IMG/VR virus record: IMGVR_UViG_3300044225_000165
Location: 1-29,594 of that record
Reading direction: 5' to 3' (one strand)
Origin: a virus
DNA: 29,594 nt
Both the position numbers and the translations under genes were made by a program. A model generated the notes under the pieces. It worked only from the letters and a program-made list of their open reading frames with translations. It had not been told where the DNA came from and made no database searches. This document shows positions 1 through 29,594 of the stretch, in pieces; the first letter of the stretch is position 1, and each line of letters starts with the position of its first letter.

Positions 1-290
1 TTGCCCATGGTCAGACCAATCCACTGTTGCAACTCTCTACGTTGCGCCTCTGCTTTTTGTTTAGCAGCAAAAGCCTCCATGGCTTCCTGCTCAACCGATT
101 TTCCAGCAAAGAGCTTCTTGAATATGGGTGGATTTTTGGCTTCTTTTTCTAGCATGTCTAGGTCGCTGAGTGCGCCCATCCATCTGCCAAGATCAGATGC
201 CATGCTCTCTATATCACGACCTATGGCAAAACCTTTTTTTATTGCAGTAAAGGCGGCAGACGCCGTTGCCATAGCAGAAACAGGATCCAT
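1..290 (-). CDS. Conserved phage protein, 3' end off the window
   Basis: The minus-strand frame opens at ATG 288-290 (MDPVSAMATASAAF...) and stays open to base 1, so about 96 N-terminal residues are visible and the C-terminus is missing. The protein begins with an Ala-rich hydrophobic helix. A motif KKGFAIGRDIESMASDLGRW follows at about residues 18-37, then a Lys/Glu/Gln-rich, probably coiled-coil stretch. I recall near-identical N-termini (MDPxSAMATA..., GRDIESMA.DLGRWM) in many marine phage genomes, located among late genes and without assigned function. It follows the 93-aa gene by 15 nt and has an AGAAGA-type ribosome site. A role in the virion or tail is inference from position. The plus-strand ORF over the same bases is a shadow. 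Confidence 0.75.
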   Translation of the reverse strand, partial: MDPVSAMATASAAFTAIKKGFAIGRDIESMASDLGRWMGALSDLDMLEKEAKNPPIFKKLFAGKSVEQEAMEAFAAKQKAEAQRRELQQWIGLTMG

Positions 291-305
291 TTTATCTTCT
301 TTCTG

Positions 306-587
306 TTATGAGTATTTAGTGGCCTTTCGCCTGTTACTCATCACAGCACCACAACCTCTAGCAACATTAGGATTACTAGATGGTCGTTTTGCCTTGTTAA
401 CTGCCCCTCCGTTAACCATTCTTACCACACCACCAGCAGCTTTCTTTTTGGCCTTCTTTTTTTTACCACCAGTGCCATAGTTAGCAGCACCTACCTTTCG
501 GCATTTTGCGATAGCCCCTGAAGCATATGCGCTCGGAAAAACTCTGTAACGAGCCTTAACCTTATGATAACAAGCGTCTTTAGGCAT
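306..587 (-). CDS. Small Lys-rich protein with YHKVK...SAYASGA motif and RGCGAVM tail
   Basis: This is a 93-aa basic protein. Residues 1-35 (ACYHKVKARYRVFPSAYASG...KCRK) match a module I recall from small phage and giant-virus proteins. A poly-Lys linker (GGKKKKAKKKAAGG) follows, and then a C-terminal tail containing MVNGGAV and ARGCGAVMSNRRKATKYS. Two cysteines in the first module (residues 6 and 29) could bind metal or DNA, but this is not proven. The start ATG 585-587 is preceded by GGAGCAGG. It overlaps the upstream 97-aa gene by 8 nt, so it is part of a translationally coupled run of small basic genes. The function is unknown; a packaged DNA-binding or virion-associated protein is plausible. 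Confidence 0.8.
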   Translation of the reverse strand: MPKDACYHKVKARYRVFPSAYASGAIAKCRKVGAANYGTGGKKKKAKKKAAGGVVRMVNGGAVNKAKRPSSNPNVARGCGAVMSNRRKATKYS

Positions 588-873
588 TTTTCCTGCTCCT
601 TCTCAGTGATTCTTTGCCCTTCTTAAAAATATCCACAACTTGTTTTTTGCCCATTACTTTAGCCCTTTGCTCTGCAACTGTTAAAATTTGTATCTTTCTA
701 GCAAAAGGTTTGTTTATCTTTTTAACTTTAGCCACTGTGGCTCTAGCATCTGTTGGAGTTGCAAACTTTATACGAACAGTGTCTTTTGGGTTTTCATCAG
801 TATAAAGCCGTCTGCCACTACCTTTAGGCTTTTTTCCTGTTCCTACTTTTGGGTCTGCTCTTTTTCTCGACAT
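580..873 (-). CDS. Small basic conserved phage protein (SGRRLYTDENPKDT motif)
   Basis: This 97-aa, Lys/Arg-rich protein has the ordered motifs GSGRRLYTDENPKDTVRIKF, PTDARATVAKVKKI and KPFARKIQILTVAEQRAKVM. I recall this sequence type as a conserved but uncharacterised protein in aquatic phages and some large viruses, usually beside other short basic proteins as here. There is no membrane segment and no signal peptide. The overlaps (8 nt with the downstream gene, 50 nt with the end of the 53-aa gene upstream) support translation in one polycistronic message. The ribosome site is weak (AATAAAG before ATG). The function is unknown. Confidence 0.75.
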   Translation of the reverse strand: MSRKRADPKVGTGKKPKGSGRRLYTDENPKDTVRIKFATPTDARATVAKVKKINKPFARKIQILTVAEQRAKVMGKKQVVDIFKKGKESLRRSRKNA

Positions 874-985
874 TCTTTATTTTGCCTTTATTTTTTGTTG
901 CATAAAAAACTTTTTCCCCCGTTTTTGATCCATACTGCTTTTTCATAGCAGTCATTATTTTTTTACCTTTTTTTGTTAGAGGCAT
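824..985 (-). CDS. Micro-protein MPLTKKGKKIM family (53 aa)
   Basis: The start is placed at ATG 983-985, 42 nt inside the longest frame, because GGGAAGAAG precedes it and the N-terminus MPLTKKGKKIMTAMKKQYG is the conserved form I recall from many phages. The core YGSKTGEKVFYATKNKGKIK is followed by a Lys/Arg tail. The protein is about 35% basic residues with no hydrophobic segment, so it is likely nucleic-acid binding or packaged; this is inference. It overlaps the end of the upstream 53-aa gene by 23 nt and the start of the 97-aa gene by 50 nt. Confidence 0.75.
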   Translation of the reverse strand: MPLTKKGKKIMTAMKKQYGSKTGEKVFYATKNKGKIKNVEKKSRPKSRNRKKA

Positions 986-1124
986 TTTTCTTCTTCCCAG
1001 CGCAATAAGCTCTCTCACTAAAACCACGAGGACGTTTGCAATTTACAGATCGTTTTCTTTTAGAACTCCACTTCTTCTTTTGAGGAGGCTTACTAACTTG
1101 TTGCCTCATCTGTGAACGGCCCAT
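963..1124 (-). CDS. Micro-protein with CKRPRGFSERAYCA motif (53 aa)
   Basis: The start is chosen at ATG 1122-1124 (MGRSQMRQQVSK...) rather than the longer frame, because the upstream bases are the end of another gene (1130-1288) only 5 nt away. The body is Lys/Arg-rich, and the segment VNCKRPRGFSERAYCAGKKK has two cysteines 14 residues apart around a GFS turn. I recall this short motif (xCxxPxGFSxxAyCa) from small proteins in many phages, where it recurs at C-termini. It may be a minimal metal-binding or protein-docking element, but no function is established to my knowledge. Confidence 0.7.
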   Translation of the reverse strand: MGRSQMRQQVSKPPQKKKWSSKRKRSVNCKRPRGFSERAYCAGKKKNASNKKR

Positions 1125-1129
1125 GACCA

Positions 1130-1288
1130 TTAGAACAATTGTTCCATACCAGCCGCTGCTACTATTAAAATGGCAATACCCCATAGTCTAGTGTCAAGTC
1201 GCTTTAACTGATCTTGTATATCAGCGTAGCGCTTGTCACATGACTCTTCATGCTTTTCTAATTGCTTCAATACATCTTCAGGGGTCAT
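1130..1288 (-). CDS. Tiny coiled-coil plus single-TM protein (52 aa)
   Basis: This gene is too short for most ORF cut-offs but well supported. The ATG (1286-1288) overlaps the stop of the upstream DUF6321-like gene as TAATG, and the stop (1130-1132) lies 5 nt before the next start. The protein has an acidic/basic amphipathic helix (PEDVLKQLEKHEESCDKRYA, then DIQDQLKRLD), followed by one hydrophobic segment (LWGIAILIVAAAGM) and a short tail. This coiled-coil-then-TM layout resembles XhlA-type or other small phage membrane proteins often found near lysis or tail genes. The holin cluster of this phage lies elsewhere (6157-7096), so a lysis role is uncertain. Confidence 0.7.
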   Translation of the reverse strand: MTPEDVLKQLEKHEESCDKRYADIQDQLKRLDTRLWGIAILIVAAAGMEQLF

Positions 1289-1572
1289 TAGCACTTCCAT
1301 CTTCTACGAGCCTGTCTTAGACGGCTGTTAGGATTTTTTGCAGCCTTTGGAAATTTTTTCATTTGTCCAGCAGATCTAGCACAAAAAGATTTACGCCGCT
1401 TTGCAGCAGCACTACCTTTTTTTACTTTGCCAGTTACCGCCGTTTTTAACTTAGAGCCGGGATTTGCCCGTCTATACGCAGCTACCCCGGCCTTAGTCAT
1501 TCCCGCCCCCTTTTCTGTGGGGCGGAAATTCTTTTTATTACGCGGAGGCATCTTCCCTTTGGAACTAGCCAT
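1288..1572 (-). CDS. DUF6321-like small basic protein
   Basis: This is a 94-aa, very basic protein. Motifs in order are FRPTEKGAGMTKAGVAAYRR, ANPGSKLKTAVTGKVKKGS, AAKRRKSFCARSAGQMKKFP and a C-terminal RQARRRWKC. This series (MTKAGVxAYRRxNPGSKLKTAVT ... RRKSFCARxxGQ ... RRxWxC) is what I recall as the DUF6321 family, frequent in phages and some nucleocytoplasmic viruses. The function is unproven. The charge and two conserved cysteines suggest DNA contact or packaging in the virion. It is translationally coupled to the 52-aa membrane protein (TAATG) and 8 nt downstream of the 93-aa structural-type gene. Confidence 0.8.
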   Translation of the reverse strand: MASSKGKMPPRNKKNFRPTEKGAGMTKAGVAAYRRANPGSKLKTAVTGKVKKGSAAAKRRKSFCARSAGQMKKFPKAAKNPNSRLRQARRRWKC

Positions 1573-1580
1573 TGTTGTCT

Positions 1581-1862
1581 CTACGACAAGAAAATAGTTA
1601 ATTGATTACTAGAACCAGTGAAAGCAGAAACAAACGCACCGCTCGTAGCAAGAATGCCGTCATCTGGAATATTTAAATGGTGCATTCCTGTGGGAAAAGT
1701 CTGCGTAATCAAAGTTTCACCAGAAGCACTACCATTTTTAATCGTAAAGGCACCAGCCGCATCTGCAAAAATTACAATTTGACGAATGCGAGAACGAGCC
1801 GGACCTACAACAGCAGCAGAATCTCCTTGGGCGTGGTTAAAGGCTCTTACTGGACCAGCCAT
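1581..1862 (-). CDS. Small beta-rich virion-type protein
   Basis: This 93-aa protein has an excellent ribosome site (TAGGAGGCAAAT before ATG). The sequence VVGPARSRIRQIVIFADAAG then FTIKNGSASGETLITQTFP and DDGILATSGAFVSAFTGSSN shows alternating hydrophobic residues and Gly/Ser/Thr turns, as in a compact beta sandwich. Similar short proteins sit just after the capsid genes in aquatic phages, where they may decorate heads or form neck or fibre parts. There is no cysteine and no membrane segment. The assignment as structural is from composition and position, not from a recognised named family. Confidence 0.65.
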   Translation of the reverse strand: MAGPVRAFNHAQGDSAAVVGPARSRIRQIVIFADAAGAFTIKNGSASGETLITQTFPTGMHHLNIPDDGILATSGAFVSAFTGSSNQLTIFLS

Positions 1863-1874
1863 ATTTGCCTCCTA

Positions 1875-2357
1875 TTAAGATGCGTCTGATGAACTAGAAA
1901 TCCCAAAGAATTTTAGAACAATCACTGTATCTCCACCGGGATCCCCCGAAACAACAACCTCTACTTCATCCGCTGTTTCTGTCGCCGCAGTAGTCGTTCC
2001 ACCTGACATGCCTAAAACACCGTTACAAGGGAAAAATCCTTTGAAACCAGTTGAATTTACAGCAGCAGAAATTCCATCAACAAACCCATCTGTATCAGCA
2101 TCTGTGCCAATATCTACAAGGTTCACAGAGTTAGCAGCGGCTGTAGTCACAGCGACCATAACTCCCATGGGTATAAAGTTAGAAGGAATACCTATAGCAG
2201 ATTCTTTTCCTGTCGTAGCACCGTTTGCAACTGTCACAGTTGCAACGTATGTAGACAGTGTCATCTCACTAGTAAGAGAACCAATCGTAGAACTTTTGAT
2301 GATATTTTTAAACCCGTTTTCAGAACGGACTGGACCTGAAAAGGTACTATTAGCCAT
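1875..2357 (-). CDS. Virion-type protein (FSGPVRSENGF N-terminus)
   Basis: This is a 160-aa protein when started at ATG 2355-2357 (MANSTFSGPVRSENGFK...). That start has AGGAG at the right distance, whereas the ATG two codons earlier overlaps it. The sequence is rich in Thr, Val, Ala and Gly, with few charged residues and a C-terminus VEVVVSGDPGGDTVIVLKFFG, typical of an all-beta particle protein. I recall the N-terminal motif TFSGPVRSENGF from other marine phage structural modules, without function. It is the first gene after the terminator that follows the major capsid gene, so it probably depends on readthrough or on a promoter I could not identify. Confidence 0.65.
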   Translation of the reverse strand: MANSTFSGPVRSENGFKNIIKSSTIGSLTSEMTLSTYVATVTVANGATTGKESAIGIPSNFIPMGVMVAVTTAAANSVNLVDIGTDADTDGFVDGISAAVNSTGFKGFFPCNGVLGMSGGTTTAATETADEVEVVVSGDPGGDTVIVLKFFGISSSSDAS

Positions 2358-2382
2358 TTGCATCTCCTGTCTTGGCTAGTGT

Positions 2383-2401
2383 CAGACTCACAATGAGTCT
2401 G
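2383..2401 (-). other. Perfect 8-bp hairpin upstream of the 160-aa gene
   Basis: CAGACTCA, a 3-nt CAA spacer and TGAGTCTG form a perfect inverted repeat. It is not followed by a U-tract on either strand, so it is not an obvious terminator. It sits in the leader between the capsid terminator and the ribosome site of the 160-aa gene, where it could protect the 5' end of the message. Confidence 0.45.
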
Positions 2402-2424
2402 TCAGGGATGAAAAAACTATACAA

Positions 2425-2456
2425 TAAAAAAGGGCGACTGTGAAGCCGCCCTTTCT
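2425..2456 (-). terminator. Rho-independent terminator after the major capsid gene
   Basis: In the minus direction AAAGGGCG, a 10-nt loop and CGCCCTTT form an 8-bp stem followed directly by a T-run (TTTTTTATT). It lies about 65 nt after the capsid stop codon. Termination in the middle of a late operon is a common way to make capsid mRNA more abundant than the downstream genes. Confidence 0.8.
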
Positions 2457-2519
2457 TTCAGGGGGATTGACCAATCTCGCTCGTAAGCATGGGGATCAAC
2501 CTCGTACCTGATTTTTTTA

Positions 2520-3428
2520 TTATGCACCCGGTGAACCGAATACGCAACGTGGATCTGAGAATCCAAAGCTGTAACGATCACGAGCCTTAAACCGCATGTT
2601 ACCAGTATCGAAGTCAGCTTCCATACCAGTTGACATTGGTGTACGCTCAAAGTGCTTGAAGCCGTTAGGCGCATCCGTCTTGATAAAGAAAGCATCTGTA
2701 TCAGTCAGGAAGTGATTAACGGTGTAGCCTTCAGGAAGCATACCCATGTTACGTATAGCATTTACATCATTGTCTGATGTGCTTGGGCGTAGAGTTGACT
2801 CAAGAAGACGATCAGCAACGAATTGAAGCTGTGGTGGAATGATTAGCTTCATACCACGAAGTGCAACAATCATGCTACGCTCATCAACAAATGTTGAGAT
2901 GTCAATGAGAGCATTTTCAAGTGATGTCTCATTAAGATCAGCAGCGGTTGATGGCTCGTTACGAAGAGTTCCACCACCAGCTAGTGGGTGATCAGTAGCG
3001 CAAAGCTCCTTACCATCTCCACCTGTAAAGCTGCTATTGAACGCATTGTTCAAAGTTGCAGCAGCTTTAACCTGCTTTGTGTGGGCCATTGAACGAGCAA
3101 GAGCCTTTGTATAACGAGCGCCAAGGCGGTCATACAAGTTATCTTCCAAGGCCTCCTCTGTCAGCGCGAAAGCAAGAGCAATTGTCTCATGCGTATAACG
3201 TGCTGTGTATGCCTCAGAAGCTGAGTCAAAAGCGACTCCAGCACCTTCTGATTTGGTGTTTGCATTTCCAAAACCGACCAACATCACTTCTTCTTCAAAT
3301 GCACGATCTGAAGCTTCTGTGTCGTAGATTTCAGCATGCTCGGCATCGTAACGTTCATATTCCATTCCGAATAGAACGTTGAGGCCGGGTTCTAGCTCTT
3401 TCGCTAGTTGTGCGCGAGAAATAGCCAT
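2520..3428 (-). CDS. Major capsid protein
   Basis: This 302-aa protein has a strong ribosome site (AAGGAGG, 7 nt before ATG). It begins MAISRAQLAKELEPGLNVLF and contains the capsid-like segments ERYDAEHAEIYDTE, TARYTHETIALAFALTEEAL and RYTKALARSMAHTKQVKAAA. A region CATDHPLAGGGTLRNEPS follows, then a P-domain-like stretch (MIVALRGMKLIIPPQLQFVA). The ETIALAFALTEEALEDNLYD helix and NAFNSSF...HPL layout is characteristic of HK97-fold capsid proteins of the Mu gpT-like/marine phage type. It is a usual size for the mature form, so the separate scaffold gene upstream fits. It is followed by a strong terminator, consistent with high expression. The HK97 fold is inferred from family resemblance. Confidence 0.85.
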   Translation of the reverse strand: MAISRAQLAKELEPGLNVLFGMEYERYDAEHAEIYDTEASDRAFEEEVMLVGFGNANTKSEGAGVAFDSASEAYTARYTHETIALAFALTEEALEDNLYDRLGARYTKALARSMAHTKQVKAAATLNNAFNSSFTGGDGKELCATDHPLAGGGTLRNEPSTAADLNETSLENALIDISTFVDERSMIVALRGMKLIIPPQLQFVADRLLESTLRPSTSDNDVNAIRNMGMLPEGYTVNHFLTDTDAFFIKTDAPNGFKHFERTPMSTGMEADFDTGNMRFKARDRYSFGFSDPRCVFGSPGA

Positions 3429-3440
3429 TTCTAAGCCTCC

Positions 3441-4025
3441 TTATGCCAAGCCAGCGGACTTTTGTCCGAAGATATGGTTTTGAATGACACAATAGACATT
3501 AGTTGCATCAGAAGATACATCATTGTTCTCTGGATCTTCAGAGATGTCTATCACCTTAACTGACAAGTTTTGAGTCGTCGCACCGTCAGACACATTCAAC
3601 TCAGCACCAGAAATGCCAGTTGTTGTGCTTCCAGCCGAAGTATAAACAATGTCAAAGTTGCCAAACAAGTCAGCAACAGGGAATGCAGCATTACACTGAA
3701 TTTCAAAGATAACCATTGGGTCATCAATGACAAAAGCAATAATGTCAGAAGCATTAGTGCTTGCAGGGTAGAAGTTTGAGAACTTCTGCTCACCTGTTGT
3801 TGGATCAGTGAACTGACATCCATTGAACACACCAACGATTGGTACTGTTCCACCATCAGCGTGTACTTCAATACCGCCACCAGTTACTTGAGCAACCATG
3901 TCACCTTGGAAAATGGCTGTTCCATAGTTAGCGGCGATACGATAACGGCTTTGCCCACCAGTATAGGGTGTTCCACCTATCCTTTTCACAGGGCGCATGC
4001 CGAAGGCAGCATCTTTATTCGCCAT
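3441..4025 (-). CDS. Head-associated structural protein
   Basis: This 194-aa protein begins MANKDAAFGMRPVKRIGG, with GGAG before the start. The N-terminus (KDAAFGMRPV...GGTPYTGGQSRYRIA) and the body of Gly/Thr/Val-rich strands (GTAIFQGDMVAQVTGGGIEV, VVFxIQCNA-like segments) match a family I recall between scaffold and major capsid genes of marine phages. Such proteins are usually annotated as capsid decoration or simply structural. There is no membrane segment. The position 13 nt before the major capsid gene supports a head-decoration or stabilising role. The precise function is unknown. Confidence 0.7.
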   Translation of the reverse strand: MANKDAAFGMRPVKRIGGTPYTGGQSRYRIAANYGTAIFQGDMVAQVTGGGIEVHADGGTVPIVGVFNGCQFTDPTTGEQKFSNFYPASTNASDIIAFVIDDPMVIFEIQCNAAFPVADLFGNFDIVYTSAGSTTTGISGAELNVSDGATTQNLSVKVIDISEDPENNDVSSDATNVYCVIQNHIFGQKSAGLA

Positions 4026-4048
4026 GATTTAGTCTCCTTCGACTATCA

Positions 4049-4510
4049 CTATTCCCCTCCTTTCGGTCCACCAAAGGACACAGAAGAGGATCGTTGAGGT
4101 TTTTGCTTTGGCATGTTTGGATTGTTTTCACGCATCCAATCACGATCCACAGCTTCCATTTGATTTTGGGTCACATTTTCATAATGTGCATTTCTTTGTT
4201 CCACGATCTCTTCAGGGATTCTAGCCAACATAAGACCCCCAACGCCAATCACGCCAGCGTTTTTACCTTCATCGCTCGTAACAGGAGCATCAAATTCAGG
4301 ATGATCTTCAGCTTTTACAAACTCCCATCCCTCACGGCGCTTCTTGTGAACGTTATTTTTGTCATCGTAGCCCATTACAGACTCACGGATCCAACGGTGT
4401 TTATAGCCAACTGGGGCTTCTGGAGCTTCAAGAGTGGAGGGTGGTTTCCAATCGGCAACTCTCGCTTGTTTTTCACGGGTTTGCGAATCCCGGCTTGTAC
4501 GATCAGTCAT
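4049..4510 (-). CDS. Conserved hydrophilic protein of the capsid module
   Basis: This 153-aa protein is hydrophilic and charged. It contains WKPPSTLEAPEAPVGYKHRW, IRESVMGYDDKNNVHKKRRE, GWEFVKAEDHPEF and a hydrophobic patch GVIGVGGLMLARIPEEIVEQ, and then a Gln/Asn-rich tail ending SSSVSFGGPKGGE. The GYKHRWIRE..GY.D..NV..RR.EGWEFV segment is one I recall as a conserved family next to scaffold genes in aquatic phages. Start and upstream stop overlap as ATGA (4507-4510), so it is coupled to the scaffold gene. A role in prohead assembly is inferred from position only. Confidence 0.7.
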   Translation of the reverse strand: MTDRTSRDSQTREKQARVADWKPPSTLEAPEAPVGYKHRWIRESVMGYDDKNNVHKKRREGWEFVKAEDHPEFDAPVTSDEGKNAGVIGVGGLMLARIPEEIVEQRNAHYENVTQNQMEAVDRDWMRENNPNMPKQKPQRSSSVSFGGPKGGE

Positions 4511-5466
4511 TTTCCCTTCTCCTGAAGTTTTGCAACCTCTAGTGCGAATCGCTCCATAGGTATGTTCATTTTTTTGGCAAAAGCCACCTGTCCCGGCGTT
4601 AATTCCACCGTCTTCTTCCGCCCACTTTTACTTGATGACCGTCCATTTGACGCAGGAGCAACAGGTTGAGCGTTTTGCCTCTGCTCCTGAAACTTTTGCG
4701 GAAAGTATTGACGCATTCGCTTATCTATTTCCGCGTAATATTCATCTGATGATGGATCAAACCCTTCAGCACCTACAATCTGTGTATGAATAGCTTCAGC
4801 GGCTTTACTCATAATCATATCACCGCTAGGCCCAAACCAAGCGTTACGAGACATCCAAGACTTTAACTTGGGGTCTAAATCTTGCTCTCTTGGAACTTGC
4901 GGAGATTGCAATTCTTGTTGAGGCGCTTCTTGTTGAACTTCTTGCTCTTGTTCGGATCTAGCTTTTTGTATGCGTAAACGTTCTTTTTCGATAGCTAGTT
5001 GAGACATTGCAGATTGCGCCTCTGCAACTTTAGTCATGTCACCAGCGTCATACGCTTCCTGCATAGCCTTCTTAACAGCAGCCTCTTGTGTTTCTACACG
5101 AGCGCCATACTCACTGACATACCCTTTGTCCAAGTCAGAGAGGCGTTTTTTCATTTCCTCGTTTTGTTGTTGGTACTGTTTATTTTGTTCTTGGACCTGT
5201 CTAGCATAGGCATACGCTGCTTCACTCTCTTCAAGAGCTTGCTTACGTTTTGCTGTAAGTTGATTAATACGCTTTTGAACGTTTTCGCTATAGTTTTCAA
5301 GCTCTGAAGAATCATCTTCCTGTACAATTGTACTGCTTTTTTCTTCAGAATCTGGCTGAACTTCAACAGATTGTTCGGCAACAGCCGCAGGTTGTGCATC
5401 ATCTTCTATCTCAAAAGAAACGGATTCCTGTTCAGGTTCTTTTTGCATTAACTCATTTGCACTCAT
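4507..5466 (-). CDS. Putative scaffolding protein
   Basis: This 319-aa, strongly charged, Gln/Glu/Lys-rich protein has an acidic N-terminal third (many Glu, Asp, Ser). A long predicted coiled coil (ENVQKRINQLTAKRKQALEE ... YARQVQEQNKQYQQQNEEMK) spans roughly residues 60-190, with a Gln/Pro linker (QQEAPQQELQSPQVPREQDL). The C-terminal part is conserved (WMSRNAWFGPSGDMIMSKAA, then GQVAFAKKMNIPMERFALEV). This architecture and the place just before the head genes are characteristic of phage capsid scaffolds, which line the prohead interior and leave on maturation. The ribosome site is AGGAG. No protease is evident nearby. Confidence 0.75.
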   Translation of the reverse strand: MSANELMQKEPEQESVSFEIEDDAQPAAVAEQSVEVQPDSEEKSSTIVQEDDSSELENYSENVQKRINQLTAKRKQALEESEAAYAYARQVQEQNKQYQQQNEEMKKRLSDLDKGYVSEYGARVETQEAAVKKAMQEAYDAGDMTKVAEAQSAMSQLAIEKERLRIQKARSEQEQEVQQEAPQQELQSPQVPREQDLDPKLKSWMSRNAWFGPSGDMIMSKAAEAIHTQIVGAEGFDPSSDEYYAEIDKRMRQYFPQKFQEQRQNAQPVAPASNGRSSSKSGRKKTVELTPGQVAFAKKMNIPMERFALEVAKLQEKGK

Positions 5467-5484
5467 TACAAACTCCTGTTCGCA

Positions 5485-5967
5485 CTATACATAGGAAATA
5501 TCAGCAGGGTCAAGTATGGTAGCTATAACATTATCATCATTTATGAGCCTTACCTCTAAACCATCCACTTTAAATCTATTTCCAGCATATCTTCCCATTA
5601 ATACCCATGATTTTTCACAACACCATGGCCCTGATGGGAATTTATTTTCGTCTGTATAAGCATCAGGACCAACTTTCACGACATAAGCCGCAACAGTTGC
5701 ATGATTTTCACGATCACGAACAGACTCTGGAATTATAATTCCACCAGCAGTCTTAGGTTTCATGTAATAGGGTATAACAAGAAGCCTGTATCCAACAGGA
5801 ACAGGCAGTCTATCCATGACAGAGACATCCATCTCTGAAGGATCCTTAGTGTTCATATCGTCGTGTTCTGGATTATCAAAGCCCTTCGATATATCCTTCG
5901 GCACCTCACTTACTGGTGCTGTAGGTTTACTTGCCATCCTCTCTGGGACGAATAGTTTTTTAGCCAT
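5485..5967 (-). CDS. GroES-like (Cpn10) co-chaperonin with N-terminal extension
   Basis: This 160-aa protein has a ~55-residue hydrophilic extension followed by a Cpn10-type domain. PVPVGYRLLVIPYYMKPKTA at about residues 55-74 matches the first GroES strand (PLxDRVxV). AGGIIIPES at 74-82 matches the GroES mobile loop, in which a hydrophobic tripeptide binds GroEL. KVGPDAYTDE, a W...VLMGRYAGNRFKVDG segment and a C-terminal INDDNVIATILDP match the rest of the barrel (GroES ends similarly with ...DILAIVE). Phage co-chaperonins such as T4 gp31 replace GroES so that host GroEL can fold the capsid protein; that is the likely role here, inferred from the domain and the capsid-module position. It overlaps the upstream gene by 8 nt (ATGGCTAA). 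Confidence 0.8.
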   Translation of the reverse strand: MAKKLFVPERMASKPTAPVSEVPKDISKGFDNPEHDDMNTKDPSEMDVSVMDRLPVPVGYRLLVIPYYMKPKTAGGIIIPESVRDRENHATVAAYVVKVGPDAYTDENKFPSGPWCCEKSWVLMGRYAGNRFKVDGLEVRLINDDNVIATILDPADISYV

Positions 5968-6157
5968 CCTCTAGCTCTATGCCTCTCATCGCGGTCTTCA
6001 CATGCTCTTCACACTGAGTCAAGCCGCGTATTTGACCCACCATGAACCGATAGTCGGAGTAATCCTCTATCGCACCATCCGCCAACCGCTGTGTATAATC
6101 AGCTTTTTCTTGACGTATGTTCTTCAATAAGTATTCCGCAAGTACAATTGCGTCCAT
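5960..6157 (-). CDS. Small hypothetical protein (65 aa)
   Basis: This is a 65-aa, mostly helical protein (MDAIVLAEYLLKNIRQEKAD, then DYRFMVGQIRGLTQCEEHVK). Its composition is acidic and amphipathic and suggests a small helical bundle or coiled coil. I recall comparable short proteins between holin and chaperonin or portal genes in marine phages, without assigned function. The start overlaps the holin stop (TAATG), and the end overlaps the co-chaperonin start by 8 nt, so it is firmly within the operon. Confidence 0.7.
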   Translation of the reverse strand: MDAIVLAEYLLKNIRQEKADYTQRLADGAIEDYSDYRFMVGQIRGLTQCEEHVKTAMRGIELEDG

Positions 6158-6552
6158 TATTTAGTAAGTCCTTTTTGCTTTTCATATGTCCTGAGTCCGC
6201 CAATTCCAAGCATGCCACCTAAAACAGTCAACAATGTACCCATGTCAAACTCTGGTAACTCTGGTAACTCAAACCCAGCAAAAGAAGCACCAAATATTAT
6301 TAGGTCTTTTAAAATAAAATGATATGCAAAAGCAATAGCACAAACCCAACCAACTGCTGGCCTCCAACCACCTTTAAATATTGAACCAGAAGCTGCTTCT
6401 GCTTTATTAATCTCTAGTTGAGCAAGCAACGCTTCTTGAGCGTGTTTTTCTGACATGGTGGCTATTTCATGAGCCAACTTAGCTTTTTGATCTTTGTCCT
6501 CTATAAACTTATCTAATAGACCTGTAACAGGTCCAATCAATGCCTGTATCAT
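6157..6552 (-). CDS. Holin, GTA/3TM type
   Basis: This is a 131-aa protein started at ATG 6550-6552, which overlaps the upstream stop as TGATG. The N-terminal charged helix (IEDKDQKAKLAHEIATMSEK) leads to the signature WRPAVGW at about residue 64. Two or three hydrophobic segments follow (GWVCAIAFAYHFILKDLIIF, a short GASFAGFEL segment, and MGTLLTVLGGMLGIGGLRTY), and then a short basic tail. The K..WRP.VGW motif with a C-terminal G-rich TM ending RTYEKxKG is typical of the gene-transfer-agent release holin family (3TM holin). It would form the membrane lesion for lysis. No endolysin is recognisable in this window. Confidence 0.8.
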   Translation of the reverse strand: MIQALIGPVTGLLDKFIEDKDQKAKLAHEIATMSEKHAQEALLAQLEINKAEAASGSIFKGGWRPAVGWVCAIAFAYHFILKDLIIFGASFAGFELPELPEFDMGTLLTVLGGMLGIGGLRTYEKQKGLTK

Positions 6553-6779
6553 CAATACACCCTTACTTGTTCTGAATTTACCCTTCTAGGAACGCAATAT
6601 GCGGTTACTCTATCTTTCTCATCAAGATAATCGTTGAACTGATAGTTCCCGTATCTCTTTGAAACCTGTGAAGCAAAATAGTTACATTCTGTAACAGAAT
6701 AGAAGTACATATCTGCACTTTCTAACTTGCGAAACTCTCCTGTGCCAAGATATACCAACAACAAAAAGGCATCTATCAC
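6552..6779 (-). CDS. Small protein with N-terminal hydrophobic segment
   Basis: This 75-aa protein begins MIDAFLLLVYLGTGEFRKLE, a short hydrophobic helix that could be a signal anchor. The rest contains two cysteines (YSVTECNYFASQVSKRYGNY and VTAYCVPRR). The pairing of a hydrophobic N-terminus with two Cys suggests export with a disulfide, as in some small spanin-like or periplasmic phage proteins, but there is no lipobox. It overlaps the EF-hand gene before it (ATGA) and the holin gene after it (TGATG). A lysis-accessory role is a guess from context. Confidence 0.65.
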   Translation of the reverse strand: MIDAFLLLVYLGTGEFRKLESADMYFYSVTECNYFASQVSKRYGNYQFNDYLDEKDRVTAYCVPRRVNSEQVRVY

Positions 6780-7096
6780 TTACGACTCATCCAAGCTGTG
6801 GTTCCCATGTAGGCTCCAACAATACCTGCGCCACTGATATAAAATAAATTACTTATATCTGACAAAGCCTCAATACGTTCTAAAGGTATCCAAGGCGTAA
6901 ACAGCGCGGCTGTAAATAAACCCATACCTATCAATGTATATCTTGCCATACGCAGTTGAGCCAAGCTCTTACGCAAATCACGTTCTGTTTCGCGTATTTC
7001 TTTAGCATGCTCAAGTTCCTCATCAGTGATCTCACCATCACCATCTAGGTCGTACTTGGCATATGCTGTGCCTTTTTGAAACTTCTTTTCTGCCAT
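6776..7096 (-). CDS. EF-hand membrane protein
   Basis: This 106-aa protein has a canonical 12-residue EF-hand loop, DLDGDGEITDEE, at residues 16-27, with Asp at positions 1, 3 and 5 and Glu at position 12. A charged helix (HAKEIRETERDLRKSLAQLR) and two hydrophobic segments (YTLIGMGLFTAALFTPWIPL and LFYISGAGIVGAYMGTTAWM) follow. Only one loop is present, whereas classical EF-hands pair, so calcium binding may need dimerisation. I recall similar single EF-hand plus TM proteins near holins and portals of marine phages. A calcium-responsive membrane or lysis role is inference. The start overlaps the upstream stop (TAATG). Confidence 0.75.
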   Translation of the reverse strand: MAEKKFQKGTAYAKYDLDGDGEITDEELEHAKEIRETERDLRKSLAQLRMARYTLIGMGLFTAALFTPWIPLERIEALSDISNLFYISGAGIVGAYMGTTAWMSRK

Positions 7097-7296
7097 TACT
7101 TTTTCTTTTTAGCGGCTGCTTTCTTTGCGGGAGCCTTTTTCTCAGGCGCTGGCTTCATCGTTACTGTTACAGGAACCTCTTCAACGACCTCAGCCGCAGG
7201 AGCGGGTTGTTGCGCGGCTTCTTTCATCAAACGTCTTTGACGCTTTTTCTCTTTTTCAACTTCATGAATTTTTGCATAAATAGAACTAGATGACAT
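7096..7296 (-). CDS. Lys/Ala/Pro-rich small protein (66 aa)
   Basis: This 66-aa protein has a charged helical N-terminus (IYAKIHEVEKEKKRQRRLMK), a Pro/Glu/Val linker (PAPAAEVVEEVPVTVTMKPA) and a histone-H1-like tail of Lys-Ala-Pro repeats ending AKKAAAKKKK. It has a very good ribosome site (AGGAGGCAAT) located inside the 3' end of the portal gene, with TAATG overlap. The tail suggests DNA or membrane-surface binding, and there is no recognised domain. The low-complexity tail makes homology assignment unreliable. Confidence 0.65.
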   Translation of the reverse strand: MSSSSIYAKIHEVEKEKKRQRRLMKEAAQQPAPAAEVVEEVPVTVTMKPAPEKKAPAKKAAAKKKK

Positions 7297-9731
7297 TATT
7301 GCCTCCTGTTTTGTAAATTAGCAGCGGCAATATCACGCTGCGTTTGAATGCGCTTCTCTGCAACACGAACCTTTTCTTCATTGGCCTCTTCTTGCAGATC
7401 AAGCCTCTGTTGATCAATAAGAACATCATTGCGCTCTTTCTCCTGATCAAAAGCCTGTCTCTCTTCAAACTGTCTTGAGCGCTCTTGAATTTCTGCGCCT
7501 CTCAAGGCAAGTTCTTGTTGTCTGATAGCCACAAGAGGATCAGTGTTATCAGCAGGAGCAACTGCTTGAGCATACTGTTCTGTCAGTTCGCCAATCAATT
7601 CTGCCGCTCTATTAGCTATCTGTATCTGCATTTGCTGCATCATCATAGGATCTTGTTGCATCATCATTTGCTGTTGTGGATCCATGGTCTGCATGATTTC
7701 CTGTTGCGCCATAATCTCAGCCATAAAACCAATATGTTCCTGAATATGACCTTGAAGTGTCATAATGACGTTAGCATTGGCTTGTGCAGCAGGAGTAGCC
7801 ATCATGGCAACATGCGCTTCAATATGCGCTTGATGATTTTGCTCTGCAAACGCTTGTAATCTTTGATTACGCAAAGCCTCTTGATTTTCTCTTGCTGGAT
7901 TCATGGGCTGTGGTTCTGGTGGCCTTGGCAAGATCTGATCAATGTTTGTAACGCCAAGAGCCTCGTACATCTGACGATATGCCTGATATAAACCCTGTGG
8001 ACCGCCATGAATATCTGGATTTGACTGTACAAGCTGCAATTGCGTCTGTGCTAACGCAATTCTTTGCGACATAGAGAAGATATTAGGGTCTGATACGGGT
8101 AAAACGTCTACTCTTTGGTCAAAATCTTGCGCTTTTATCTCTTGAGGCGCACCCGGAACCGCATATGGGTACACAGGAGGCATAAATCGTGCAAAAACAT
8201 TGGATAAAAGCTTAAATTCCTGTTTTTGTGAGTAATGTAGGCGTTTATGAATGGCACTCATAACCTTTGTGCCGCGTTCCATAATAGCCATGGTAGTGCC
8301 AACAGGCGTTTCACCGCCCATTTCACTAATTTTCATGTCAGCCATGGACGCAAAACGGCGTCCAGAGTCCACAAGAGTACCAAGTAAGTTGTAAAGCGTT
8401 CCTGATGGCTCTTTAAACGGCAGCGTCATGATAGATTGACGTATATCCATGCCAGCAGCGTCAATATCCCTGAACTCACCGGGTGACAATGGCTCATCTT
8501 CGTCTCTAATTCGCGCTCCACGAGCCTTAAAACCAGCCGGAAGATTGGAAAGAGTGCCAGCGTCTATCAATTGACGCAGAATACTCGTAGAGGCTTGTGA
8601 TAAACCACCAATCATATGTGTGAGACCGAAGCCATAGAAGCCAAGTCCGGGCAGAAATTTGTAATGTACAAAATACTGCTGTCGCCTCATGAGCATATCT
8701 GCCTGTTCGTAGTTTCTACGAATAGACAATACATCTCCTGATGACTCCAGAATTGTAACGATGTAAGGCAGCTTTAACCCACTTGGCTCTCCATCCGCTC
8801 TTACGTCTTGAAAACCCTCAAGATCAAGTGAGGTATGAACCTCATAGATCGTCATGTCTTCAGACTTACCGGATAATTCTACGCCTTGAGCTTCGTCAAT
8901 AACTTCTTGGACTTCGGAATACTGCTTATCACCCCCTCCTCCGGGCAAATCTACATCACGATAAAAACCGCCAAGCTGCATCTTACGGATTTCATTACTA
9001 TCCATGCGGATAATGTGCGTGATGCGAGGCGAGGTAAGTAAATCAGTTGCGCCATACGGAACAACCAGATCTTCTGCATGAACAAACTTACTTACTGGCC
9101 TTTGCAGTAATGGATCTGAGTAAACCTTTTTAAAGGTAGACCCAACAATAGGAAGATAGAAGAGCATTTGATCTGTTTCGGGATCATACTCTTCCATCTC
9201 ATAAGTGAGCATGTAATTCATATAATGTTTTACACGCTCTGCCTGTGCAGTAACTTCAGGCGTTTCGGCACCCACAACCTGAGTCCTGACAGGACCACCT
9301 GACGGCAACATCTCTCTGTAAGCTTGAGCCTGAAACTGCGTTACAGACTCGGAGAGTAAAGGATGAACCACACCTGTAGCACCCTCAAACGGTTGTGTGC
9401 GCTCATCATACTCCATGCCTAGCAAATCAATGCCACGCTTATATGTTTCTTCCCAATCCTTTCGTGATGCCATGTCCTCTTCTATCTCACCAACGAGATC
9501 AGATGACACACGCATTAATTCAGCTTCGTCTATAAAATCAGCTAAGTTGGCATCAAAAGGAACATCAACAGGCACTACCTCTTCTTCAATCTCACCAACA
9601 ATTACAGATCCGTTATCCATCTCCATAACGTTGGGATTTTCCGGCATAGTTACAAAATCTAACTCTGCACTTTGTTGAGCAGAGGTAATATTATTTATAC
9701 CTCCAGCGCCTATTCCTTTTTCAACAGCCAT
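7296..9731 (-). CDS. Portal protein (P22-like)
   Basis: This is an 811-aa protein, started at ATG 9729-9731 overlapping the upstream stop (TGATG). After an acidic N-terminus, the segments RKDWEETYKRGIDLLGMEYD, PFEGATGVVHPLLSESVTQF, QAQAYREMLPSGGPVRTQVV and VKHYMNYMLTYEM are typical of large podovirus portals. FYLPIVGSTFKKVYSDPLLQ and VHAEDLVVPYGATDL also fit this family. The C-terminal ~200 residues are Gln/Met-rich and then a long charged helix (QERSRQFEERQAFDQEKERN and onward), as in the crown or barrel of P22-type portals. The dodecameric ring at the head vertex is the known role of the family. Length and helical tail suggest a podovirus-like or large siphovirus-type particle. Confidence 0.85.
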   Translation of the reverse strand: MAVEKGIGAGGINNITSAQQSAELDFVTMPENPNVMEMDNGSVIVGEIEEEVVPVDVPFDANLADFIDEAELMRVSSDLVGEIEEDMASRKDWEETYKRGIDLLGMEYDERTQPFEGATGVVHPLLSESVTQFQAQAYREMLPSGGPVRTQVVGAETPEVTAQAERVKHYMNYMLTYEMEEYDPETDQMLFYLPIVGSTFKKVYSDPLLQRPVSKFVHAEDLVVPYGATDLLTSPRITHIIRMDSNEIRKMQLGGFYRDVDLPGGGGDKQYSEVQEVIDEAQGVELSGKSEDMTIYEVHTSLDLEGFQDVRADGEPSGLKLPYIVTILESSGDVLSIRRNYEQADMLMRRQQYFVHYKFLPGLGFYGFGLTHMIGGLSQASTSILRQLIDAGTLSNLPAGFKARGARIRDEDEPLSPGEFRDIDAAGMDIRQSIMTLPFKEPSGTLYNLLGTLVDSGRRFASMADMKISEMGGETPVGTTMAIMERGTKVMSAIHKRLHYSQKQEFKLLSNVFARFMPPVYPYAVPGAPQEIKAQDFDQRVDVLPVSDPNIFSMSQRIALAQTQLQLVQSNPDIHGGPQGLYQAYRQMYEALGVTNIDQILPRPPEPQPMNPARENQEALRNQRLQAFAEQNHQAHIEAHVAMMATPAAQANANVIMTLQGHIQEHIGFMAEIMAQQEIMQTMDPQQQMMMQQDPMMMQQMQIQIANRAAELIGELTEQYAQAVAPADNTDPLVAIRQQELALRGAEIQERSRQFEERQAFDQEKERNDVLIDQQRLDLQEEANEEKVRVAEKRIQTQRDIAAANLQNRRQ

Positions 9732-11008
9732 CAACTTTCATCCTTTATTGCTACAGAAACAGGCCTGTTTTTATTTGCAACAGATCCTTTAACAATTAAT
9801 TCTTTTTCTGGACCATACCCTACAAACAAAACATCATTTATATCTATAATGTAATCATTTGTTTTTTTAGGAGCGCCAATTGTTGCATAACCTTCAGTCC
9901 TAGACACAGGAATTTTCCCACTTGGGAATGCAGATCTTAAATTAGACTTCATTACTTTACTGTAATTAGAGTATTCAGGAGAGAGAGCAGCGTCTGATAA
10001 TGCCTTAAAATCAAAATCATAAATGTATTTATCAACATTTTTCCCAATCTCAGGAAACTCCATCATAGCTCCATCTTCACCCATAACCTCAAACAATTCA
10101 TCACGATTTAATTTTTTTTTTGAACCACCTTCAATAACTGTCAAATTTGGTTTTTGAGGCACGGTTCTATCTGGAAGCCCCGTGCCACTAATTTCATTCT
10201 GTCTTCTTGTAGCCTCTTCCAAAGAAACAACCTTAACAGGATCTTTAGGTTGCTTTGCAAGTCTGGCTTGAGTTTCCAAGCTTCTTCTTGAAGCAGCACC
10301 CTCTTGCTTTCTTTTCATCGCACTAGATGATCTGAAATTATAATCAGCGTCAAGGCGCTTGAGCATAGGACCAGCAACATCACTTAATCCAGACTGAAAC
10401 AAGGACTCCGCAATAGAATCACTTTTTGACATACCACGATCCCTATTTGTAAAATAGGAATCTGTCAAAATGTCTAACATATCTTGATCTGTAATCTCAT
10501 CATCCATGCGACCAGTATTTCTGGAGTACATGACAGTCATGTCATCTGCCGCATCTGCAAATGCGTCTGTAATCGCAGCCTCTTCTAAGTTCTCATCCAA
10601 GGCGCGTTTGGCTGCTGGAGATTTTATCTTTTGTTTTTGCGCCTCAAGCACAAGCGTCTTATTTGACTTGCCTCTAGGACGTATCGGTGCAAACGAAGTG
10701 GCTGGACCGCTAACCATGCCAGCTTGGTAGATATCTCGACCAAACCTTTCTGCCATCGCATCGTCTTCTCCTATAGCTTTCATAATACCAGTTCCGGCAG
10801 AAGAAGCGCCACGCAAAAGTGCATCACCAGCACGACCAACAGCATCAATAACATCAATAGGAGCGCCAACAATCGCACGATTTATAGCCCCAAGAGTTTC
10901 GCTGCCTAACGGATCTGTGAACACATTGGTTTTATCGGCTAAACTTTTAAACATCTCCTGAGATGCTGGAGGATCTTTGAAACTAGCTAAGATGTCATCT
11001 TCATCCAT
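9731..11008 (-). CDS. Hypothetical 425-aa protein between terminase and portal
   Basis: This 425-aa protein starts MDEDDILASFKDPP. It contains a Gly/Ala-rich helical region (AINRAIVGAPIDVIDAVGRA, GDALLRGASSAGTGIMKAIG), then a charged segment with conserved-looking MTVMYSRNTGRMDDEITDQD. Low-complexity Lys/Arg/Gln stretches follow, and then a compact C-terminal domain (DKYIYDFDFKALSDAALSPE ... DYIIDINDVLFVGYGPEKEL). The amphipathic Gly/Ala helices recall ejection or internal virion proteins, and the C-terminal part resembles nothing I can name. It is linked to the portal by TGATG overlap and preceded by GGGAG. The function is unknown. Confidence 0.65.
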   Translation of the reverse strand: MDEDDILASFKDPPASQEMFKSLADKTNVFTDPLGSETLGAINRAIVGAPIDVIDAVGRAGDALLRGASSAGTGIMKAIGEDDAMAERFGRDIYQAGMVSGPATSFAPIRPRGKSNKTLVLEAQKQKIKSPAAKRALDENLEEAAITDAFADAADDMTVMYSRNTGRMDDEITDQDMLDILTDSYFTNRDRGMSKSDSIAESLFQSGLSDVAGPMLKRLDADYNFRSSSAMKRKQEGAASRRSLETQARLAKQPKDPVKVVSLEEATRRQNEISGTGLPDRTVPQKPNLTVIEGGSKKKLNRDELFEVMGEDGAMMEFPEIGKNVDKYIYDFDFKALSDAALSPEYSNYSKVMKSNLRSAFPSGKIPVSRTEGYATIGAPKKTNDYIIDINDVLFVGYGPEKELIVKGSVANKNRPVSVAIKDES

Positions 11009-11124
11009 AGAGGACTCCCTCTGGGTGAGGCTGATCTCGGCGCAGACATGAGAAGGGCATCAAACATGACTGCAAAGCCATAGATCAGCCTCTTCTTACT
11101 TATGCCTCCAACACCAGACAACAT
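10987..11124 (-). CDS. Possible small gene filling the terminase-portal gap (45 aa)
   Basis: A frame from ATG 11122-11124 to TAG 10987-10989 encodes 45 residues beginning MLSGVGGISKKRLIYGFAVM, with a hydrophobic segment YGFAVMFDALLMSA. It has AGGA 5 nt upstream of the ATG. It fills a 123-nt gap that is unusual in an operon where genes otherwise touch or overlap, and it overlaps the next gene by 22 nt, like other pairs here. An 11-bp inverted repeat lies within it. The evidence is limited to position, ribosome site and composition, so it could also be non-coding leader. Confidence 0.4.
   Translation of the reverse strand: MLSGVGGISKKRLIYGFAVMFDALLMSAPRSASPRGSPLWMKMTS
11027..11092. repeat. 11-bp perfect inverted repeat with 44-nt spacer
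   Basis: GAGGCTGATCT at 11027-11037 is perfectly complementary to AGATCAGCCTC at 11082-11092. It lies in the only sizeable gap of the terminase-portal operon. The long spacer argues against a simple terminator, and no U-tract follows. It could form an mRNA stem that presents or hides the start of the 425-aa gene. Confidence 0.55.
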
Positions 11125-11131
11125 CAATATC

Positions 11132-11755
11132 CTATCTGATTTTTACTTTACGAGGCTTGCCCATATAAGCACGACCCATACCACGGCAAACTGCACCGCC
11201 TTTTTCAAACTGCATAAGCTGTCTGTCGGTTTTCGGCTTCATTAACTTTTCTACTTTTGCGACATCTGCATCAGAGAGAGTTTTGCCTGTTTCATTTGCC
11301 GATTTAAAGGCCTTAAGTGGTGACTTCTTCTTTGCCAGCTTCGGTTTCTTAACCATGCCACCTTTAGCCATAAAACCCATCTTGTTTCTGACCTCAGTAG
11401 GAAGTTTAGACAAGCCTTTGCCCTTATTACCTGCGGGAACTTCCTTTAACTTCTTTGCTGCGCCACCGTCTTTCATGCCTTGAGCAGCTTTGACTCTTTT
11501 AATCGCTGCGTTAAGAGATCCGCCGTCTTTCATCTCTTCTACATATTGGAAAGTATCTCTTTCACGCATGGTAGCACCTTTTGCCGCATCTGACGCTTTA
11601 GCTCTTTTACGAACTTCTTTCTTCGTTGATTTATCCATATTAGGAGAAAACTTTTTGTTGTGAGCTTTACGAGCTTTCTTTTCAGCCTTTCCCTCATCAG
11701 ATCTAAGATATCTTTGACGGTCTAAACCTTTCCGTATCGCTTTTCCTGCACCCAT
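11132..11755 (-). CDS. Lys-rich protein with repeated KGG/DGG motifs
   Basis: This 207-aa protein is extremely basic. It starts at ATG 11753-11755, overlapping the terminase stop (TGATG). The N-terminal half is a Lys/Arg/Ala helix (GKAIRKGLDRQRYLRSDEGK). The second half has four GG modules: MKDGGS, MKDGGA, MAKGGMV and FEKGGAV, the last followed by the tail CRGMGRAYMGKPRKVKIR. The tail RGxGRAxxGxxRKxKIR is one I recall at the C-terminus of many marine phage proteins. Unproven possibilities are DNA condensation, head completion or protein sorting into the virion. The related GGAV/RGxG tail in the 93-aa protein at 306-587 suggests a shared docking signal. Confidence 0.7.
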   Translation of the reverse strand: MGAGKAIRKGLDRQRYLRSDEGKAEKKARKAHNKKFSPNMDKSTKKEVRKRAKASDAAKGATMRERDTFQYVEEMKDGGSLNAAIKRVKAAQGMKDGGAAKKLKEVPAGNKGKGLSKLPTEVRNKMGFMAKGGMVKKPKLAKKKSPLKAFKSANETGKTLSDADVAKVEKLMKPKTDRQLMQFEKGGAVCRGMGRAYMGKPRKVKIR

Positions 11756-13236
11756 CAGTAATACTCCCGCTTGCGCCTGTAAGTTATTAAATCATCGTCT
11801 TCGTAATCATTACGAGTCCCAATAAAACCACCTTGCCTAAATCTTAGTATAGCCTGTGTCATACTATCAGCCAAGTCGTCATGTTCACCGTTGGGAAACG
11901 AGGCACACTCTTCAACAACCTCATCAGCCCATCTAGTCTCTGGACACCAAACCATGCCACTTTCAAACACAGGCGCACAAGCGTTCATACGCGAAAACTT
12001 GTCAGCGCCTCTGCCCGGAGTAAAACCACTAACAGGTATTCCCATTCTACGCAAATCATGAGTCAGTGGCGTACCAGATGCTTTCTGCTCTATTAACACC
12101 ATGTCTGGGTCGAACTCTTGATACAAACGCATCGCCGCGTCTTTAAGCTCTGGAAACTCCCATCGACCCTTTTCAGCGTCCAACAATATGATCGCAGCCT
12201 CATCACCCTCGTCAGGATAAAACACACCCCAAGTCGTAATAGCCGAATAATCCGACCTTTGGGTTTTGGTGAAGGCGGTGTCATACGACTGGATGATGTA
12301 ATCAACGACAGGTGGATCATCATGATCCCAAACATTCCACCACTCCCTTTTGATAATTGCACCCTCTTCAGCAGTAGGATTCTGAAGATATTGAGCATTC
12401 CATTTGGCAACAGGAATAGACGCCCTAACGCCTTCTAGCTCGTCCCTGCTCCAAAATTCGGGCCACAACACGTTGTCGGTATCGGGGAATATCGCCGGAA
12501 ACTCCACGACCTCCCACTGGTCCGCCCCTCCCTCTGCCTGTTTCTGCAAAACCTTCGCCGTCAAATCGCGGATGCTCCATCGTGTCATCACAATAATTAT
12601 CGACCCGCCCGGTTGTAGTCGCTGTCTCGGTCCTGAAGTGTACCATTCGTAAATGTTATCCAACGCGGTTGGTGACAACGCATCCTGCTCTGAAACAGGA
12701 TCGTCAATAATACACAAGTTCGCACCACGACCAGCCAGCGCACCGCCTACACCAACAGCGTAATACTCACCACCCTCATTCGTTGACCAACGACCACTCG
12801 CCTTTGCATCTCGCGCCAACTCCATGTCAGGAAACACATCACGGTATATGTCACTGTCCAACAAGTTCTTAACCTTACGACCAAAACCAACTGCAAGTTC
12901 AGCAGTGTGTGTCGCCTGAATTATCTTGGTAGACGGACTCTGACCCATCACCCAAGCAGGAAACAAATAACTCGCAAATTCTGATTTGGTGTGTCTTGGC
13001 GGCATGTTGACAATAAGACGTTTTAACTTGCCCCTTGCAACTCGCTCTAACTTCTCGGCAAATATCTTGTGATGATTGCCCGTAATAAAAGAAGGCCAGA
13101 CATATTTCACAAACTCTAAAAAGCTTGTTTGATATTGCTCACGTTCATGTAATTCTTTGTACTTGTCTAAGTGTTTACCTAGAACTTCCAACTCTGCATC
13201 AGTAAGGAACTCTGTTGGTATGTTGAACTCATTCAT
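11755..13236 (-). CDS. terL: Terminase large subunit (TerL)
   Basis: This 493-aa packaging ATPase-nuclease has a Walker A-like MPPRHTKSEF at about 78-87; the PxRxxKS form replaces the classical GKT, as in many TerL proteins. Walker B is NLCIIDDPVSE (IIDD at 176-179), and motif III-type VMTRWSIRDL follows. The C-terminal RNase H-like nuclease has SYDTAFTKTQRSDYSA (D319), LIEQKASGTPLTHDLR and a late acidic motif GEHDDLADSMTQAI. It matches the Terminase_6/phage-terminase family and is full length. It couples ATP hydrolysis to DNA translocation through the portal and cuts the concatemer. Its partner TerS is unusually distant (19727-20254). Confidence 0.93.
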   Translation of the reverse strand: MNEFNIPTEFLTDAELEVLGKHLDKYKELHEREQYQTSFLEFVKYVWPSFITGNHHKIFAEKLERVARGKLKRLIVNMPPRHTKSEFASYLFPAWVMGQSPSTKIIQATHTAELAVGFGRKVKNLLDSDIYRDVFPDMELARDAKASGRWSTNEGGEYYAVGVGGALAGRGANLCIIDDPVSEQDALSPTALDNIYEWYTSGPRQRLQPGGSIIIVMTRWSIRDLTAKVLQKQAEGGADQWEVVEFPAIFPDTDNVLWPEFWSRDELEGVRASIPVAKWNAQYLQNPTAEEGAIIKREWWNVWDHDDPPVVDYIIQSYDTAFTKTQRSDYSAITTWGVFYPDEGDEAAIILLDAEKGRWEFPELKDAAMRLYQEFDPDMVLIEQKASGTPLTHDLRRMGIPVSGFTPGRGADKFSRMNACAPVFESGMVWCPETRWADEVVEECASFPNGEHDDLADSMTQAILRFRQGGFIGTRNDYEDDDLITYRRKREYY

Positions 13237-13240
13237 CTGG

Positions 13241-15352
13241 CTACGCTGCCGTCAACGCCTCCAAGAAACGACCAGCCGCATCATCCAATACAGCACCGCC
13301 CTCCTGCATTCGTGCTACAGGTTGCCTAGCTTGCAAAAGATCCAAGAGACTCTGTGGCAATATCGACTCAATAGGAGCAGGAGCAACAACAGGGACGTTC
13401 ACAGGTACATTAGTGCGTGTACTTGGAACGATAACATCGGTAGGACTTGGGGGAATCACAGGAAGAGTAGGACTAACCATAGGCGGTGTTACTGTCAAAG
13501 GTGTCTCACTTTCAGGAGTCGTTGATGTAACAGGTAAAGGTAATGGTAATGGCTGATTATCATCACGCTCTGGCTTCGGTCCAGCCATTGGATTAAAGGC
13601 TTGATTGCCTGAGTAAACCTTGCCGCCAAATAAACCATCGTGAACAACGCCTTGAATGTTGCCACTGTTATCAAGTATAGGAACGCCGCCCTCATTAATC
13701 TTGTTGATGATGTTGTTGATATTAGCACCACCCATGACTTTGCCCAGAATACCTGCCATCGTTGGGAAAGTATCTGATTGAATTGGCGTAGCACGTTCCA
13801 TGATGTTTTTGTAAGTTTCAGAGTCCTCGCCGAACAAGCTCTTCAAATCAGTTTGTGTGGCGTCATCCATTTCTTCACCACGGAAATCTCTGTCAAAGTA
13901 GCTATCCATGGTTTGTTGTAATGGTGACGGGACGCCACCACTCGTAAACGGAGATTGACCAGAAAGCTCGTCAGGTATCGACAACATTTGCTGCGACATG
14001 TTTCTAGCCGCAATCATCTCATCAGGTGAAAGACCGCTGCTAAATTTAAAGCCATCTATTATTCCGGCATTTTGCGCCGCAGCGGCAGCAATGTCTTGTT
14101 GCTTGTCCTGACTAAAATCTTCACTGCTCAAACCAAGAGGAGCGCCAGTGCCAAAATTACCAGCCATACCGGGTTCTGGGCGCACAAAAGGTGTAGCTGT
14201 GATTTCATCTTCCAACAATCCGGGGAGAGAAACGTCGGTCAAGGTTCGATCTAAGCTAGGTGGCAAAAAAGAAACTCTGGATGCTTCAATAGCAGCTTGT
14301 GCGTCTGATGGCCTCTCAATCGAAACAGAACGATCTTCAACAGGAGGATTGAGAGTAACAACTGCGTCACCCGGCTCAATCTTAGGAGCAACAAACTGAT
14401 CTTGAAGAACACGAGATAAAGCATCCTCTTGAGATCTTATCTGATTTGCTTGCTCAAAAACATTAGCTATAGCCAAAGGATTGTTAACTAAATTACCACC
14501 AGCATCAGGGTTTCGATCAAAGTAATTACTCATGTCAACGCCAGCCTGTGCAGCAGCTAAAGCTGCAATATCCTGCTGCAAGTCCTGATCCATATCCTCA
14601 TCAGATTTTTCTATCTGACGCTCACGGACCTGTTCGCCAATACCACGACCAGTTTCGTAAGACTCACCTACTTCAAATGTCGTGCCACCTCTCCTAAACG
14701 GAATAGCATAATTCGCCATAATGCCAAGACCACCACTATCAGTCATGGTGGGGCCGCCACTAAGAACACCACCCAAACCAAAAGGATCATTCATTGTAGC
14801 AACAGCAGAAATACGATTGCCTACAGGAGAATTAAATGACTGAGGTGTAAAATCATTAACTGTATCTGTTACAGCAGGAGGGACATCCAAACTAAAACCC
14901 TGTCTGTCAAACAGAGGACTAGATGAGCCTAAATACCTGTCTATATCAAAAACCTCTGATAAAGACGTAGAATCATCAAACATCCTATTCGCTAAAGCTT
15001 TATCAGTAAACATCTCCTGACCGCCCTCACCAAGACTTGGACCAGCCGGAGCCTGAGAGAAGTTATTTTGCATAGGATCGCGGAAGTCTCCACGACCACG
15101 TTCCCTACCACCGTCAACCATGCCGCCAAAAGCCATGCCTTGCACGGGAGCAAATATGTCAATTTGGTCCATGGGACTCGGCGCAGCAAGCATCGGAGCA
15201 ACAGGCGCAGTGGTCGGCATCATGGGAGCAGACATGCTCGTCATGAAGTTCTTAAACTGCGCTCTTTGTGCTGGATTCGTTCTAACGTCTAACTGCGGTG
15301 GTTGTGGTTGCGCCGCTTGCGGCGGTGCCATCGGCCCCATAAAATTTGCCAT
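13241..15352 (-). CDS. Large low-complexity virion-type protein with GG motifs
   Basis: This is a 703-aa protein from ATG 15350-15352 (MANFMGPMAPPQAA...), chosen for GGGG at the right distance. The N-terminus is Pro/Gln/Met-rich, and a module MAFGGMVDGGRERGRGDFRD follows. Long Asp/Ser/Gln-rich repeats occur, including two copies of a QQDIAA(L/A)AAAQ(A/N)AG module (about residues 240-275 and 430-455). There is a short segment GNIQGVVHDGLFGGKVYSGN and a Pro/Thr/Val-rich region (PLTVTPPMVSPTLPVIPPSP). It ends RMQEGGAVLDDAAGRFLEAL. Composition suggests an extended virion or packaging-associated protein. No family is recognised beyond similar GGAV-containing marine phage proteins. It ends 4 nt before terL. 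Confidence 0.65.
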   Translation of the reverse strand: MANFMGPMAPPQAAQPQPPQLDVRTNPAQRAQFKNFMTSMSAPMMPTTAPVAPMLAAPSPMDQIDIFAPVQGMAFGGMVDGGRERGRGDFRDPMQNNFSQAPAGPSLGEGGQEMFTDKALANRMFDDSTSLSEVFDIDRYLGSSSPLFDRQGFSLDVPPAVTDTVNDFTPQSFNSPVGNRISAVATMNDPFGLGGVLSGGPTMTDSGGLGIMANYAIPFRRGGTTFEVGESYETGRGIGEQVRERQIEKSDEDMDQDLQQDIAALAAAQAGVDMSNYFDRNPDAGGNLVNNPLAIANVFEQANQIRSQEDALSRVLQDQFVAPKIEPGDAVVTLNPPVEDRSVSIERPSDAQAAIEASRVSFLPPSLDRTLTDVSLPGLLEDEITATPFVRPEPGMAGNFGTGAPLGLSSEDFSQDKQQDIAAAAAQNAGIIDGFKFSSGLSPDEMIAARNMSQQMLSIPDELSGQSPFTSGGVPSPLQQTMDSYFDRDFRGEEMDDATQTDLKSLFGEDSETYKNIMERATPIQSDTFPTMAGILGKVMGGANINNIINKINEGGVPILDNSGNIQGVVHDGLFGGKVYSGNQAFNPMAGPKPERDDNQPLPLPLPVTSTTPESETPLTVTPPMVSPTLPVIPPSPTDVIVPSTRTNVPVNVPVVAPAPIESILPQSLLDLLQARQPVARMQEGGAVLDDAAGRFLEALTAA

Positions 15353-15391
15353 GCCCATCCCCTACGGAAAATACATGGAGCCGATGATAGG

Positions 15392-15772
15392 TCATTCTTC
15401 AAACTTTGACAACAGATACTCAAGTTCCTTCTTTGACTGCTGCAAAACCTTGTCCATTTGAGCGTCTGCACCCTCTATGCCGCCCAACGCATCACATAGT
15501 CTACTTATACGCTCACGGTCAAAGGACGTTAGACTCTTGTCAGGATGTGGCGCTACACGAAATATGCCGTCAGCATTGTTGTACTCCATCCAACGCACAG
15601 CTAACTCAGCAGAACGCGGAATGCTCTGCTCACCCTTTTCATAATAACAATACATACGATGGCTCACACCCAAAGTACGAGCCATCGCCATTTGTGTCAT
15701 GTTTAACGACTTACGCTTGTCTATAAGCATCTTGCCGCTCCACATGCTGTATGAGTCTTTAGCCTTGTGCAT
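15392..15772 (-). CDS. XRE-family HTH regulator
   Basis: This is a 126-aa protein when started at ATG 15770-15772, which has GGAGG 6 nt upstream; the longer frame begins with a TTG that overlaps that site. An XRE/Cro-type helix-turn-helix lies at about residues 15-62: MLIDKRKSLNMTQMAMARTL, GVSHRMYCYYEKGEQSIP, and then ELAVRWMEY. The C-terminal half (FDRERISRLCDALGGIEGAD, then DKVLQQSKKELEYLLSKFEE) looks like an oligomerising coiled coil. It overlaps the upstream 83-aa gene by 14 nt. As the only clear regulator here it is a candidate to bind the GCAATGATTGC palindromes found upstream, which is untested inference. Confidence 0.8.
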   Translation of the reverse strand: MHKAKDSYSMWSGKMLIDKRKSLNMTQMAMARTLGVSHRMYCYYEKGEQSIPRSAELAVRWMEYNNADGIFRVAPHPDKSLTSFDRERISRLCDALGGIEGADAQMDKVLQQSKKELEYLLSKFEE

Positions 15773-16010
15773 CTCCAACCTCCGCCAACATGCCAGCTTC
15801 CATCATGTCGGCTGTGAAGTGATCAATGCTGTCAAACCTCATAGGCTTGCCGCTCCAATCGCATGCAGACAACGCCGCCGTGCGAAGGAACGAGTGATCG
15901 TCAGGAAACGCCCACTTCGACCTTGACTTCCATACATCCAAGAACGCAGAAGCGTTCTCCGCTGTAAATTCTATAGGATCTTCGCTGATCCTTAGTTCAA
16001 ACCTCTTCAT
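15759..16010 (-). CDS. Small hypothetical protein co-transcribed with the XRE regulator
   Basis: This 83-aa protein starts at ATG 16008-16010, chosen because AAAGGAGGG lies just upstream. The longer frame would run through a hairpin in the leader. The sequence MKRFELRISEDPIEFTAENA, then SAFLDVWKSRSKWAFPDDHS and HFTADMMEAGMLAEVGDAQG, shows a strand followed by helices and no recognised domain. Codon use and ribosome site are good. It is the first gene after the 16.0-16.4 kb non-coding region and overlaps the regulator, so it may be a partner or merely co-regulated. Confidence 0.7.
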   Translation of the reverse strand: MKRFELRISEDPIEFTAENASAFLDVWKSRSKWAFPDDHSFLRTAALSACDWSGKPMRFDSIDHFTADMMEAGMLAEVGDAQG

Positions 16011-16030
16011 TACACCCTCCTTTAAATAGT

Positions 16031-16054
16031 GGGCCAGTCCCGCAGAACTGGCCC
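16031..16054 (-). promoter_or_regulatory. Leader hairpin before the 83-aa gene
   Basis: GGGCCAGT, an 8-nt loop and ACTGGCCC form a perfect 8-bp stem. It ends 15 nt before the AAAGGAGGG ribosome site and has no U-tract, so it fits a 5' stabiliser or operator better than a terminator. Confidence 0.5.
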
Positions 16055-16088
16055 TGCCATCCCTTGACAACTTAGGGTCGGCAATTGA

Positions 16089-16117
16089 TTAACATGAATA
16101 TAGTGCAAAGGTTGCAA
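16089..16117 (-). promoter_or_regulatory. Candidate sigma70-type promoter for the 83-aa/XRE unit
   Basis: The minus strand reads TTGCAA, 17 nt, TGTTAA. The same TTGCAA -35 form appears in the promoter at 20635-20663. The start codon is about 75 nt downstream. The -10 match is moderate, so this is tentative. Confidence 0.4.
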
Positions 16118-16381
16118 TAAGTCCATGGAAAAATGTTATAAAATTTTTTTTGCAAAATTTTTAGGGGGTATATCTGCGTAAAATCCGGCGGTTGTTTGTG
16201 GGGAACTTGGCGCAAAGCGCCTGCTTGTCAACATTTTTTTTTGGGGGGGTGGTATATCCCACCCGATCCCGATACCGAAAAACGCAATAAGCCATAGGGT
16301 ACCTGCGCGACCATGCCAATAGCGGCGATCTAAGCGTCACTGAACCCGTACAATTGTACTAGCACTACCTACCTACCGGAC

Positions 16382-16409
16382 AAAAAGAAAGGCCGCCAAC
16401 GGCGGCCTT
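16382..16409 (-). terminator. Rho-independent terminator of the amidoligase unit
   Basis: In the minus direction AAGGCCGCC, a 3-nt GTT loop and GGCGGCCTT form a perfect 9-bp stem, followed by TCTTTTTG. It lies 24 nt after the amidoligase stop codon. Confidence 0.85.
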
Positions 16410-16432
16410 GTCTCGGATTATGCTTGACTAGT

Positions 16433-17623
16433 TTATGACAGACTAGCGCGGCGCTGATTGAAGTATTCAAACGTTTGATCATCAATACCTGCCCATATTG
16501 ATGTAACGCCTATTCTGTTTTCGGGATAAAGCGCAACGCCGCCAGCAATTTGTGTTGTTACTTGCTGCAATACCTCATAACCATTCAGATCGTGTTCACC
16601 ATTTGATGAACCATAGCGATGACCAAATGTTTGTTGCGTATGACAGACAATTGCAGCATCACCATGTGAACGGCGCATTTCAGATATGCGAGCGCGAATT
16701 GTATCAGCAGACCATCCGGTAGCATTCATGATTTCTTGCGTAGTCGCGCCACCATCACGACGAATAGTCGCCCACATAACGCCAATGCGCGACCCATTAC
16801 GATATGGCATTGCTGGCGTTTCCATCGTTGTTTCTGCTGGCGATACATAATCAAGACGTTGGTTATCGCTATGTCTAAACATGCCATCAATCAAAACGCA
16901 CCATGCATCAAGCTTTGCAATATCCAATGTGGCTTGGTGTTGACGAAATTCCATCGTTTGATGGGTCGACCATGTGTTGAGCGATACCGCGCTGAACTTG
17001 CCGCCAAGAATATTATTCATGTGAGAAATGCTTTCAGCATTGGCGAATTCATTGGCATGTGTACCGCCAAACGCAACACGGCGAATGCAACGGCAAAAAC
17101 GTGAAACGTCCGAATGGTGACTGGCACGGCGCGATGGTGCCAAAATGCCGTCAATATCTGAATGGTGCGTTGCATAGCGTTGTATAACATCACGCGCCAA
17201 AGCAATTGGCATAATGTCATGACACTGGTTATCAGCTGGCATAAAATAGGCGTTGCGGTCACGCATTAACTGTTTTGATTGACGCCAAAAATCGCGCGGC
17301 GAAATATCCTTAACAGCGCGATTTCCTACATGTACATGTAAACCGCAACCGCGTTTTGATACCTTGCCGCCATTGCTTTCGACAAATTGCAAAACCGCCG
17401 CAATGTCATCTTTCGCGCCACCAGCCATATGCAATGGCATTGGTGGGAATACCAATTCAAAATCAACATTCGGTGATGCATCCGATTTTACATGTACAAA
17501 ATCAAAACCTGCGTTGTTCAATTCCTGTTGCCAAGTATTGATTGAGCGATAATTTCCTATTTCGTTGTGACCCTCAATCTCAATACCGCCAGTCAAGAAG
17601 CTTGTGTTTGTTAAGTAAGACAT
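16433..17623 (-). CDS. Putative amidoligase (Amidoligase_2 family) fused to a winged helix
   Basis: This is a 396-aa protein. The N-terminal domain has the amidoligase_2 signatures: GGIEIEGHNE at 12-21, SDASPNVDFELVFPPM at 47-62 and GCGLHVHVG at 92-100. A late VSLNTWSTHQTMEFRQHQAT at 213-232 completes the series, in which the acidic and His residues correspond to the metal-ATP site of this ATP-grasp-like COOH-NH2 ligase fold. Residues about 280-330 (IGVMWATIRRDGGATTQEIM, NATGWSADTIRARISEMRRS) look like the DUF3489-type winged helix, an unusual fusion. The family is predicted to join a carboxylate to an amine using ATP; the substrate here is unknown. It is a single-gene unit with its own terminator, and a GCAATGATTGC palindrome lies upstream. 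Confidence 0.8.
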   Translation of the reverse strand: MSYLTNTSFLTGGIEIEGHNEIGNYRSINTWQQELNNAGFDFVHVKSDASPNVDFELVFPPMPLHMAGGAKDDIAAVLQFVESNGGKVSKRGCGLHVHVGNRAVKDISPRDFWRQSKQLMRDRNAYFMPADNQCHDIMPIALARDVIQRYATHHSDIDGILAPSRRASHHSDVSRFCRCIRRVAFGGTHANEFANAESISHMNNILGGKFSAVSLNTWSTHQTMEFRQHQATLDIAKLDAWCVLIDGMFRHSDNQRLDYVSPAETTMETPAMPYRNGSRIGVMWATIRRDGGATTQEIMNATGWSADTIRARISEMRRSHGDAAIVCHTQQTFGHRYGSSNGEHDLNGYEVLQQVTTQIAGGVALYPENRIGVTSIWAGIDDQTFEYFNQRRASLS

Positions 17624-17687
17624 TGTTTTTACTACCTTTTTTTCAGTTTGATAGACGCACCATTGCGCCAGTCCCTAAACCTAACAC

Positions 17688-17698
17688 GCAATCATTGC
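17688..17698 (-). promoter_or_regulatory. Operator-like palindrome upstream of the amidoligase
   Basis: GCAATCATTGC on the plus strand (GCAATGATTGC on the minus strand) is identical to the palindrome inside two good promoters at 18752-18780 and 19279-19307. Around it the best boxes are TTGCAA, 17 nt, TTAGGT, which is a weak -10. The start codon is about 65 nt downstream. Confidence 0.55.
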
Positions 17699-17717
17699 AG
17701 ATTGCAAGCCATATAAA

Positions 17718-17731
17718 GCACAATTGTACTG
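17718..17731 (+). repeat. Dispersed ACAATTGTACTG repeat, copy
   Basis: GCACAATTGTACTG shares the core of the dispersed GAACAATTGTACTGG family. It sits about 20 nt upstream of the amidoligase operator-like palindrome, in non-coding DNA. Confidence 0.5.
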
Positions 17732-17932
17732 TTTTTTTTCAGCTCACAATGTAGACGTTTTATAGGATGGAAATATTAAACCGGAAAAAATAAAAATTGC
17801 GCTGCGTTGCATTTGGTAAACAATGCTTACCTTTTATCAATCCGCCAAAAAGTATCACATGGTACAAATACAAACACGAATAATTATACGGGTAAACCCC
17901 GAACCCGAACCCCGACCCCGAAAACCCGACAC

Positions 17933-17964
17933 AAAAAAAGGGCCGGAACCCGAAGCTCCGACCC
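17933..17964 (-). terminator. Rho-independent terminator of the GGCT unit
   Basis: In the minus direction GGGTCGGA pairs with TCCGGCCC (8 bp with one G-U pair) around a 9-nt loop, and a run of seven T follows. It starts 20 nt after the GGCT stop codon. Confidence 0.8.
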
Positions 17965-17983
17965 GATTAACCCGAACAATTCA

Positions 17984-18412
17984 CTATATCCATGCTGTAT
18001 CCCGATCCTCCCCGATGTATGTTGTGTAATCCCGAGCGTTGTATAGTTCCGATTCGTCAAGCCCGAAGTCCCGATACCCGTCAAGTATTGTCTTGAAGTA
18101 TAGCGGACTGGGATCCCGATACCCGCCGCTGTTCATGCGGTAGGTCATCATCCCGTTGATCATCACCTGACGATACAGCCCCGAACTTACACCCTCGTAT
18201 CTATCAAGAGCGGCCTCGTCCTCTGGCCCAATCTCCCATATACCGACAGGTAACAAGTCTTCAGGTTCCCCTATCTCAATATCGGCAACCCCGCGAAAGA
18301 CTAAACGCCAGCCCGGAAAATAAGCAGACCCCAACGGCTTGGCGTTAGGGCTGCGTATCGCCATCTGGGCCATATTCAAATTCGACCCATAAGCAAAATA
18401 TAGCCGCTTCAT
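17984..18412 (-). CDS. Gamma-glutamylcyclotransferase-like (GGCT/AIG2 fold) protein
   Basis: This is a 142-aa protein from ATG 18410-18412 (MKRLYFAYGSNLN...); GGAGGTAAAG immediately precedes it, whereas the ATG four codons earlier lies on top of that site. The substrate-binding signature YGSNL is at residues 8-12. After FPGWRLVFRGVADIE, the motif LDRYEGV places the catalytic-type Glu at residue 73, as in the LDxxEGV of GGCT enzymes. The length is typical for a single AIG2-like domain. Family members release gamma-glutamyl groups as 5-oxoproline or cleave gamma-glutamylamine bonds. It starts 2 nt after the stop of the 100-aa gene, one unit away from the amidoligase, a pairing expected for amide-bond formation and removal. 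Confidence 0.85.
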   Translation of the reverse strand: MKRLYFAYGSNLNMAQMAIRSPNAKPLGSAYFPGWRLVFRGVADIEIGEPEDLLPVGIWEIGPEDEAALDRYEGVSSGLYRQVMINGMMTYRMNSGGYRDPSPLYFKTILDGYRDFGLDESELYNARDYTTYIGEDRDTAWI

Positions 18413-18414
18413 CT

Positions 18415-18717
18415 TTACCTCCATTCATTCACGACTTCTTCACCAACGATGTAAGCATACATATTCACTAGTTTTTCTGGATCAGATAAGTCTGTTGTCA
18501 CTTCACCAAAGTTGTCTTGCTCGTAAGTCTTGATGGCATCAATGATGTCGAAAACTTTATCGCCCATCCATTCCTTGGCTTTGTGTGTTCCAATAATGTA
18601 GTAGTCCATGTTGAAAGCGTGATGATGCCAGTCGTCCTTGTTGGCTTGTAGCCACTCAGCGTCCTGCTCTTCCATCCACTCAACAAAATGCTCTTTGATC
18701 TCTTGATACTTGTACAT
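18415..18717 (-). CDS. Acidic conserved phage protein (100 aa), partner of GGCT
   Basis: This is a 100-aa, acidic, aromatic-rich protein: FVEWMEEQDAEWLQANKDDW, HHHAFNMDYYIIGTHKAKEW, and YEQDNFGEVTTDLSDPEKLV...MYAYIVGEEVV. I recall closely similar proteins with an LSDPEKxxNMYAYIxGEE segment in several unrelated phages and without function. There is no membrane segment and no zinc site. It is the first gene of the unit expressed from the promoter at 18752-18780, and its stop lies 2 nt before the GGCT start. It could be a substrate or partner of the amidoligase/GGCT chemistry, but that is speculation. Confidence 0.75.
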   Translation of the reverse strand: MYKYQEIKEHFVEWMEEQDAEWLQANKDDWHHHAFNMDYYIIGTHKAKEWMGDKVFDIIDAIKTYEQDNFGEVTTDLSDPEKLVNMYAYIVGEEVVNEWR

Positions 18718-18751
18718 TGTTTTTTACCCTTTTCTGGTTTCGATAGATATA

Positions 18752-18780
18752 TAAATAGCAATCATTGCAATCAATGTCAA
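18752..18780 (-). promoter_or_regulatory. Promoter with embedded GCAATGATTGC operator (GGCT unit)
   Basis: The minus strand reads TTGACA (18775-18780), 17 nt, then TATTTATATA at the -10. The palindrome GCAATGATTGC (18758-18768) fills the spacer and abuts the -10 box, where a bound protein would block RNA polymerase. The 100-aa gene starts about 27 nt after the expected transcription start. Confidence 0.8.
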
Positions 18781-18843
18781 CAAGAAAAAGCACAAAAAAA
18801 AGTTTTTTTTTGCAGCCGTGCTGCGGACTACGGCGCGCGAAGA

Positions 18844-18868
18844 CAATAAGAACAATTGTACTGGTTCT
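18844..18868 (+). repeat. Dispersed GAACAATTGTACTGG repeat, copy with CAATAAG flank
   Basis: CAATAAGAACAATTGTACTGGTTC matches 20480-20505 in all but a few bases. That other copy is the start of the zinc-ribbon gene. Read on the minus strand this copy would encode NQYNCSYC, compared with NQSNCSYC in the gene, and then runs to a stop. It may be a gene remnant or one copy of a wider repeat family. Confidence 0.5.
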
Positions 18869-18879
18869 GAGCTGCGGAC

Positions 18880-18906
18880 AAAAAAATACCCGGCTCCCGC
18901 CGGGTA
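18880..18906 (-). terminator. Rho-independent terminator of the two-micro-gene unit
   Basis: In the minus direction TACCCGGC, a 4-nt GGGA loop and GCCGGGTA form a perfect 8-bp stem, followed by TTTTTTTG. It lies 17 nt after the stop of the 56-aa gene. Confidence 0.88.
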
Positions 18907-18923
18907 CTTTGAAATTGTTCTGG

Positions 18924-19094
18924 TTAGATTCGCTTCCATCTCATCCAAACTCCCGTAACCATCATCCCGACTCCGATCATCAGCAGCCCGATGTGAATCC
19001 AGAAAGCTTGAAAGTTGTGGGGCATTGGCTCTACCCCCGACATCAACAGCACGAGGACGAAACCGAGTCCCGTTACTAGATCTCCCTTAGTCAT
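18924..19094 (-). CDS. Small two-TM membrane protein (56 aa)
   Basis: The start ATG 19092-19094 (MTKGDLVTGLGFVLVLLMSG...) overlaps the stop of the preceding 53-aa gene by 8 nt, which favours it over a longer frame. There are two hydrophobic helices, LVTGLGFVLVLLMSGV and IHIGLLMIGVGMMVTGVWM, separated by a short loop with PMPHNFQAFW, and a basic tail RWKRI that predicts a cytoplasmic C-terminus. No family is recognised. It is the last gene of a unit bounded by a promoter (19279-19307) and a terminator (18880-18906), in the manner of a moron. A role in host membrane modification or superinfection exclusion is speculative. Confidence 0.65.
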   Translation of the reverse strand: MTKGDLVTGLGFVLVLLMSGVEPMPHNFQAFWIHIGLLMIGVGMMVTGVWMRWKRI

Positions 19095-19248
19095 TACGAC
19101 CAACATGCACAACATAAATAATTGTGTCGTCTGGTCTTTGCGAAGAATTAATCATTCTCTCCTCTGTAATCTCTCTTGATCCACGCTCGTTAGCAAATTC
19201 CAACGCTTGTTCAAACGACTTAAAATTGTATCTTTCTACCTTTGGCAT
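19087..19248 (-). CDS. Small hydrophilic protein (53 aa)
   Basis: The frame is short but strongly supported: AAAGGAGGTAAGA precedes ATG 19246-19248, and a good promoter lies about 30 nt upstream. The sequence has VERYNFKSFEQALEFANERG, then ITEERMINSSQRPDDTIIYV and VHVGRND, a helix followed by a strand, with no Cys and no membrane segment. There is no recognised domain; the beta strand IIYVVHV at the end may pair in a dimer. The end overlaps the start of the 56-aa membrane gene by 8 nt, so the two are probably translationally coupled and act together. Confidence 0.7.
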   Translation of the reverse strand: MPKVERYNFKSFEQALEFANERGSREITEERMINSSQRPDDTIIYVVHVGRND

Positions 19249-19278
19249 TCTTACCTCCTTTGTTTAACTTACCTATTA

Positions 19279-19307
19279 TATATAGCAATCATTGCAAAGC
19301 ATGTCAA
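19279..19307 (-). promoter_or_regulatory. Promoter with embedded GCAATGATTGC operator (micro-gene unit)
   Basis: The minus strand reads TTGACA (19302-19307), 17 nt, TATATA, with TATAAT-like bases continuing. The palindrome GCAATGATTGC at 19285-19295 abuts the -10 box exactly as in the promoter at 18752-18780. The CTTGTTGACA upstream of the boxes is also identical between the two. Confidence 0.82.
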
Positions 19308-19403
19308 CAAGAAAATAATATTTTTTTATCATACAGATTGTCCTCGACTGCCTCTTCTTGTTTTCCCAACGCAGAGATTACCGCTGCTATCTATCCGTAA
19401 GAC

Positions 19404-19418
19404 GAACAATTGTACTGG
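19404..19418 (+). repeat. Dispersed GAACAATTGTACTGG repeat, copy
   Basis: This is an exact 15-base copy, identical to 18850-18864, and lies in non-coding DNA. Confidence 0.6.
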
Positions 19419-19474
19419 TGAATCGAAGCTCACAAGGGAGCTACACTCTAACGGGTATGCAGCTCCCAAAACCA

Positions 19475-19488
19475 GAACAATTGTACTG
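19475..19488 (+). repeat. Dispersed GAACAATTGTACTG repeat, copy
   Basis: This copy matches the family over 14 bases and then diverges. It lies 71 nt from the copy at 19404, in the same orientation and in non-coding DNA. Confidence 0.6.
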
Positions 19489-19516
19489 TGTCTTCCCGGC
19501 CCCGAAGATCCCGAAC

Positions 19517-19548
19517 AAAAAAATCCCCGGCAGCGACGACCACCGGGG
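19517..19548 (-). terminator. Rho-independent terminator of the small-terminase unit
   Basis: In the minus direction CCCCGG, a 12-nt loop and CCGGGG form the stem, followed by ATTTTTTTG. It lies about 180 nt after the terS stop codon. The stem is short but GC-only. Confidence 0.7.
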
Positions 19549-19641
19549 CAGGTTCTCTAGGGAGGAAGCCCGATCATGGCCCGATCCCGAAGGCCGAGTC
19601 AAGCCCGAACCCCGAACCCGATGGCCCCGAAGCCCGAACCC

Positions 19642-19662
19642 GAACAATTCTACTTATGCAGC
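19642..19662 (+). repeat. Dispersed repeat variant GAACAATTCTACTTATGCAGC
   Basis: This copy matches 24114-24134 in 20 of 21 bases, although the two lie 4.5 kb apart. The other copy spans the stop codon of the TSCPD-like gene, while this one is non-coding. Confidence 0.55.
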
Positions 19663-19726
19663 TCCCCGAAACCCCGGTCAAAACTGTTCGACCCCCTCGC
19701 GCGGAGTGTTTATGGAATTTTATGGG

Positions 19727-20254
19727 TTATCCGCTATCTTGTGCTATATCTTGTGGGTCATGATCTATTATACCCATATCTGGCGTTATATTCTTCATGC
19801 GAGACTGCGCTAACCTGCGGAACTCCTCTAATTTGTTCGTAATTTCTTCTTTAGTAGAAGCTGTGACATCCTCTTTGATAACGTGCTGCTTGTTAACGAG
19901 TAGTCCCGCTGCCTTCAAACGCAACTCTTCAGCCCGTAATGCTTCGCTAAACTTACCCATCTCCCACGCTTGATCCCGAATCTTTTTCAGATCCCGAATA
20001 GATTTATCAATCGTCACCCCGAACCTAGCCTGTGTCTCCAATCTCATCTCTTGCAGACGCTCTGCAACGACTGGATTACGCAATAACCTGACAGCTTGCA
20101 CCGTAGGGTTTTTATACCCCGCTTGTCTCGCTGCCTCTGTCTGCGTCATATCCTTGTGCAGATAGTAATCCAGAAACTGTTGTTGTTGTGGCTTCAGGCG
20201 CTTCAGACCAGCTTCACGCTGTTCCTTTGGTAGATCTTCGCCGACCTTTGGCAT
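19727..20254 (-). CDS. terS: Terminase small subunit (TerS, Terminase_2-like)
   Basis: This 175-aa protein has a strong ribosome site (TAGGAGGGCAGT before ATG). The helix-turn-helix region LKPQQQQFLDYYLHKDMTQT...EAARQAGYKNPTVQAVRLLR...NPVVAERLQEM (about residues 20-70) is the classic Terminase_2 signature (LTxKQxxFvxxYl...ATxAAxxAGY...LLxNPxV). A long helix (SIRDLKKIRDQAWEMGKFSE...ALRAEELRLKAAGLL) suits ring oligomerisation. TerS recognises the packaging start on phage DNA and stimulates TerL. It lies 6.5 kb upstream of terL, separated by the accessory units, which is unusual. CCCGA-rich DNA lies directly downstream and inside its 3' half. Confidence 0.88.
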   Translation of the reverse strand: MPKVGEDLPKEQREAGLKRLKPQQQQFLDYYLHKDMTQTEAARQAGYKNPTVQAVRLLRNPVVAERLQEMRLETQARFGVTIDKSIRDLKKIRDQAWEMGKFSEALRAEELRLKAAGLLVNKQHVIKEDVTASTKEEITNKLEEFRRLAQSRMKNITPDMGIIDHDPQDIAQDSG

Positions 20255-20263
20255 ACTGCCCTC

Positions 20264-20506
20264 CTAGTAGCTTATATGAAACACGTTACTGTGTTCATCA
20301 TCTGGGTAATACATGTTGCCGTTCTTGGTAATCTGCCAACCTGCATCTCTCATTCCCTTGATAAGATTTCTGCGCTTAGTCAACTCTTCATAGCTAGTGT
20401 TGAAAACCGTGTGCGCTTTGTCCCAACACACATCGCACCACTTCTTGTTGCCTAAAAATAAATGACCCTTACGCTGTCCACAATAAGAACAATTACTCTG
20501 GTTCAT
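20264..20506 (-). CDS. Small zinc-ribbon protein
   Basis: This is an 80-aa protein from ATG 20504-20506 (MNQSNCSYCGQRK...), chosen because GGAGGG lies 4 nt upstream; the earlier ATG lies on top of that site. Two Cys pairs, NCSYCG and WCDVCW, form a treble-clef or zinc-ribbon-type site. The C-terminus (RDAGWQITKNGNMYYPDDEH) is a small beta-type module. Zinc-ribbon proteins of this size in phages are often homing-endonuclease-like fragments or regulators, and nothing decides between them. It is 10 nt upstream of terS in the same unit. Its first bases are a copy of the dispersed repeat. Confidence 0.72.
   Translation of the reverse strand: MNQSNCSYCGQRKGHLFLGNKKWCDVCWDKAHTVFNTSYEELTKRRNLIKGMRDAGWQITKNGNMYYPDDEHSNVFHISY
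20487..20501 (+). repeat. Dispersed repeat variant at the start of the zinc-ribbon gene
   Basis: GAACAATTACTCTGG is a diverged copy of the family located inside coding DNA (codons 2-7 of the zinc-ribbon gene). It shares the flank CAATAAG with the copy at 18844. Confidence 0.5.
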
Positions 20507-20544
20507 ATGTCCCTCCATTTTGCGCTGCTGACTACCATGCTACA

Positions 20545-20570
20545 GGGTATAGGTTTATATACCTATACCC
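20545..20570. repeat. Perfect 10-bp inverted repeat in the terS-unit leader
   Basis: GGGTATAGGT, a 6-nt TTATAT loop and ACCTATACCC form a perfect stem. It lies about 40 nt before the zinc-ribbon start and has no U-tract on either strand. It would form a stable leader hairpin or a protein-binding site. Confidence 0.7.
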
Positions 20571-20634
20571 CTATGTAATAGGGTAAAAAACCCAAACCAC
20601 AAAGTTTAAACCTTTTCAATAACTTACGACCCCT

Positions 20635-20663
20635 ATTTTACTTTGTATTTGCTATCATTGCAA
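20635..20663 (-). promoter_or_regulatory. Candidate promoter for zinc-ribbon/terS unit with variant operator
   Basis: The minus strand reads TTGCAA (20658-20663), 17 nt, TAAAAT. GCTATCATTGC at 20651-20661 differs from the GCAATCATTGC palindrome by one base and overlaps the -35 box. The coding start is about 120 nt downstream, beyond the 10-bp hairpin. Confidence 0.6.
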
Positions 20664-20976
20664 ACCCAAACCCAAACCTCTTAACCCACTGATAACAAAC
20701 AACTTTATAAACTTTGGGGTAGCAACTTTGGGTTTTTATAACCTCCAAACCAAAACCAGAACAAATCAAGAACTGGTATAATTTAGGTGTTCCGTGAATT
20801 AGACAGTGTTTTTATTATGCGTAGCCTGTCTTTGCCCATGATTAACGCCCATGTCCAATCTAATAGGGTGGCTTTAATTTAGGGATCCACGGCCTTGTGT
20901 TTTCCATCGGGAGGACAGGACGAGGACAAACCTAATGCTCCCCGCCCATTTGAAAGGTATGCTACGCCCCTTGTAC

Positions 20977-20991
20977 GAACAATTTTACTGG
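20977..20991 (+). repeat. Dispersed repeat variant GAACAATTTTACTGG
   Basis: This is a one-base variant of the family, lying directly next to the stop codon of the 225-aa gene, in the same orientation as the other copies. Confidence 0.55.
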
Positions 20992-20992
20992 T

Positions 20993-21670
20993 TTAACTGA
21001 TCTCCTCATCAAATATGTTTTTTCTATTACCTACTTTGCCAACTTGCCAAGTTTTGCCAGTATCAACATTCATCATATCAAACCACTCATTATAATAGTG
21101 TGTTTTGCCTGACCTGCTATGGCCTTTATATTGGAGATGAAACTTCACCAAATATTTTCCATTTTTACCACCATCCTGATCCCAGAATGTCTCTTTGTCT
21201 CTATTTCCATAGTATGGTCTGCCAACTAACGCCTCAATAAACCTATAGCTTTTCAACTCTTCCATAGTAGCGTCATTAGGGTTTTCCCTGACATGTCTCA
21301 CCCGATCCCAATATTCTTTTCGTTTGCGTTCTATCGTTGCCTTGCGCTTTTCGGCTGCGGCTTTGTTTTTCCGCTTTCTCTCCTGTTCATATTCATACAA
21401 GGCTAATGCTTCTTTTGCTTCACCAACGCCAAAATCAACCATACACCTTGGGCATTCAGGAAAGAAAATATCGCTGTGCTTATGGACCTTAATCCATCCC
21501 TCTCTTGTGGACGGTGTTGTAATGCCATTAGGCACAGCGTTATATCCTGTTTTTTGATAGCGTCCATAAAACGTATGACCACAAAACTCACAGCCTAGAT
21601 GCCTTCGTTTCTCATACTCAGGCTTTAACATTTCATCCTTAACTTTTTGCAAAGCTTCAAAACCGCTCAT
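20993..21670 (-). CDS. Zinc-finger protein with basic coiled coil
   Basis: This is a 225-aa protein from ATG 21668-21670 (MSGFEALQK...), overlapping the upstream stop as TGATG. An N-terminal metal site is formed by LGCEFCGHTFYGRY and, after about 45 residues, FFPECPRCMVDFGVG, two CxxC pairs. A Lys/Arg/Glu-rich helix (EYEQERKRKNKAAAEKRKAT and onward) spans about residues 90-125. The C-terminal domain has conserved-looking KYLVKFHLQYKGHSRSGKTH and YNEWFDMMNVDTGKTW. It resembles a nucleic-acid-binding protein, but I cannot name the family. It follows the 457-aa gene and ends at a dispersed-repeat copy. Confidence 0.65.
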   Translation of the reverse strand: MSGFEALQKVKDEMLKPEYEKRRHLGCEFCGHTFYGRYQKTGYNAVPNGITTPSTREGWIKVHKHSDIFFPECPRCMVDFGVGEAKEALALYEYEQERKRKNKAAAEKRKATIERKRKEYWDRVRHVRENPNDATMEELKSYRFIEALVGRPYYGNRDKETFWDQDGGKNGKYLVKFHLQYKGHSRSGKTHYYNEWFDMMNVDTGKTWQVGKVGNRKNIFDEEIS

Positions 21671-23043
21671 CACTTGCCCTCCAACTTGTAGTCATGAACG
21701 ATGGTTCCCAACTCTGGGTTGCCTACCTTCATCTCACCAATCCATACACGCTTTTTAACACGCCCTGACTTGTCTCTGACAGTGCGCCAGTGTCCACGCC
21801 GCCAATGCTCCTTCTTCGGCGTTCCATGGCCTGTAAACATCTGCTCATAGACACGTTTACCACGAGGCTTTGGCAGCTGGATTGTAACCACCTTGTATTC
21901 GTTCTTCGGAACCTTACGACCAAACCTGACATGATCGACCTTGATAGGCGGCTCGACACGCTCATGAACGATAAGATCGTAGTTAAGCAGACCAAGCAAC
22001 GCGATAAGAAAACGACCATCACCAGCTTGTGATTGCAGTGATGTGGCTCTTATCTCCATCATCTCTTTAGCGGTCCAGCCTTCACTGAAAGTTTGTTGTG
22101 TCAAATTCCAGTGCATAGACGCCGCTTGTATTTGCACAAATGCCCTGTTTAAAAATTCATAGTTAGGATCGTCTTTGTGCTTGTCATGATACCAACCACC
22201 AAGAAGCATCGTATTAGTAACGTCTAAGTCACGAGTTATTGTTTCTCGAACTACATCTGGATCTTTACCTTGTACTGTAGGAAAATTTGCAGCAAGTTTT
22301 TCTGGATCTGAATAATTCTTAACATGATCTACTGCATCCTCTGTCCCAGAATTAAACAAATGAAATCCCATGGGATCACCATGTACTCCATCATGACCAA
22401 ATTTTGATGCGTCATAATATGGCATATACAAAGGTTGATCATTAACAGTCATGATATGATAGCCCATGCGATCTGCTGTATTGGTTTTCGTGCTGTCAAA
22501 ATCAACACCAGCTTTTGCCATCTCACGAGCAACAATGTCCTGCCGGAAATCCTCATCCCACTCAATCCACATATTACTGAACGCCGGAATGCCACGCCGC
22601 AACATATCAATCAAATACTTTGGACGAGACATAGACGCCATGAACGCATGCTCAACCAGACTATTGCTAACAACGAACTTCTGCGCTGTGGCAATATTAG
22701 CCTGTACATTGCGCCTCATGGCTTCTGCATACTTGCCACCCTTGTAACCAACAATACCCTTCTTAGGCTCTGCAAGCGCCGCTAACAGCGTATTAGACAA
22801 GACAGGTCCATTGTCGTTCAAGAACTCTGGAACCACCTTGCTGAACTCTGGATCAGCTTTTGCAAGACGTTGCGCCATATTTCCTTGTGGTGCCATCTTC
22901 TGACCAGCGGCATCAACAAGACTTTCAAGATCTGTACTGGCTTCAATACGACTTTCACCAACCATAACTTTATCATCCAATGGATCTCTTTTAACTCTTA
23001 CGTTATATGCTGGCTTAATCGATTTCTTCTGATCTTTATCCAT
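21670..23043 (-). CDS. 457-aa phage protein with C-terminal RRGHWR motif
   Basis: This 457-aa protein has a hydrophilic N-terminus and a helical central region (QANIATAQKFVVSNSLVEHA, RPKYLIDMLRRGIPAFSNMW). Acidic/aromatic segments follow (MPYYDASKFGHDGVHGDPMG; FLIALLGLLNYDLIVHERVE). The C-terminal module is HWRRGHWRTVRDKSGRVKKR, then VWIGEMKVGNPELGTIVHDY. I recall this RRGHWR...V.V......G....G...HDY module at the end of otherwise variable proteins in many phages and prophages; its function is unknown to me. It starts directly after the 65-aa gene and overlaps the 225-aa gene. It could be a host-interaction or DNA-metabolism protein, and nothing decides between them. Confidence 0.7.
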   Translation of the reverse strand: MDKDQKKSIKPAYNVRVKRDPLDDKVMVGESRIEASTDLESLVDAAGQKMAPQGNMAQRLAKADPEFSKVVPEFLNDNGPVLSNTLLAALAEPKKGIVGYKGGKYAEAMRRNVQANIATAQKFVVSNSLVEHAFMASMSRPKYLIDMLRRGIPAFSNMWIEWDEDFRQDIVAREMAKAGVDFDSTKTNTADRMGYHIMTVNDQPLYMPYYDASKFGHDGVHGDPMGFHLFNSGTEDAVDHVKNYSDPEKLAANFPTVQGKDPDVVRETITRDLDVTNTMLLGGWYHDKHKDDPNYEFLNRAFVQIQAASMHWNLTQQTFSEGWTAKEMMEIRATSLQSQAGDGRFLIALLGLLNYDLIVHERVEPPIKVDHVRFGRKVPKNEYKVVTIQLPKPRGKRVYEQMFTGHGTPKKEHWRRGHWRTVRDKSGRVKKRVWIGEMKVGNPELGTIVHDYKLEGK

Positions 23044-23241
23044 TTACAACTCCACTACAGTGCCAATCTTGTGGCCTGTATCTACGTTAAAATTGTGAGC
23101 CAGCATGTCCAAAAGCCTTGAAGCTTTGTATGACTGCTCTGCCCAATCCTTGCTGTTTAAGATGTCATGAACCTCTTCATACATGTAAGCAACGTCCACA
23201 CGGCTCATCTTCCGCAACTCATTGATCTGATCGTTATCCAT
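23044..23241 (-). CDS. Small helical hypothetical protein (65 aa)
   Basis: This 65-aa protein has a strong ribosome site (AGGAGGTATGAGAC before ATG) just after a leader hairpin. Amphipathic helices (INELRKMSRVDVAYMYEEVH, LLDMLAHNFNVDTGHK) predict a small alpha-helical protein. The stop is adjacent to the start of the 457-aa gene, so the two are co-translated. No recognised family. Confidence 0.7.
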   Translation of the reverse strand: MDNDQINELRKMSRVDVAYMYEEVHDILNSKDWAEQSYKASRLLDMLAHNFNVDTGHKIGTVVEL

Positions 23242-23259
23242 GTCTCATACCTCCTGTTG

Positions 23260-23281
23260 GGTGGGGCCGTTAAGCCCCACC
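23260..23281 (-). promoter_or_regulatory. Intercistronic 8-bp GC hairpin
   Basis: GGTGGGGC, a 6-nt loop and GCCCCACC form a perfect stem between the 104-aa and 65-aa genes. No U-tract follows in either direction, and the ribosome site AGGAGG begins 6 nt after it. It resembles the hairpins at 16031-16054 and 26556-26575. Confidence 0.55.
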
Positions 23282-23286
23282 TATTT

Positions 23287-23601
23287 CTAATATCCGCGCC
23301 TATTGTGTTTCTTCACATATAGCTTTGGAGTATTAACTACACCCTCTGCATCAATGCTTTCTAGGTGCTTGCAGATGGCTTCATATGTCCTAGCAGCAGA
23401 CCTGCAAAGACCAAAATAATTACTGTCAAACCAAGAATGATGCTTGTAGTGATTGGAGTCACTTAGCAACTCACGCAAAGCTTCATTGTCTGTGCCGTCA
23501 ATGAAATAGTGAGTCTTAGTCTGGCGAATGATTGTCGGTGCAATCAAGTCGCGCTCACAATGGTCATCGTAAAAAACTTTGCCAATCTTAATAGTGTTCA
23601 T
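23287..23601 (-). CDS. Hypothetical protein (104 aa) with its own promoter
   Basis: This is a 104-aa protein from ATG 23599-23601, which has GAGGTAAAAACA upstream; the longer frame would run into the promoter. The N-terminus IKIGKVFYDDHCERDLIAPT, IIRQTKTHYFIDGTDNEALR and a core HSWFDSNYFGLCRSAARTYE suggest a small alpha/beta protein. Two Cys and several His residues could bind metal. No recognised family. The upstream promoter (23636-23664) directly follows the terminator of the preceding gene, so it begins a new transcription unit that continues into the 65-aa and 457-aa genes. Confidence 0.7.
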   Translation of the reverse strand: MNTIKIGKVFYDDHCERDLIAPTIIRQTKTHYFIDGTDNEALRELLSDSNHYKHHSWFDSNYFGLCRSAARTYEAICKHLESIDAEGVVNTPKLYVKKHNRRGY

Positions 23602-23635
23602 TGTTTTTACCTCTCTTTTGATAGTGATATATAGT

Positions 23636-23664
23636 TTATATATGTAGTGTTTGCATAACGTCAA
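23636..23664 (-). promoter_or_regulatory. Sigma70-type promoter for the 104-aa gene
   Basis: The minus strand reads TTGACG (23659-23664), 17 nt, ATATAA, with TATATA immediately downstream. It lacks the GCAATGATTGC palindrome. It begins directly after the T-run of the upstream terminator. Confidence 0.72.
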
Positions 23665-23667
23665 GCA

Positions 23668-23711
23668 AAAAAAAACACATGCCCGCTAATTAAGTCGAAT
23701 TAACGGGCATG
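23668..23711 (-). terminator. Rho-independent terminator after the 76-aa gene
   Basis: In the minus direction CATGCCCG pairs with CGGGCATG, with an inner TAATT/AATTA pairing around a 6-nt loop. TGTGTTTTTTTTTGC follows. It lies within 10 nt of the stop of the 76-aa gene. Confidence 0.85.
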
Positions 23712-23717
23712 ATATAT

Positions 23718-23948
23718 TTACATATCTATTGCAGACTTGCTTGGGATCCACGTTATGCTAGGACGATATGGCTTTGTATCGTCATCTTCTACATCATCAG
23801 CAAAAGCATCAGGCGGTAACATATCACTAGCTCTTTGACAGGCTAATTTGTTCGCCGCTTTCTCTCTGTTATGAATTTCATCCATGCCATGGACAGATGA
23901 AGCACCAGCGTTCTTACCTTCATACATGTGGCGATAATGTCTTGCCAT
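23718..23948 (-). CDS. Hypothetical hydrophilic protein (76 aa)
   Basis: This is a 76-aa protein from ATG 23946-23948 (MARHYRHMYEGKNAG...), the second of two in-frame ATGs, chosen for GGGAGG 6 nt upstream. It contains HGMDEIHNREKAANKLACQR, an acidic patch DAFADDVEDDDTKPYR and a C-terminus ITWIPSKSAIDM. There are no membrane segments and no motif I recognise. The start lies 29 nt inside the preceding 62-aa gene, and a strong terminator follows, so it ends the transcription unit from the replication genes. Confidence 0.65.
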   Translation of the reverse strand: MARHYRHMYEGKNAGASSVHGMDEIHNREKAANKLACQRASDMLPPDAFADDVEDDDTKPYRPSITWIPSKSAIDM

Positions 23949-24108
23949 TGTCATCCTCCCTGTATGTTTCCAACACTGCTTTGAGCAGCAGCTCAGATAA
24001 CCAGAGCATTTGTTCTGGTTTCATTGGCTTACGATATTGGACTCCATCAATCGTAATCAAGACATGATCCGGGTACGGGTGAATCAGAATCTGCTGCGGG
24101 TGTTCCAT
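23920..24108 (-). CDS. Small hypothetical protein (62 aa)
   Basis: This 62-aa protein has two short beta strands (QILIHPYPDHVLITIDGVQY) followed by a helix (QMLWLSELLLKAVLETYRED). A compact beta-beta-alpha layout is likely. There is no recognisable ribosome site; the upstream bases are a copy of the dispersed repeat, and the previous stop is 17 nt away, so translation may be coupled. It overlaps the 76-aa gene by 29 nt. The function is unknown. Confidence 0.6.
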   Translation of the reverse strand: MEHPQQILIHPYPDHVLITIDGVQYRKPMKPEQMLWLSELLLKAVLETYREDDNGKTLSPHV

Positions 24109-24113
24109 AACAA

Positions 24114-24134
24114 GAACAATTCTACTTATTCAGC
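24114..24134 (+). repeat. Dispersed repeat variant spanning the stop of the TSCPD-like gene
   Basis: GAACAATTCTACTTATTCAGC differs at one base from 19642-19662. The stop codon of the 71-aa gene (24126-24128) lies within it. Confidence 0.55.
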
Positions 24135-24341
24135 AGCCAAAGGTTTGTTTTGCATCAACTTCGATGCCTTGACTCCGAGATTATACAAAGCTTCTTGCAT
24201 AGGATTGTCAGATGCCTTACCCCGACCCGACATAAATACCTCACATGCCTCTCCCGTTTTCGGGTGGTAACTAACTGTAACAGACAAACCCATCCCGACA
24301 TCTTCGGTTACACATGGTCTACGATCTGGTAATTTTGACAT
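24126..24341 (-). CDS. TSCPD-like small phage protein
   Basis: This 71-aa protein has an excellent ribosome site (AAGGAGGATTGC before ATG). KLPDRRPCVTEDV leads to LSVTVSYHPKTGEACEVFMS, then GRGKASDNPMQEALYNLGVK. This pattern (RLPxRR...; V.....GxxxEVFxSG.K.GS......A.......LA) resembles the short TSCPD-type proteins widespread in phages and prophages, related to the C-terminal domain of class II ribonucleotide reductases. The usual family member is somewhat longer, so this is a short form. Its biochemical role is not known. It follows the primase-helicase by about 10 nt. Confidence 0.6.
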   Translation of the reverse strand: MSKLPDRRPCVTEDVGMGLSVTVSYHPKTGEACEVFMSGRGKASDNPMQEALYNLGVKASKLMQNKPLAAE

Positions 24342-24351
24342 GCAATCCTCC

Positions 24352-26520
24352 TTATATATTATCTCTTGCTGTTACAGGCTCATACTCTCCCCGACTCATT
24401 GGACCGTTCACGGAACCTAACCATATTTTACCACCAGCGGCTGTAAGTTGGAACTTATCAATGCGCCCTGCTTGCTGTAAATTACGAACATATCCTTCCA
24501 ATGTTTGCTTCCCGATGCCCTGTAATATCTCAGGAGCATCAGCGTCCTCAGATCTCTTATGCACACCGTTGTTGCCACTCATGTGAGTAAGAGCGATGCC
24601 ATCTCTCTCACACTGAATAATCCAATCAGCCATGGCATCCAGACGCATATCAAGAGCAGAGCCAGTACCAAGCGCCTTGATCTCATCTGTGCGATCATTA
24701 AGTAAGCCCGTCATGCTATCCCGAACAAAGTGTCTTACTTCCCTAGACGCAGGACCATTTGACTTGACCACCGCACCATCGAAACAGCTATTGCGCTGAT
24801 ACGACAAACCAAGACGTTCACATGTTTTCTTGCCACGGGTTGTATCTACCTGCCACATGGCAAATGATGATCTCACACCATCAACCAGAGCGGTTGTACC
24901 CCGAATCAAGTTACGAGCTTGCTCCGGTGTCTTGACCACTGCATCATCCTTGATCTTCGTCATGTGGTGACAAACCAGTACAGATGCACCTGTTTCTGTG
25001 GCGATCCTAGCCAGCAGACCTGTCAGAGCAGCACCAGCAGCAGGGTCAGCATTTACGTCAGCATGTACAAAAGATGCGAGTGGATCAAAGACAATCAACT
25101 TCAAATTGTTCATCTGTATGATTTGTTCGTATATCTTCTCAAACTCTTCAGTGGTCCCGAACTCGCCCCCGACCTCATTCAAGATAGCAAACACACCACC
25201 CACATTGGGTAATGACACGATCTTTAAATCATGAGTGTAATTCTTGCGCTCTTCAAAAGGATCAAGTCTTTCAACCCTTCTGTGCATTTCAGCCTCATCA
25301 TCTTCCGCAGTGAAGATCACCACGTTACCGAACTCTTTAACCAGCCCACCAAAAGCAGTGGTCATAGGCTTGCCCGATGCGATCTTCATGCCCATGTCTA
25401 ATGTCATCATGCCTTTACCAGCGTCACCAGCAGCAGCAAACAAGATAGGCACACCCAACGGGAATGTTGCATCAATCAAGAACTTTTGTTCTGGTGCATG
25501 CCCTTCAAATCGGCTAACAAGAAACGAGTTGTCCAGCAGATTGATATTTGTCTTGGTGATCTTTGCTTTGGCATTAACGAACTCTTCTATGTTAAAGCCT
25601 TCATTAAGAGCATCATGAGCATCCCAACCCTCTGGTTTTCCCATGGGTGGCGTCAGCATTGTGACCGACTTTGCACCAGCGGCTAGAGCCAAATCCTGAA
25701 TGAGATCCGCCAAACGTTTACCGCCTGTGTCATTGTCAGGCCATAGGATTAGCTCTTTGCCCTGCAACGGAGAGAAATCAAACTGTGGCGCTGTTTTCTT
25801 TGTAAGCGCTCCTGCACCACCAATTGTACAGGTTGCTGTGTACCCTGCATGGTTCAAAGCATCTGCACATTTCTCGCCCTCTACCCATACAACACGATCA
25901 GATGCCATAATATTTGGTATGTTATACAATGGTCTAATGTCAGGAAACTTGGAGTAAGATGCTCCTTCGATGAATGGCCTGAACTCTTTTTTAGGCTTGC
26001 CCTTGGTATTGAGCATGGGATTGCCAGCTATATCTTTGACGTTGTAACGCCGGACAGAAACGAGTAACTCACCATCAGCATTGGTGTACAAATATTCTGC
26101 ATCATACGGAGAGTTAATATTATATTGAGGACGTATTGGATTCTCGACTGGTGCATTATCCCGAACAATTTGCGGCTCTACGTTATCAAGATAGTCAGAG
26201 AACATGTTCTTGATCTCTGCCATCTTCATGCCACGAGCCTCCATCAAGATCTTGACAATGCCCCCGATGCCAACGCCACCGTTAAAATCTTGCCCCTGCA
26301 TGAAGTGCGAGGATTGTGGATCAATGTCTATCTTTAATGATTGCCCCGGATCACCAAGCAATGATCCGATGTAAAATGTTTTTCCATGTATGCGCCCAGC
26401 AGGAAACGTGTCCTGTAAGATCCGAATTTGTTCAGACCTTGGAACCTTGCGCGAAATATCTTCAACTAAATCATGTGCCGATCTACCAGATGTAGTATTG
26501 CCAAACCTCACCACACTCAT
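24352..26520 (-). CDS. Toprim primase-helicase (RepA/AAA_25-like ATPase)
   Basis: This is a 722-aa protein from ATG 26518-26520 (MSVVRFGN...), where GAGGT lies upstream; TTG 26538 or ATG 26535 are alternatives. The N-terminal part is a divergent primase region without a Cys zinc finger (FYIGSLLGDPGQSLKIDIDP). The Toprim domain has VVWVEGEKCADAL (Glu 214) and LILWPDNDTGGKRL (DND at 262-264). The ATPase domain has a degenerate Walker A FAAAGDAGKGMM (about 362-371) and Walker B LIVFDPLASF (FD 478-479). VLVCHHMTK follows, as in RepA-like AAA_25 helicases. A C-terminal winged-helix-like region ends the protein. It should prime and unwind DNA at the fork. Walker A lacks the usual GK(S/T). Confidence 0.88.
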   Translation of the reverse strand: MSVVRFGNTTSGRSAHDLVEDISRKVPRSEQIRILQDTFPAGRIHGKTFYIGSLLGDPGQSLKIDIDPQSSHFMQGQDFNGGVGIGGIVKILMEARGMKMAEIKNMFSDYLDNVEPQIVRDNAPVENPIRPQYNINSPYDAEYLYTNADGELLVSVRRYNVKDIAGNPMLNTKGKPKKEFRPFIEGASYSKFPDIRPLYNIPNIMASDRVVWVEGEKCADALNHAGYTATCTIGGAGALTKKTAPQFDFSPLQGKELILWPDNDTGGKRLADLIQDLALAAGAKSVTMLTPPMGKPEGWDAHDALNEGFNIEEFVNAKAKITKTNINLLDNSFLVSRFEGHAPEQKFLIDATFPLGVPILFAAAGDAGKGMMTLDMGMKIASGKPMTTAFGGLVKEFGNVVIFTAEDDEAEMHRRVERLDPFEERKNYTHDLKIVSLPNVGGVFAILNEVGGEFGTTEEFEKIYEQIIQMNNLKLIVFDPLASFVHADVNADPAAGAALTGLLARIATETGASVLVCHHMTKIKDDAVVKTPEQARNLIRGTTALVDGVRSSFAMWQVDTTRGKKTCERLGLSYQRNSCFDGAVVKSNGPASREVRHFVRDSMTGLLNDRTDEIKALGTGSALDMRLDAMADWIIQCERDGIALTHMSGNNGVHKRSEDADAPEILQGIGKQTLEGYVRNLQQAGRIDKFQLTAAGGKIWLGSVNGPMSRGEYEPVTARDNI

Positions 26521-26542
26521 TATATTGTACCTCATCAAGCAT
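26483..26542 (-). CDS. Possible 19-codon leader ORF overlapping the primase start
   Basis: The conserved module TAGGTAAAAACAATG places an ATG at 26540-26542 that opens a 19-aa frame (MLDEVQYNECGEVWQYYIW) and stops 38 nt inside the primase gene, in another frame. At three other genes the same module (GTAAAA(A)ACAATG) starts the main frame. It may be a leader that couples translation, or chance. Evidence is the module alone. Confidence 0.3.
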   Translation of the reverse strand: MLDEVQYNECGEVWQYYIW

Positions 26543-26555
26543 TGTTTTTACCTAC

Positions 26556-26575
26556 GGGGTGGTTCACGCCACCCC
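26556..26575 (-). promoter_or_regulatory. Hairpin at the nuclease/primase-helicase junction
   Basis: GGGGTGG, a 6-nt loop and CCACCCC form a perfect 7-bp stem that contains the stop codon of the nuclease gene. No U-tract follows. The GTAAAAACAATG module begins almost directly after it. Confidence 0.5.
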
Positions 26576-27358
26576 TTCTTTTTCCCAGCAAGTGTTGCGG
26601 AACTCACACCACTTACACGCAAAGTAGTCATCGTTTTGCGCCACACGAGGCAGCATCTCTTGTGCCTGTGTTGCCTTTAATATGTTTACAGCCTTGTCAC
26701 TTGTCGCTTGAGCCAACTCAGCGTTAAACGGAACCATCTCAATATAGATCTCGCTAGTGTTCTTATTGAGAACCGTAAACACACATGGGTTCTCTGTCAG
26801 ATCCATGTAGGCCTGATAGAGAGCCACCTGTGCTGCATAAACCGGATTAGCTTCTGCCACGCCTTTACGAACAAATTCGTTAAACTTTTTTTCGGAGGCA
26901 GACTTACATTCCCACAACATGGGATATGAGAGGTGTAATGGACCGCTACATATTACACCGTCAATATGTCCACGGACTTCGCCGTTAGCAGTCTCAAAGC
27001 CAAATTGTTCGCCCTTCTTTTCCGTGCGTAGGTCAAACCCGGCGTCACGAAAGTACATGATCATCATATCTTCGATTGTGTGACCAAGAGCAAATGTTCG
27101 TAATGTCTTCGCAGGAAACCCTTTGCCCTCATCAATGGGCTGATTCATATACCTATACTGGAGTTTTCTTGTGCATGAGTCGCCAAGAGATGAAGCGCCA
27201 AGATACTTGCGCTTTGGCTGTTTATCTTCTTTTTCAACAATAGCCCGATCAAGTTCCCTGACTATGTTATCAGCATCAGAAGGGGGCTTCTGCTGCGGCT
27301 TTTGTTGGTGGATTGTACCTGTTAAAAAGTTCTGTAAGGTATTCTTCTGCGTAGACAT
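26564..27358 (-). CDS. PD-(D/E)XK nuclease, Cas4/RecB-like with Fe-S cysteines
   Basis: This is a 264-aa protein. Cys62 lies in GDSCTRKLQYRYM and three further cysteines in CKWCEFRNTCW (248, 251, 257), the arrangement that holds a 4Fe-4S cluster in Cas4/AddB-type nucleases. Catalytic motifs are ALGHTIED (about 91-97), GEVRGHIDGV (Asp133), LWECKSAS (Glu150-x-Lys152) and AAQVALYQAYM (Gln177), the full PD-(D/E)XK series with the RecB-type QxxxY motif. Phage enzymes of this type act as 5' exonucleases in recombination or degrade host DNA. There is no CRISPR array or cas1 nearby, so a recombination role is favoured. The start overlaps the 73-aa gene by 83 nt, and no better internal start exists. 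Confidence 0.88.
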   Translation of the reverse strand: MSTQKNTLQNFLTGTIHQQKPQQKPPSDADNIVRELDRAIVEKEDKQPKRKYLGASSLGDSCTRKLQYRYMNQPIDEGKGFPAKTLRTFALGHTIEDMMIMYFRDAGFDLRTEKKGEQFGFETANGEVRGHIDGVICSGPLHLSYPMLWECKSASEKKFNEFVRKGVAEANPVYAAQVALYQAYMDLTENPCVFTVLNKNTSEIYIEMVPFNAELAQATSDKAVNILKATQAQEMLPRVAQNDDYFACKWCEFRNTCWEKEGVA

Positions 27359-27497
27359 CTTCTAGCCCTTCTATTTCCTTTATAATCACCATCATGGCTA
27401 TTACTTCGTGTTCCTCTAATTCAACAAGTCGTCTGTCCCATCCGATTCTGCCGAACAATTCTCCTACTTGTTTTAATGCACTGTCCTGCTTGCCCAT
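27276..27497 (-). CDS. Small helical hypothetical protein (73 aa)
   Basis: This 73-aa acidic helical protein (SALKQVGELFGRIGWDRRLV, ELEEHEVIAMMVIIKEIEGL) has no recognised domain. The start overlaps the end of the 89-aa gene by 25 nt, and its end overlaps the nuclease start by 83 nt, an unusually long overlap that lowers confidence. The good amphipathic pattern and the ribosome site (AGGGGCCGGAAGC) favour a real gene. Its bases at 27453-27470 partly resemble the dispersed repeat. Confidence 0.6.
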   Translation of the reverse strand: MGKQDSALKQVGELFGRIGWDRRLVELEEHEVIAMMVIIKEIEGLEDVYAEEYLTELFNRYNPPTKAAAEAPF

Positions 27498-27742
27498 GCT
27501 TCCGGCCCCTCTAAATTTTCAAATGTCGCACAATAATAATCAGGATGATCTTGTATATCTATAAGCACTTCAGCCCTGACAAAATCATCTTCTTTGCCTA
27601 ATATTATCTTACAAAGAAGTTTAGTTATTGCTTCCTGCAACTCACTGATGTCCTTTGGATCACCACACATCATGAAGTATGATGCCTCCATGGAGACATT
27701 CTCTTTAAACAATACGTTGAATGTTACCTCACCACGGTTCAT
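27473..27742 (-). CDS. Small hypothetical protein coupled to the helicase (89 aa)
   Basis: This is an 89-aa protein from ATG 27740-27742, chosen because it overlaps the helicase stop as ATGA; a longer frame would run deep into the helicase gene. It has a beta strand (GEVTFNVLFKENVSMEASYF), a helix (DISELQEAITKLLCKIILGK) and a second sheet part (FVRAEVLIDIQDHPDYYCAT). The fold looks like a small alpha/beta protein. No family recognised. Confidence 0.68.
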   Translation of the reverse strand: MNRGEVTFNVLFKENVSMEASYFMMCGDPKDISELQEAITKLLCKIILGKEDDFVRAEVLIDIQDHPDYYCATFENLEGPEAWASRTVH

Positions 27743-29415
27743 GCGATTTTCTCTTCTGACATTATGTCGTAAACAATGTTGTCGATAAAACGTTTGTTCC
27801 ACATGTAATTCAACATACAGGCGGCACGGTATTTCGTCCAAGAAAAATCCATGGCGCTTACTGTAACGCCCTTTGCTTGTAATAAATCACGTTGCTTTGG
27901 AGTCACCGGATCATTAAGCCAACGCTTTGTTTTGTTTGCTGTGTCTCCAGATTCGTTCTGTCTCATGAAGTCATCAGCCGCCGCCATGACCTGACGTTTA
28001 GTGCCGATGCTCCTTGCCATTGTTTTGCCATCTTTCTTTTTAACGACAGCGACACACAAACCGTCAATATCAGCGACTAATGCAAAACCGTTAAACCCAG
28101 ATGCAACCATACATTTAGAATTACCGAATAGATCAATCCAACGAAACGGAGATCTTTGCATCAGATCAACTTCGGTCATCTCAAAGCTATCAAGAGGATC
28201 TGCGTGAGATTCAAACTCATGTCCACAAACCGGACATTCTCTAACACCAAGTGGAACCTCAGAACCACATTCAGGACAATTTTTTGTTGGCGCTTTTCCG
28301 GGTTCTCTATCGCCAGCACCGTCAAGATCAACGGCATCATCCAACGAGCCATGTGTCAGGACAGACGTACCAAAGTCCATAACGATACAATTTGATTTTA
28401 CCACACCCGGAAATTCTTCTTGGTCTACCGTGCGTAAGCCCCGACCAATCATCTGCACCATGGTAGCTTTATAAGAGCAAGGACGAGTAAGAACGATGCA
28501 GGATACAGGAGGTGAATCAAAACCTTCCGTAAGAACAGCCACATTGACAACAACTTGAATATTGCCGTTGCTTAAATCTTTTAATATTTGTTCGCGTTTA
28601 TCCTTATCTGTATTACCCGTGACCATTGCTGCATCAACGCCATACCTTACAAACTCTTTACACAAATCTTCGGCATGCTTGATGGTAGAGCAAAATACAA
28701 TAGTCTGACGATCACCAGCTTTTGCATCCCACTCTTCAACCACACGTTGATTGATTGCACGGCGATTCATAATGCTTTCAACCTGCGCCATATCAAAATC
28801 AGATATGGCTTTTCGTACCTGACGCAATTCGTCCTGCACACCAACATCAATCACGTATGTCTTAGGCGGTACGAGAAAGCCCTCGCGTATTAATGTAGAG
28901 ATTTCGATTTGGTGACTACAGTTCGTAAAGATGTCCCGTAAGCCCTTCTTGTCACCTCTGTTGGGGGTAGCGGTAAAGCCAACGATCTGCACCCCCTCAT
29001 TGGCCTTCTTAGCGGCCTTAATGATACGTTGATATGTATCCGCAACGGTATGATGCGCTTCATCCACCACGATCAGATCAACCTTGGGCATATTATCCAA
29101 GTTCTTTTCACGGGATAGCGTTTGCACCATTGCAAATACAGCGTCACCAGACCAATCCTTTTTAGCAGCGTTTACTTCACTGATATTTAAAGATGGATTG
29201 ACAAGGTTAAACTTGTTTGAATTTTGTGAAACCAATTCGTCACGATGCTGCAAGACAAGCACGTTTTGTGAACTTTTATGGCGTTTGCCAACCAGAGCAG
29301 AAAGCATGATTGTCTTTCCGGCTCCAGTTGGCGCAACGACTAAAGTGTTACCGTGCTTATCAAGTGCATCAGAAGCGTCATTGATTGCAATCTTCTGATA
29401 CTCTCGCAGGATCAT
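27739..29415 (-). CDS. SF2 DEAH-box helicase with C-terminal zinc ribbon
   Basis: This 558-aa protein has REYQKIAI as the Q-like motif, Walker A APTGAGKT at 28-35 and DEAH at 118-121. It continues with GFTATPNR at about 146-153, a second RecA domain with TIVFCSTIKHAEDLC, VLTEGFDSP and the arginine-finger motif QMIGRGLRT. This is the UvrB/RAD25-like type II/III-res helicase pattern found in many phages. After the helicase core, CPECGSEVPLGVRECPVCGHEF is a zinc ribbon, followed by a C-terminal region without named domain (PVTPKQRDLLQAKGVTVSAM). It likely unwinds recombination or replication intermediates with the neighbouring nuclease and primase. Confidence 0.9.
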   Translation of the reverse strand: MILREYQKIAINDASDALDKHGNTLVVAPTGAGKTIMLSALVGKRHKSSQNVLVLQHRDELVSQNSNKFNLVNPSLNISEVNAAKKDWSGDAVFAMVQTLSREKNLDNMPKVDLIVVDEAHHTVADTYQRIIKAAKKANEGVQIVGFTATPNRGDKKGLRDIFTNCSHQIEISTLIREGFLVPPKTYVIDVGVQDELRQVRKAISDFDMAQVESIMNRRAINQRVVEEWDAKAGDRQTIVFCSTIKHAEDLCKEFVRYGVDAAMVTGNTDKDKREQILKDLSNGNIQVVVNVAVLTEGFDSPPVSCIVLTRPCSYKATMVQMIGRGLRTVDQEEFPGVVKSNCIVMDFGTSVLTHGSLDDAVDLDGAGDREPGKAPTKNCPECGSEVPLGVRECPVCGHEFESHADPLDSFEMTEVDLMQRSPFRWIDLFGNSKCMVASGFNGFALVADIDGLCVAVVKKKDGKTMARSIGTKRQVMAAADDFMRQNESGDTANKTKRWLNDPVTPKQRDLLQAKGVTVSAMDFSWTKYRAACMLNYMWNKRFIDNIVYDIMSEEKIA

Positions 29416-29418
29416 TGT

Positions 29419-29594
29419 TTAGCCCAACGTATACCTGTGAGAGCGTGACGCTTTCTCATATTTTTTGTAGACCTTATACCCGGCCTTCCTGATAAGAGTT
29501 ACCTCTTGATAAATAGAACCCTTGCTTTTCCCAGTGGCTTCTGCGGCCTCTGAAATTGTAACGCCCTTCTTGCGCGCCATAAGACGGAGTGTTC
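29419..29594 (-). CDS. Partial HTH-type protein, 5' end off the window
   Basis: The minus-strand frame is open from the right edge and stops at TAA 29419-29421, 3 nt before the helicase start. The visible 57 residues include ARKKGVTISEAAEATGKSKG, SIYQEVTLIRKAGYKVYK, a typical helix-turn-helix or winged-helix segment, and a basic tail ending SRSHRYTLG. An internal ATG at 29578-29580 lacks a ribosome site, so the gene probably begins beyond the window. The role is likely regulation of the replication module, which is inference. Confidence 0.65.
   Translation of the reverse strand, partial: TLRLMARKKGVTISEAAEATGKSKGSIYQEVTLIRKAGYKVYKKYEKASRSHRYTLG

Follow-up and report, generated by a model that had tools for sequence, protein, structure and literature searches.

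Why would a phage carry a predicted amidoligase next to a gamma-glutamylcyclotransferase (GGCT), and on what would the two enzymes act? The pair lies in a 29.6-kb virus record (here the window, meaning the whole stretch of 29,594 nucleotides that was analysed), in which nearly every gene is on the minus strand and which is probably a fragment of a larger genome. The window carries terL together with genes for an SU10-like portal, a Cpn10 co-chaperonin, a capsid protein and a GTA-type holin, and further encodes a PD-(D/E)XK nuclease, an AAA protein and a helicase. Its TerL is 54-62% identical to the TerL of sequenced phages of 57-62 kb, among them the Pelagibacter phages HTVC023P and HTVC027P and Phage DSL-LC04. 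A preliminary description of the locus had implied more novelty for the pair than the literature allows, since amidoligase and GGCT genes have been described together repeatedly in phages: in PSA-HP1, RIO-1, phiEco32, LUZ24 and others (PMC5498523), in phage U17 (PMC11945000), in Arthrobacter cluster AL phages (PMC5513430) and in Clostridium clostridioforme prophages (PMC11318856). Such modules have been proposed to modify peptidoglycan and to hinder superinfection, which is a proposal and not a measured activity (PMC5498523, PMC11945000).

Results

Amidoligase with a C-terminal winged helix

The amidoligase gene (16433-17623, minus strand) encodes a protein of 396 aa that we classify as an Amidoligase_2-wHTH protein from its matches to PF12224 and PF11994, its AlphaFold (AF2) model and its fold matches. 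PF12224 (Amidoligase_2) matches residues 46-246 with 39.8 bits (E 6e-10), compared to a curated cut-off of 22 bits, and at E 0.01 the same profile matches 30 of the 32 amidoligase homologues compared, which reach down to approximately 40% identity. Residues E15, E17, E56, H96, E225 and R227 are invariant in all 32. The active-site motifs are GxExE (G13xE15xE17), E56, H96xH98 and ExR (E225xR227), and the invariant residues are those that, judged from sequence, would be expected of a GS/GCS-like active site. The AF2 model (pLDDT 86, pTM 0.72) has YbdK (1r8g) as its best PDB match (E 3e-5), aligns with glutamine synthetases at Z 11-12 (maximum 11.8, rmsd 3.5, 215 aligned) and matches the fold of phage amidoligases at an E of approximately 1e-8; phmmer against PDB sequences returned no match. 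The model thus predicts a GS/GCS-like carboxylate-amine ligase fold. Taken together, profile, motifs and predicted fold bear out the earlier assignment of the protein to Amidoligase_2.

The preliminary description had overlooked the C-terminal winged helix-turn-helix (wHTH) of this protein. The catalytic N-terminal domain (residues 1-265; 16829-17623, minus strand), recognised by its motifs, is variable (34-44% identity between phages that are 99-100% identical in terS and hth128) and appears to be exchanged between phages. It is followed by a DUF3489-type wHTH (residues 266-352; 16568-16828, minus strand), recognised by the DUF3489 profile and by conservation, and by a C-terminal tail (residues 353-396; 16436-16567, minus strand), which is 29-95% identical to relatives and forms a helix at residues 382-395 in the model. 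PF11994 (DUF3489) matches residues 275-320 with 30.9 bits (E 3e-7; cut-off 29.5 bits) and was found in 32/32 homologues at E 0.01. The wHTH is more similar than the N-domain in 98% of 496 amidoligase pairs, and the motif HDLNGY in its C-terminal part is invariant in the 32 homologues. When the C-terminal 135 residues were modelled alone, three helices and a beta-hairpin were obtained; the wHTH alone gave weak matches in the PDB, mostly to winged-helix proteins (best E 0.17, none below 0.1). Four other phage amidoligases were scanned (from a Ruminococcus phage, LUZ24, Kovu and a Porphyromonas phage), and DUF3489 was detected in none of them; nothing in phage records was matched by tblastn with the wHTH part. 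No description of an amidoligase-wHTH fusion was found in the literature, which is weak evidence given that subscription papers were mostly outside the search. Judged by these profile searches, the fusion appears to be a new domain combination in this lineage, and the wHTH is likely a docking or nucleic-acid-binding part of the enzyme.

GGCT and its association with the amidoligase

The GGCT gene (17984-18412, minus strand) encodes a protein of 142 aa with the GGCT/AIG2 fold, assigned by phrog_2520, PF06094 and human GGCT, and with a putative catalytic Glu in LDRYEGV. The phrog_2520 family (gamma-glutamyl cyclotransferase) matches with an E of 1.9e-21, PF06094 reaches 24.0 bits, barely above its cut-off of 22.8, and PF13772 reaches 25.6 bits, which is under its cut-off of 27. 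Human GGCT (2pn7), an enzyme that acts on small gamma-glutamyl compounds, matches the window protein at E 9e-6, and the Glu of LDRYEGV is aligned with the Glu of SLDEQEGV in the human enzyme. Both YGSNL and this Glu are invariant among 13 GGCT homologues. The start at 18412 is common to relatives and has GGAGG just upstream. Hence the family assignment made earlier holds, as does the reading of the gene as 142 aa. Both enzymes are under purifying selection, with pN/pS ratios of approximately 0.06-0.17 for amidoligase and GGCT (window compared to relatives L005 and L008).

Amidoligase and GGCT occur together beyond chance. Among the GGCT phage records listed, 38 of 40 have an amidoligase 32-1201 bp away, and these are mostly gut phages of one group. 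In 44 of 52 distinct IMG/VR contigs related to the window, an intact GGCT gene lies shortly upstream of the amidoligase gene; the side-by-side placement noted in the preliminary description is real. The GGCT gene is lacking in 5/52 relatives and is interrupted by one TGA in 3/52, which shows that removal (editing) by GGCT is not obligatory. Adjacent pairs are also present in unrelated phages, namely in LUZ24 (gp16-gp22), in Kovu (gp96-98) and in a Ruminococcus phage in which the amidoligase adjoins the GGCT and lies 1.3 kb from terL. Within the lineage of the window, for which the comparison set includes one 56-kb relative, carriers of the pair are mostly uncultured phages. In the cultured phages with the nearest TerL (HTVC023P, HTVC027P, 023Pt_psg01 and DSL-LC04), neither gene was found in the regions inspected, and the same four are absent among the amidoligase/GGCT matches listed. 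Bacterial genomes searched with the amidoligase alignment yielded no relative and thus no host or prophage clue for the amidoligase. PADLOC matched no defence model to the amidoligase, the GGCT or the neighbouring 100-aa protein.

Transcription units and shared palindromes

This 100-aa acidic protein (18415-18717, minus strand) is phrog_10208-like (E 2e-19). Since the GGCT Shine-Dalgarno sequence falls within the last codons of the 100-aa gene, the two genes form one transcription unit. The preliminary description had placed the amidoligase and the GGCT each in a unit of its own. For the amidoligase this stands, with an intrinsic terminator after the gene (16389-16409, minus strand), but the GGCT shares its unit with the 100-aa ORF, which gives two units in all; the shared unit ends at an intrinsic terminator after the GGCT (17940-17964, minus strand). 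The 100-aa protein is present in 38 of the 52 amidoligase-bearing relatives, where it is 71-99% conserved, and is undetected in the other 14. Neither it nor the GGCT is obligatory for amidoligase-bearing relatives. Homologues of the 100-aa protein occur in Lactococcus and Enterococcus phages that are absent from the listed amidoligase/GGCT records.

The promoter region of the amidoligase (17688-17729, minus strand) contains the palindromes GCAATSATTGC and GTACAATTGT. A promoter-like sequence before the 100-aa/GGCT unit (18750-18780, minus strand) combines TTGACA, the palindrome GCAATGATTGC in the spacer and a TATA-like -10 element, and the palindrome ACAATTGTAC lies upstream of this unit (18852-18861). 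Palindromes of the ACAATTGTAC type have 8 matches in the window compared to 0.08 expected, GCAATSATTGC has 3 compared to 0.07 expected, and the two units both have them in their promoter regions. Relatives carry CAATTGT upstream of the amidoligase (28/32; 0.7 expected) and upstream of the 100-aa gene (20/20), as well as GCAATSATTGC upstream of the 100-aa gene (18/20; 0.02 expected), all three being counts from related sequences that are not independent. The GTACAATTGT element is also found outside both units, at 5322, 19406 and 19477 of the window. Since the promoter palindromes are shared and are conserved in relatives, they support joint regulation of the amidoligase and GGCT units. An XRE-type HTH protein of 128 aa (hth128; 15392-15778), conserved in relatives, would be the simplest candidate regulator of both.

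Exchange of the catalytic domain

Near-identical relatives differ sharply in the catalytic domain. In the pair L044/L090, terS is 100% and hth128 99% identical with an amidoligase N-domain identity of 44%; in L009/L097, terS is 99%, hth128 100% and the 100-aa protein 97% identical with an N-domain identity of 34%. DNA identity stops in or before the GGCT gene. In L044/L090 and L056/L084 it returns where the wHTH begins, and in L009/L097 directly after the amidoligase stop codon. By these comparisons, phages with 97-100% identity in the neighbouring genes appear to have exchanged the N-domain, and there are signs that amidoligase and GGCT moved together as one block among phages that are otherwise nearly identical.

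The distances of the N-domain and the GGCT are correlated (Mantel r 0.78), also when terS and hth128 are controlled for (partial Mantel r 0.70, P 5e-4); the direction of this co-divergence is clear, and the test is liberal, so that P should not be read literally. Part of the correlation can be ascribed to linkage, because both genes are close neighbours. The correlation of the amidoligase with hth128, given terS, was not significant (partial Mantel r 0.09, P 0.19). The hth128 gene is comparably near the amidoligase, on the other side from the GGCT. On these distances, the GGCT appears to track the amidoligase beyond the neighbouring-gene background. Taken together, co-occurrence, correlated divergence and shared palindromic promoter elements uphold the functional linkage of the two genes that had been proposed.

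Discussion

We propose that the pair serves in conflict between phages or between phage and host, by forming amide bonds at the expense of ATP on a cellular or peptide target, with the GGCT as editor; as a whole, we consider this reading about as probable as all others combined. The amidoligase is related to YbdK and glutamine synthetase, and its fold and invariant active-site residues suggest that it would use ATP to convert a carboxylate into an acyl phosphate; the carboxylate would most likely be that of an amino acid or of a glutamyl side chain. Joined to an amine, it would yield an amide on a substrate of peptide type during infection. The GGCT, judged from its family, would remove or trim gamma-glutamyl-amine products by cyclising the glutamyl part to 5-oxoproline; some relatives manage without this step, which would serve for editing or recycling. 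The wHTH would be the constant portion of the enzyme, joined to a catalytic portion that phages exchange, and modification of a host cell-wall peptide or another host target would exclude competing phages or blunt host functions. Amide ligation is very probably the class of chemistry involved. For a role in conflict, which rests on what has been proposed for larger cassettes and on the allele exchange observed here, the chances appear evenly balanced. That peptidoglycan is the actual substrate is possible but somewhat doubtful: a cell-wall role predicts GATase_6 and COOH-NH2 ligase partners, and that these were not found in the lineage records searched counts against it, as does the nucleic-acid-type domain, which a cell-wall enzyme does not need. 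The allele exchange is compatible with other variable targets too. In a more specific and rather speculative form, which we think unlikely to be correct in full, the constant wHTH would direct the enzyme to nucleic acid or to a partner that stays the same, and the catalytic domain with its matching GGCT would be swapped as a specificity block, giving each phage a way of marking or editing its host that differs from that of its competitors.

Several findings could also be read differently. The presence of DUF3489 in 32/32 homologues, its conservation above that of the catalytic domain in 98% of pairs, the invariant HDLNGY and the failure to detect DUF3489 in the four other phage amidoligases scanned would all fit a wHTH that recruits the enzyme to DNA or the transcription machinery, where a nucleic-acid-bound target (RNA polymerase, a nucleoid protein or a DNA base) would be modified. 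However, the wHTH by itself has weak structural matches (best E 0.17), wHTH domains are also used for protein contacts, and no DNA-base-modification gene was recognised in the scanned parts of the window and the 56-kb relative, and we regard such targeting as fairly unlikely. Equally modest is the probability that the pair makes and degrades a small gamma-glutamyl metabolite, such as a gamma-glutamyl amine, for buffering or signalling in infection. Here the nearest solved fold, YbdK, is a glutamate-cysteine-ligase-type enzyme, and human GGCT uses small gamma-glutamyl compounds, but the GGCT is lacking or interrupted in 8/52 relatives, frequent exchange between near-identical phages is not obviously expected of such a pathway, and the wHTH is not needed for it.

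The amidoligase could also be a trigger enzyme whose wHTH binds the palindromes of its own and the GGCT promoter, making expression dependent on substrate. The palindromes GAACAATTGTTC/GTACAATTGTAC and GCAATSATTGC do occur in both promoter regions and are conserved in relatives, but the conserved XRE-type HTH protein is a simpler candidate regulator and the GTACAATTGT element also lies away from both units, which makes this highly improbable. The preliminary description had suggested the 100-aa acidic protein as a substrate or carrier. Its shared operon with the GGCT and its strong conservation where present would agree with this, but its Lactococcus and Enterococcus phage homologues lie outside the listed amidoligase/GGCT records, and we rejected it as the amidoligase substrate because it is undetected in 14/52 relatives that keep the amidoligase; we see almost no likelihood of such a role.

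Amidoligase-GGCT modules occur in many phages, and their annotation as cell-wall modifiers is by inference. A lineage with two enzymes only, an added wHTH and a block-exchanged catalytic domain is a small, testable version of the module: alleles that differ naturally can be compared in near-identical backgrounds, some relatives lack the GGCT, and the domain boundary is clear. The pairing is already known from LUZ24-like, RIO-1/phiEco32-type, Arthrobacter and gut phages; new here are the wHTH on the amidoligase and the modular exchange of the pair, and the module is otherwise ordinary in kind.

The 'peptidoglycan modification cassette' is found in Pseudoalteromonas phages RIO-1 and PSA-HP1, Escherichia phage phiEco32, Pseudomonas phages LUZ24, PaP3 and tf, and Salinivibrio phage CW02. 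Like these phages, the window combines an amidoligase and a gamma-glutamyl cyclotransferase in a tailed phage, and its amidoligase model resembles the amidoligases of tf and CW02 in fold. Unlike that cassette, the GGCT of the window is in a separate unit, upstream. The lineage also differs from the LUZ24-type cassette in having no detected GATase_6 or COOH-NH2 ligase, and from the LUZ24 amidoligase in bearing a wHTH. GATase_6 (GATase, PF13522) was found in 0/13 lineage records, with control bacterial genomes positive, and COOH-NH2 ligase (PF14395) in 0/8, with the LUZ24 control positive; both sets include the 56-kb record, and the records may be incomplete. The ATP-grasp profile PF08443 had no match in the lineage, but it likewise fails to find the LUZ24 protein that carries a RimK-domain annotation. 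Among most ORFs of at least 90 aa in the 56-kb relative that have no close match in the window, Pfam identified no further amide ligase.

As in the gut phages (Ca. Heliusvirales and the C. clostridioforme LM41 prophages), the window genes are side by side (PMC11318856). The Ruminococcus phage, an example of the gut-phage group, has its pair near terL in the reversed order, with the amidoligase before the GGCT, and its amidoligase is a 315-aa protein without DUF3489. In Arthrobacter cluster AL phages and Kovu (gp96-98), the GGCT directly precedes the amidoligase as it does here (PMC5513430); in Kovu a glutamine amidotransferase follows the amidoligase, on which no wHTH was detected. With YbdK, glutamate-cysteine ligase-like proteins and glutamine synthetase, the window amidoligase shares the predicted carboxylate-amine ligase fold, GxExE and ExR at approximately 8-16% identity to proteins of the YbdK/glutamine synthetase fold. 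Taken together, the window module is a pared-down version of the amidoligase-GGCT module already known from phages.

An interrupted GGCT frame in three relatives

In three contigs among the relatives found (L094, L096 and L097), and only in these, a single in-frame TGA breaks the frame of the gamma-glutamylcyclotransferase (GGCT) gene at the conserved Trp39; the frame lies at 3402-3830 in L094 and at 3395-3823 in L097. The results show that purifying selection acts on both sides of this codon, with a pN of 0 before it and a pN of 0.054 against a pS of 0.44 after it, even though TGA is the terminal codon of terS, the amidoligase gene and hth128 (an XRE-type HTH protein) in the same contigs. Readthrough or recoding at the conserved Trp is possible. 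Alternatively, the three contigs may share a nonsense mutation. In a separate group of relatives, L065-L069, the gene for the acidic 100-aa protein and the amidoligase gene are kept, while GGCT is missing between them.

Repeated motifs near terS

The palindrome ACAATTGTAC has 8 matches, compared to 0.08 expected, including those at 5322, 16348, 17720, 18852, 19406 and 19477. The sites lie mainly within intergenic spacers of the terS-amidoligase region, and the palindrome is kept in relatives. The pentamer TCGGG occurs 57 times on the coding strand of the window (27.7 expected), and 33 of these are strongly clustered at 17898-20022 on the minus strand, close to terS. Two G-quadruplex-type runs (17897-17927 and 19604-19641) are found in this cluster, and a similar TCGGG-rich spacer is present in the relative L067. 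A role of the cluster in packaging or regulation is possible.

A co-chaperonin gene in the head module

The head module carries a gene for a Cpn10 (GroES-like) co-chaperonin at 5485-5967 (PF00166, E 1e-9). As in the window, Cpn10 is annotated in the cultured phages HTVC023P and DSL-LC04.
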